64,000 nucleotides of DNA. Origin: Zanthoxylum bungeanum (taxonomy: Eukaryota; Streptophyta; Magnoliopsida; Sapindales; Rutaceae). Every line of letters starts with the position of its first letter. Position 1 is the first letter of the stretch. Made by a program: the position numbers and the translations under genes. A model generated the notes under the pieces. The model worked only from the letters and a program-made list of their open reading frames with translations. It was not told the origin of the DNA and ran no database searches. Below are positions 1 through 64,000 of this stretch, piece by piece. The stretch lies in assembly GCA_019454045.1 (NCBI GenBank), contig SKCR01006527.1, positions 248,001-312,000 of the forward strand, in the 5' to 3' direction.

Positions 1-521
1 CAAATGTTTGATTTTCTACCAAACACTAATGTATTAATAATATTTAGTTAGTGAAAAATTAATACAAGTTTTATTTACCTAAAAACATAAATTTGAATAA
101 TATCTTACTTTTATTTTTGACAATGAAAATTAATAAGAAGTCCTTGGTTTTTAGGTAGTTTTATTTAGTTGATTGCCCGAATTTAAAATTTGGAAGAGTA
201 GAATTCAAAAAATTAATGTAATTTTGGCCAATCCTATATTTAAGAAAATAAAAAATAACATGAAATTTGGAAAATAAAAAAAAAATATATATATATATAT
301 AATTTTGAAAAATAATAATTAAATAATGGTGTATAAAAATTGCAAATCAACAGCAGTTAAATTGTATTGATAAAAACTTATATTATAGAACTGTCACATC
401 AGTATGTGACACGTGTCTTAATTATTTTGAAAATAATCAATCAAATCAGAAAAATTAATAATTAAGACACATATCACTAACTGATTGGATGATTTTATAA
501 CACTTGTCCTCATAATTTTTT
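1..521. other. AT-rich intergenic DNA upstream of NDL
   Basis: I see no gene here. The stretch is strongly AT-rich with a short TA run near 285-300. A palindromic G-box (CACGTG) lies at 410-415 within gacacgtgtc. It is about 1 kb from the NDL start, so a regulatory role is only a guess. Confidence 0.6.
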
Positions 522-970
522 GACAAAAATACAAAACTGACCTTCTAACTTTCATGTTTTGTCAATTTAGTTCTGTAACTTTCAATTTTGTCAATTCAGT
601 CATCTAACTTTCAATTTTTGTCAATTCAAGACTCCGTTACAAATTCGCCGTTATTGTTGCCAAAACGACGCCGTTTTCAATTTTTTTTTCGGAATTAAAA
701 ATAAAAATCTAAAAAAAAAAGAGAGAAGGGGAACGATCTTCTCCCCTTCTCAGAGAAGGGGAATTTTTGTTTTTAATTCCGAAAAAAAAAATAAAAAAAT
801 AAAAGAAAATGACGTCGTTTTGGCAACAATAACGGCGAATTTGTAACGGAGTCTTGAATTGAAAAAAATTGAAAGTTAGAGGACTGAATTGACAAAACTA
901 AAAGTTACAGGACTGAATTGACAAAACATGAAAGTTAGAGGGTTAGTTTTGTAATTTTGCCTAATTTTTT
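513..970. mobile_element. MULE-type MITE with long terminal inverted repeats
   Basis: The element body is 522-961 (440 bp). Its two halves are imperfect inverted repeats of about 190 bp each, meeting near 735-760 at an inner hairpin of purine-rich and pyrimidine-rich tracts. Termini are GACAAAAATACAAAAC and, on the other strand, GGCAAAATTACAAAAC. It is flanked by a 9-bp direct repeat, taatttttt, at 513-521 and 962-970. A 9-bp target duplication with long inverted repeats fits a Mutator-like non-autonomous element. There is no transposase. It lies about 500 bp upstream of the NDL start codon. Confidence 0.8.
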
Positions 971-1473
971 TTATCAACGGTAACAATAGGTCAGTAAATT
1001 TATAATCAATATGTTGACCATCGACAATTAGTTAAAAAGTCAACATACTGAACCGTCGGCCGTAGCAACTGGCAACACAACGTCTAAAATTTAAAATACA
1101 GCTAAAATTGGTGGGAAAGCAATAAGAAAGGGGCAAAAAAGTAAATTGAGAAACTGTCGGCCTATATAACTATGGTTAAATAAACCGGAGTCTCAGGTTG
1201 GGACCCTGTGAGTACGGATCGCACGTGAGAGCAATGTAGCGTCGGTGACTCGGTGCGAGTTATCCCCGAGTTGTACAATTTTAATAGTTTCATTTCATTG
1301 ATAGAGAGAGGACATTAAAAAAAAAACAAAAAAACAAAAAATTAAATATTAAATAAAAAAGATTCAAAGAAAGGAAAGGAGATTTGAGATATATATATAC
1401 ACACACACATATATGGGGGAAAATGGAAACCAGAATTTAACAGCAATGAGGCTTTGAATTGAGAGAGAGAGAT
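971..1473 (+). promoter_or_regulatory. NDL proximal promoter and 5' UTR region
   Basis: About 500 bp separate the MITE from the NDL start codon. A G-box core CACGTG is at 1222-1227. A GA-rich tract (about 1461-1472) directly precedes the ATG at 1474 and is probably 5' UTR. TA/CA microsatellite sequence lies near 1390-1415. The transcription start cannot be placed from sequence alone. Confidence 0.4.
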
Positions 1474-4400
1474 ATGGCAGATTCTTCAAGCGATTCGGTT
1501 TCCATTGACATGGAGACTCCTTCTCCTAGTGGCAAGGTACCTGCATTTCTGTTTTTATTTTATTTTATTTTAATGGAAAGTTGTTTGGCTGCTGAGAAAA
1601 TGCAGGAAATGAGAGAATTTATTACCTTTTGAGGATTTATTTTATCGGTTAATTTTCTTTTCATTTGTTGGAGTGTAGGTGTGATAACATGTTCAATAAG
1701 TTTTGACTTATTTACAATGTAAAAGTTATGAATTGTTAAGTTTTTGTTTTTGTATGTGTAATTTTTTATGCCACAAATAGTTCAGAGATTTTATTTTTGT
1801 TTATTTATCGTGGTTGTAAGAGATTATATACACGATATTTTGCTTATTATTTTGAATTTGTCGTGAATGGATCAAAATATGGCATTTGCTTTCAAATTAT
1901 GGCTACTTGTAACCTCTTTATCAGCTATTGGATTATATCAGGGTTTGTTTGTTTGTTTGCTTTTTTTTTTTTTTTTTTTTTGAATTTTAATATCTGAAAT
2001 GTTTCTAGTTAAATTGTTTGGGATGTGAGATTTTATTTTTGGTGTGTTCATTTGTCAATTTCCTGTTCATGGAGTCAAAGAACATTATGCTCAGATAAAT
2101 TTGTATGTTGGCATTATGCTCAGTCAGGAGATATCTGCTCAGTCAAACAATATCACCTTATAAAGAAAGGTGAATCTTTTGCCAATTTAGCATATGCTAG
2201 CATTACATGGATTCTATATGAACCAATGGATTGCAACAAGACGTTACTACTAGCAATGACTTCCTCATTCATTACTTCATTCTTTTAGCATAATGCCAGC
2301 ATGCACATTTCCCCTTGTTTGTAAGATATACTTAACTTGGATACTCCTGAAATGTTCTTTTTGTCAAAAGCGAACGAGGATTAGTCTTTGAACATTCATT
2401 ATGTGGCTGAATTGCATGGTGTGCAGGCTGTGTCATTATTTGGATTATTGTGTTAGATTTACTGAATTTGATTTCCTGTATTGTTATTTATTTTAAGAAT
2501 AATGCATTCTAAAATATCTTTGCAGGAGAATCTTATAAAAACTTCCCTCGGTTCTGTGTCTGTTACCATCTATGGAGACCGGGACAAGCCAGCTCTTGTC
2601 ACTTATCCTGATTTAGCACTAAACTGTAAGTATATTGATTTTCTCTGAATTTTAATTTCAGAGTTAAGAATACATGACTTCGCAATAGCAAGTGACGTGA
2701 CATTACGCTTTATGCTATTTAGCTTTTTTCAGTCAGAATGTTTTGAGTTGTATGATATTGGTAAAATGGTTTTTCATTATTCATGGGGAAGTCAACCGAA
2801 CTGTTGAAAAAGATTACGGGGCATAATTGGTTAAGTATCCTGAAGAACTTTGCAGATTTTGTTGTCAATAAGTTTCTACTAAGAAATCAAATGTTTTTTC
2901 TTTCTCTGTAATCAGAACTGAAATATATGTTGAAGTAAATTGGAATTTGGGACATATCTCCGAATTGTTAAATTTTTTATAAATACATTATTGTAAATAT
3001 ACTTATTATTATTTTTTTGTTGGAGAATATTTGTAGTTTTTATTTTTGTAACATTAGTTGTTTTTGAAGATACTATTTATAACGCTTATTCTTCTAGTGC
3101 CACAGTAGCAAGCTCCAACTTATGACTCTCTATGTTTGACTGAGCAGATATTTCCTGTTTTCAAGGATTATTCTTCTGCCCAGAAGCATGTTCCTTGCTT
3201 CTCCACAACTTTTGCATATACCATATAAATCCCCCTGGGCATGAGGTCAGTAACGTAATAGCTTAAATGCATAGCATGCTCATGTTTTTTTTTTTTTTTG
3301 TATGTACCTACCATCCCGATTTTTGCTTTTGGTGGATGTTATTATTCACATAGTTTCTGATCTGGTACTTTCTTCAAGTGCTATTGCAGTTGGGAGCTGC
3401 GGCAATTAGTGATGATGAGCCTATACTTTCGGTTGATGATTTAGCAGATCAGATCGCTGAGATTCTCAACCATTTTGGGTAAATATATTATCAGTTTATG
3501 TTTGTAACTTTCTCTTCATTTCATTAGCTGATTGGCCATTTGCATTTTGCAATAGTGTGGCCTCTCTTATGCTTTGGATATTTTGCATGATTTCATTATT
3601 GGCTTTGTTGGTTTGTAAAAGTGGTTGTTCTTTGAAAAAAGATGTATATTTATAAACCTTCTGTGGTTGTTCTTTGAAAAAAGATGTATATTATTTATAA
3701 ATCTTCTCATGCTTAAAAGGTTTTAAGCTGTTCTTTTCTGTATCACAATGATGAGGTATTTTCTTTGGTAGCAAATATGGGAAGCCAACTGATGTGTCCT
3801 CATTTTCTTATCTTCAGACTTGGTGCAGTGATGTGTATGGGGGTTACAGCTGGAGCTTATATTCTTACACTATTTGCTGTAAGTTGCCCCCCTTGATACT
3901 ATGCACATGATTATTTATTTATTTTTGCTGCTTTTAAATTCTGTTTTGCTCTTGGGGGTCTAATAGTCCAAGTTTTTTTTGCCCTTGGTAACAGATGAAA
4001 TATAGACACCGTGTACTTGGTTTGATCCTAGTTTCTCCTCTGTGCAAAGAACCCTCTTGGACAGAATGGTTGTATAATAAGGTTCCATTCCTGAACCTCC
4101 TTGTTATTGATTACAAATTTAAGGATCTTTTTCTTTCCTAAGACGATATTTTTTACAGGTATTGTTAAATTTACTCTACTACTATGGCATGTGTGGAGTG
4201 GTGAAGGAATTATTGCTAAAACGGTACTTCAGCAAGGTATTCTGTTGCTTCAAGTTTATCCCATTCAATTTGATTGTTGTTATCAGAATTTGATTAATTG
4301 ATAGATCGAATTCTGACTGATGATAGCAGGAAGTTCGTGGTAATGCCCAAGTACCTGAATCTGATATAGTTCAGGCGTGCAATAGAGTTAGTCCCCAGCT

Positions 4401-5416
4401 TTTTCTCATCTCTCCCTGATTTTCAACAACTGTTTTTTTTTTTTTTTTAAAGCAATACGATTAATTGTGGTTGGTCTAGCACTAAACCCTGTCCGACTTC
4501 TTAATATGTATGTTTCTATTCTCAGTTGCTGGATGAAAGGCATAGTACAAATGTTTGGCGGTTTCTTGAAGCAATTAATAGGTATGACCTGTTTCAAGAT
4601 AGTTGGATCTCCCAAATTACACAATGGCGACAAGTAGGAATGGTGTCTCATGGCTTGGTATATGCTTAGTTTTGGTGTCCCTCTGTAGACTTGTGATCCA
4701 TATGGGCATTTGGCCTATGAACCATTTTCAGTTCCATTTTCATCTTCTAGATAAACTTTGCAAGCTTCACCTAGATAGTGCCAATGTTAATCTACTAATG
4801 ATTAGTAAATGCTATTTTTAATGCTCTGTTAAGGACTGTAGTGCATTCTGTGTTTACAATGTCTTTAAATAGGTGCCATATGTTTTGAAACAACTTCACA
4901 TGCTTAAACTTTTTGATCTGATTCCATAACATATTTTCTGTCTGGCAGGAGACCCGACATCAGTGAAGGGCTGCGGAAACTGCAATGCCGCTCTCTAATA
5001 TTTGTTGGGGAAAGCTCTCCATTCCATTCTGAGGCTGTCCACATGACTTCTAAAGTTGATAGAAGATATAGTGCCTTAGTTGAGGTATGTGGACACGAGG
5101 CTATATCTCTCTCTCATATTATGACTTCTAGTTTTGCTTGCATGATGATTTCATTGAAGTTAGTTTTAATTGCTTGAGGATTGGGGATCTACAGGTTCAG
5201 GCATGTGGATCGATGGTGACAGAGGAGCAGCCCCATGCCATGTTGATACCAATGGAGTACTTTCTCATGGGATATGGGATGTACAGACCAACTCTAAATG
5301 TCAGCCCAAGAAGTCCATTGAGTCCATTGTGCATCTCCCCAGAGCTTCTTTCACCAGAAAGCATGGGATTGAAGTTAAAACCAATAAAAACTCGAATTTC
5401 TGCAGGGGTAATCTGA
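1474..5416 (+). CDS. NDL: NDR/NDL (N-MYC downregulated-like) protein, 11 exons
   Basis: I assembled exons at 1474-1536, 2526-2625, 3148-3245, 3390-3478, 3818-3878, 3995-4081, 4159-4236, 4330-4386, 4526-4581, 4949-5084 and 5195-5416. All introns are GT-AG, and the total is 1047 nt coding for 348 aa, the usual plant NDL size. The product has an alpha/beta-hydrolase fold of the NDR family. The segment [11 protein letters not shown] lies near residues 56-66. The nucleophile-elbow position reads GVTAG (125-129) with Thr instead of Ser, as expected for this non-catalytic family. The conserved C-terminal block runs [22 protein letters not shown] and then SPRSPLSP and [23 protein letters not shown]. 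In Arabidopsis, NDL proteins bind G-protein beta-gamma and RGS1 and modulate auxin transport. No in-frame damage was seen. I cannot tell NDL1, NDL2 and NDL3 apart. Confidence 0.93.
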
Positions 5417-7360
5417 TAGAAGATGAAAGAGGAAGGCAAGGTTCGTTATTTTTTATTTTTGCAATAAATTCGTTTAAGGTGCAGTAACATTTTCTGATTG
5501 GTTGGGATGATAAAAGAGTAAATTTATAGAAACATTGTAAATAGAGAAAGGACAGGAAAGATACTAGGTGATAAATTAAACAGAAATCAGGTATCATTCT
5601 TTTTTTTATGTATCCGTAAATGTTAGTTTGATGAGTGGGCAAGTCATCTGTAAATCCTCTGGAATAATTATTTATTTACCAGCGACATGCAAATAATGAT
5701 AAATATCGTAGGCTGAACAGTGAATTCTGTAACAGGATTGATATTTTCTCATTGGCTAATTCGTCTCGTTGATGCATTGCATTTCTTTGGCAGTTAAAAA
5801 CTGTTTATATGATTTCCAGATGTGTTGAAAATGTACTGAATTGTATCTTGGACTCTTGGTAGCAATTTTTTTGGGCAAATATTGGTGTTGAATGTTTCAT
5901 GAGAATCAAAGTAGCAGCTATTGAAAACTGCTGTTGGTTACTGGTTCTTTCTTGTTACTAAATGTGGTCATTCTCAGGGGAATTGATTTTCTTTTAGCTG
6001 GGACTTGTAAATTGTAATTTATGATGTCTATGAATACCCTGTGCATGTTATTCATCTGCACCTATTTCTTTCAGTTTGGGAAGAATATCGAGATCTGTCT
6101 TTAATTAGTTGCAAGTCTTTTGGATATGGGCTTTTAAAAGGGATAATATCTAACTAGTTAGACCGAGTAGTAAAAAACTCAATTCAACTCAAAGTTGCAA
6201 CTAAAAATATTTTTTTGAAAAGAGATTTTGGTATTAAAAAACACTTTTGGCCAATAAAAATAAAAACTTTAATTGCATTATTTATTTATGATTTTGAAAT
6301 GATATTTAAAAAAAAAAAAAAGAATCACTCCCCATACCTTCCACTTCCAGGAAAATAATTTTCAAATTAATTATTCAAAAATACTAATATGAACAAAAGT
6401 ATCATGTAATATTTTGATAAAAACACTTTTCATATTCTTATTTCTTAAGACCATTCCATCCTATTGAAGAGTTTTGGGCCATCATAAAGCAATGGTCCTC
6501 TGGCCCATGGATCATCATTTTTGTCCTTTTATATAATTTGATCACCTCCTATTGTTTACCCTAATGATTTTATTTTAAATAAAAAAAATTATATTTTACA
6601 ATTTGAAAAAATTGATCAATAAATAATTTGAATTCAGTGTTAAGTTGAGTTCCCACACGTGATTTAATAGTAATATACGGTTAATTATTTTGTTATAATT
6701 AAATTATCATCCAATAACTATAAATTATAATTGATAAAAAACTAAAAACAAAGTCTAATTCAAATCCAAGTATAAATTCATACTGTTTTAGCAAATTTTC
6801 AAGATTGTTCAAGCATGCATGGTTCGTGATTTTTTATTTTCTAATATGAATTTATCTTAAGCAAATTATTGGTGATTAGTAGAAAACAATATATAGGAAG
6901 GAGTAACTAAATCTCACATCTAATCTCGAATATTCTTAATAATTACATCTATAATTAAGATAAAAATAGATAAAACTCTAGAAGAAAGAGGTTAAAAAAA
7001 AAACAGCAGCAGAAATCAAGAAAAGATGTGTGGATGAATTAATAAATGGCTAACATGCAATAAGAGTAAAGTGAGATATGAAGGTCACGTGTGTGCTAAG
7101 TTAGCTCACAAGTTTCCAAAAAGCCAAAAAAAAAAAAAAAGAAAAAGAAAATTATCTTCAAAACGTGCTTGCCTTTGAATTAAGGGTTGACATTCAAGCC
7201 ACTAAATGTGTTACTGTTACCTACTAATATCATCTCTTTAATTTTAATATCATTCATATCCCCTTTATTTATTTTTTGGCTCTTTTTTGTTTCCCTCTTC
7301 TTTAAGTTCTTCACTTGCTTCTTTAAGTTCTCATTTTTCAACAACATTGGAAGAACTTTA

Positions 7361-7397
<37 letters not shown>

Positions 7398-8088
7398 TAT
7401 TAATAAAGAGTACACGAAAACTGCAAAATGAAAATTTGGATTTCAATAATTGAAGAAGATGAAAGGGGTTTGTGTTGAACAAGTTAATCATTATTGTATG
7501 CAAAATGCAAATTTAGTTGGGTTCAAGTTATTGATTAATAATTACAATGACATGCATCAGCAACTGTGATAGAGGAGCAATCAATCATTTCAAGATTCTG
7601 CTACTCAATGACAAAAAGATAATATTTTTTAGGGTTCAATCCAAGTTTAATGAAAGTTCACTTAAATTTGGAAAATTTTAAAATGTATTAATTTTTATCC
7701 GAAATTTTAGGGAAATTATCACTCTTCCAACATTAATTCATGAAAATTGATATATTTTAAAATTTTCGGATGGATATTAATATGCTTTAAAATTCTTCGA
7801 GTTCGAATAAGCTTTCGCTAAATTTCGAGTCGAAAAATATAATTTCGATAAATTTAATACATATGAGAGCCAATGCTTATAAAATAACTATTTTATGGCT
7901 TAGATGTGACAATATATATATGACTTCAACCTTTAATACTTTATTCAAGAGAATATGATCACCATTTAAATGAAAAAAAACCCATGAAAATCACCCAAAT
8001 AAAACTAAAATATACAAAACAACTCCAACTGTGTCAATATGAAAAAGATTAAAAAAAAAAACACAACTTGCAAATAACATACTCACCC
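5417..8088. other. Intergenic DNA between convergent NDL and PYL2
   Basis: This 2.7 kb holds the 3' flanks of two convergent genes. It is AT-rich, with poly-A runs near 6310 and 7128 and a TA microsatellite at about 7365-7394. A CACGTG occurs near 7086. The small ORFs here show no coding character. Confidence 0.6.
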
Positions 8089-8658
8089 TCATTCATGTCC
8101 ATGAAGAGAAGCCATTGAAACAACTCCAAGTTTTTGCAGATTGAGCTTCACAACAGTGTCCACAAACATCTTTGTATCTTCCCCAGTATTGCCTTCTGGT
8201 ATATCAACTATATATGACTCTAAAACAAGAGTGTAAATTTGGCCACAACCCTTTTGAAATTCATTAACAGATGTGACAGATCGATAATTATTAAGCCTAT
8301 GCTCACCTCCCACAACTCTAAAGCTCAAAATATGCTTCTCATCATCCAAAATATCTAATGTTTCAGTACTTGTTGAAGCTGGAAGCCCAGAAACGACAGT
8401 CACTTCTCTTATGCTGCCTACGCCGCCATCGCCTTGCATGTTGCAGCTCTTGATGAAGTGTTTGTACTTCTGGGGATTGTCGAATCTTCGAACAAATGGC
8501 CACACAACATGAACTGGAGCATCAATCCGTTGCTTTATTAGTGAAGTGCATGTGTTTGGTTTTGTATCAAACTTGTGGTAACTGTCGATTATTGGCTTCA
8601 GCTCCGCGTATTCTTCGGGTGTCAGGCCTTGAGGCGGGGCTTGGTTGGCGGCGTCCAT
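8089..8658 (-). CDS. PYL2: PYR/PYL/RCAR abscisic acid receptor, PYL2-like
   Basis: This is a single-exon 189-residue START-like (Bet v 1 fold) cytosolic/nuclear ABA receptor. It binds ABA and then inhibits clade-A PP2C phosphatases, releasing SnRK2 kinases. The hallmark residues are all visible: the ABA-carboxylate lysine K66 in YKHF, gate loop SGLPA (90-94), latch HRL (120-122), and ligand or phosphatase contacts R84, E99, Y125, S127, E147, F165 and N173. The VVGGEHRL block, the CTSLI-x-QRI start and the ending DTVVKLNLQKLGV match PYL2 more closely than PYR1 or the PYL4-6 group. The start was chosen at the first Met (8658), which gives the normal family length. The protein looks intact. Assignment to PYL2 rather than another subfamily III member comes from memory of the family. 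Confidence 0.95.
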   Translation of the reverse strand: MDAANQAPPQGLTPEEYAELKPIIDSYHKFDTKPNTCTSLIKQRIDAPVHVVWPFVRRFDNPQKYKHFIKSCNMQGDGGVGSIREVTVVSGLPASTSTETLDILDDEKHILSFRVVGGEHRLNNYRSVTSVNEFQKGCGQIYTLVLESYIVDIPEGNTGEDTKMFVDTVVKLNLQKLGVVSMASLHGHE

Positions 8659-9626
8659 GGGGATGGGGGCTCGATCTGCGGTGGCACACGTATATCAAAC
8701 TAAATTACCAAAAGCATGCAAGAGAAAGAGAAGAAGAGAAAGTGTTGAGAAGTTCTTTTTTTGGGCTTGGGAGGGTAATATTTTAAAGGGTATCATTTTT
8801 TAATATATATTTATTTATTTCCATCTTTGGGTTGGGTAGACTAAAGATAATTTCTCTATTTTTAAAAAAGAAAATTTTGTCAGTACCGGTTTTGTCCTTT
8901 TGTTTAAGAGAGTGATATTTGTTCTTAATTGAAGGAATTATGTTGTGGCCACTGGCCATACATATGACTAGATTGGGAAAGGTTTTTGTCTCTTTATGTT
9001 TAGGATTTTATCTGTTTGATAAAGGCAACCTTTCAAACTTCAAAACAATTAGTTAGTTAATTTAATCATTAATTTTATATTATACTACTTAATGGACAGA
9101 GATTCTCATTCCTCATTGGACATTAAAGACATTGTAATTTACTAATTTTAGTAACTTCGGGAAACAACAAATTATATATTTTAAGAACCCAATTGAAACA
9201 AAGCATTAGATGAGATTCGGAATTAGTCAAATTAGATTGGATATTATGAGGGGGCATAATTGGAAATGTAAGAAAAGATTAGGGGTAAAATGGGAACAGA
9301 GAAGATAGTCGCCATGGTTGGAAAGGGCAAGCTGGAGAGTCGTGGATCATGTGAGAAGTCTAACAAACTCGCGTGATCTGTAACTCCACTTTGCAGGATT
9401 CCCCCACTCTCTAGGCCCCACGTTCTCTTTCAAATTTTTTTTTTTTAAATAATAATAAATTTTTTTTTATTTTGCCAACGAATTTTAAAAATGAAAATAA
9501 AAAAATACTCGATACAATACATAAATTTATGTAAATAAAATAGTTAGCTGTTGTGGTCAATATTACACTTTAATTCTAATAATAGTATGCAGCAGAATCA
9601 GTCCATCAATTTCCTTTAGATTTATC
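8659..9626 (-). promoter_or_regulatory. PYL2 upstream region
   Basis: This is the roughly 970 bp upstream of the minus-strand PYL2 start, ending at the LINE insertion. A weak TATA-like AT stretch (tatatatta on the minus strand) lies near 8801-8810, about 145 bp from the ATG. I see no other gene. The LINE therefore sits about 1 kb upstream of PYL2. Confidence 0.3.
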
Positions 9627-9645
9627 ACATGTTTGATATACATTT
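9627..9645. repeat. LINE target-site duplication, left copy
   Basis: The 19-bp sequence acatgtttgatatacattt is repeated exactly at 10821-10839. The last few T residues merge with the poly-T, so the true duplication is 16-19 bp. Confidence 0.9.
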
Positions 9646-9659
9646 TTTTTTTTTTTTGA

Positions 9660-10130
9660 AATCAAATATAAAATTCCATTACTGAAAAGATTCAATAATA
9701 CACTCAACTTTTAAGGGGAAAACATCTTTCCACTGGACAGGACAAAGAACCCCTACGGCTATTTTTGTTATCTCATGGGCAAAACCATTACATAGTCTAG
9801 GAATATGACGCATCGAATCACTACTATGCTTTAACATCTTCTCATTGATCTCGTTAATGGTCCAGAAAATCTATTTCCTGGTGCCCTTCCTGTTACAAAC
9901 TAAGTCAACTACTTGTTTACAATCTGACTCGATAATCATTTTATGCATTCCAGCCTCCTCAGCCACATGTAAACCAAAATTTACAGCTTCAGCTTCCGTC
10001 ACATCTCCATCGGAGCTAATGCTCTTAATTGCTATTAGGATTACTTGACCCTCCCTGCCTCTAAAAACAACTCCTAAACCTGCTAGGTGGCTATGTTTGT
10101 CAATAGCCACCCAACCTTCCGGCGACGGTT
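9660..10130 (-). pseudogene. LINE ORF2 fragment: RNase H-like domain
   Basis: Downstream of the zf-RVT part, in another frame, the minus strand reads LAGLGVVFR, then TEAEAVNFGLHVAEEAG and IIESDCKQVVDLV. This is the RVT_3/RNase H-like domain that ends many plant LINE ORF2 proteins. After a stop near 9871 the same domain continues in frame with HIPRLCNGFAHEI. One frameshift (around 10130) and at least one nonsense codon show that the copy is dead. Confidence 0.85.
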
Positions 10131-10145
10131 CCCATTCCCTGCTGA

Positions 10146-10763
10146 CTATAGACCTCCTATGGCTCTCAAAGTTTTTTCATGTTCTGCCGATAATCTACTA
10201 CTATCAACCAAAATTTTTGCCCTATGAACCACTCTTTTAGGAAACTCTTGCTTATGCTCAAAGAGATAGTAATTTCGCGCTTGCCACACTGCCCAACAAA
10301 TCGCCACTAGCAACTCATGGCCCTTTCCATCTCCATGTATATCCATGTTGTGAAGCACACTAAGCGCATCTCGGCTTGGGGATTTCTTGATAGTTTCTTC
10401 AAAGGGGGTAAGTCGCCAAACTTTCTTTGCAAACTTACACTCAAAAAGCACATGGGATACCGTCTTAACCTGATCATTGCACAACATGCATCTCTGTTCC
10501 TCCACAACCTTTCTCTTCCACAAATTAAGAGTTGTTGGCAGTAGGTTTTGAGCAGCCCTCCATATAAAGATCTTTACCTTGGCTGGCAAAAGACTGGCCC
10601 AAATCAAACTCCAATAGTTCCTCACTTCACAACTACTGGTTGAAGCTTGATTTTTGCTTCTATACGCAATCTGATAACCACTTCTAACTGAATATCTCTC
10701 TCTCTTGTCATAATGCCACACTACCTGATCTTCTTGAGCCCTATTTGGCAACCGGATCTTCAA
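10146..10763 (-). pseudogene. LINE ORF2 fragment: zf-RVT domain
   Basis: This open stretch of 205 codons shows the plant LINE zf-RVT signature. YSVRSGYQIA is followed by a W-x-LIW-x-x-LLPAKVKIFIWRA-type core, then a CMLCN...SHVLFECKFAKKVW zinc-binding segment. It is followed by AVWQARN and a K-rich tail. The upstream reverse transcriptase and endonuclease parts are absent because of 5' truncation. It is not a host gene. Confidence 0.9.
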
Positions 10764-10820
10764 GATTTATGCTGCATCTATCTCTCGGAAGCACTGCTTC
10801 ACTAACACCTCATTCCATCG

Positions 10821-10839
10821 ACATGTTTGATATACATTT
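10821..10839. repeat. LINE target-site duplication, right copy
   Basis: Exact copy of 9627-9645, bounding the 5'-truncated end of the LINE. Confidence 0.9.
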
Positions 10840-11786
10840 ACTCCGTAAATGCGCTTAAAATAGTCTACTGTATTCCCTTTTTTTTTTGAGGTGTTGGAAA
10901 TCTCGCTGTCAAATCATTTTTTCCGAACTTAAATCGAACAAATAAAACCCCGACTTTCCCAACATGTGAAAATGAGGAATTTGGATTCGTCCTTAGTTGA
11001 TGTGTGCTAATCTTTTTATAATATTCTATCATACATGCATGAATAGAAATAAACGGTTAAATTTTAATTATATAAAAATTCTTATTCAATAACTACCAAA
11101 CACAATTTGTAAATAGCTCAACACAAAGCTAAACTAAACACCAAATGAAGATCGAAAAAAAATGTGAGTTGCTGCCCAATTAGAGGATGGTTATTTATAG
11201 TGGCAGAGTCACGTTAGGACTAGCTGGCCTAGGGCACATGCCCCAGTTGGGTTTTAAAAAAAATTCCAAAATATGATTGTAAAAATGATTTTATTTTCAT
11301 TTAATTTTATGAAAATATACTTTTTAGGTGTTAATTAGTACACTTACTGAAAGATTTTAAGTATAAATTATTACGCTGACGGAAATTTTGGGTATAAAAT
11401 TAGATTTTTTAATTTTTTTTGAGTATTTTCATGCTTAAGCCAATTTTCGGATGTAAAAATAATAATTTCCTAAATAATAATTATGTATTGTTATTTGAAT
11501 TTTCAAATTCAATTTTTATAAAATTTGATTGTGTCCCATGGCTACATATTGGGTTACTAGTCAATATGAAGCATGTTGCTTTTAAGGCATTTCTAAAGTT
11601 AGTTGAGGTTTGAAGTTTGAGGAAGTAACGTGGTGACGTTTATCCGGAGCTTTAATTTGTTGCACAACACAGAGTTGAGATATGATTCAATGCAAAACCA
11701 CTTTCTGCTAAAAAAACAGATTCATTGCCTTTTAGAAATAAAAAAAAAAAAAAGAATCTTAACACCAACTGTATCTGAATAAGTTT
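10840..11786. other. AT-rich intergenic DNA
   Basis: No gene or recognisable element was seen between the LINE and the large nested retrotransposon block. The last five bases (agttt, 11782-11786) are the likely target duplication of the Gypsy element that starts at 11787. Confidence 0.5.
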
Positions 11787-12257
11787 TATTGATGATGATT
11801 TTCAGTCCCGAAAAATTGAAAAGCCTGAAGAGAGGTAGAATGAATTTTTTGGCACTTAACAGATGAAAGTTCAAGATCTTCGTAAGGATGAGAAGTTAGA
11901 ACAAAGGACCATAGGGATCAAATTCGGTTTTTGGCACCGACCCGATGAGAACGACCCCGAGACGCATATGAAGATAAACCCGAGGTCGTCAGGAGATATG
12001 TTTTGTACTTGTAACAATGAGAGTGAGATTTGAAGTATGCCAACTGAGGCACAGTCACTTACACCTGAGAGAGCTTTATCAGAAACAGAGAAACATAATA
12101 ATGTGATCATTAGAAGATGTAAGCTAGAAAAAAATCATAACAGTTCAGACTTTTATCAAGGGAAACTATTTCTCAATATTTCTACATGTCCATAACTAAA
12201 GCGGCCAAGAAACTTAATGTTGGCTTGACCTTTTTTGGAGAGAAAGTGAGGGAAGTG
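11787..12257 (+). repeat. Gypsy 5' LTR, first part
   Basis: Matches 44501-44973 of the 3' LTR closely, including the shared phrases agaagttagaacaaagg / agaagtcagaacatagg. It stops where the minus-strand Copia begins. The terminal TG appears mutated to TA (start tattgatg). Confidence 0.8.
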
Positions 12258-13657
12258 TGAAATTACCTACAAGCACTACAACACACAAACTCTATGTACC
12301 CAATTTGGGGGGGGGGGGGGGGGGAGAATTGAGTTATGGCTTCATAATACAGAAATAAAAATCTTTGCCGATTTTATGCGACAAAGCTTATAGCTTTACC
12401 AATTAAGCTTAGGTTAATTTTCTTAATTGCAATATATCACATAAATGCAAGTTTCTAAATAAACATATATGAAATAAAACTTACAATAAGTAGAGAGTTT
12501 AGGGGTAGAGAAAATAACATCGGTGATTTATAGTGGTTCTGCCAACATGCCTACGTCCATTCCCCCTAGCCACGGTTGAAGATTTCCACTAAGTTGAGTC
12601 CACAACTTACACCAAATTTTTCGTGGCTCACCCGCAACCAAGAGTTTTTACACACTAGGTTCACTCCAAACCTCTTACAATGAGTTTTAGATATAGGCTC
12701 ACTCAAAAACCTTTACAATGAGTTTTGACAATAGGCTCACTCACAAACCTTTACAATTCACCCTATTGAGTATATCCACTCACAAAGGGATTTCACAACC
12801 TCAAGTGTTTGATAAAAAGATTTACGATATATCACTTGGATACTCACAAAGATAATGAAGATTCAAGATGTGAGTTGCTTACCCAAGTGTTTTAAGCTCA
12901 CTACTATGAATATGAAGGTGTAGCGTGTGAACTTGATGAATGAGAGTGTATGATGATGAAGATTTAGTAAACTCTTTGATTTTTCCTTAGTAGAAATTAT
13001 ATGAAGGTTCAAGTGTGTGGCAAAAATGAATTTGGGGCTCAATTTATAGTAAAATATAAACTGCCCCCAACAGCTCTGTCTGAGACCGGTATGTCGGTCT
13101 CCAGACACCGGTATGCCGGTCTGGCAAAAACAACGACTATATTACCGTTTGAATATATTCGTTACATCGGTATTGACACCAGTATGATGATCAGTATGGT
13201 CCTTACCGGTTGCTCACCGGTATGGACACCAGTATGGTGTATGCTGGTTCTAATAGCTATGCATTACAGAGGTGGACCGATATAGTCTGTGCCGGTTCCA
13301 GAGACTTGCAAAAATAGAGCAGGTCCACCAGTATGCTGGTTTAGGGGACCTGTATGCTGGTCTCAGTGCCAAAATGAAGGATTTGAAGGTTTAAAATATA
13401 TTGCACATGACCCTAATGCATCTATATGAATATGCATGTGTCCTATGAGCTTAGAGACTTAAGTAAAAAAATCAAATTTACAAATAGAGCCATAAGTTAA
13501 GACTGCACAAGATTTTCTTCAATATGCAATAGTCTTCACATTCATTGCTCTTTATCACCAATGTACTTCGACATATTTTTGTAATGTCTCGCTAATACGC
13601 GTCGAAGACTTCAAGTGTTGCGTCATCAAAATCCATCTTGAAAATATGTTGCTAACA
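12258..13657 (-). repeat. Copia relic 3' LTR (left copy)
   Basis: The 1400-bp LTR begins tgaaattacc and ends gttgctaaca. It pairs with 17612-19573. It contains an 18-G homopolymer at 12307-12324, absent from the partner, and an array of accggtatg / ccggtct motifs at about 13080-13350. Confidence 0.88.
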
Positions 13658-14531
13658 ATCTCCCCATTTTTTATGATGGCAACCTTTACAATCTGTGAAG
13701 TTTTGAGAGTCCAAATTATTGACAATTTCGCTCCCCCTCAATGTATGTCTACAATATAACTCTATAATACTTAGACAAACACATTAGTACAAATTTGCTC
13801 CCCCTTAATACAAGGGTGGGGGTAACACAAGTTTTAATCTCATTCCTATGATTTCTCCCCCTTTGACATTATCAGAAATAATGAAGAAGTAAAATTTAAG
13901 CTTATATGAGATACCAATTAAGATGTGCAATAAACATATGAAAATGCATTAAAATGCACACTTAGCCATTTTATCCTTATTGCCAAAACAATGGAAAAAT
14001 CATGTATAGTTCATCAAAATCACTCAATTTAAGCAAATATCCATGCATTTCATTTTCAACCAATAATGCTTAATGACAAGATATACTTAATGCTAATATA
14101 TCAAAAGAATCTCACACACACACATATATATCATATAACTTAATAACTCTTATGTGATATCAATTTATACTAAATGTGATTAATTATATGATTTAGGCAT
14201 ATGATGATATCAAATGAAAATCAATTGTAATACAATGTGCCTAATCACTAGTATGCTTCGAATTCAAATTCAATTTACAAATTGAGATAAGCATACATGT
14301 ATAGATTGGAGAAAACGGTACCAATATTTCCGTAAATACGGATTTTATCTTTTACTGTTGTCATCAAGTGACAGATTCATCAATTATCCAAAATTCATTT
14401 ATCTTTGAGGATTGCATTTGATATTCTTTCTTGTTGAGCTATTTCCTCATTTCTTTTGAGTTTTTGGGATCATTTCACATTTCTCATTGAGATCCATTCC
14501 TAAAGCTCCATTTACAAAATTATTTAAGTGA
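13658..14531 (-). other. Copia relic internal 3' part with PPT
   Basis: This is internal DNA between the 3' LTR and the nested solo LTR. The polypurine tract is next to the LTR on the minus strand. I found no intact pol domain. The sequence seems internally deleted. Confidence 0.5.
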
Positions 14532-16400
14532 TGATAAGCGGTAAATATATCAGTATTTACCGTCCATTTTACTTAATATTTTGTATAGTTTCTTGAGTTA
14601 TGTGAATATTTTGATGTGTTTTGTATATTTTATAGATAAATAAGGTTTCAGGACTCACTGGAATCAAATCAGGGCCAAAACAACAAAAAACAGAGCAAAA
14701 ATGTAAAATTGTCATTTCTACGTCGCGACGCGCAACACTGCTGCATCGCGACCACTAACATGTGTCAGACAAGTGTCAACATCAGAGAAACTTGCTATCA
14801 TACGCACTCGCTAATGTGCGCCGGACACGTGTCAACATCACAATAATTTTGCTAACATGCGTCGGACACGTGTCATCATCCTATGTTGCTGATACTACAC
14901 ATCATTGCTGATTTCAGCGTAGCGATACGCACAACTTCATGAGTCGCGATGCCGAGCCAATAACTCAGTCTGCCGACAGCAACGTGCCACGTGTCATCAT
15001 CTCAACAGAGTGCGTGCCACATGTCGAAGATCAATGGCACATCGCGACGCGTAAGGTTGAACGTGTCGCGACTCGAGGGACAATAATTTCCTATAAATTG
15101 AGGCCGAAATCAGAATTCCAATTCATATCTTCTTCTGGGGATTTTCTTAAGAATACTAAGAAGATTGTATCTTGTTTGTTTATTTACAGTTTTTTATATT
15201 TAATTTTTATTTACGCAATAGTTCTTTATTTATTTTACTTTTCAGTCTTTATTTTACTTTTCATTATGAGGAGGTAACTCCCCTCTGCTGTAGTGAATGG
15301 TAAAGCTTTATTACTAATATTTAGATAAATCTCCATTAATTTTAATATATAAACTATTTTAAAATCTGACTTAATGGGATCCCGCCTTTATGGTCGGTTG
15401 GACTTAATTAAATTGATTTTAACCTGACTAAATTGGATACTGCCTTTATGGTCGGTTGGAATTAATCATAAATTTGACTTAATCAAGATACCGCCTATAT
15501 GGTCGGTTGGTAATGTCATGCAAAGTTTATATATTATAATAATGGAGATATCTAAATTAGTAGTAATAAAAGTGGATCCTCTAACCCCAATATTTTCTTT
15601 TATTGTTAATTTATGTATTTAATTTTCAGATTTTACTTTATATCATTTACTTTATTTATGTCTTTATTATTCTTATATATATGTGGTATCTAAACCCCGT
15701 ATCTAGGGTTGTGATGAATTCCAATATCACCGGTTTATAAGTGATAATTTTATGTTTTGGGTAATATAAATGTTTATTTATTGAGCCTTAGTCTTAATTC
15801 TTCTTGTTAACTGGCCATTAATAAGATTGATTTGGTAAACTTAAAATGAAATTGGAAAAAAGATTTTAGGTTTCAGTCTTAAACTCAATAGCTCACGATA
15901 TCACTTAAAGATAGATAACCCTTAATAGATTTCCTTACATGATAGGAATATACATGTCGGGTGGAGGTAGCCATAATTGGAACTTAATCTTAATGAATTC
16001 AGATAACTTGGTTAACATAAAAATAAGATTAATTGGGTTATACTGGGTATTTGCATCTGACCATCGGAATAGGCTTTTGCATGATTTCGTGTTCCAAGTT
16101 AATAAACTAATATATTGCACAAACATGAGATAATCACTTCATTTTTAAAAGATATTGGAATGATTCACAACTATAAATAGTTTCTTAATATTGATTTTTC
16201 CTTTAATTTACTTTCACACTGTTTTATTTACTTGTTTTCAGACAAAAATCACCATCCAATCAACAATCAATCTATTATATACTTATAATATTTAACGTCA
16301 TAAATTAATAGCTAATGTATTAAGTCTTCGTGGGATCGATACATTTTATACTACTTGAACGATACGTGCGCTTGCATTACGTGAGTGATTTCACCGATCA
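14532..16400 (+). repeat. Solo LTR related to the LOG-carrying element
   Basis: The 1869-bp LTR starts TGATAAGCGGTAAAT and ends caccgatca, matching the start and end of the LTR at 60556-62755. It has the same internal order: tcgcgacgc motifs, a TATAAATT box (15092-15099), the gaggaggtaac phrase, and ccgcc...ggttgg tandem repeats (about 15390-15515). Flanks are agtga (14527-14531) and agtgc (16401-16405), a near-perfect 5-bp duplication. No internal sequence accompanies it, so it is a solo LTR, clearly older than the full element. Confidence 0.85.
15092..15099 (+). promoter_or_regulatory. TATA-like box in solo LTR
   Basis: TATAAATT at the position of TATAAATA in the two LTRs of the LOG-carrying element. 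Confidence 0.45.
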
Positions 16401-16405
16401 AGTGC

Positions 16406-17500
16406 ATTTTGGTACCCAAACTTTCTTGGGTCCATGGGGGTTAATTTTGATTCCTTTCGGAACCCACATAATAACCACATTCTTCTTTTTTAGTCCAACA
16501 ATCATAACTTTTGTGACCTATCATATTGCATGCATGACATTTAACATTTGATTTAAATACTTTAGATGCATGTATATGAGATGAATGTGTATATGATTTG
16601 AATGCCTTCACAAAATGATTGTTCAAATATTTTTCCTTCATGTGAGGCTTGTATCCTAATCTATATTTTCCAAACACATTTCTTTGTGAACTAAGTAACA
16701 TTTTAAAATTATTTTCACCTTAAGTGAACTTGGTCACAATGCAATGCAAGTCATCTAATTTCTTATTTAAATCATCATTTTCAAAATTTAACAATTCACA
16801 AGCAGATGATGATTTAGTAGTAGATGCTTCCTTTTGTATGTTCTCTACACAAAGTTCATACTCTTTATTAAAACACATGTACTCATTATCTAAAGCATGG
16901 ATTTGTTCAATAAGGGATATATACTCATTTTGTTCAATCAATACATCATTTTCATGCATGATGCATGAATTTTATCGCCATTTTCCAAAGCACGAATTTT
17001 ATTAATACATGATGCATGTTCATGTTCATGATTATGTAATGTATTCTATTCCTTAATCAAATCATATTTCTTTTTAAGAGAATTATATTATCATGCAAAT
17101 CATTTAACATGTCAAGTATTTCATCACAATCAAAAATATCATTTTTAGAACTATAAATGACTTCAATTTCAGATTCCCATTTAGGATTTTCAATAGCCAT
17201 GAATGTCAAATATAATTTTCATCATTAGATGAGCTATGATCAATTTTGCATTCATTTAATTGACTATTTCCCTCATTTAGCAATTCTAAGGATTTCTATA
17301 ATTTATATGCATTTGTAGATTTGAGAATCCTATAAATTATGCTTTTATCAAATGCTTCGTATAAAAATTTAAGTACATTAGAATTTACAAAAGATTTTCG
17401 CCCTCCCAATATCTCTTTATATCCACCAATATCGTAGGCGAGCAAAAAAATGAGCATTCTTCTTTTTCAAAATTTGAAGCCTGTTCCGTCATAACATAGC
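16406..17500 (-). pseudogene. Copia gag pseudogene with zinc knuckle
   Basis: The minus strand carries CHACNMIGHKSYDCW (C-x2-C-x4-H-x4-C), the CCHC knuckle of Copia gag (codons within 16441-16701). A frameshift follows, and in the next frame two VWVPK/MWVPK repeats are readable near 16410-16470; these are typical of SIRE-like Copia proteins. Upstream (16720-16959) a coiled-coil-rich stretch (IEQNEYISLIEQIHALDNEY) matches the usual middle of gag. Many stops and shifts; non-functional. Confidence 0.75.
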
Positions 17501-17611
17501 GGTCTATTCATGAAAGCTCATTCGGTAAAATATAGTGTGTAGCTTGTAGAAGTCATGATCGATTCTCAGATAGTTAGGTCTTTGTTGAGAAAACCTCATT
17601 CTGATACCAAT

Positions 17612-18120
17612 TGAAATTACCTACAAACACTACAACACATAAACTCTATGTACCCAAGAGGGTGAGTGAATTGGGTTATGGCCTAATAATGCGAAAATAA
17701 AAATCTTTGTTGATTTTATGCTACAAAGCTTGTAGTTTTAACAATAAGCGTAGGTAAATTTTCTCAATTACAATATATCACCTAAATGTAAGTTTCTAAA
17801 CAATAAGCATATATGAAATAAAACTTGCAATAAGTAAAGAGTTTAGGGATAGAAAAATAACATCGGTGGTATATAGTGGTTCAGCTAGGCTTGGCAACAA
17901 TACCCGGACCCGGCCCGGTCCGCATGGACTCGGACGGCCCGAGTCCGGGAAGACCCGGGTCCGGTATCAAAAAATCCGGACCCGGGTCTTTAAAATTAAG
18001 ACCCGGGTGATTCCGGGTCCGGACCCGGGATCACGCGGGTCCGGACCGGGTAGACCCGGGTCCGGAAAAACATAAAAAAATAAAAATAAATTAGATTATA
18101 ATAAAAAAATATAAAAAATT

Positions 18121-18160
<40 letters not shown>

Positions 18161-19573
18161 TAGAATATAATAAAAAATTTAAAAAATTGAAATAAAACTA
18201 ATAAAATTGACAAAATATAAATATAAATATAAAATAATACAATTAAATTTTAAAAAAAATTAAAAAAATTAAAAAAAAAAAAGAAATCCGGGTTCCCGGA
18301 TCCGGACCCGGTCTACCCGGGTCCGTACCGGGTAGACCCGGGTCCGGATCCGGGAATACTTACCCGGGTCCGGAACCGGACCCGGGGTAACAAATCCTCT
18401 TCCGGATCCGGACCCGGATCCGCCTGGATCCGGGTCCGGATCCGGATTTTGCCATCCCTAGGTTCAGCCAACAATGCCTACGTCCATTTTCCCAAGCCGC
18501 ACTTCAAGATTTCCATTAAGTTGAGTCCACAACTTACACCGAGTTTTTCGTGGCTCACCCGCAATCAAGAGTTTTTACACACTAGATTTACTCCAAACCT
18601 CTTACAATGAGATTTAGATATAGACTCACTCAAAAATCTTTACAATGAGTTTTGACAATAGGCTCACTCACAAACCTTTACAATTCACCCTATTGAGTAT
18701 ATCCACTCACAAAGGGATTTCACAACCTCAAGTGTTTGATAAAATGATTTACGATATATCACTGGGTACTCACAAAAATAATGAATATTCAAGATGTGGG
18801 TTGCTTACCCAGGTGTTCTAAGCTCACTACTATGAATATGAAGGTGCAGTATGTGAGCTTGATGAATGAAAGTGTATGATGACGAAGATTTAGTAAACTA
18901 TATTCTTTTGCCTTAGTAGAAATTATATGGAGGTTCAAGTGTGTGGCAAAAATGAATTTGGGGCTCAATTTATAGTAAAGTATAAATTGGCCCCAACAGC
19001 TTTATCTGAGACCGGTATACTGATCTCCAAACATCGGTATGCCGATCTGGCAAAAGAAACAGCTATATTACCATTTGAATATATATGTTACATCGGTATA
19101 GACACTGGTACGATGACTGATATGGTCCTTGCCGGTTGCTCACCGGTATGGACATCAGTATGTATACCGATATGGTATATGCCGATTCCAGTAGCTATGC
19201 ATTACAGAGGTGGACTGGTATGATATGTGCCGATTCTAGAGAGCTTGTAAAACAGAGCTGGTCCACCGGTATGCCGGTCTCAGTGCCAAAATACAGGATT
19301 TAAAGGTTCAAAATATTTTTCATATGACCCTAATGCATCTATATGAATGTGCATGTGTCCTATAAACTTAGAGACTTAAGTAAACAATTCAATTTAATAA
19401 TAGATCCCTAAGCGAAGACTACACAAGATTTTCTTCAATATGCGCTAGTCTTCACATTCATTGCTCTTCACCACCAATGTGCTTCGACATCTTTTTGTAA
19501 TGTCTCGCTAATGCGCGTCGAAGACTTCAAGTGTTGCATCATCAAAATCCATCATGAAAATATGTCGCTAATA
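17612..19573 (-). repeat. Copia relic 5' LTR (right copy), carrying a hAT MITE
   Basis: Partner of 12258-13657. Without the MITE and one 8-bp duplication it is about 1.38 kb, matching the left LTR. The accggtatg-type motifs recur at about 19010-19290. It ends gtcgctaata before the aagtg duplication. Confidence 0.88.
17878..18468. mobile_element. hAT-type MITE with CCCGGGTCCGG-rich core
   Basis: The element is 17886-18460 (575 bp), flanked by the exact 8-bp duplication ggttcagc at 17878-17885 and 18461-18468. Ends are TAGGCTTGGCAA and TTGCCATCCCTA, hAT-like terminal inverted repeats. The interior has two GC-rich zones packed with overlapping CCGGACCCGGGTCCGG variants (17904-18070 and 18285-18445) around an AT-rich centre. 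The undisturbed LTR at 12530-12560 shows the empty site. It has no coding capacity. Confidence 0.92.
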
Positions 19574-20377
19574 AAGTGAAGGCATCTTTACTGACCCGAC
19601 CCGTTAACATATGCAAGGAAGGACGTCACTTATTTTGGTGTACCGACCAGAGGATGTAGGTCAGATTTGTAGTATTATACTGGCATACGGACGGCGTAAG
19701 CCCTAAACAAAAGTTTGAGCCTCCCAAAGGCTGATGAGATAGGATTATGCCAGTGGTTGAATAGATGGAAGAGGGCCTTAGGCTTATTCACTGACACACG
19801 AAACCGCGTGAATGGTTGGAATACAAATTGACACATGGGCAGATTGTGTAACAGTTACGGAAAAAGGGTGAATTAATGAGGTTCAGATGACAGAGAGTGG
19901 TTGTGTCAGACAATAGAGTTACTATTTGTAGAGTGATTGAGGAAATGATCCTAGGTAATGATAGCAAGCTAACATGACTGAAATCATGAATTGGTGAAAC
20001 AATGGATCTAGACACATTATATAAAGAGGTTGAAGACTCCGATTGACGGGTTGTTTTTTTTTATTTTTGGAGCACTTTTTAGCATTTACACAACTTGTAA
20101 AAAAAGAAAGAAAAAACTTAGTGTTAGTGAGAGATAATGATGTCGTTCTGACCCGATGTGGTAATAAAAGATTTTATTTTCTTTGCATCCGTGGACGTAG
20201 GTTGGATCTATTCCGCCGACCCACATTAAATCACCTGTTTTATCCGTGTGACTTATTGTTTGCTTGTCAGTTTTGCTTTGGTTCCCAACTAACCAAACAA
20301 ATTCACAGTTTGTGAGAGATTTTTCCGAGGAGTAGTTTTTCTCGAATTACCCATAGAATGAAAAACAACCATCAACA
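19574..20377 (+). repeat. Gypsy 5' LTR, second part
   Basis: This continues the 5' LTR after the Copia insertion and corresponds to about 44974-45756. A TATA box (TATATAAA) lies at 20018-20025 and is mirrored in the 3' LTR at 45405-45412. The LTR ends at catcaaca, just before the primer-binding site. Confidence 0.8.
20018..20025 (+). promoter_or_regulatory. TATA box of Gypsy 5' LTR
   Basis: TATATAAA is conserved at the same place in both LTRs (20018-20025 and 45405-45412) and is followed by a GA-rich tract. Confidence 0.55.
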
Positions 20378-20395
20378 GTTGACACCGTCTGTGGA
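20378..20395 (+). other. Gypsy primer-binding site (degenerate)
   Basis: The sequence gttgacaccgtctgtgg directly follows the LTR end. It resembles the TTGGCGCCGTCTGTGG type of primer-binding site found in plant Gypsy elements, with two transitions. Confidence 0.55.
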
Positions 20396-21044
20396 GAATC
20401 AGTACGAAAAGTGACAAAAACGCTAAGACGATGGTAGTCAGAGGCTTCGAAAATGGAATGGGTGGAGAAGATGGAAGAAACCTTGCGGAATGAACATGGA
20501 GAATGCACGAAAGGAAATTGAGGTGACACAAGCTTTTATGGAAGCCACAGAGTTGGGGAAGAATTGGTAGAAGAGTGGATGCAAGAATTTCAAAGATCAT
20601 CGGACACCAATTATTCAAAACAGTCGAACGGTACCTGGCGGAATGAAAATATGCAGAGGCATCATCGGCCAAGAGGTTTGGAAGGTGAGCTATATAACAT
20701 GATTGGGTAGGAGGACTTACGTGACGATTATGACATCCATATTTGAGATGCATAGCACGTGGAAGACCCTAGGGCCTGCATGGAATTTGGAGCCTTGTAG
20801 TAATCATAACACGGGTGGTTGGAGGCCAGTGTAGTGATTGGATCTCGGGGTAACCATATCACGTATGGCTAGAGGGCCTCCGTGATGATTGTAGACTCGA
20901 GTTTTGCATAGCATGGGGAAAGATCATACCCCCACGGCGTTTGCCACCCTTTTTTGAGATCCATAGCCTGAGGCCAACAGAGGTCCCCAAGACGATTGGG
21001 TTGGAAGACACATAGCGCGTAAGGCCCCTGAACCTCCGTGGATA
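20396..21044 (+). other. Gypsy leader / relic internal region
   Basis: This is internal DNA of the outer Gypsy element, full of stops in every frame. A long minus-strand ORF across 20289-20753 straddles the LTR and has no recognisable domain. No gag motif was found. Confidence 0.5.
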
Positions 21045-21430
21045 TTTATAGCTTGTGAGACTTAGATGGCTTGAGGTCGGTATTTCCCCCAAAGCCTCTC
21101 TTTTTTCAGATCTGCTCGGGGCTGGGTTACATCCTGCCGAGGCCCTATTGATATGTGCCGGTGCAAGAAGGGATCATTTCCTTACGACCGACTTAGATGA
21201 CTTGAGATCGGTCTTTCCCCTAATTCCTCCCTTTGTCAGATCGAATCGAGGCTTGGTTACGTCCTGCCGAGGCCTTACTGATGTGTGTTGGCGCAAGGAG
21301 GGATCATTCCCTTGCGTTCGACTTAGATGGCTTGGAGTCGGTCTTTCTCTCAATGCCTCTCTTTTTAAGATTGGCTCGAGGCTGGGTTACATCGTACCGA
21401 TACCTTATTGATGTGCTAACGCAAAAAAGG
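21045..21430 (+). repeat. 131-bp minisatellite inside the Gypsy element
   Basis: Units begin at about 21058, 21190 and 21320 with gacttagatggcttgagg-like phrases. Each includes a tcagatcggctcgaggc segment and a gatgtgtgttggcgcaag segment. The third unit is interrupted by the Copia insertion and resumes at 44044 with gaggggtcattcccttgc, so there were about four copies. Continuation across the insertion proves that the two sides belong together. Confidence 0.8.
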
Positions 21431-23347
21431 TGTTGGACAATTATGACCCATATCATCACTATTTGTAAAAGACATGTTGTTCTTTGTATAAATTAACTAT
21501 GTGATAAAGTAATTGCTCTTTTATCATTTGTAATTGGATTACTCGGATATATAAATGATAAAAGTCCTTATGATTAGTTCCAAATTAATAAGATATGAGA
21601 CATATTAATCCACAAAAGATTTGATCATTAAATATCCCTAGTCGTAGTATTATCGAGACTGGAGATCAATAATGTGGAATAGGCTGGTATTGCACTTGTG
21701 CGCATTATGGAAGTTTAATGGCATAATTCTCATATATTTAAGTATTTGATACTTATGCAAGTGTGATATGAGGTTATGTTATCCGTTGGAACGGAAACAG
21801 CTTCGCTATGGAGAGACCCCTCAGAATCCCATTGGTAGTATGACTATGTGTCTATGGGAATCCGAATCAGGGTAGGTGTATTTGGTCTTAACCTGAGACT
21901 TGCATCGCTAATACTTGCGATAATCAGTACACTTTGGTTTTGGTCGTCCAGGGCTTTAACAGGCTCTGTGCACGCCTCTTCTGGGTATACTGAGAATCGT
22001 AGTGTATTGGGTGTGATGTCAAGATGGAAGTATCACTTCAGTCATATGGAGATGATGATCACGTAGGATACGAAACTAATACTCTTAGGTACTGAAGTCA
22101 TCGGGATAATATGACTAGGTCATGATTATCCGATTATAGAGACTAGTTGCCAGTGATCCGATATATGCTTCGTACGGGGCAGACACAATTCCAGCCCTAG
22201 GCCTAGTATGTGACATCTGATACTGGATCGTAATATGCAATACTTAGTATACTACGCCTGATAAAGATTATGTATTCCTTAAAAGAATATTTCTGGAGAA
22301 TTGGGTAGGCACGGTGCTTTGCTAGAAGCCAACCATGTCTTGTAAATCGGTAAGAACGTGGTACTGGGTACGCACGTATTCGGATAGTCCGATGACCGTA
22401 TTTACTACCAACATATCCAAGGATCTCTTGGGTCGCTTCCCAAAGATTCACCGATGACATTTGACTCGAACATAATTAATCTAGGATTAATTGGAAGAGA
22501 GAGAGAAAATTAATCTGGGATTATTTACGGCAAAAATTTATCTGGGATAAAATTCGGTTAGAAGAGAGAGAGAATGATTAATTTGAAATTAATCGATTAA
22601 ATAATATATTGGATATATTAATTGAAATTAGATTTCAAACGGAATTAAAATTGAATTTTAATTCGGGCAAACGAATTAATTTAGAATTAATTCGTAAGCG
22701 ACTTTAATAATAATTTTGCAAGGCATAATTATTTAATTAAATTATATTTAATTATATCGCAACAGTAAATTGGTTTAATTCAGAATTAAATGAACCCGGG
22801 CCCGAACGAAGTTGCGTGTTGGATTGTTCGACTTAAATTTGGAATTTAAAAGTGGTGGGGCCCACTTGACTTACATCAACAAGTTTGACTTGTGATGGAA
22901 GTTGTTAAAGATTGTGTAAAGCTTGGATTGCTTTTTCAACACACAATCTAAACCAACACACTTAGTTTTTTTTTATTTTTTTTATTTTTTTATTTTGAAA
23001 GACATATACCAACTTTGATTTTAGTAATTGGTAATTGATTTTAGAAATCAAATATCAAGAAAATAAAAACTCTCTCCCTCTCCCACACATTGCCGTGAAC
23101 CTCATTCTTATTCCTCTATTGATTTTGCTTCAAAATCAACTTGAGCTAGCACTTTCAAGGAGTCAAAGAAGGTGATAGGGAAACTCATCATTGAGTTTGG
23201 AACACAAACACAAAGCTTGGAGCTTCCGAAACGAAAAGATTTTTGAAATCTCAACATCCGATCATTCTAAGTATTTCTGCAACATCTTTTATTATTCACA
23301 CACAATTTCATCTTAGAGATCTTTGGCATGTTCTAGGAACACTAACA
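21431..23347 (+). repeat. Copia left (5') LTR
   Basis: Begins TGTTGGACAATTATGACCC, ends ggaacactaaca, and is collinear with 42144-44043. GA-rich and aattaatct-rich repeats lie near 22480-22690. Confidence 0.9.
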
Positions 23348-23348
23348 A

Positions 23349-23360
23349 TGGTATCAGAGC
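23349..23360 (+). other. Copia primer-binding site
   Basis: TGGTATCAGAGC lies one base after the LTR. It is complementary to the 3' end of initiator methionine tRNA, the standard Copia primer. Confidence 0.9.
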
Positions 23361-25627
23361 GCATTTTCTAAGCATGATTTAAGTTTAGGGTTTATATACT
23401 TTAATTTGGGAATTTTGTGTTTGGAGCATGATTTTTTCAAATTAGTTGTTTGCTTGAGCTTTAATGATGATAAATTAGATTTTTGAATCAATAGATTTGA
23501 GATAAATTGATTAGATTAATTTTTCCTAAAATCTAACTTGGCCGAATCTACCCTAATAACGTTCATGGTGATTTGTTTGTTGATTAGGCTATTGGATGAG
23601 TTTAAGGCATGATATGTATATTGATTGTTGATTTAATTTGATTGAAATGAAAATTGGATATTGTTATGCCCAAATTTCCGTGAACAAGAAGCATGTGTAA
23701 TTGATTGATTTTGCTTCAATTGTGTTGGACATGAATTGAATATATTAATGCATGATTAATTAGTTTAATTGATGTTTTGTAAATATTGGTTTAACTAATT
23801 AATTATGACAATTACACTTTAATTAAATAATATGATATTTAGAATATTATGTTAATAATAAAATTAGTCTTTAAATTGGATTGGGCTAATATTGTTGTAT
23901 TTGGGCTTATTGGGTTTTGTTGGGCCAAGCTTGTTTAGGACAATTGGATGGGATCCAAATTGGGCCTAAAACCATTCCATAAGGTCTAAAAATAATACTT
24001 GGGCCTTTAACAATTTAATTGGGCCTAAATTGATTTTATGGCAAATGGTGATTCCTAAATTGGGCATTGGCATTTGGGTTTGATCCATATTGGCCAAAGC
24101 CCATGCCTTAAGAATTAATTAAAAGCCCATTGGACTTTAATTAAATTGACATTGGATGTTAATTGGGCCTTTGAGACCGATTAAGATTGGATTTAGAATC
24201 TAAGTCTAAAAGACACATAAAAAAGTGTAATTATTTAATTTGGAATTAAATTAGAATTAGTATTGAATACAATTTAAATTGGATTTAAAATTGTAGTTCG
24301 ATATAATTCAAGAATACGTACTTTGAGTATTTATTCTTAAACAAGTTGGACTCGTGTAAATCAAATCGTTATTTGAACATTAGATGGTCATTAATTCAAA
24401 GATTAATTAATTGGATTAGATTGATTGAATAACATGCTTTGTGTGAATACTTGGATGTATTGTATGAATAATGTATATCAGATGGATATTAGAAGGGTGA
24501 GGGCAATTTTGGAAATTGTTGTAATAAATTTAGAATTTATTAAATTGGACCTGCGTGTCCAGCCTATTATCTATTTTCTCATTGTATTTCTCTTCTCACC
24601 AATTCCCCTCAATGTAAATGAGGTTTCTTTAATGTATTATGTAATTGGGTAGAAGTATGAATAGTACTAGCGGGAGAGAGAGTAAATAGAGAGATTTGTT
24701 AAAGGAATAAAGTTTGTTATATATCCATCCACATATCATTATTAATTTATTTCGCCCCTTATTATGCTTTTAGAATGCATACTTAAGGGTGTATGATGAG
24801 ACCTAATCAAAGATAATAAATTGGTTTCCAATTTACGTGAAAAACCCTTATCAAATATTTAAGCATTTTTCCTTCCATTGAGTGGTTCTCTCTCAAGATC
24901 CAAGATTGGCATTGGTTTGTTGGCCAAAGTCAAGATCAATGTCCATCGCAGATGTGTTTGAACCACAAAAGCTTTTTCTCTATATCGCATGTCTTGGGCG
25001 GTTGTGACTTGTTGGCCAAAGTCAAGGTCACTTCTAGTTTATCGACGTGGATTACGAAGCTTTCCCACTGTCAATGGATCCCGCTTAACTGGAATCATTA
25101 AGCTTGTTGAGCCAAAGCCAATGCTTAGTTGATTCAGAGGAAAATGTTAGGAAATATATTGGATATATTTACATATATTGGATATATGTTTCGGACTTGG
25201 AGGTCCACCTACTGGATCTAGGAATTGGATGAGATCCAATTGATCTTAGAGATCTACCTTGTTAAGCTTCATACAACTTGTTGGAAAAAGTCAAGGTTGT
25301 GTGTTATTTAACAGGATCCTAGCCCACTAGGAAACTAGGTTTCCCGAGTACTCCACAGAGGGTTAGAGGCTCGCCGAAAAATAGTGGGAGACTAGTATTA
25401 AATTTGCAATTTCGTTTAGATACTTGCCAATACACACTCTTTTATTTTATTTATCATTGTTATAAATATATTAGTTTGACTAATATTTAATATTGCTTTC
25501 TTTGAACAGTTAGACTGTACAAGACAATACTCTACTTGTAGTTGGTCATATAGTTGGACTATAGTAACCATTACATTTTGAGTGTACCCGAAATCGTTGA
25601 TTGAATAGTTGGACTATTGAAATCGAG
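23361..25627 (+). other. Copia untranslated leader with repeated motif
   Basis: A leader of about 2.27 kb precedes gag, unusually long, with no ORF of note. The phrase gttggccaaagtcaag recurs near 24917 and 25011, with variants near 25105 and 25287. The same motif, in reverse, is repeated in the minus-strand Copia fragment. Confidence 0.6.
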
Positions 25628-26569
25628 ATGGCTGTAAAGATTAGCGTAAAAGACATAATCATGGGTGAAAATGTCTTTAACGGCGTAAAATTTCCAGATT
25701 GGGAAATGAATATTAGGATAGTCATGTGAGCTGAGAAGTTACTCTATTGGATAGAGAATCCTCTCGGGCCCTGAGCCCGAATTTGAGCAAATAGTAGAAC
25801 ATGAGCTTTAGAAGACTCATTGTAATGATAACTTTAGTGCTCAATCTGTTATGCTTGCCGTAATGACTCATTAATTTCGTCATCAGAAATAAGGATTAGA
25901 TCCTTATACCATGATGTTTAAATTAAAGGATCTTCATAGATCTAACCTTAGATCTTGGAAGTACGAATTGCAAAAGAAGCTCTTTCGCTCGTGTATGTCA
26001 GATGGTACATCTGTCGAGCACTAGGTGTCATAGATGATTGCTGACATCAAACAGCTAGGTAAGCTGTGCATTACCTACGACGCCGAGACTTCCATAGATT
26101 TGATTTTACAGTCTCTGTCTGAATGCTGGGGCAGGTTCATCATGAACCAAGAGAAAAATCTTGGAGAGTCAAAGGCTATGCTCAAGGAGATAGAGCCAGA
26201 GCTTCCAGAAAGGCAAGAAGTGCAAGGCGCAACTTACTTCGACATCTCATAAGGCCAAAGCTTGTCCGAAGGCTTCTGGGGTGTAAAGAAAAGGGCAAAG
26301 GCAAAATCGTCACAATCTTCTGGGAAGACTAAGGACATATCCCAACATGTCTGCCTAAACTGTGGCAAACGGGGTCACTGGAAGCGTGACTACCGTATGG
26401 ATAAGGCAGACATAAAGGAAGTGAAGGCGGGCAAGGCTCCGTCTTCAGGTATGTTTGTTATTGTAATAAACATGTCTACTACTAGTCAGAAACGAGACGA
26501 TAGTCGCTGTTTTGGCTGTGGGAACCTAAGTTTTGGAACTGCCATTTGGGCATGTACTTAAATTAGGAA
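25628..26569 (+). pseudogene. Copia gag pseudogene
   Basis: Starts MAVKISVKDIIMGENVFNG, with PDWEMNIRI and AEKLLYWIENPL resembling the Copia gag N-terminus. Later it reads LKDLHRSN and LILQSLSECWGRFIMN. It ends with a zinc knuckle, CLNCGKRGHWKRDY (about 26350-26391). Several in-frame stops and frame changes; not functional. The hAT MITE follows directly. Confidence 0.85.
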
Positions 26570-27120
26570 AGTGTTATTAGGGGTGGCAATTTGGGTCATG
26601 ATTCGTTTATTCGTTTGATTCGATTCGCTTTAAAGCGAATACGGGTTTGGAAAAATGGATTCGTTTAATAAATGGGTCAATTCGATTCGATTCGTTTATT
26701 AAACGAATCGAATACGAATTTAAGCTCATTGATTCGTTTATTCGTTTTATTATTTTTATTTACTAGTTCTTGTTAATTTTCAATTAAGATTCGAGAAATT
26801 ATAGCTAATTATCATAGAAAAAGTAATATTTTTGATATTTGGTGAGGTATTTTTATTAAATATATTAATTACATATTTCATATGTATATATTTATGAATA
26901 ATTAATGTAAATCAAGTGTGGTAAATTATTTTATTAAATAATATTATTGACTAAACGAATAAACGCATATTCGTATTTGATTCATTTAATAAATGAATCG
27001 AATACGAATCCTGATATTAGGATTCGTTTAATAAACGAATCGAATACGAATCCATCATATTTTGATTCGATTCGTTTAGGATTCGATTCATTGATTCGTT
27101 TTGCCACCCCTAAGTGTTAT
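26570..27120. mobile_element. hAT-type MITE with ATTCGATTCGTTTA-rich core
   Basis: The element is 26578-27112 (535 bp) with exact 8-bp duplications agtgttat at 26570-26577 and 27113-27120. Termini TAGGGGTGGCAA and TTGCCACCCCTA are perfect inverted repeats. Each end carries clusters of gattcgattcgtttaataaacg-like palindromic motifs around an AT-rich middle. It has the same design as the MITE at 17886 but with a different core motif. It is inserted in the Copia polyprotein between gag and integrase. Confidence 0.94.
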
Positions 27121-27572
27121 GATATACCTAGTTTGACTAGAAACATTATCTCTGTATCTAGTTTAACCCGTTGCGGGTATACCTTCATGTTCCAGAACAC
27201 TGGGTGTTCTTTTATAAAGATGATAATGAGATATACACATTAGATGTGAATAACAATATTTATATTTTGAATATAAATGAATCTCAAACATATAACATGA
27301 CAAACAAATAGCTCAAACTGAGTAAATCACATGAGACTTATTTGTGGCATTGTTGTCTGTGACACATTAATAAGACTCGTATATCCACTCTTTGAAAAAT
27401 AGATACGTGGACGGATTTGATTCCAATTCAAATGACATATGCGAATCTTGTTTATTAGGCAAAATGCCTAAAACGCCTTTTAGCGATAATGATGTACGTG
27501 CCACCGAGCTGTTAGCCCTCATTCATGGTGACGTATGTGGGCCCATGTCTAGCTAGGCTAGAGGTGGTTATG
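27121..27572 (+). pseudogene. Copia pre-integrase and integrase N-terminal part
   Basis: Readable pieces in shifting frames include SHETYLWH, AKCLKRLLA and, near 27500-27570, ATELLALIHGDVCGPMSS followed by ARGGYG. This matches the start of the Copia integrase core. It ends abruptly at about 27572, where reverse-oriented Copia sequence begins. Confidence 0.8.
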
Positions 27573-28371
27573 GCTCGAAAGATGTACCCTCTGACATACG
27601 CGAGCAAAAGAGCTTCTTATGCAATTAGTACTTCTAAGATTTGAGAATAGATCTATGAAGATCTTTAATTTTATCATCATGGTACAAGAATCTAATCCTT
27701 AATTTTGACAAGGAAATTAAAGTGTCATTGCATCTAGCATAAAGGATTGAGCACTAAAGTTATCATCACATTAATCTTCCAAAGATCATGTTCTACTATT
27801 TGCTAAGCCCGAGATGTAATTCTATCAAATAGAATAACTTCTCAGTTCCCAGGACTATCCTGAGGTGCTATTCCCAATTTGAAAATTAAAGCCGCTTAAA
27901 GATATTTTCTCACAGGATTATGTTTTAAACGCTAATCGTTCAGTTATCTTGATTTCAATAGTCCAACTATCCAATCAACGATTTCAGGTACTATTGATTA
28001 TAATGATTACTATAGTCTAACTATATAATCAATTATAATTTGTTTGGTTAAATTCAAATATATTGATTACTATAATCCAATTATATAATCAACTATTATT
28101 TGAAGTAGTTTGAATACAGTCCAACTGTTTAATTAAAACAACGATGAAATATTAGTCCAATTAATATATTTATGAGTAATGACGAAAAATTGAAATGAGC
28201 GCGTATTGGCAAGTATCTAAACGAAATTGAAAATTTAATACTTGCCTCCCACTATTTTTCGGCGAGCCTCTAACCCTCTGTTGAGTACTCGGGAAACCTT
28301 ATTTCCTAGTGGGGTAGGATCCCGTTAAATAACACACAACCTTGACTTGGCCAATAAGCTGTATGATATTT

Positions 28372-30890
28372 AACTAGGTAGATCTCTAAGATCAATTGGA
28401 TCTCATCCAATTCCTAGATCCAGTAGGTGGACATCCAAGTCCGAAACATATATCTAATATATGCCAATATATCCGATATATTCCCTAACCTTTTTCCTCT
28501 GAATCAATTAAGCATTGGCTTTGGCACAAAAAACTTAATGATTCCAGTTAAGCGGGACCCATTGACCTTGGAAAGCTTCGTAATCGATGTCGATGGACAA
28601 TGAGTGATCTTGACTTTGGCCAACAAATCAAAACTTGGATAAGACATACGATATGGAACAAAGCCTTCATGATTCAAACACATCCGCGATGGACAAAAGT
28701 CTTGACTTTGGCCAACAAACCAGTGCCAATCTTGGATCTTGAGAATGAATCATTCAATGGAAGGAAAAACGCTTAATATTTGTTGAGGGTTTTTTCACGT
28801 AATTGGAAACCAATTAATTATCTTTGATTAGGTCTCATCATACACCCTTAAACATGCATTCTAAAAGCATAATAAGGCGCGGTAAATAAATTAATAATGA
28901 TATGCGGAAGGATATTTAAAACAACTTGTTCATAGAATAAATCTCTCCCATTCCTCTCTCCCGCTAGCACAAATCTTACTTCTACCCAATTACATAACAC
29001 TTCTAAAGAAACCTCATTTACATTGAGGGGAATAGGTGAGAAGAGAAATACAAAGAGTCAAGAGGTAATAGGCTGGACACGCAGGTCCAATTTAATAAAT
29101 TCTAAATTTATTACAATAATTTCCAAAATTGCCCTTACCCATCTAATATCCATCCGATATACATTATTCATACATCACATCCATGTATTCACACAAAACA
29201 TGTTATCAATCAATCTAATCCAATTAATTAATATGAAATTAATGACCATCCAATATTCAAACAACGATTTGAATTGCTTCTTGAATTATATCAAACTACA
29301 ACATTAAATCCAATTTAATTTGTATTCAATATTAATTCTTCATTTAATTCCTAATTAAATAATTACACTTTATTAATGAGCCTTTGCGACTTAAATTATA
29401 AATCAAATCTTAACAGGTCTCAAAGCCCAATTAACATCCAATGTCAATTTAATAAAAGTCCAATGGGCTTTCAATTAATTTATAAGGCATGGACTTTGGC
29501 AACCAAAGCCCAATAAGGAATCATCATTTTGCCAAAAATCAATTTAGGCCCAATTAAAATATTAAAGGCACATTATATTATATTTGGACTTTATGATAAT
29601 TAACTAGGTAGATCTCTAAGATCGATTGGATCCAATCCAATTCCTAGATCCGGTAGGGGACATCCAAGTCTGAAACATAAATCTTATATATGCTAATACA
29701 TCCAATGTATTACCTAACCTTTTTCCTCTGAATCAACTAAGCCTTGGCTTTGGCACAACAAACTTAGTGATCCCAGTTAAGCGTGATCCATTGACCATGG
29801 AAAGCTTCGTAATCAATGTCGATGGACAAGAAGTGGTATTGACTTTGGCCAACAAACCACAACTTGGACAAGACACCAATATGGAACAAAGCTCTCGTGA
29901 TTCAAACACATCCTCGACATACAAAGGCCTTGACTTTGGCCAACAAGCCAATGCCAGTCTCGGATCTTGAGTGAGAATCACTCAATGGAAGGAAAAACAT
30001 TTAATATTGTTTGAGGGTTTTTCGCGTGCAAATTGACAACCAATTTATTATCTTTGTTAAGGTCTCATCATCATATACCCTTAAACATGCATTCTAAACA
30101 CATAATAAAGCGCGTATAAATAAATAATAATGATATGCAGATGGATACTTTACACAATGATCCTAGATCAAATCTCTTCCTTTCTCTCTCCCGCTAGCAC
30201 AAATATTTCTTCTACCCGTTACACTACACTTCTAAAGAAACCTCATTTACATTGAGGGGAATAAGTGAGAAGAGAATACAAAGAATATGGAGGTATAAGG
30301 CTGGACACGCAAGTCTAATTAATAAATCAAATTTATTACAATAATTTCTAAAATTGTCCCACTCATCTAATATCCATCCGATATACATTATTCATGCATC
30401 GCAACCATGTATTCACACAAGCATGTTATCAATCAATCTAATCAAATTAATTAATCTGATAATTAGTGATCATCTAATGTTCAAACAACGATTTGATTTT
30501 GTTCGAGTCAAACTCGTTTTGCGAATAAGTACTCAAAGTACGAATTCTCGAATTAAATTAAACTACATAATTAAATCCAATTCAATATGCATTTAATTCT
30601 AATTCGCTTATTTAATTCCAATTAAACATTACACTTTAATAATAAACTTTTTACGACTTAAATTCCAAATTTAATCGTTACGGGTCTCAAAGCCCGATTA
30701 ACGTCCAACGTCAATTCAATTAAAGTCCAATGGGCATTTAATTAATTTCTTAAGGCGTGGACTTTTGGTCAACTCGGGTCAAATCGAATAACCAAAATCC
30801 AATCCGGGAGTTACCCCATAAGCCCAGAAATCAATTTTGGCCCATTAGGCCCAATTAAACTTTAAAGGTCCATTAGTCGTATTTGGGCTT
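28372..30890 (-). repeat. 1.23 kb tandem duplication in Copia leader
   Basis: The phrase aactaggtagatctctaag begins at 28372 and again at 29602, and the order of later landmarks is the same in both copies. These are the tccggtaggggac-type segment, ccttttttcctctgaatcaa, ttgactttggccaacaa, the cccgctagcac segment and tcaaagccc. The copies differ at many sites, so the duplication is not recent. Confidence 0.8.
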
Positions 30891-31524
30891 TATGGATGCG
30901 GTTTTGGGCCCAATTGGATCCAATCCATTTGGCCTAAACCTAACTTGGTACAACCAAGCCCAATTAGTCCAATTACAACACAACAAGCCCAAATCCAATT
31001 TAAGGCCCAAATAATTAAATTCCAAAAATTCAATTTCCAAATTTAATTACACTAAAGCATATAACACAATTAATCACCCAAATCAATATTTCCAAAACAT
31101 TAATTTATACAATTAATCATGCTCAATTACAACAAAACATGTCCAACACATTTTATCAAAAAATCAAACCCAAACATGTTATACAACTCTCGGCTTTGGA
31201 AGGTAATTTTATGTCTGATTCGGTTTCAATCCAATTAATTCCACAATCGACATTAAATCAACATCCTCAATCGTTTCAAATCATCCAATGATCAACGAAA
31301 CAAAAATTACCAAGAATTTAGGGCATACTTGTATTCGGCCAATACCAAAAAATTTGGGCAAAAATGTTCCAAACAAAATTTCTTGAAATTGATCCAATCA
31401 ATCTTCAATTCAACATGATTTAAGTATATTCAAACATCCAATTTAATCAAATCATGCTCAAAATCAATTTACCCAATTTTAAGCCCTAAATCAATTTCAT
31501 GCTTTAACCTTGCTCTGATATCAT

Positions 31525-33585
31525 TGTTGGTTTCTATGAAGGTCCCAAGATCATTAAACAAGCATGAAACATGTGTGAATACAAATAAACGAAGTTTCAG
31601 AATACTTACATCGATCGGTTGAGCGACGCGGAAGGCAACAAAAATTCAAATTCTGCCCCCTTGTGCATTCGGCAGTGAGCATATGCAGTTAACTGTTTTT
31701 GGCTCGGCTTTGGTCCTTCGTCAAGCTCCAAGCTTCGTCGAACGATTCCCGGCTCATGGGTGGACTTCCCTATCACATTCGCATGTCTCTCGGAGTGCTA
31801 GCTCTTGATGATTTTGACGCAAAACCATCACGCTTGCTTCCCTTGCTCACGGCTTTTGCTAGAAACCAGTGAACAATTTTGCCCTCTTGGGCGAGAGAGA
31901 GAGAGATGAGAGAAAAGAGAGAATTGTGTTTGGTTGTTCCAAATTTGTGTATCTTATACACAAATATGAATTTCAAATTCATTTGCCATGAATTTGGCTT
32001 TCAAAAAGTCAAGCCATAATGGCTCCAACCACCAACATCAACTCACATCAATCATGAATAGTGACTGGCGTCAATCACTCAAAGTGAAAGACATCAATCA
32101 CTTGATTGACGAGTGATGTGACGCTAGAAGCGACTAGCGATTTGACGCTTGATTTGACTTGCGTGCCGCACTCGAATTCGAAATGCGAATGCGCTCGCAA
32201 ATAATCCAGGGCTCGGGTTTGCTAATTCCAAATTAAAGAATTTTCCGTTACGAAGCAATTAAATCTAATTTAATTAAATAATCATGCCAAACATAATTAC
32301 TATTCACGTCGCTAACGAATTAATTCTAAATTAATTCGTTCGCTAAATTAAAATCCAATTTCAATTCCGCGTCGAAATCCAATTTCGTTTAATATATCGA
32401 ATATATTAATTTATCGATTAATTCCAAATTAATCGTTATCTCTCTTTAATTGATATTTTATCCCAAATAAAATATCTCCGCAATTAATCCAAGATTAATT
32501 TTCTCTCTCTTCTAATTAATCCCAGATTAATTTAGAGTGCGAGTTATACGTCATCGGTGAATCTTTGGGAAGCGACCCATGAGATCCCCGGATATGTTGG
32601 CAGTAAATATGGTCGTCAGACTATCCGAACACGTAAGTACCTCGTACTACGTTTTACCGATTTACAAGACAAGGTTGGCTTCTAGCAAAGCGCCATGCCT
32701 ACCCAATTCTCCAGAAATATCCTTACAGGAATAAAGGATCTATATCAGACGTATTATACGTAGTATTGCGTATTTCTGTCCAGTATCGGATGATCACGTG
32801 CTAGGCCTGGGGCTGGAATTGTGTCTGCCCCGTACGAAGCACATGTCGGATGTCTGGTAACTAGTCTCTATAATCGGATAAACATGACATTGTCATTTTA
32901 TCCCGATGACTGCAGTACTTAAGAGTACTAGTACCGTATCCTACGTGACCATCATCTCCATATGACTGGAGTGATACTTCTGTCTTGACATCACACCCAA
33001 CACACTACGATTCTCAATATACCCAGCATAGGCGTACACATAACCCGTTAAAGCCCTGGACGACCGCAACCAAAGTATATTGATTGCCGCAAGTATTAGC
33101 GGTGCAAGTCTCAGGTTAAGACCAAATACACCTACCCTGACTTCGGACATCCATAGACACATAGTCATACTACCAATGGAATTTCGAGGGGGTCTATCCA
33201 GAGCGAAGCTGTTTCCCGTACCATCGGTAAAACACAACCTCCTATTACACTTTCATAAGTATCATATACCCAAATATATGAGAACTATGCCGTTTGTGCC
33301 CTCACAACGCGCACAAGTGTAATACTAGTCTTTTACGTATTTATCGATGTCCAATCTCGATAATACTATGACTAGGGATATTTAATGATTTATCCTTCGT
33401 GGATTGATACTGTCTCATACCATTCTCAATCCAGGAACAAATCATAGGGACCTCTTATCATTTATATATCTAGGTGATCTAATCACAAATGATAAGAGTG
33501 CAATCTCATTTGTCATATAGTTAATTTGTACAACAACACCATGATATGTACAAATAGTGACACTATAGGTCATAATTATCCAACA
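31525..33585 (-). repeat. 5' LTR of minus-strand Copia
   Basis: A 2.06 kb LTR with ends tgttgg and ccaaca on the + strand. It shares tatgttggcagtaaatatgg and other landmarks with the reverse complement of 21431-23347. It is adjacent to the PBS at 31512-31523. Confidence 0.85.
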
Positions 33586-33589
33586 GTGT

Positions 33590-35525
33590 CGCATTTGCGT
33601 TTCCATACCCAGAGTGTCGCAGAGTGCCATACCCGACATGTTAAACCTCGTACTCGAGGCGTCGCGGTTGCGTCTCCATACCCAGAGTGTCGTAGTAGTG
33701 TCTCCATACCGGAGTGCCATACCCGGCGTCCTGATAATGTCTGTCTCCCTACCCGGAGTGCCATACCCGGCATGCTGATAATATCTGTCTCCATACCCGG
33801 AGTGCCATACCCGGCATTTTGATAATGTATGTCTCCATACCCGGAGTGCCATACCCGGCGTGCTGATAATGTCTGTCTCTATACCCGGAGTGCCATACCC
33901 GGCATGCTGATAATGTCTGTCTCCCTACCCGGAGTGCCATACCTGAAATGCTAATAATGTATATCTCCATACCTGGAGTGCCATACCCGGCGTGCTGATA
34001 ATGTGTCGCCTCAAGCCTGAGACTCATCCCCAAAATCGATACTGATGTGGGCCTCGCCCCCAGATTGATACTAATGTGGGCTTCACCCCAGACTGATACT
34101 GATGTGATAGTTCATTCCCGAACCCTGCTCCATTCTCGTAGTGCCATTCCCGGCTTGTTCATTCCCGAACCTTGCTTCATTCTCGGAGTGCCATTCCTGG
34201 CTTGTTCATTCCCGAACCTTGCTCCATTCTCGGAGTGCCATTCTCGGCTTGTTCACTCCCGAACCTTGCCCCATTCTCGGAGTGTCATTCCCGGCTTGTT
34301 CATTCCCGAACCGTGCTCCATTCTCGGAGTTCCATTCTCGGCTTGTTCATTCTCGAACCTTACTCCATTCTCGGAGTGCCATTCCCGGCTCTCTGATGAT
34401 GTGTGGGCCTCAACCCTGGACTCATCCCAAAAACTGATATTGATGTGGGCCTCGACCCTGGGACGCATCCCCAAAACTGACACTGATGATGTGTGGGCCT
34501 CAACCCTGAACTGATACTGATGTGGGCCTCGCCCACAAACTGATACTGATGTGGTCCTCGCCCTGGAACTCATCCCCAAAACTGATACTGACGTGGGCCT
34601 CAACCCTGGGACTCATCCCCAAAACTGATACTGATGTGGGCCTCGACCCATGCTCCATCCTCAAACTGATACTGATGTGGGTCTCTCCCCAAACTGATAC
34701 TGATGTAGGCCTCGCCCCCATATTGATACTGATGTGGGTCTCGCCCCCACACCGATACTGATGTGGGCCTCGCCCCCAGCTAATATTGATGTGGGTCTCG
34801 CCCCAAACTGATACTGATGTGGGCCTCGCCCCCAAACTGATACTGATGTGGGCCTCGCCACCGGGACTCATCCCCAAAATTGATACTGACACTGATGTGG
34901 GCCTCGACCCAGGGATTCATTCCCGGGTTCATTCCAAAATTCCGATGATGTGGGCCTCGACGCTAGGATTCATTCCAAAATTCTGACGATGTGGTCCTCG
35001 ACCTTGGGATTCATTCCAAAATTCCGACGATGTGGTCCTCGACCTTGGGATTCATTCCAAAACTCTGATGATGTGGGCCTCGACCTTGGGATTCATTCCA
35101 AAATTCTGACGATGCGGGCCTCGACCCTGGGATTCATTCCAAAATTCTGACGATGTGGTCCTCGACCTTGGGATTCATTCCCGGATTCATTCCAAAACTC
35201 TGAGGATGTGGGCCTCGACCCTGGGATTCATTCCAAAATTCTGACGATGCGGGCCTCGACCTTGGGATTCATTCCAAAATTTTGACGATGTGGTCCTCGA
35301 CCCTAGGATTTATTCCCGGATTCATTCCTAAATTCTAACGATGTGGTCCTCGACATTGGGATTCATTCCCGGATTCATTCCAAAACTCTGATGATGTGGG
35401 CCTCGACCCTGGGATTCATTCTCGGATTCATTCCAAAACTCTGACGATGTGGGCCTCGACCCTGTGATTCATTCCCCAAACTGCTGATAGTGTGGGCCTC
35501 GACCCTGAGATTCATTCCCGAAACT
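33590..35525. repeat. Composite minisatellite array, four related sub-arrays
   Basis: There are four successive periodicities. About 33600-34030 has 44-bp units (ccggagtgccatacccggc core). About 34110-34395 has 47-bp units (ctcggagtgccattcccgg core). About 34396-34930 has units near 29 bp (gatactgatgtgggcctcg core). About 34931-35525 has units near 41 bp, sometimes about 60 bp (gatgtgggcctcgaccctgg core). Neighbouring sub-arrays share words, so they look derived from one another. The long ORFs read through here on both strands are by-products of periodicity. Confidence 0.9.
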
Positions 35526-37548
35526 GATGATGCTATGTTGTTGTTTCTGGTTGGCTTGCATTTGCCGCTTTCTCATTTTCTTTAAAATCTTTGAACAAAA
35601 ACAAGACAAAGATTGTGTGTATATGACGTGTATGCATTTATGCATGAATGTGTTTCCTATTCCGATGGGTTAGGTCTTCCTTGTGCTCTTCGGTGCTTCT
35701 TGCCTACAAAAGTCTTTGGTCGCCCCCTGGGTCTGCCTGCAATTCCCTTTTGTCAGTTCTCTTCTGGTGATTGGTTGGTTCTCTTTTGTCTCATGGCTCA
35801 AGATCTCGTTGTTTCCCTTATTTGCGGGGTGGTAGACTGGTCGCCCCCAGTCTTGATTTAGCTTTCTGCTCACCGCTGCTTGCATTAGGTCAAGGTGGAC
35901 CACATGATATGACATTCTATATCATCATATTATGTCACATGCTACGAAAAAGTCCAAATAGTTACACATATTATTGCCCTCAAAGAATGCCCAGTATTGA
36001 AACCAAAGAACCTTCAAATCATTCAACGCAACTCAAATCCAAGTCTTTGAATAAATGATCTAAGACAGACTCAAAGTGTGTGTGCGCAAAGGTTCTTTTG
36101 CAGATTCATCCCTAGATAAGCCAACTCAATGATTTTGTCAAAAAAATGGGATCGATGGGTCAAACCAACCTAGATGTCTCAATTATGCATGCAGTTGCTT
36201 TTCTGTGCTCAATGTGGTATGATTTTCTTTCTCTTTTGTCTCTTTATTTTTTCTTTTCATTTTGAACTTCTTTTTCTTATTATTTTTTCTTTCTTTCTCT
36301 TTTTTTCAACACACCTACCCTTTAAGGTAGCATTTCTCCTCATGGTGGTCTTAATACTCGCCCATGGGTAGCTTCACGCTTATTGGTTATATGTGGTTCA
36401 ATTCTTTTCTTTAGAGACTTTTGTTTTATTTTCAACCATTCCACACATCATAACACAAGCAAATCAGGATAGACATTTAGGCGAACGGTCATTCACCGAC
36501 CTACAATTTCTTCAACTAGGCACTTTGCTTACTACTCAGGTTTTCACTGCTAAGAACCTATAGTGAAGTGCTTACGAGTCTAACATAGATCAATCACTCA
36601 AAGTATCAGTTAAAAGCACATCAAGAGTTTATCGTTTCTAGGATTTCACCCTAAAGCAATCAATTTCATCATTGGACTTATGCCTACTATTAAGGACTAA
36701 AAAACAAAACAAAAAATTTCTCTTTTTTTTTTCCTCTTTTTTTCTTTTTTTTTTCCTTTTTTTTTTTTCCTTTTTTTTCTTTTTTTTTCTCTCCCTTTTT
36801 TGGGGCCCACCGTGGTCTTTCTATCATTGCCGTACAGTTTTATGTTCCTCGGTTTCCTTTTCCCGATATCCATGTTTGCTAAATTCTTTTTGACAAACCT
36901 TTTTTTTTCTTCTCTAACCCAACAGATATCTATGATGGCTTTTAAGACACAGAGGTTAACATCATGCGTGTATGCATGAGATGCGTGCGATGTATGAGAT
37001 ATAATATGCATGTGGTTATCAAAAGCATAAATGGTGGCTTCTATAGGTCATATAACTACGGTTCACATGCGGGTTTACAGAGGTATAGACAAAGGCTCTC
37101 GCCGGCGAAGGATTGCCCACAACTAGGACTCCCCACTCAAGGGTTCGAGCGACCAAGTGAGCGCACCTTTTTTATACCTTAAGGTACGTGCCAACGAGTT
37201 ATGGTGCATGATTGACTGTCAAATGGATTTCCTATTAAAGATTCCTCAGATGGAGGGTGGAGCGAACTCTCTTAAATACCCAAGCCTCTTAGGCTCTTAT
37301 CGCCTTGGTGACATGAATAACCAATAGGTCCTCCAAATTAGTCCATCACGGTAAGCTTCGAGCAAATGATTATCTAGGTGCCTTCACAACTTTTCCTTTA
37401 CATAAATGTAGTGAATGAAGGAAGACACCAAACCATTACCTAGCTTTAATAATGCCTTTGATTAAACCCCCTCAACCCACTATAGACGCGGTTAACTAAA
37501 GCACAAATCACAATCACTACAAGACATTATTTCATGGCCGATTCTCTA
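35526..37548 (-). other. Non-coding internal region of the Ogre/Tat-like fragment
   Basis: No domain is recognisable. There is a strong pyrimidine tract on the + strand at about 36718-36800 (polypurine on the minus strand) and a purine/pyrimidine-biased stretch at 36220-36310. No gag motifs were seen. Confidence 0.45.
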
Positions 37549-37566
37549 TCCCCAGTGGAGTCGCCA
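37549..37566 (-). other. tRNA-Arg primer-binding site
   Basis: The + strand reads tccccagtggagtcgcca, whose complement matches 18 nt at the 3' end of plant tRNA-Arg including CCA. It is three bases from the LTR edge at 37570. Confidence 0.85.
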
Positions 37567-37569
37567 GAC

Positions 37570-38934
37570 TGTAGGACACAGAACTTGAAGACGCTGTTCT
37601 AGGCTCGCGGCCTAGTTGGGAGTACGGAATAGCCCGCAGGGGAACTAAACCGGAGAGATGACATGGAGTCGCCACCCGGTGTGAACCGGGAAAATGATTT
37701 AAGGCCGCACTCACCCCTCGCAAGGAAAGACCTCAAACCGTCGGGTTCGGAATGGTCCCTTACTTAGGCCACTTGTAATGAAATGATTTATGCAATAACT
37801 TAACCGAATCCACACATCATATATGTTCAAGAATAACCCAAATCTAGTTCGCATTCATAAAAATAAATCTTATGTCTAAGTTTGCATGCTTTAAAAGTAA
37901 GTAATCATAATGGCAAATATACGATAACACACAATGAGCATGTTGAATTATCAAACACGAAAAATAAATAACATCCTAAACATAAACGTAAATTAAATTC
38001 CCATTGCGAAAGAAAATAACTATAACATGCATAAAAAATAACAAAATCATGCTTAAAAATAAATAACATACTAGACTAAATCATGTTTAAAAAATAAATA
38101 ACATATTAGACTAAATCATGCTTGAACACAAGGTTGGATGAGACGAAATATATGTGTCTCTCAAGCGGTACGTGGCGTTGTATCCCAGTGCAGACCGCAC
38201 TACCGTCCATTCAGATTCGGCTACGGAGTTTACATCCGGGTTTCCATCCGATACACCACAAGAGAGAACACATATTCCGTTCATCTGGAAATCACGTCAT
38301 GCACCAATCCACAATACTCATGCGAAATAAAGTAATAAAATAAATAAAAAATAAAGGATAATAAATAAAAGGGTGCCCTGAGGTCTAACCTTTTAAGTCG
38401 TCTTTTGGAAGTGCGTTACGCGGCCGTCGAAAGGGTTAATGCTCCGGAACTCCTCTGGTTCACTGGTTCACTATTTTCCTTCATCGCCTCGCTGTTTTGG
38501 GCTGCTGTTTCCTCTGTTCTTACTGTTGTTTTTGGTATGTATTGGTGGGGTAATTTCGGTGATGCAAGGGACTGTTTAAGGGGCTATTTGGTGTTCACAG
38601 TTTTGGTTGTGTTTTAGGACTAGTTTGTCTTGGTTTTAAGGGCTTATTATTGTTTGTTGAATCGGCCAGTGGAGTTATTTGTGTCAGTCGGTGGGGTGGC
38701 TGCGTGTCTGTGGCTTTAAGGGACATGTGAGTGGTGTACGGTGTGGCTTGGGTTTTAAAACAGAGGTCCAACAAGCAAACCCGAAGCTAAGCAAGCGAAT
38801 TAAATCCAACAAGATGTCAATTTCTGACTATTCCCTTCCGACGTCCATTTCCAGCGACTTCCACAATTTAAAGAGGTAGTGTCTCCATGTGAGACTCATC
38901 ATAGGGACTTATATGCAAAAATGAAGTGCCTACA
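37570..38934 (-). repeat. 5' LTR of the Ogre/Tat-like fragment
   Basis: A 1365-bp LTR with TGTAGG / CCTACA ends, positioned directly beside the tRNA-Arg PBS. The second LTR is not in the window. It is inserted in a truncated Copia LTR. Confidence 0.75.
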
Positions 38935-40088
38935 GTTTAATATATCTAATATATTATTTTATCGATTAATTCCAAATTAATCGTTCCCTCTCTTTAAATA
39001 GTATTTTATCCCAGATAAAATATCTCTGTAATTAATCCTAGATTAATTATATCCGAGTCATACGTCATCGGTGAATCTTCGAGAAGCGACCCATGAGATC
39101 CCTGAATATGTTGGTAGTAAATCCGGTCGTCAGACTATCTGAACACGTACGTACCTAGTACTACATTTTTACCGATTTACAAGACATGATTGGCTTCTAG
39201 CAAAGCACCGTGCCTGCCCAATTCTCCAGAAATATTCTTAAATGAATATGTAATATGTATCAGGCGTAGTATACATAGTATTGCGTATTGCGATCCAGTA
39301 TCGAATGTCACATGCAAGGCCTGTGGCTGGAATTATGTCTGCCTCATACGAAGCATATATCGGATCTCTGGTAACTAGTCTCTATAATCGGATAATCATG
39401 ACCTAGTCATATTATCCAGATGACTGCAGTATTAAAGAAAACTAGTTCCGTATCCTGCGTGATCATCATCTCCATATGAATGGAGTGATACTTCCATCTT
39501 GACATCACACCCAATACACTACGATTCTCAATATACCCAGAAGAGGCATACACAGAACCTGTTAAAACCCTGGATGACCAAAACCAAAGTATATTGATTG
39601 TCGCAAGTATTAATGATGTAAGTCTCAGGTTAAGACCAAATACACCTACCATGATTCGGACTTCCATAGACACATAGTCATACTACCAATGGAATTCCGA
39701 GGGGTCTATCCAGAGCGAAGCTGTTTCCGTGCCATCGGTAAACACAACCTCCTATTACACTTGCATAAGTATCCAGTACTTAAATATATGAGAACTATGT
39801 CGTTATGCTCCACAACGCGCACAAGTGCAATACTAGTCTATTCCGCATTATCGATGTCCAATCTCGATAAACTACGACTAGGGATGTTTTAATGATTAAA
39901 CCTTCATGGATTGATACTGTCTCATATCTTATCAATCCGGAACTAATCATATGGACTTTATCATTTATATATCCCGGTAATCTAATTACAAATGATAAAA
40001 AAGCAATTTCCTTTGTCACATAGTTAATTTGTACAACAATACAATGTTCTGTACAAATAGTGATGCTATTGGTCATAATTGTCCAACA
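38935..40088 (-). repeat. Truncated Copia LTR (minus strand)
   Basis: 1154 bp collinear with the second half of 31525-33585, from gtttaatatatc to the ccaaca end, but lacking the other part, which would lie beyond the Ogre-like LTR. It abuts plus-strand Copia integrase at 40089. Confidence 0.8.
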
Positions 40089-42080
40089 GAAAGAGTATGT
40101 TATTCTTTCACAGTAGACTCCTCCTGAAATACCTCAATTGCGTGGTGTGTCCGAACGGAGAAGCCGAACTTTGTTAGACATGGTAAGGTTAATAAAGAGT
40201 TGCACCGAGCTACCAATTTCCTTCACGGGATACGCATTGAACAATGCAATACTTATTTTGAATAAGGTTTCGTCAAAGTCTGTTGGACAGACTCAATATT
40301 AAATATGGACAGGAAAGAAACCAGGTTTCTCATTCCTGATGATTTGGGAATGTTGGGCATATAATTAAACATTTGGATGGTACCAAACTAGAATCCAAAT
40401 TGGATAACTGCCTATTTGTAATAGGTTATCCTAGGGAAACCAAATGATATTACCTCTACAACCCAAAAAAGAACAAGATATTTATTGCTCTCCATGCGGT
40501 TTTCCTTAGAGGAATTCCTAAATGCAGTGGTAAGTGGCATGAAGGTAGAACTCAATGAAAATCAGAGTGATACTGTTATTGGCACCGATTCCTTAACGGA
40601 ACACGAACAGTTTATCAGGGATGAGACTGTACCACAATCTTCTAATACATAAGAACCGCGTAGGTCGGAGAGAGTCAGAAAAAAACCTGAGAGGTATGGG
40701 TTTCTGATCTCACCTCATGTAGATATTAATCTTATTGAGGAAGATGAACTAACTACGTATGATGAAGCGATACAAGGAATCGACTCCGCTTTATGGAAAA
40801 GTGCCAGGAAGTTCGAAATGGATTCCATGTATATCAACTGAGTTTGGATACTGGTTGAGGCACCAGAAGGCATTGTGCCTATTGGTGATAAATGGGTCTT
40901 CATGGTGAAGAAAAACATGGATGGGAACATAAAAACGTACAAAGCTAGGCTTGTAGCGAAAGGGTATCATCATCAACATGGTGTCGATTACGACAAAACC
41001 TTTTACCCATTGCCATGATTAAATCCATTCGGATAATGCTTGCTATTGCTACATATTTCATTTATGAAATATGGCAAATGGATGTCAAAACCATTTTCCT
41101 TAACGAAATTTTTTTGGAGGATGTTTACAACATCTTGACGGTTTTGTCGTGCTGAAACATGCAAACAAGGTTTGCAAGTTAAATTGATCCATTTATGGAT
41201 TAAAGCAAGCATTGCGTTCTTGGAACCAACATTTTGATGAGATCATAATGGTATATGATTTCATTCAAAACAAAGATGATTCTTGTGTATATATGAAGGT
41301 TAGTGGGAGCGCACTGACATTGATTGTCATATACATTGATGATGTATTGCTTCTTAGCAATAACATTCCCATATTACAATCGGTGAAAGCTTGGCTTTCA
41401 TTAAAATTCTCCATGAAAAACTTGGGAGAGACAATATTTATTCTAGGAATAAAGATCTACTGGGATAGATCTAAAAGTTGTTGGCACTCTCCGAGAACTC
41501 GTACATTGAAAAACATGTACACGACCTGGTGTCTCATATGCTTTGAGTATATGGAGTCACAATAAGGCCGATCCATGTGATGGTCACTGGATTGATATAA
41601 AGAACATCTTTGAGTATCTTAGACGAACTAAGGATGCTTTCTTAATCTATGGAGAAAGAGAACTTGAGGTAATTGGGTTCACCGTTGCAAGTTTCCGAAC
41701 CGATGAAGACGACTTTGAGTCATAATCAGGGTACATATTTTGTTTGAACAACGAAACAGTGAGCTGGAAATCTTCCAAGCAAGATACTGCTGCCAATTCA
41801 ACAACAAAAGCGGAATATATTGTTGCGGATGAGGTAGCAAGAGAAGCATTTTGGATCTATAAAATTCCTAATTAGATTAGGAGTAGTTCTGTTAGCAGCT
41901 GAGCGGGGCTACAACACAGGCTAAAGAATTACGGTCTCATCAACGATCCAAATATGTACTTCGACAGTTTTATCTGATTCGTGAGATCATAAATCGTGAT
42001 GATGTGATGATTGAATAAATCACATCAGATAATAACCTTGTAAATCCACTGACGAAAGCGATATCTCAGCATAAGCATGA
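40089..42080 (+). pseudogene. Copia integrase C-terminus, reverse transcriptase and RNase H
   Basis: Frames change often, but the Copia order is clear. TPPEIPQLRGVSERRSRTLLDMV begins near 40120. RRSERVRKKPERYGF is near 40660-40700. EMDSMY and GDKWVFMVKKNMDG, then YKARLVAKGYHHQHGVDY, lie near 40810-40990. The RT catalytic YIDD is at 41332-41343. LSLKFSMKNLGE and the RNase H piece SWKSSKQDTAANSTTKAEYI (about 41765-41820) follow. At least eight stops or shifts; dead. Confidence 0.9.
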
Positions 42081-42143
42081 GCGACCCGTATATAGTTCAT
42101 GTGTTAGATACTTAAGTGATTGGCTATAGGCCAAGTGGGAAAT

Positions 42144-44043
42144 TATTGGACAATTATGACCCATAACATCATTATTTGTAAAAGACATGGTGTTCTTTGT
42201 ACAAATTAACTATGTGACAAAAGAAATTTCTATTTTATCATTTTTAATTGGATTACTCGGATATATAAATGATAAAAGTCCTTATGATCAGTTCCGGATT
42301 AATAAGATATGAGACAGTATTAATCCACGAAAGATTTGATCATTAAATATCCCTAGTCGTAGTATTATCGAGACTGGACATCGATAATGCGGAATAGGCT
42401 GATATTGCACTTGTGCGCGTTATGAAAGCTTAACGGCATAGTTATCATATATTTAAGTATTAGATACTTATACAAGTGTGATAGGAGGTTCTATTATCTG
42501 TTGGAACGGAAACAGTTTCGCTCTGGATAGACCTATCGGAATCCCATTGGTAGTATGACTATGTGTCTATGGGAATCCGGATTAGGGTAGGTGTATTTGG
42601 TCTTAACCTGAGACTTGCATCACTAATACTTGCGAAAATCAGTACGCTTTGATTTTGGTCGTCCGGGGCTTTAACAGACTCTATACACGCCTCTTCTGGG
42701 TATACTGAGAATCGTAGTGTATTGGGTGTGATGTCAAGATGGAAGTATCACTTCAGTCATATGGAGATGATGATCACGTAGGATACAGAACTAATACTCT
42801 TAAGTACTGCAGTCATCGGGATAACATGACTAGGTCATGATTATCCGATTATAGAGACTAGTTGCCAGTGATCCGATATATGTTTCGTACGGGACATACA
42901 CAATTCCAGCCCTATGCCTAACATGTGACATCCGATACTGGATTGTAATATGCAATACTTAGTATACTACGTCTGATAAAGATTATGTATTCCTTAAAAG
43001 AATATTTCTGGAGAATTAGGTAGACACGATGCTTTGTTAGAAGCAAACCATGTATTGTAAATCGGTAAGAACGTGGTACTGGGTACGCACGTATTCGGAT
43101 AGTCCGATGATTGTATTTACTACCAACATATCCAGGGATCTCTTGGATCTCTTCCCAAAGATTCACCGATGACATTTGACACAAACAGAATTAATCTAGG
43201 ATTAATTGGAAGAGAGAGAGAAAATTAATCTGGGATTATTGCGGCACGAATTTATCTGAGATAAAATTCGGTTAGAAGAGAGAGAGAACAATTAATTTGG
43301 AATTAATCGATTAAATAATATATTGGATATATTAATTGAAATTAGATTTCAAAGCGGAATTAAAATTGGATTTTAATTCGGGCAAATGAATTAATTTAGA
43401 ATTAATTCGTAAGTGACTTTAATAATAATTTTACAATGCATAATTATTTAATTAAATTATATTTAATTATGTCGCAACAACAAATTCGTTTAATTCGGAA
43501 TTAAACGAATCCGGGCCCGAACGAAGTTGCGTGTTGGATTATTCGACTTAAATTTGGAATTTAAAAGTGTTGTGACCCACTTGACTTACATCAACAAGTT
43601 TGACTTGTGATGGAAGTTGTTAAAGATTGTGTAAAGCTTGGATTGCTTTTTCAACACACAATCTAAACCAACACACTTAGTTTTTTTATTTTGAAAGACA
43701 TATACCAACTTTGATTTTAGTAATTGGTAATTGATTTTAGAAATCAAATATCAAGAAAATAAAAACTCTCTCCCTCTCCCACACATTGTCGTGAACCTCA
43801 TTCTTCTTCCTCTATTGATTTTGCTTCAAAATCAACTTGAGCTAACACTTTCAATGAGTTAAAGAATGTGATAGGGAAACTCATCATTGAGTTTGGAACA
43901 CAAACACAAAGCTTGGAGCTTCCGAAACGAACAGATTTTTGAAATCTCAACATCCGATCATTGTAAGTATTTTTGCAACTTCTTTGATTATTCACACACA
44001 ATATCATCTTAGAGTCCATTGGCATGTTCTAGGAACACTAACA
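42144..44043 (+). repeat. Copia right (3') LTR
   Basis: Collinear with 21431-23347. It is preceded by a polypurine tract, aagtgggaaat. The first dinucleotides are mutated (tattgg instead of tgttgg). It ends ggaacactaaca, followed by the rest of the Gypsy minisatellite. Confidence 0.9.
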
Positions 44044-44500
44044 GAGGGGTCATTCCCTTGCGGTCGACTTAGATGGCTTGGGGTCGGTCTGTCCCCCAAT
44101 GACTTTCTTTGTCAGATCGGCTCGGGGTTATGTTATGTCCCGCTGATGCCCTATTGTTGTATTATAGCTCGAGGATGGGAGATTTTCCTCGTAATTTGTT
44201 TTTATTTCGTAGGTCTTTGCAGATCATCCAGGTCGAATTCTTCCATTCGAGAAAGTCGTGGAAGGGATGACCAATTTATGGATCAGAAACAGAGGTGCAA
44301 GATCTGGGTTGTGAACTCGATGTAGATTTTCACGAGAAGCAGAAATGAAGCTTTGCAGTTGCGGTACTTGTTATGAGGTGGGGCGGACTTGATTCTGGGT
44401 TTGGTCAAGATTGAGCCTATGCGTGAGAAAGAATCACCATATTATTATAGTTCCCGATATCAACTCACAAACTCGTTGATACCGAGAACTATGGGACATA
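44044..44500 (+). other. Gypsy internal 3' part, after the Copia
   Basis: Completes the fourth 131-bp unit (to about 44165), then carries about 335 bp of non-coding DNA ending just before the 3' LTR. No clear polypurine tract beyond gaactatgggac. Confidence 0.55.
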
Positions 44501-45756
44501 CATTGATGGTGATTTTTAACCCCGAAGAACTGTGAAGCCAGAAGAGAGGTAGAATGAGTTTTTTGGCACTTAATATATGAAAGTCCAAGATCTTCGTAAG
44601 GATGAGAAGTCAGAACATAGGACTAGAATGATCATATTCGGTTTTTGGCACTGACCTGATGAGAAGGACCAGAGCTGATGCGCAGATGAAGACAAAACTG
44701 AGGTCGTTAGGAGATATATTTTGTACTTGTAACAATGAGAGTGAGATTTGGAGTAAGCCAACTGAGGCATGGTCACATACACCTGAGGGAGCTTTATCAG
44801 AAACAAAGAAACATAAAAATGTGATCATTAGAAGATGCAAGTTAAAAGAAAATCATAACAGTTCAGATTTTTATCAATGGGAACTATTCTCAATATTTCT
44901 ACATGCCCATAACCAAAGCGACCAAGAAGCTTAATGTTGGCTTGACCTTTTTTGGAGAGAAAGTGAGGGAAGTTAAAGCATCTCTACCGACCCGATCTAT
45001 TAACATATGCAAGGAAGGATGTCACTTGTTTTTGTGTACCGACCAGAGGATGTAGGTCGGAGTTGTAGCATTATGCTCGCGTACGGACGACGTAAGCCCT
45101 CAACGGAAGTTTGAGTCTCCCAAGGGCCGACGAGATATGAGTAGGTCAGCGGCTGATGAGATGGAAGAGGGCCTCAATTGACCCACGAAATTACGTGAAT
45201 GATTGAAACATAGGTTGACACATGAGCAGAGTGTGTAGCAGTTACCGAAAAAAAGTGAATTAATGAGGTTCAGATGATATGGAGTGGTTGTGTCAGACGA
45301 CATAGCTAATATTTGTAGAGTGATTGAGGAAATGAGTCTAGGTAATGATAGTAGAGTAACATGGCTGACTTCACGAATTGGTGAAATAATGGATCTAGAC
45401 ACGCTATATAAAGGGGGTGAAGACTCCGATTGAAGGGTTGCTCTTCTTCTTTTTTGGAATACTTTTGAGCATTTACACAACTTGTAAAAAAAAAAGAGAA
45501 AACTTAGTGTAAGTGAGAGACAAAGAGGTTGGTCTGACCCGATGTGGTAATAAAAGATTTTATTTCTTTTGTATCCGTGAATGTAGGTTGAAGTCATTCC
45601 ATCGAACCACATTAAATCCTTTATTTTATCTGTGCGACTTCTTGTTTGTTTGTCAAGTTTGTTTTGGTTCCCAACTAACCAAATAAATTTACTGCTTGAG
45701 GGAGGTTTGTTCGAGTTTTCTCGAATTACCCCTGGAACGAAAAACAATCGTCAACA
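44501..45756 (+). repeat. Gypsy 3' LTR
   Basis: An uninterrupted 1256-bp copy of the split 5' LTR. It contains TATATAAA at 45405-45412, a GA-rich tract, the ctaaccaaataaattt phrase and the gtcaaca end. It serves as the template for recognising the two insertions in the 5' LTR. Confidence 0.85.
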
Positions 45757-46128
45757 AATTTTATTTATTTATTTAGTTTTCCCTCTAAAGGAAAAAAAAA
45801 AAAAAACAAAATTCATTTCAATAAAAGAATCACCATCGAAATTTTAGGTGAATTTTTTTATGAGATTTGAAAACACATCATGAATGTGGGATTGAAAAAT
45901 AGTCTTAAATTTTGATTCGTTTTGTCTTGGCTTTGAAAGAGAGCAGTTGCCTAATTACAATGTCATAGAAAGGGTCCAATAAGGAGAAACAAAAAAAAAA
46001 AGGAAAAACAATGAAATGGTGGTATCAGTTCTGAGTTCTGACAAATAATTTTGATTAAAGCCGATGAGGGAGAGAGAAGAAAAAAAAGTGTTTTGATTTT
46101 ACTTGGCTTCGTTGTGTTGTTGTTGTGT

Positions 46129-46166
<38 letters not shown>

Positions 46167-47671
46167 AACTGCATTGCTTGGTCTGAGTGGTTACTTGTAG
46201 CAGCAAGGAAGGGGGCGAATCCCAGCAAAGTTAGGTATCTTTTTGTCATTTATTCAAATAATATATATATATATATATATATAAAACATGAATATCTGTG
46301 CAGTTGATTATTTTATTGGGGGTAGCTGCCTGCCTGAACACTCAGAGCCCAGTGGCTTAATTTACATTTCTGAATATTTTAACCCTCCCACTGTTGCCTG
46401 TGAATCAATAGCTTCTGCACCAATTTTCTCCCTCAATCATTACTAGTTTTGAAACCTCTATTTCACACACCAACTGAAATCATGAGACTGGGGGGCTCAT
46501 GTGGATGGATTTATTTAAAATTTAAGTCCAATTTTTCTACAAACCCCACGTCTAGGAGACGTAATCGTGCATACCTACGATCACATCTCATGTGGTAAGT
46601 TTTCTACGAGAATAAAATCATGCAGGATTGTATAAATTCCAAAACCTCCTAAAACGGATAAATGTATCTTGTAAATATTTGAGGTCGCAGAAATACACAT
46701 TCAAATGCTATTATCGAATCCTAAATGATCTGCTTAAACTCTTTGAGCACTTACCAATCAACTTAAGATTTGGTTAAATAGTTTCTCTAACAAAAAAAGA
46801 AGGTATGATCTTGACCAACTTCAAGGGTGGAAAATACAGTTAAAATGGAACGAAATATTTATATGGGTTTTGCAGCATCTTGTGGACCTTGGCCTGGCTT
46901 AACATTTGAGCTATATATTAAAAAAAAAAAATTATTAGAAAATTGAAACAAACCATGCCATTATCGTGAGTGCATGCGCCAGTATCACATATTTCTATTT
47001 GGACCAACCTTAGTGGGCAGGAACATAACTAGCCTTGTTGATACCATATATATATATATATATATGTATATAATTATTGAGTACACTACAAATTTAAAGA
47101 TATATAATCTGAAATTTATTGAGATATTGAATATAAATATTTTATAGCACACTCAGAAACCCAGAATTATACGTCTACTAAAGACGAGATATCTACTCAT
47201 ATTCAAATATAAGGAGAAATTCTACTCCGACAAATATGAAGAGAATATTTTTGAGTTCCTGCTAAGCATGGAGTCGAACCTAAGAGCCCATTGGCTATAT
47301 ATATATACATATATATATTCCTTTGCAGGTAATGAAACAGAGACTTGGTTAAGCGGTTGAGTTTGGATCTAGTGCGGAACATAACTACATAAATTTAGAT
47401 TTTTTATAATTTTAACCACCTTTTGAATTAATTAAGAACACGAATTCAAATACGGATATTGCCAACTCCATCCGACTCCATGCATCTAATACAACAAAAC
47501 TTAACAAGTATCTTTTACAATAAAAAAAATGAAATAAAAATATAGTCGTTCTAAAATTTAATCCTTCCTCTGCCCTCTACATGTTTAAACACAAGAGTTA
47601 AATATGGGATAAAAAAATCGATTAGCAGTCGTAGGAAAAATTCATAATTACAACTTACAAGGGGTAAAATA
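45757..47671. other. AT-rich intergenic DNA with TA microsatellites
   Basis: No gene seen. TA repeats lie at about 46130-46161, 46259-46283, 47048-47066 and 47299-47320. A short stretch at 46166-46225 has weak tRNA-like A/B-box words but is not convincing as a SINE. Confidence 0.55.
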
Positions 47672-48391
47672 TGTTGTGATTATCTGATTACTGAAGAGTG
47701 TTTTGTGAGGAAAAATAAATACTTTATATTACTGCAAGAATAGAATTTACCAGGTATATTGACACGTGCCTGATGACGTGGCAAACACCTTACTGATGTG
47801 GCTGTTGATTGTGTGTTGACGTAGCGCTGACTATTCGCTGACGTGGTCGATGACTCATCGCTTACGTGTTGCTGACTGTGCGTTGATGTGTGTTGACGTG
47901 TTGGACACGTCAACATCTTCAAGCTCTAGCAGACGCATGGCGAGAGTGGCGGCGCGTGGCACGCGTGTGGGCTGTTCCAGTCTCCATTTGATTGTCGGAA
48001 AATAACACCGTGTTCGTCTCGACATGAACAAACTGATGCTATGCTCAAAATTGATTTTTGAGAACTTTCCCGAAACCCAAATTTTTCGAATAAATACTCT
48101 CTATTACTACAAGAACATAATTTACAAATACTATAAAACTTGTATAAAAAATATCACACACTAACTACACTCTATAAGCTCTCTTACTTAGAGCTTACAC
48201 TATAAGGTCTCTTACTTGAAGTTTCTTGTTGAAGATGGTTTAAGCTCTCAAATGAGCTCTCTATTTATAGTGAAACTCAAACTCACTATTACAACAAACT
48301 AATAAATGCACCTAAAGCAAACTTGTAGTTTTGCTCCATAAATCAAGGAAAAACAAGCACTCCTTAAAGACTTGCACCAAAAAAATCAACA
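47672..48391 (-). repeat. Candidate Copia LTR, minus strand, with ACGT-rich repeats
   Basis: A 720-bp block with TGTTG / CAACA ends. Just right of it, at 48392-48410, the minus strand reads AAGTGGAGGAT, a typical Copia polypurine tract preceding a 3' LTR. Internal-type sequence extends to about 48480 and then stops, so only a 3' end survives. The block contains a cluster of tgacgtgg / tgatgtgg words (47760-47910). A 40-bp direct repeat lies near 47709 and 48089. No target duplication was found. Confidence 0.5.
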
Positions 48392-48672
48392 AGATCCTCC
48401 ACTTAAAATAGGTTTGCCATTATCAAAAGGTAGCAATTGTTTTTGACAATAATAACAATACTTTTGATAATACATGAAGATACAAGCTGGATTGTACGAA
48501 ACAGCCATCATCGTACGTACATTATCTAATTAATCAGAATTTGCCTGCATATTTAAAACGTTCAAATTCTACATAAATATCACCAGAGATGGGATGTACA
48601 CACAGTACACGTATATAATAAGCTCATAAACAATCATGTTCTTCGACCTGTATCATATATATAATAAAATTT

Positions 48673-49872
48673 TCATGTTACACTAATAGCTCCGATCAGA
48701 AGATCACGCATACATAATTTCCTTTGATCCAACGGCGTCGGAGCTGCCAGTGAAAGCTCCAAATCAGGTGGTGGTGCACTTGCAGCTCTCAGAATTTTTA
48801 AATTTAAAGAAGCTGCAGTCTGAAAGTTGAACCATTTAGGCATTGAATTGTTGTAAGTCGAAGCCAAATCAGAATCACATATTTTGTTTCCATTACTTGG
48901 GGTATTAGCCTTTGTTGCCTTCAATACAAACCCACTAAGATTTGAAGGCTCACTCGGCTTAATTTGATGATGAAGAAGCAATTTATTTGAGAATTTATTA
49001 TCCCTTCCCACCTGCTATATATATATATATATATATATAACAAGTTAGAAAAAGATTAATGTTAGATAAATTTGCTTCACTAAAAAGCTTAAATAATAAT
49101 ACAAAAAGACGAGGCGGTATCATTATTATAATTACATCAAAGATACTGGGGCGGCGTTTTCTTTTGATGTGGCATTTCTGTCTGAGAAAATATTTTTGTG
49201 CATGACTAGCTACTTGTGTTGGAGTTCTTGTGGTAACAAAATTCTTGGAGATGCCTCTCCAGTCACCCTTGCCTAGCTTTTCTAGTCCTATTAGAAACAC
49301 CTTGTGCTCCTCTTCAGTCCATGGCACTCCTGAAAATTCACCAATCATTATTAAAAAAAGGAAAACGATTAATTTAGTCCCAATGTAGAGAAAAGAACAT
49401 CTAGATCCATAAGGTTTGTTCTAGCTAATATATATATATATATATATAAATACCCTCTTATTGTTCCAGAAATAGTCATATAATCTCTTTAAATTTGTTT
49501 AAAAAAATGATCAGTATGTGTAACCATTACTGAAAATGACCATTTCCCCAAATTATACTAACCCTTTTTGTGGGATTGGGCAGGTGAAATGAGGCCATCA
49601 GAGATATAACCATTGGAGACTTTATGGGTGAGACAAGTTGATGAAGAAGGTGAAGAAGATGATGATGATGATACTGGAAAGCAATCTGTGCTAAGACTCT
49701 TTGTCAGTGGCAGCAGAGAAGATGAATTTGAAGATAAAGCAAGCCGTACACCAAAAAGCTTAAGCCCTCCTCCTTCAAGAGAAGTAGTGCTTCTGCTTTT
49801 CAGATTATTTTGAAAGCTGCAGGTTCTTGAATTGTGGCCTGTGTTTCCACAATGTGAGCATTTCCTGCCCAT
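48673..49872 (-). CDS. SHAQKYF-type MYB-related repressor (KUA1/MYBS3-like), 3 exons
   Basis: Exons on the minus strand are 49872-49563, 49329-49136 and 49011-48673. The introns are GT-AG, and the product is 280 aa. In order it has an N-terminal zinc knuckle C5-x2-C8-x4-H13-x4-C18 ([18 protein letters not shown]), a KLFGVRL motif (38-44), and a serine-rich linker. A single MYB-like repeat starts VPWTEEEH (105-112) and contains SHAQKYF (145-151). The C-terminal EAR-type motif LELSL (252-256) predicts transcriptional repression. Family members are nuclear factors binding TATCC/I-box elements in sugar, ABA or leaf-growth responses. I chose the ATG at 49872 to give the conserved MGRK start; another in-frame ATG at 49878 is possible. 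A TA microsatellite fills the start of intron 2's 3' side (49017-49038). Confidence 0.92.
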
Positions 49873-49967
49873 TCTCATCAATATAACACAAACACAAAAA
49901 CAACTTATTCTGCAGAAACCAACCACTGAATAATAATAATAATAGCGAATGGGATTATTGTTAGTTG

Positions 49968-49975
49968 TTTATATA
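49968..49975 (-). promoter_or_regulatory. Candidate TATA box of the MYB gene
   Basis: The minus strand reads TATATAAA about 96-103 bp upstream of the ATG, a plausible distance for a short 5' UTR. Confidence 0.5.
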
Positions 49976-50910
49976 ATGGTGTGCTTGGCTTGGATGAATA
50001 ATTAATAAAATATTAGAGATATATTATATTATATATATATAGCTCTATGTTTTTGATTGGGTGACAATAAAATAATTAAAAAGCTTATCCAATGAAGGGC
50101 ACACAATTATAATTAAGGTGAGTATGTGGGGACCTAGTTCAGTAATTAATTTATTATTCTCGATTTGAACAAATTCATTCTCACAACTATTCATAGGAAA
50201 ACAATTAATTAATAGTATTGCTGATCATTTGAATTGTACCGTTACATACATGTATCTCTATTTATATGATAGTCCCAATGACAAATCGTGACCGTATGTC
50301 CTCAAGAATGGTAGTTTAGTGATGTAGGGTTCAAGATCTGATTTTGAGGTCCTGATTTTGAATTTAGAGAGTGCGTTTTTATAAGAGTTTGAGACAATCG
50401 AAAAATTTTACTTACTCCGTTTAAACCCGAAATGAATAATTTAACGGCGGGATTTTCAATGATTTAAAAAAAAAAAAAAATCGTGACCCGTATGATCAAA
50501 CTCATATGCTGACTTTTCTTTTGTTAAGAGAATAATCCGATGAAAATAGATATTGTATTAAATATATATGTTTATACCACTCTCAACTCATCAGGGTATG
50601 ATTAAACTAATCGCCTAATGTTTTCTTTGTCAAGGAAATATTTATATATCGGCTGATCAGAATATATCTTAAACTATATATATATATATATATATATAAA
50701 CGAATAATAATTAATTTCTCGTGAAGATGGATTTTTTTTTTTTTTTTACAAAAAATTTCAATACAACAAGTTTAGAACTCGTTCTAAACTCCTAATTGAA
50801 TCATCTAACAACTCAGGAATCCTAACTCAAGAACACATTAACTCAATAACTCTCTGCCTTGGGGTTCCTCGAGGGGAACCCCGAACCCTCCAACTCCCTC
50901 TGGCCAATTT
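49976..50910. other. MYB upstream intergenic DNA
   Basis: AT-rich, no gene seen. TA microsatellites lie near 50020-50040 and 50675-50698, and poly-T near 50731-50748. Confidence 0.5.
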
Positions 50911-52398
50911 CACCACTTCAAAAAAATAAGGGCTTTAGCGTCGAAAAATATGGACTAAAGTACAAATTTTGACGCTAAAGGTTATTAGCGTCGAAATAAA
51001 ATATTTCGACGCTAAAGTACAATACTTTGGGTCAAAAATATTTCGACGATAAATTGTAATTTTCGACACTAAAGCACGTATTTGGCGACAAATATTTTCG
51101 ACGCCTAAGGGTTGACCTTTAACGTCGAATATTTCAACGTTAAAGGTGATATAATATTAAAAAATATATATGCTTTTATTACTTTTAGCGTCGAATATTT
51201 CGATGCTAAAGGGTATAAGAAAATTATTATTATAAAATAATTGCAGACCAATTTCATTGTAAAAGTAATTAAATTTGTTATAAAAATTATTACGAATTAG
51301 TTATTAAAAATTATAATAATGATATTTTTATTGATATAAAAATAAAATTACAAAATTTATCACAAAAAATATATATATAATAATAAATAAAATAATAAAA
51401 TATAATTTTCTATATATTTTCTCCATCTTCACTTTCATATTTTTCATCTTCACTTTCATTTATTTTTCATTTTCTTCACTATCTTCATTTTCACCATTTC
51501 TTCATCTTCATATTCCCCTACAAAAAATAAATAAATAAATTAGATGTTAATATAAAATACAAAAAATCAAACACACTTGAGGAAAAAATAATTTTAGAGA
51601 GGATATAAGAGTATGAGAGAAAGAAAGTGACAATATGAGAAATGAAAGAGTAAATGAATTTATAGGAAAAAAATAACATTTAGCGACAAAATAGGCTTTT
51701 GTCGCTAAATGTTCTTAAATAGCAGAAATTATTTTCGCCAAAATTTTGATCTTTAGCGTCGAAAATTCTTCGCTGAATGTCAAAAATTTTAAATCTAATT
51801 GTATTAGAGGATAAATTGAAATTTTAAAAAGCGGGAATTCGAAAAATTTAATTTTACCCTTTAGCGTCGAATTATTTGACTTTAGCATCGAAATTTCATC
51901 GCTAAATGTCAAAAATTTTAAATCTATTTTTATTAGGGGATAAATTCAAATTTTAGAAAGCGGGAATTCGAAAAATTTAAATTTACCATTTAGAGTCAAA
52001 GTATTTGACTTTTAGAGTCGAAAATTCGTCGCTAAATATCAAAAATTTAAATTTAATTTTATTAGGTGATAAATTCAAATTTTAGAATGGGGAATTCGAA
52101 AAATTTAAAATTAACCTTTAGCGTCGAAATAACGGTTTGACGCTAAAGGGTTTCAAATTTAAATTTCGAAGCTAAAATGTCCACCATTTAGCGTCAAATT
52201 TCCATTTCGAAGCTAGAAGGTCCACCATTTAGCATTGAAATTTTTTTTGACGCTAAAGGGTCCACTCTTTGGCGTCAAATTTAAATTTTGACGTTAAATG
52301 GTGGACCCTTTAGCATCGAATCAAGGATCCGACGCTAAAGGGTTTATTATCGTCAAAAAAAAATTTTGACGCTAAATATCTCTTTTGTTGTAGTGCAC
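50911..52398. mobile_element. Non-autonomous CACTA (En/Spm) element
   Basis: The body is 50914-52395 (1482 bp), with the 3-bp duplication cac at 50911-50913 and 52396-52398. Ends are CACTTCAAAAAAATAAG and, on the other strand, CACTACAACAAAAGAG. Subterminal zones are packed with tttagcgtcgaaa motifs in both orientations (about 50935-51210 and 51665-52380), typical transposase-binding repeats. There is no transposase ORF. It lies about 1 kb upstream of the MYB gene. Confidence 0.88.
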
Positions 52399-54883
52399 AT
52401 TCCCCTCCGACTGCACCTCCGGTCTGCGCGTGTACACACGCGAATAAGAATATATATATATATATATGCTAGAAAAAAACTCTCCTCAAGGGGGAGTTTT
52501 TGCTCTCCCTCAAGTGTTCTTCCGGGATTTCTTAAGGAGGAATTTGGAATTGATTTACAAATTAATGAAAATTTTGGCTTGTTAATGATGTCATTTTGCT
52601 TTGCCTTCGCTAAATAAAGAATATGAAAATCAAAATATGTCCACACTAAATCAATGTCTGGCCACACCACTGCAAATTAAAGATGACAAAAATTCTCATG
52701 GCGATGGGGGCTTACGAGGCCCAATACGTTATGGGCATGTAAGATGAAAATTTTATATACTCGTTAGTTGGATGAGTCGAATATTGATATTGACATTCTC
52801 ATTTAAATAGAGATAAAATTTTCGTGTAAACAAAAACATGCATTGGGTCTGGTACATTATGAGTGAATAAGGGGATAATTTTCGAACTCGAATATTGACA
52901 TCACAACCCATTACCATTCCTACCGGAAACAACTCTCAAACTTATGAGCTAACTTAACAGTATGAGTATCCTTAATTCCTTATATTGATGGTCGAAAAAT
53001 GGAAGCTAGTCTTTTATATATGCATAGTTAATTAATAACCAGAACAATTTTCTTTATACGTAGTGTAGTGTAGTGTAGTTATAATTTACTTGTATGAAAA
53101 GCGCTTTTTCATTCAATTTGGGGTGGTTATAATTTAAAAGTCACTGACCTAGAAACTTGGAAATTTTCGTCATTGAATGGAATGCTCTTTACTGCAAATA
53201 TAAGGGAAGGTTTTGATAGGACAATGCAACATAAAATATAAATCCTGAATTAATCTATGCCGTTAAATTAAATTAAATTAAGGGCACGTTTAGATTATGG
53301 GCCGTACAGATTAAGACATTATGATAATAGTTGTTGAGGAGGCACCAAGCCAAAGTGGGTAGCTGAAATGACTTAGAAAACGGGATAAGAAAAAAAGAAA
53401 AATATTAAATGTGATGTTGATCAACCAACACCATTTTAGTTGAAAATTTTGCTAGTTATATTTGTGTGTATATATTATATGGTTCATAAATTGGCACCCA
53501 AATTAAATAAAATATTTACATAATTATGTAAGATAGCCAAAACTAATTAAAACTTATCGGTTCTTGGATTCTGAGATGAAAAATTTAGTCCTAAATAAGA
53601 TAATGCAACCTCACTGTGTTCTTTTGAAGAGCAACATGCCCCAAAACTGCTACAAGCCCTATATTTTTACTCATTAAATGTTTTTTTTTTTTACAGGTAC
53701 ATATAAAATTTTCATACTCATTGATTAAAAAGATTGGATATAGGTATTTATATTGCCGTATCATATATAATCCGTTGCCATAAAGATAATCTTTATGTGC
53801 GAAAAAAACAAACAATGGTTATATGAGGACATTTTTTAGACTCTAATTGTAATTTGAGCATTATGAATTGGGTACAATATTTTATTATTTGAATAATAAT
53901 ATGGGTATATGTAGGCGACTAAGAAAGCTTTAGCAATATGATAAAATTGTAAATTTGTGTGTGTGCATGAACCTATAGAATAAATGTAAACTTTATATGG
54001 CCATCGATAAGCCAACAAACCCTCTTCATTTAAAACATTTTAAATGAAGAAAAGGATTCCTCTAAAGTCTAAACTCTAAAGCAGAGTTTCATTTCATTAA
54101 TGTTTTTCTTTTGGTTTTTATCTAACCCAATGACTTTTGAAGAAAGAGATTTTGATTTCCTAAAGAGGTAAGCTACTAACATATATAAACAAACCGTGAA
54201 AGAGATTAGGAAATTAATTAATTAAATTAGTTGAGATTATGGGTATACTTAACTTTTAAATCTATGTCCATCTCAATGTTTCCTCCTCCATACTTTTACT
54301 TCATTCATTGGCTAAATGGTTTCTGTTTTCCATTTTTCATTGTATCTATGGGCCCAAGCCGAGTTGATGAATTCTTTTACTAATGATGTAATTTTCTTTT
54401 CTGGTCTCAAACAGAGTAGGTAAAATCCCGGTTGTCTTAGGCTCTTACAAGAAACGCACTCCCTGAATTCAAACACAAGACTTCAAGGTGAGATTCTGAG
54501 CACTACATCATCAAGTCAAGCCCTTTGGTGATACTAATGATGTACATTGATTATTGGAAACGACCAATGATATAGAGCAAAAAAGACTAAAAGAGGGGGA
54601 AAAAACACCATCAAATTGGTAATAATTTTGATATTTTTTAATTTTATTTTAGTTTAATTTATCATTTTGATGATAATTAATCATGTTTTAGTCTCCTTAT
54701 CATTTCTTTTGGAAACGATTAAAACCCTTTCATGGAATATATTATTATCATTTTATGTTCTAATTAAACCTATCAAAACTCTATCCTGTTAAAAAAAATT
54801 ATTATTATCTAATATTATATGTATTTTACCATTTTATTATTTTATACTTTAAAATATTAATCGATCAATATGCACTTAGTATA
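52399..54883. other. Intergenic DNA between CACTA and the LOG-carrying element
   Basis: No gene seen in 2.5 kb. There is a TA run near 52451-52467 and a tagtg microsatellite near 53060-53077. The right border (54883/54884) is the abrupt start of a truncated LTR. Confidence 0.5.
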
Positions 54884-55122
54884 GCCACGTCAGCATCAAT
54901 CATTGACTCTCTTATACCTATCTGACACGTGGCGGATAAGAATCTGAATCAGCCAATCACAAGCCGCCACATGTCACAATAATTGAGCCCCAACCACCTT
55001 GCCACGTGTCACCTTATCACCTTATCCAGAATCTGCAGCCGACGAACCAGAGCGTGCCACGTCGACAAAACGGACGTCGCGACGCGAGCTGGGCATCGCG
55101 ACGCGCGACCCTTACTAACGCC

Positions 55123-55130
55123 TATAAATA
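55123..55130 (+). promoter_or_regulatory. TATA box of left LTR
   Basis: TATAAATA, conserved at 61346-61353 in the right LTR and nearly so in the solo LTR. This is the probable promoter for the element RNA covering the gag-like and LOG reading frames. Confidence 0.65.
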
Positions 55131-55433
55131 GAGCGCGAAATTCCAGTTTCAGTTGTACCATTCTCTCTCACTTCTTTGATGTAAAGAGGGAGTTTATCTC
55201 TCTAGTTTCTTTTAGTTTTTAGTTTTTAGTTTTGTAAATAATTTTAATTACGTTTTGTAATAATAGTAATTTACTTTCTTACTTTTTACAATTTTTACTA
55301 TTCACCATGAGGAGGTAACTTCCCCAGCTAGGGTGAAAGGTAATTCTTTTACTGTTATTATTTAGATTAATCTCCCTTAAAAATAATATATTCACTATTT
55401 AAAATATTGACTTAAAAAGGATACCGCCAGATT

Positions 55434-55615
55434 GGTCGGTTGGTAATTCATTTTAATCTGGTTTAAACCTGACTAATCAAGGATACCGCCAGATTGGTCG
55501 GTTGGTAATTAAATTTTCTTACCGCCTATATGGCAGGTTTATTTTGGTTCCGCCTTTATGGCTGGTTGGACTTAATTTGACTTAATCAGGTTACCGCCTA
55601 TATGGTTGGTTGGTA
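55434..55615 (+). repeat. ccgcc...ggttgg tandem units in LTR
   Basis: About five loose units each join (a)ccgcc, an 8-10 bp spacer with atat or agattgg, and ggttgg. The same array is at 61640-61830 and, diverged, in the solo LTR at about 15390-15515. It lies downstream of the TATA box and so within the transcribed LTR. Confidence 0.6.
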
Positions 55616-56538
55616 AAATAATCACAAGTTAATATATTATATTAAGGGAGATATCTAAATAGTAAATAGTAAAAGTTGGTCATTTTACCTTAGCATTTTA
55701 TTTTATTTTACTTTTCAGCTTTTACTTTATGTATTTTACTTTTCAGCATTTTTACTTTATGTCTTTTACTTTTAAGTTTTTACTAGCCCTAGTTATGTGT
55801 TAGTTATATGGGGTTGTGATGAATTCTAATATAACCGGTTTATAAGGGGTTATTTTATAGTTTGGGTAATTTAAAGGTTTACTTATTAAGTCTTAAACTT
55901 AATGCTTCTTGTTGTCTGATCACCAATAAGATTGATGTGGTAAATCTAAAATGAACTAGACATATGGATTTTAGGTTTCAGCCTTAGACTTAATAGCCCA
56001 CGATCTTCCTTGAGGATAAATAACTCTTTAATAGATTTCCTTACATGATAGACATATACCTGTCGGGCGGGGGTATCCATAATTGGAACTTAAACTTAAT
56101 GAATCCAGATAATTTGGTTGACATAGACATATGGTTCAATTGGGTTAAACTGGGTATTTGCGTCTGACCATCGACAGAGGCTTTCGCATAATTTCGTGTT
56201 CCAGGTTAGTAAACCGATTTATTACACAAACATAAAATAATCACTTCATCTTTTAAAAGATATTAGAAAGATTCACAACCTAGATCTTTGTGTCTTTTGT
56301 TAGTTTCCTTAGTATTTTCTTTTGTCTTTTTATTTATTTATTTATTTAGCAAATCTACAATCAACCAAATCAATCAAACAATCATTCTCTTCTCCATTTA
56401 ATTAGATATTTGTAAATAAATAGATTCAACAATTAATAACAGTAGGAATTAAGTCCTTGTGGGATCGATATTTTTATACTACTTGAACGATACGTGCGCT
56501 TGCGTTATACGCGTGTGATTACGCACCGGTCAAGTTTT

Positions 56539-56556
56539 TGGCGCCGTTGCCGGGGA
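56539..56556 (+). other. tRNA-Asp primer-binding site
   Basis: TGGCGCCGTTGCCGGGGA matches 18 nt complementary to the 3' end of plant tRNA-Asp. It begins six bases after the LTR. Confidence 0.9.
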
Positions 56557-56668
56557 CTTATTTTTCTTGAGTTATTAATTTTGAAGCTATCTAATTTACT
56601 TGTATATAATTTTCTTTATTTTTATCTGTAATTTTTATTTATTTCTTTTGTTTTCAGGTGATTGAAAA

Positions 56669-57970
56669 ATGGAACATTATTGGGAGATTAAGAGATCACG
56701 AGCTTTAGTAGAAGATATACCCCAAATCTGGGAGCAACAGTCCGATTTTCTGAGGCCTGTTATCCAGCCCAACAATTATCACTGGATGCCAGAACCAAGC
56801 AATACCACATTTGCTCAACAAGACGCAATGATGAGATGTGCCATATGTAATGGTAACCACTCTAGAGATTATTGCGAATACAACTACCATCCAGGGTGGC
56901 AGAGCTATCAAGATCCTTCATGGTATGACGAGCCATCACATTTCACAGAACCACATTTTCCATCTTATCCACCACCCACCTACAATGATCTTCATCAACA
57001 ATCAGAACAATCAGAAGAAGATCAGATGATTGACATGCTCAAAGATGTGTTCAAGAAACGAGATGAAAAGTTGGATACAATGCTTGAAACATTCCAGAAT
57101 CAACTCGAAAGTATTCAGAGACAAACAACATCCATTCAGAGGATGACAGATCAAGTGAGACAATTAACAGAAAACCAGAACTTCATACCTCAAGAAGCAT
57201 TTTTAGATGACACTGATGAAGCCTTCGAGTACCCAGAGATCCACAATGATACCTTAACAGAGGAGGAGGCTGAGCAGTATCAACAACCAGAGGTATCAGT
57301 TCAGGAACCCAAACCAAAAAAGTCTATGTTTAATTTCTATTATTCAGACTCTGACAAGGATGAAGAAGCTGAGCTGTTTTTACCAACTGCACCAACAAAT
57401 GAGGATGAAATTCTGTATCCTCAAAATGAAGATCTTGGAGATTGCTTTGCACTGATGTTTGAAGAAGATCTACCTGAACCATCCATTCCAGTCGTATCAG
57501 AGGATGAATACCTAATGTCAGAAACATATTTACATCCTCAGGCAGATACTTATGGAGCATGCATTTCACAGATAACGGATGAAAAGTTGAATACGGAAAT
57601 TTTAAAATTCATCTGTGAAGAAAAGGTGGAGCAAGAAGCAAAGCAAATGGAGGAGAAAATGTCTGAACTTATTAAAGATCCAGAGCATTCAGAAGAAACA
57701 TCACTGTTTTGGGGAGTACAATTTAGAGATATCACCCGGAAGCTTGATAGAATGGAACTTCCATTCAAGGTCAAGCACCATACGAGACCTCCTGATTTTA
57801 TTTCTTTCTTTTCAGGAACCACTGGAGCAATAAAGGTTAAAAAGGTGGCACAAGCACTGAATGAGACAAAATATTTTTTGCCACTTTACCGTTGGAATAG
57901 ACCCTTCAAAAGCAACGCTCACGGGATTGTCTTTAATCAGACATCCAAAACGACGCTGAAACCTCCTTGA
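56669..57970 (+). CDS. Gag-like protein of non-autonomous retrotransposon
   Basis: An intact 433-codon ORF begins 136 bp after the LTR. Residues 57-69 form a zinc knuckle C-x2-C-x3-H-x4-C (CAICNGNHSRDYC), the spacing seen in Athila/Tat-type Gag. A predicted coiled coil follows at about 115-170 (MLKDVFKKRDEKLDTMLET onward). Then comes a long acidic low-complexity region (about 190-350) and a basic C-terminus (about 370-433). The N-terminal capsid-like part of Gag is missing or unrecognisable. There is no fused protease or polymerase. Just after the stop, ggaggcaaccc (about 58024) is a phrase common in the 3' non-coding part of such Gypsy elements. An open frame this long in an otherwise stop-rich element suggests youth or selection. 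Its exact role is inferred. Confidence 0.75.
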   Translation: MEHYWEIKRSRALVEDIPQIWEQQSDFLRPVIQPNNYHWMPEPSNTTFAQQDAMMRCAICNGNHSRDYCEYNYHPGWQSYQDPSWYDEPSHFTEPHFPSYPPPTYNDLHQQSEQSEEDQMIDMLKDVFKKRDEKLDTMLETFQNQLESIQRQTTSIQRMTDQVRQLTENQNFIPQEAFLDDTDEAFEYPEIHNDTLTEEEAEQYQQPEVSVQEPKPKKSMFNFYYSDSDKDEEAELFLPTAPTNEDEILYPQNEDLGDCFALMFEEDLPEPSIPVVSEDEYLMSETYLHPQADTYGACISQITDEKLNTEILKFICEEKVEQEAKQMEEKMSELIKDPEHSEETSLFWGVQFRDITRKLDRMELPFKVKHHTRPPDFISFFSGTTGAIKVKKVAQALNETKYFLPLYRWNRPFKSNAHGIVFNQTSKTTLKPP

Positions 57971-58502
57971 CATATGGATTTCAGTCACGTCTGGCTGAAG
58001 ATGAAAAATTTAGCGCTATCAGGGAGGCAACCCATGCAATTTTTTGTAATTTCTATTTTTATATTTTGTGTATACATGTTGTAGAGTTTTTAATTTTGTG
58101 TGTTATTTTTGTAGGAAAAAGCACAGACAGAGCATTTTAAGACAGAAGGAATGGTGTTTGGCAATCACAAAGAAGAGAGACAATTCATTATTGATGGCTG
58201 AGTAAAGAATTAATTCTTGAGACGCATCTTTATGAATTTATACTAAGCTAGTGGCGTATTGCGTACACAATTCCATTGCCTTAATTATTGCTTTGATTTG
58301 CTTTTCAGTTGTAATTATCTTTATTTTTGTAGACATGATCCAGATTTTTTGACCTTTCATGATTTGTTTTATTATTTAGCTAAAAATCGTCATTTGGAAT
58401 ATACTAGTGCTATTATTACTCACCCTTTTTCAGGTACTATAAATTTAGCCCGTCATTGCACTTTTGAAGGCATCCGGAGTTGAGAAAGAAATACATATAA
58501 AA

Positions 58503-59154
58503 ATGGAAGCCACTTCAAGAAGACGAGTTGAAAATATCTGCGTGTTTTGCGGTACTAGTGTTGGTACTAAGCCACAATACGTAGAAGCAGCACATGAATT
58601 GGGTCGAGTCTTAGCTGCAAGGAATATGCACTTAGTATATGGCGGAGGCAATCTTGGACTTATGGGGATCATTTCAAAGGCCGTACAAGAAGGAGGCAGT
58701 CATTTTTTGGGAATCATCCCAAAACCCTTGGCACAAGCAAATCTTATTGAACCATCAAACGGAGAGGAACTGATCGTGCCAGGTATGTCTGAACGACTGG
58801 TAGAAATGATTAACCGTGTTGATGCTTTTATTGCTTTGTCAGGTGGCTTGGGCACATTGGAGGAAATTTTTATAGTACTATCTTGGGCGAACCTGAACTT
58901 ACACCAGAAACCGCTTGGACTGTACAACGTTGATGAATTTTATGATTTTATTTGTTTTTCTTGATGATGCCTGAAGAAATGGGTTCGTGTTAAAACCTTT
59001 AAAAGAACTCCTCTTTACTGCCAGAACTGCTCCGGATCTAATAGACCAACTCTTAGCCTATGAACCACAAGTTGACCCTGTCCTTTCAAAGATAAATTTG
59101 TCCGAAGACGATCGCGGTAAGAGGCGTCAGATTAATCTGGATCTTAACATTTAA
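58503..59154 (+). pseudogene. LOG: Captured LONELY GUY-like cytokinin phosphoribohydrolase, frameshifted
   Basis: LOG enzymes hydrolyse cytokinin riboside 5'-monophosphates to free active cytokinin. From ATG 58503 an intact frame of 153 codons (to 58964) shows CVFCGTSVGTKPQY (13-26), the nucleotide-binding VYGGGNLGLMG (45-55), GIIPKPL, the PGMSERLVEM segment with R98, and SGGLGTLEE (113-121). In typical LOGs the last motif is PGGxGTxxE, so Pro is replaced by Ser; and the usual R-K pair is R98-L99. Near 58950 a one-base shift diverts the frame. The family-like C-terminus continues in another frame (FLDDA, one TGA, then GFVLKPLKELL to KRRQINLDLNI) and ends at TAA 59154. Family length is about 210-220 aa. 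No introns are seen, although plant LOG genes usually have several, so capture was probably from mRNA. Confidence 0.85.
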
Positions 59155-59722
59155 TTTCCTGTAGAATTTCGGCTAACCAGGTATTATCTTCTAAACTCTT
59201 CTTTTACTGTTTAAGACATTTGGGACAATGTCTCATTTAGGTTTGGGGGAGGAATTAGTTGATCAGTACCTTATTTTTAGTTTGTGTGTTATTTTTATTT
59301 TTAGTCCTAAATTTTTTGAAAAATACAAAAAAAAAAAATTGAAAAATTTTCAAAAATTACAAAAAAATTTGCGTTTTTGTGTTTTTATTTTTACTAAAAA
59401 TGTGAAATTGGTAAAAGATAGCTGAGTAAGGAGTTTCCACTCCTGAGACGTATCTCAAACCATTTTTTTAAACAAGTTAATTTTTGTTTATTTCATTTTA
59501 AATTATTTAATTTGTGAATTCTCCATAAAATTGACTAAAACGGATTTTCATATACTCAGTTAGCAGATATTATCAACATGCATAGTAACATACAGACATG
59601 AGCTATAATTGAAAAGTTTTTAATATTCAGTGCTCTAATTTAATTGGAGGAAGCATCTCAAAAAGTGATGGAGTAAAATATATATATATATATAATATAT
59701 ATATAATATATATATATAATAT

Positions 59723-59768
<46 letters not shown>

Positions 59769-60542
59769 GTCCGAGTTATTAAGTCTATAAGGGTGTTTTA
59801 ATACCTAGTGCCCTAAAGCCACTGGTTTGGGAGTCACTGGCCCAAAGCTCGCTACATGGATCAAAGATGCTGCAAAAATATATATATCTGAAGTCTGAGT
59901 AATTAAGTCCGTAGGGGTGTCTTAACACCTGGTGCCCTAAAGCCAACTGGGCTGGGAGCCACCGACCCAAAGCTCGCTACATAGACGGAATATATTGTAT
60001 ATAAATAAAATAAAATAAAATAAATCAAAGAAAAAATCAGAAAAATCAGAAAAATTATTCCATTGCTACAAAAATGTGTGAAATCTGATAGAACTTTAGG
60101 ACAAAAATATTACTCTCTTATGAACTGCACTTGTGACTGTTGTGGGCAAAAATGAGTTGTTTAATATTATGTTGGCTGTGTATATGAAGAATGGTAAATA
60201 TAATTGGAGAATGTACTTATTCAGTAATTTAGAAAGAAACAAAACAACTAGTAACTTGGAGTAGAAGTTTTACCTGATTAGTCACTAACTTCTTTATTCT
60301 CTTTTCACTTGTCTTTTTGCTTTTGTGTGCATTAGTTTCACTACCTTTTTATAATTGTAAAATATTTGTGGGTATCATTGCTGTAAACCCTCACGAGACT
60401 ACAACTCATCCACTAGGGACACCTAGGGGTTTAAAGGCTTATTGCATACGCTAAATGCAACCGTGATCCCTACGAAAGTGGCTTAATTAAATTTTATTAT
60501 GCTATTTTATTTTTTGTTTTGCTCGAGGACTAGCAAAATGTT
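59155..60542 (+). other. 3' non-coding internal region with internal PPT-like motif and repeats
   Basis: Right after LOG, 59239-59254 reads taggtttgggggagga, a second copy of the polypurine-tract word. A TA microsatellite fills 59678-59764. A 124-bp direct duplication follows (units from 59766 and 59890), with ccctaaagcca and cccaaagctcgctacat in both. The rest has no gene. Confidence 0.65.
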
Positions 60543-60555
60543 AGGTTTGGGGGTA
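60543..60555 (+). other. Polypurine tract
   Basis: aggtttgggggta lies directly before the right LTR start TGATGAGTGG. Confidence 0.75.
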
Positions 60556-60864
60556 TGATGAGTGGTAAATCTATCACTATTTCCCACTCATTTAACTTAA
60601 TATTTTGTATAAGTTTCTTGAATTTTGTGAATATTTTGATGTGTTTTGTGTTATTTTGTAGATAAATAAAGTTTCAGGACATTCTGGAGGTGATTTGGAG
60701 CAAAATAGTGAAAATTGGAAAAAGGGGAATTTTGGTAATTTTCCGCGTCGCGACGCCAAGACCTTCAGCGTTACGACGCGTAACATGCGCCGAACAGTGC
60801 TAACGTGCGCCGGGTCCACAAATCAGAATCTGAGAAAATTTGACTTTGCTAACGTGCGCCGTGC

Positions 60865-61231
60865 CACGTGTCACCATCACATCGAATCTGCTAACATGCG
60901 CCGTGCCACGTGTCATCATCCTACGGTGCCGACAGTCATCATCGCCACGTGTCACTCCACTTGTCAGCCACGTCATAATCCACATCATCAGTTGACCGAG
61001 TCAACATGCCACCTCACCGCCACGTCATCATCAGCCAATCAGGAAGTGCCACATGTCGCAATTCTATGGTGCCGACAGTCACTTTGCCACGTATCGCCAC
61101 GTCAGCGCCACGTCAGCATCAATCATTGACTCTCTTATACCTATCTGACACGTGGCGGATAAGAATCTGAATCAGCCAATCACGAGCCGCCACGTGTCAC
61201 AATAATTGAGCCCCAACCACCTTGCCACGTG
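60865..61231 (+). promoter_or_regulatory. Cluster of six G-box (CACGTG) motifs in LTR U3
   Basis: CACGTG occurs at 60865, 60907, 60946, 61149, 61191 and 61226, mostly as gccacgtgtca, with further ccacgtca words between. All lie 100-490 bp upstream of the TATA box at 61346. ACGTG cores are recognised by bZIP and bHLH factors, including ABA-responsive ABF/AREB proteins. Confidence 0.7.
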
Positions 61232-61345
61232 TCACCTTATCACCTTATCCAGAATCTACAGCCGACGAACCAGAGCGTGCCACGTCGACAAAACGGACGT
61301 CGCGACGCGAGCTGGGCGTCGCGACGCACGACCCTTACTGACGCC

Positions 61346-61353
61346 TATAAATA
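61346..61353 (+). promoter_or_regulatory. TATA box of right LTR
   Basis: TATAAATA, same context as 55123-55130. In the 3' LTR this could drive transcription into the flanking DNA. Confidence 0.6.
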
Positions 61354-62755
61354 GAGCGCGAAATTCTAGTTTCAGTTGTACCATTCTCTCTCACTTCTTT
61401 GATGTAAAGAGGGAGTTTATCTCTCTAGTTTCTTAGTTTTTAGTTTTAGTTTTGTAAATAATTTTAATTACGTTTTGTAAGATAGTAATTTACTTTCTTA
61501 CTTTTTACAATTTTTACTATTCACCATGAGGAGGTAACTTCCCCAGCTAGGGTGAAAGGTAATTCTTTTACTCTTATTATTTAGATTAATCTCCCTTAAA
61601 AATAATATATTCACTATTTAAAATATTGACTTAAAAAGGATACCGCCAGATTGGTCGGTTGGTAATTCATTTTAATCTGGTTTAAACCTGACTAATCAAG
61701 GATACCGCCAGATTGGTCGGTTGGTAATTAAATTTTCTTACCGCCTATATGGTAGGTTTATTTTGGTTCCGCCTTTATGGCTGGTTAGACTTAATTTGAC
61801 TTAATCAGGTTACCGCCTATATGGTTGGTTGGTAAAATAATCACAAGTTAATATATTATATTAAGGGAGATATCTAAATAGTAAATAGTAAAAGTTGGCC
61901 ATTTTACCTTAGCATTTTATTTTATTTTACTTTTCAGCTTTTACTTTATGTATTTTACTTTTCAGCATTTTTACTTTATGTCTTTTACTTTTAAGTTTTT
62001 ACTAGCCCTAGTTATGTGTTAGTTATCTGGGGTTGTGATGAATTCTAATATAACCGGTTTATAAGGGGTTATTTTATAGTTTGGGTAATTTAAAGGTTTA
62101 CTTATTAAGTCTTAAGCTTAATGCTTCTTGTTGTCTGATCACCAATAAGATTGATGTGGTAAATCTAAAATGAACTAGACATAGAGATTTTAGGTTTCAG
62201 CCTTAGACTTAATAGCCCACGATCTTCCTTGAGGATAGATAACTCTTTAATAGATTTCCTTACATGATAGACATATACCTGTCGGGCGGGGGTATCCATA
62301 ATTGGAACTTAAACTTAATGAATCCAGATAATTTGGTTGACATAGACATATGGTTCAATTGGGTTAAACTGAGTATTTGCGTCTGACCATCGACAGAGGC
62401 TTTCGCATAATTTTGTGTTCCAGGTTAGTAAACCGATTTATTACACAAACATAAAATAATCACTTCATCTTTTAAAAGATATTAGAAAGATTCACAAACC
62501 TAGATCTTTGTGTCTTTTGTTAGTTTCCTTAATATTTTCTTTTGTCTTTTTATTTATTTATTTATTTAGCAAATCTACAATCAACCAAATCAATCAAACA
62601 ATCATTCTCTTCTCCATTTAATTAGATATTTGTAAATAAATAGATTCAACAATTAATAACAACAGTAGGAATTAAGTCCTCGTGGGATCGATATTTTTAT
62701 ACTACTTGAACGATACGTGCGCTTGCATTATATGCGTGTGATTACGCACCGGTCA

Positions 62756-63242
62756 TAGGGGTAAAATAGTAAAATTTTTGAAAGTTAATAAATTCTTTAA
62801 CGATATTAGTAGATTTTGAAACATGAAGAAGGTAATAATTTATTTTTGAAACAATGAAGAAGTTTTGATTATTCCCATGGAATATATAACACATAAATAA
62901 AGAAACACATTGCCATTAGTCTATAGTAATCTTTGGCAATATGATTATTACAATAAGGGTGCGCTAACGGGACTCTAAAAATTATTTTGAACACTCTAAA
63001 TTTCATAAAAATTATTTATTATAAAATAAATATGATATGATTTACTATTAATGAAAATCTACTACAAACGAATATAACATAATTACTATAAACACTATCT
63101 AACACACTCATTCAACATAACTTATACTTTAAACACCAAAACTTTTTATTTCCAAACACCTTAACAAAAATAAGATGAAACAAATATTACAAATAGATCC
63201 AATCAACTTTTATTTTTGTTTCATTAGTTAAGTATGTATGAA
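62756..63242. other. AT-rich flank
   Basis: No gene seen. The stretch gggtgcgctaacgg near 62958 resembles a MITE end, but no partner terminus was found. Confidence 0.45.
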
Positions 63243-64000
63243 TGTTGTGGACGCTGGTTTTCGCCCGAGGTCCACAATCGAGAATTTATAGGTTGAGGGC
63301 ACTAGAGATCCTACAAAACAAAGGTAGAGTGAGTGTGGAGGTTACTGTCCACCGGTGTGGTGGGTGCCGTAGGCACTCCGATTCTCAAGTCAGTGATGAA
63401 GACGAGCCGTAAGTAATAGAAGAACAAGGCTAGAGACTACCTTTGATCCTCGTGGATTGCCATGAGGGCAAGGTATGTTGGAATGCCGAAGGTGGTAAGT
63501 AATGGAACTCCGTAATGTTGAATTCTTACTTCATGCCATGATCCTTCTCTTTTATAAGTCCTCTGATGTAGAGTCATTTACTCTTCTTCTGCCCGTTGGG
63601 ATTTCTGTAACTGTAGACTTAATGGTGGTGTTTATGATTACCTCTGTAACTGCTGATTTAATTGGTGGGTTTTATGAGTTTAGGCGTTTTCCTAACCTAG
63701 TTATTGATGGGGCGATGGGCGAGATCTTGGTAACGGGCCTTGGTTCTTTGAGTTCGTGGTTGGCCTAGAGGTGAAATGTCGGTTTTACCCTTGAACCCAA
63801 TTTTGGCCCGTACATTTTGTCTCATACTCTCTAAGTCTGGAAGTTATAGGCTTGGAGAGTACGTGACGCGTGTGTCGTCTGAGGCGAGACCATAGGATGT
63901 AGGTGTACCTGACCGTGAATGCTGCCTATCGATTGAACCAAACGAATGCCATGTTTGTGAGCTTGACTCTACATGAGCCATTGTGGATGTTCTCAGTTGA
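63243..64000. repeat. Possible partial LTR leaving the window
   Basis: Base composition changes sharply from AT-rich to mixed at TGTTGTGGACGCTGG. The following 757 bp are repeat-like and non-coding in character, although one + frame is open from 63502 to 63768 without a known domain. Only one end is visible, so the call rests on style alone. Confidence 0.3.

Follow-up and report, generated by a model that had tools for sequence, protein, structure and literature searches.

How does a sequence from the LOG family, whose best-known role is to produce the growth hormone cytokinin, come to lie inside a retrotransposon, and does the element spread a hormone gene? The question is raised by a locus of Zanthoxylum bungeanum (assembly GCA_019454045.1) in a 64,000-nucleotide stretch of contig SKCR01006527.1, which was analyzed as a whole (hereafter, the window). 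A first-pass annotation had described an LTR retrotransposon that picked up a host LOG mRNA and spreads it as a hormone-biosynthesis gene. We favor, with a probability of roughly 0.64, a different history, in which a non-autonomous and probably Athila-type Ty3/gypsy LTR retrotransposon would have captured LOG long ago, the captured sequence would have diverged as an ORF of the element, and the element would have moved in trans. Coordinates are window positions, and all features of the element lie on the + strand.

Results

Self-comparison of the window with blastn identified direct repeats at 54884-56532 and 61107-62755 that are 98.1% identical over 1,653 columns, with 23 substitutions between them (K2P, 0.0142). 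The near-identical LTR pair annotated earlier therefore stands, but its edges had to be revised. Homology to the solo LTR of a sister family (14532-16400) places the start of the 3′ LTR at 60556 (TGATGAG...), giving a 3′ LTR of 2,200 bp (60556-62755) with TG...CA ends; 54884 and 61107 are thereby ruled out as the true LTR start. The first 551 bp of the 3′ LTR are missing from the 5′ LTR (54884-56532, delimited by the self-comparison and an extent check), so position 54884 is a truncation edge. Judged by an LTR divergence of 1.4%, the insertion is young.

The primer binding site (PBS), TGGCGCCGTTGCCGGGGA, covers 18 bases at 56539-56556, 6 nt past the LTR, and has no second exact match on the two strands of the window. 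Its assignment to tRNA-Asp draws in part on the letters of that tRNA. The assignment was also made through the soybean elements Diaspora/Calypso of the Athila lineage, in which a tRNA-Asp PBS similarly lies near a long LTR with TG...CA ends, 5 bases away compared with 6 here (PMC1142308). The polypurine tract, TAGGTTTGGGGG, adjoins the 3′ LTR on its upstream side (60542-60553), and the same 12 letters recur at 59238-59249. Both signals had been named in the first-pass annotation, and together with the paired LTRs, of which the 5′ copy is truncated, they make the locus an LTR retrotransposon.

A TATA-box-like CTATAAATAGA in the 5′ LTR (55122-55132), repeated as an exact match in the 3′ LTR at 61345, may act as a promoter. 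There are two candidate 3′ splice sites: TTTTCAG followed by G, with a putative first exon base at 56658, 11 nt upstream of the ORF1 ATG, and CCTTTTTCAG followed by G, with a putative first exon base at 58434, 69 nt ahead of the LOG start codon. A scan for pyrimidine-rich CAG followed by G returned the latter as one of 4 such sites in the interior; the window as a whole has 9 on its + strand. Neither Rfam (gathering threshold) nor ARAGORN gave matches anywhere in the window.

The two longest stop-free runs, 434 and 171 codons, exceed the longest run, 147, seen on one strand when the interior was mononucleotide-shuffled 500 times. ORF1 (56669-57970) encodes an acidic protein of 433 amino acids, which may be gag-like, judging by its CX2CX3HX4C motif and its general resemblance. 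The 433-codon ORF is thus as first described, but no Pfam or NCBIfam profile above cut-off backs its gag label. A Pfam scan of 12 element segments, drawn from 67 stop-free interior segments of at least 30 amino acids, found no pol domain; the matches listed all fell under the Pfam cut-offs. Within those segments the reported lack of pol holds, and the description of a non-autonomous, Gypsy-related element with intronless LOG sequence is supported. Since no pol was found for placement, the Gypsy link leans on the PBS and on features presumed to be typical of the group. A tRNA-Asp-type PBS right behind a TG...CA LTR agrees with Athila, although this feature is not exclusive to that lineage. Pfam gave no match above cut-off in ORF1 to a gag or Athila ORF-1 domain, and the latter has been found in only 16% of Athila elements (PMC6317226).

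The N-terminal 153 codons of the LOG-family frame run from 58503 to 58961 without introns; in peanut, the majority of LOG genes have 7 exons and 6 introns (PMC13257298). The frame matches PF03641 (E = 3.4e-27; 95.7 bits versus a cut-off of 27), TIGR00730 (142.5 bits versus 96.35), and Arabidopsis LOG3 (E = 2.7e-44). It belongs to the LOG family, and the PF03641 match excludes the possibility, considered at the outset, that it has no similarity to LOG profiles. Against the NCBIfam equivalog NF058542 it scored below cut-off (96.7 versus 300 bits), with a truncated query and no plant LOG as a control. In an AlphaFold model (mean pLDDT, 87.8), the frame is predicted to have the LOG fold of Arabidopsis LOG3 and LOG8 (TM scores by query length, 0.85 and 0.90).

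A frameshift near 58950 leads the frame to a stop at 58962-58964. A C-terminal LOG piece (58975-59151) follows in another frame, bounded there by stops at 58972-58974 and 59152-59154 (TAA). This piece matches the C terminus of a LOG profile weakly (6.9 bits, E = 5.7e-4, in a 2-sequence search with filters off) and matched nothing in the PDB. What had been read as an intronless LOG frame at 58503-59154 keeps its LOG homology and is open to 58961, but it is not one frame, and no intact full-length LOG frame is present. Because of the frameshift and stops, this copy would make at most a truncated Rossmann domain. Host exons outside the element are unlikely, since everything from the Met start through the LOG-like C-terminal piece lies within it. 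Readings that speak of a family, or of a gene maintained by selection, are based on a single broken copy.

The catalytic Arg98 and Glu121, whose roles are described in PMC4979012, and the phosphate loop are kept in the element LOG. Of the PGGxGTxxE motif, GGxGTxxE is kept and Pro is replaced by Ser (P113S). The prenyl site proposed for CgLOG consists of Met, His, Lys, Glu, and Trp at positions 96, 97, 100, 125, and 129 (PMC4979012); here M95 and W128 are kept, and the remaining three of the five are changed (H96S, K99L, and E124I). H96, K99, and E124 are each kept in 82 to 83 of the 83 relatives compared; Q130, near-invariant among them, is also altered, and E80N is a further change. The relatives comprise four PDB proteins and 79 loci (many from Pseudomonas), the latter remaining from the best 80 of at least 583 after one (L042), without an open frame, was dropped. 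Since the patterns by which the loci were picked include GG.GT.EE, some of the conservation seen at those motif letters follows from the selection itself; H96, K99, E124, and Q130 fall outside the patterns. With three of the five proposed pocket residues lost, cytokinin production by this copy is improbable. The same loss, which includes the Lys whose counterpart in CgLOG (Lys100) is also named in the adenine site (PMC4979012), combines with the frameshift to make the proposed spreading of a hormone-biosynthesis gene doubtful.

An altered base pocket beside a preserved catalytic center could mean that the lineage has re-purposed the enzyme, keeping phosphoribohydrolase chemistry for a non-cytokinin nucleotide substrate to the benefit of the element. 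We regard this as unlikely, though it is consistent with the LOG fold of the predicted model, with the retention of R98, E121, and GGxGT, and with changes at four near-invariant positions. The enrichment of changes in the pocket, however, was noted post hoc (hypergeometric P of 0.024 at 97% and 95% conservation cut-offs and 0.084 at 90%). The element LOG deviates at 6 of 36 conserved columns, compared with as many as 4 for three of the bacterial rows, and so is not far outside the bacterial range. P113S, E80N, and the frameshift are further hints of decay. Given that Lys100 belongs to the adenine site and that alanine mutants of AMP-site residues of CgLOG lose nearly all activity (PMC4979012), plain loss of function fits equally well.

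The plant LOGs compared were two PDB proteins, Arabidopsis LOG3 (At2g37210) and LOG8 (At5g11950), whose mutual identity is 71%; the element LOG is 50% identical to LOG3 and 46% identical to LOG8. It shares their catalytic Arg and Glu and, in the model, their fold, but both are full-length and have the prenyl-pocket His, Lys, and Glu, whereas the element frame is truncated and lacks these three. In a tree of 40 of the 84 rows (loci thinned at 75% identity), the element LOG groups with LOG3, LOG8, and two Chloroflexota LOGs (97/88), outside the LOG3-LOG8 pair (99/94) and on an end branch of 1.44; LOG3 is its nearest row by both identity and path. An AU test neither supported nor rejected a clade of the plant and element sequences (P = 0.46), and the grouping with plant LOGs involves a long branch.

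Had a present-day host LOG mRNA been taken up once, to decay since then as a passive passenger, the intronless frame, the frameshift and stop, and the single copy seen would be accounted for. Such a recent capture, the origin first proposed, is quite unlikely in view of an identity of roughly 50% with both plant LOGs compared, the position outside their pair, and the long branch. Moreover, at least 2 base changes are required for each of H96S, K99L, and E124I, against about 3 post-insertion substitutions expected in 450 bp. When neutral drift to 52% amino acid identity was simulated, the LOG frame stayed open in 5 of 300 runs (substitutions without indels, with all divergence assigned to the element). 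Frames stayed open in 70 of 300 runs at 80% identity and in 138 of 300 at 90%, so residence could be short if the captured gene was already divergent. At 50% and 46% identity to LOG3 and LOG8, the element frame still has 153 stop-free codons, which suggests that the element has long carried it as a coding ORF.

Twelve consecutive A residues (59327-59338) lie 173 nt downstream of the LOG stop. They may be the decayed remnant of a tail and, with the processed (intronless) form, would fit a host LOG retrogene that LINE machinery inserted into the retrotransposon. We judge this origin very unlikely: no word of 10 bases or more is shared between 59325-59420 and 58100-58502, there is no clear target-site duplication there, and the polypurine word copy at 59238-59249 lies between the LOG stop and the A run, as element sequence would have it. 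LOG domains are also recurrent in Gypsy consensuses, as PMC9289625 describes. The A run itself, being expected from retrogene insertion too, counts against the old-capture reading.

Among the 79 loci, bacterial LOGs reach 51% identity to the element LOG; a search of plasmid records gave 167 matches, with identities below 60% throughout and up to 47% among the matches listed, and neither of 2 pattern matches in a viral-contig scan is a relative. Horizontal transfer of a bacterial LOG into the element or the plant is highly improbable, for although bacterial LOGs are about as similar as plant ones and GGLGTLEE[IL]F resembles the bacterial form, LOG3 is nearest and the grouping is with plant LOGs, the two Chloroflexota sequences included.

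Discussion

Under the old-capture reading, an intronless LOG transcript would have joined element RNA long ago, by template switching in reverse transcription or by RNA-level recombination. It would then have occupied, as an additional sense ORF in the 3′ part, the place at which Athila elements have env-like or other extra ORFs, and would have remained coding in that lineage even as it diverged to roughly 50% identity. Transcription may start from the LTR promoter, with LOG expressed from a downstream or spliced RNA, for which the splice-site-like sequence before its ATG is a candidate. Reverse transcriptase and integrase would be supplied in trans by pol-bearing relatives, giving the element its mobility.

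The recurrence of LOG domains in plant retrotransposons raises the question of whether mobile elements gain by altering host hormone or nucleotide levels. The three altered pocket residues make selection and substrate checkable in intact family members. Should intact members prove to make cytokinin, retrotransposons would be spreading a growth-control enzyme; should they make none, elements may carry a re-purposed nucleosidase. A specific version of the latter, in which a pol-less Athila-type lineage kept LOG with an intact catalytic center and a remodelled base/prenyl pocket that hydrolyzes a different nucleotide (for example, a signalling or precursor nucleotide) for the element's benefit instead of making cytokinin, appears rather improbable.

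The abstract of Steinbauerova's 2011 study reportedly describes LOGL4-like extra ORFs in two Athila-like elements. That work is cited for LOG/YgdH domains in Gypsy elements by Alvarado-Marchena et al. (2022, PMC9289625), who describe such domains in Ty3/gypsy consensuses of Citrus sinensis and C. clementina and, under a looser filter, Populus trichocarpa. It is the one description of LOG in retrotransposons found in the literature searched, mostly as partial listings; a term search for LOG-related words gave no relevant mention in PMC7264820, PMC11963269, or PMC6317226. The Zanthoxylum element adds to this known kind, LOG-bearing plant Gypsy LTR retrotransposons, and its pocket change is the point worth following. 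The Citrus and Populus consensuses were found through reverse transcriptase and so derive from pol-bearing elements, whereas no pol was found here.

In that respect the element resembles the non-autonomous Athila families of Arabidopsis, which have LTRs and one or two ORFs (gag, or gag and env, under purifying selection), have no pol, and are thought to be mobilized at least partly in trans (PMC2410132). The second ORF is env-like there and LOG here. Diaspora, by contrast, has a full gag-pol (PMC1142308), and its finger reads CX2CX4HX4C, compared with CX2CX3HX4C in ORF1 of the Zanthoxylum element.

Limits and age of the element

The element at 54884-62755, an LTR retrotransposon carrying a frame of the LOG family (known for making cytokinin) and, judging from its type and neighbors, probably lying in plant DNA, contains two repeats with 98.1% identity over 1,653 alignment columns in a blastn self-comparison, confirming the near-identical LTRs of the first-pass annotation. 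Elsewhere in the window, at 14532-16400, lies a solo LTR of a sister family whose alignment to the 3′ LTR begins at the first base of the latter, 60556; we therefore take the 3′ LTR to span 2,200 bp (60556-62755, + strand, TG...CA) and the 5′ LTR to lack its first 551 bp. The repeat edges 54884 and 61107 are thus rejected as true LTR starts. The solo and 3′ LTRs match in pieces 1-377 (71%) and 931-2183 (73%), with the intervening part aligning poorly, and the final bases, ACCGATCA against ACCGGTCA, are alike by eye. The solo LTR is flanked by AGTGA and AGTGC (4/5 bases alike). The element's own LTR pair is separated by 23 substitutions (20 transitions and 3 transversions) plus 10 gap columns (K2P, 0.0142). 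Assuming between 7e-9 and 1.3e-8 substitutions per site and year, the insertion would be roughly 0.5 to 1.0 million years old.

The interior (56533-60555, + strand; 4,023 bp) opens with a primer binding site (PBS), TGGCGCCGTTGCCGGGGA (56539-56556, + strand), 6 nt after the LTR and found once in the window. Its letters agree with what we take to be those of tRNA-Asp, in keeping with the earlier assignment. Diaspora and Calypso of soybean likewise have a tRNA-Asp PBS, 5 bp after the LTR rather than 6 nt (PMC1142308). The polypurine tract claimed previously is present as TAGGTTTGGGGG at 60542-60553, followed by TA directly before the 3′ LTR. The same 12-letter word recurs inside the element (59238-59249), within a block (~59217-59250) that, like another at ~58009-58041, presumably resembles stretches that are conserved after pol in elements of the Athila type. 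Beside an AT-dinucleotide array at 59754-59985, a 108-bp segment is directly repeated, the two copies being 84% alike.

The first reading frame, ORF1 (56669-57970, + strand; 433 amino acids), had been called gag-like. It contains CAICNGNHSRDYC, a CX2CX3HX4C motif, and has no above-cutoff match in Pfam or NCBIfam, so "gag-like" describes a resemblance. The Diaspora gag finger differs, reading CX2CX4HX4C (PMC1142308). Consistent with the reported lack of pol, a Pfam scan of 12 of the 67 stop-free interior segments of ≥30 amino acids detected no pol domain; the scan covered ORF1, the LOG frame, the C-terminal piece of LOG, and a further nine segments from both strands.

The LOG frame is broken

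The LOG frame (58503-58961, + strand) matches PF03641 (E value of 3.4e-27), scores above the TIGR00730 family cutoff, and matches Arabidopsis LOG3 with an E value of 2.7e-44, upholding its family assignment. An AlphaFold model built with 28 aligned sequences had a mean pLDDT of 87.8; its top PDB match by E value was LOG3 (2a33; TM, 0.85), and LOG8 gave a TM of 0.90. An intronless frame had been drawn through 58503-59154, but it is uninterrupted only to 58961, past which the reading frame is lost. A stop at 58972-58974 precedes a C-terminal piece (58975-59151, + strand) that weakly matches the C terminus of a LOG profile (6.9 bits) and has no PDB match. The LOG gene of this copy is broken.

Residues of the active site and pocket

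The LOG frame was compared with 83 sequences, comprising LOG3, LOG8, P. aeruginosa LOG, YvdD, and 79 bacterial LOGs (the best 80 of at least 583 loci, minus one; many from Pseudomonas, and picked with patterns that included GG.GT.EE). Numbering is that of C. glutamicum LOG (CgLOG) minus one, an offset taken from the 5its alignment range. The frame retains M95, R98, G114, G115, G117, T118, E121, and W128, each invariant (83/83), and has lost K99, E124, and P113 (83/83 each), H96 and Q130 (82/83 each), and E80 (79/83). In the CgLOG study (PMC4979012), Met96, His97, Lys100, Glu125, and Trp129 form the proposed prenyl site and are identical in LOG3, OsLOG, and CpLOG, and the catalytic role is proposed for Arg99 and Glu122. 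Lys100 is additionally assigned to the adenine site. Replacing AMP-site residues with alanine abolished nearly all activity, except in S19A. Judged by this site map and the 83 relatives, the predicted catalytic and phosphate-binding residues are retained, while three of the five proposed prenyl-site residues are altered.

Enrichment of losses in the pocket, assessed post hoc, gave a P value of 0.024 at conservation cutoffs of 97% and 95% and 0.084 at 90%. The frame departs from 6 of 36 conserved columns, compared with 4 in each of three bacterial sequences. H96S, K99L, and E124I each require at least two base changes, while only ~3 substitutions would be expected across the 450 bp since insertion. 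P113S, by contrast, takes one C-to-T substitution and may be of recent date.

The pocket changes weaken the case for a cytokinin role. The proposed spread of a hormone biosynthesis gene is doubtful, since the frame is broken and has the three prenyl-site changes. Our leading guess is that LOG was an extra ORF of long standing that is decaying in the present copy; a bolder guess is that it is a re-purposed nucleosidase.

Divergence and origin of LOG

The frame is 50% identical to LOG3, 49% to P. aeruginosa LOG, 46% to LOG8, and 42% to YvdD, whereas LOG3 and LOG8 share 71%. In a 40-row tree, its end branch was 1.44, and it grouped with LOG3, LOG8, and two Chloroflexota sequences (support, 97/88); a clade with the two plant LOGs was neither shown nor rejected (AU test, P = 0.46). 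Under simulated neutral drift, frames stayed stop free in 5/300 cases at 52% identity. Most simply, LOG was captured long ago and was kept coding for most of its history. Alternatively, LOG was already divergent when captured: more simulated frames stayed open at 80% (70/300) and 90% (138/300) identity, so the argument from long constraint is valid only if the divergence mostly arose in the element.

In peanut, 6 introns divide most LOG genes into 7 exons (PMC13257298), so the uninterrupted frame points to an RNA step. A LINE-type retrogene, which a run of 12 A's 173 nt past the LOG stop would suit, is unlikely because there is no clear target site duplication around LOG (no common 10-base word in the stretches compared).

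Proposed expression and known precedents

LOG may be expressed from the LTR, which has a TATA-like motif (55122-55132 in the 5′ LTR, + strand), and its message may be made by splicing. Candidate exon starts, at pyrimidine-rich CAG/G sites where splicing is predicted, lie on the + strand at 56658, with the ORF1 ATG following after 11 nt, and at 58434, with the LOG ATG following after 69 nt; a scan counted 4 such sites for the interior and 9 for the whole + strand of the window. In Arabidopsis, pol-less Athila families are described whose ORFs, either gag alone or gag with env, are under purifying selection; these families are believed to be moved at least partly in trans (PMC2410132). The element fits this pattern, with LOG in place of env as the second ORF, and might likewise have moved in trans.

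The abstract of Steinbauerova et al. (2011) reportedly describes two Athila-like elements with LOGL4-like ORFs. In line with that work, a survey reported LOG (YgdH) domains in consensus sequences of Gypsy elements from two Citrus species and, under a looser filter, from Populus (PMC9289625). Since such domains have already been reported, LOG-carrying Gypsy elements are known, and this element adds one more member. No report of pocket changes in retrotransposon LOG domains was found among the matches listed in searches of the open-access literature.

Other features of the window

On the − strand, an ORF at 8092-8694 has a START-like domain (PF10604, 2.6e-13) and presumably resembles PYR/PYL abscisic acid receptors. 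Also on the − strand, an ORF at 49001-49420 has a single MYB repeat (PF00249, 1.4e-11), and the adjoining ORF (49561-49968) has a CxxCxxxGHNxRTC knuckle. A LINE-type remnant (zf-RVT) lies at 10149-10766 (− strand) and a copia-type remnant (RVT_2) at 41188-41562 (+ strand). Differing tandem arrays cluster at 33699-35531, with periods of 28 to 57 bp and others reaching 148 bp, and several have words like GATGTGGGCCTCGACCC in common.
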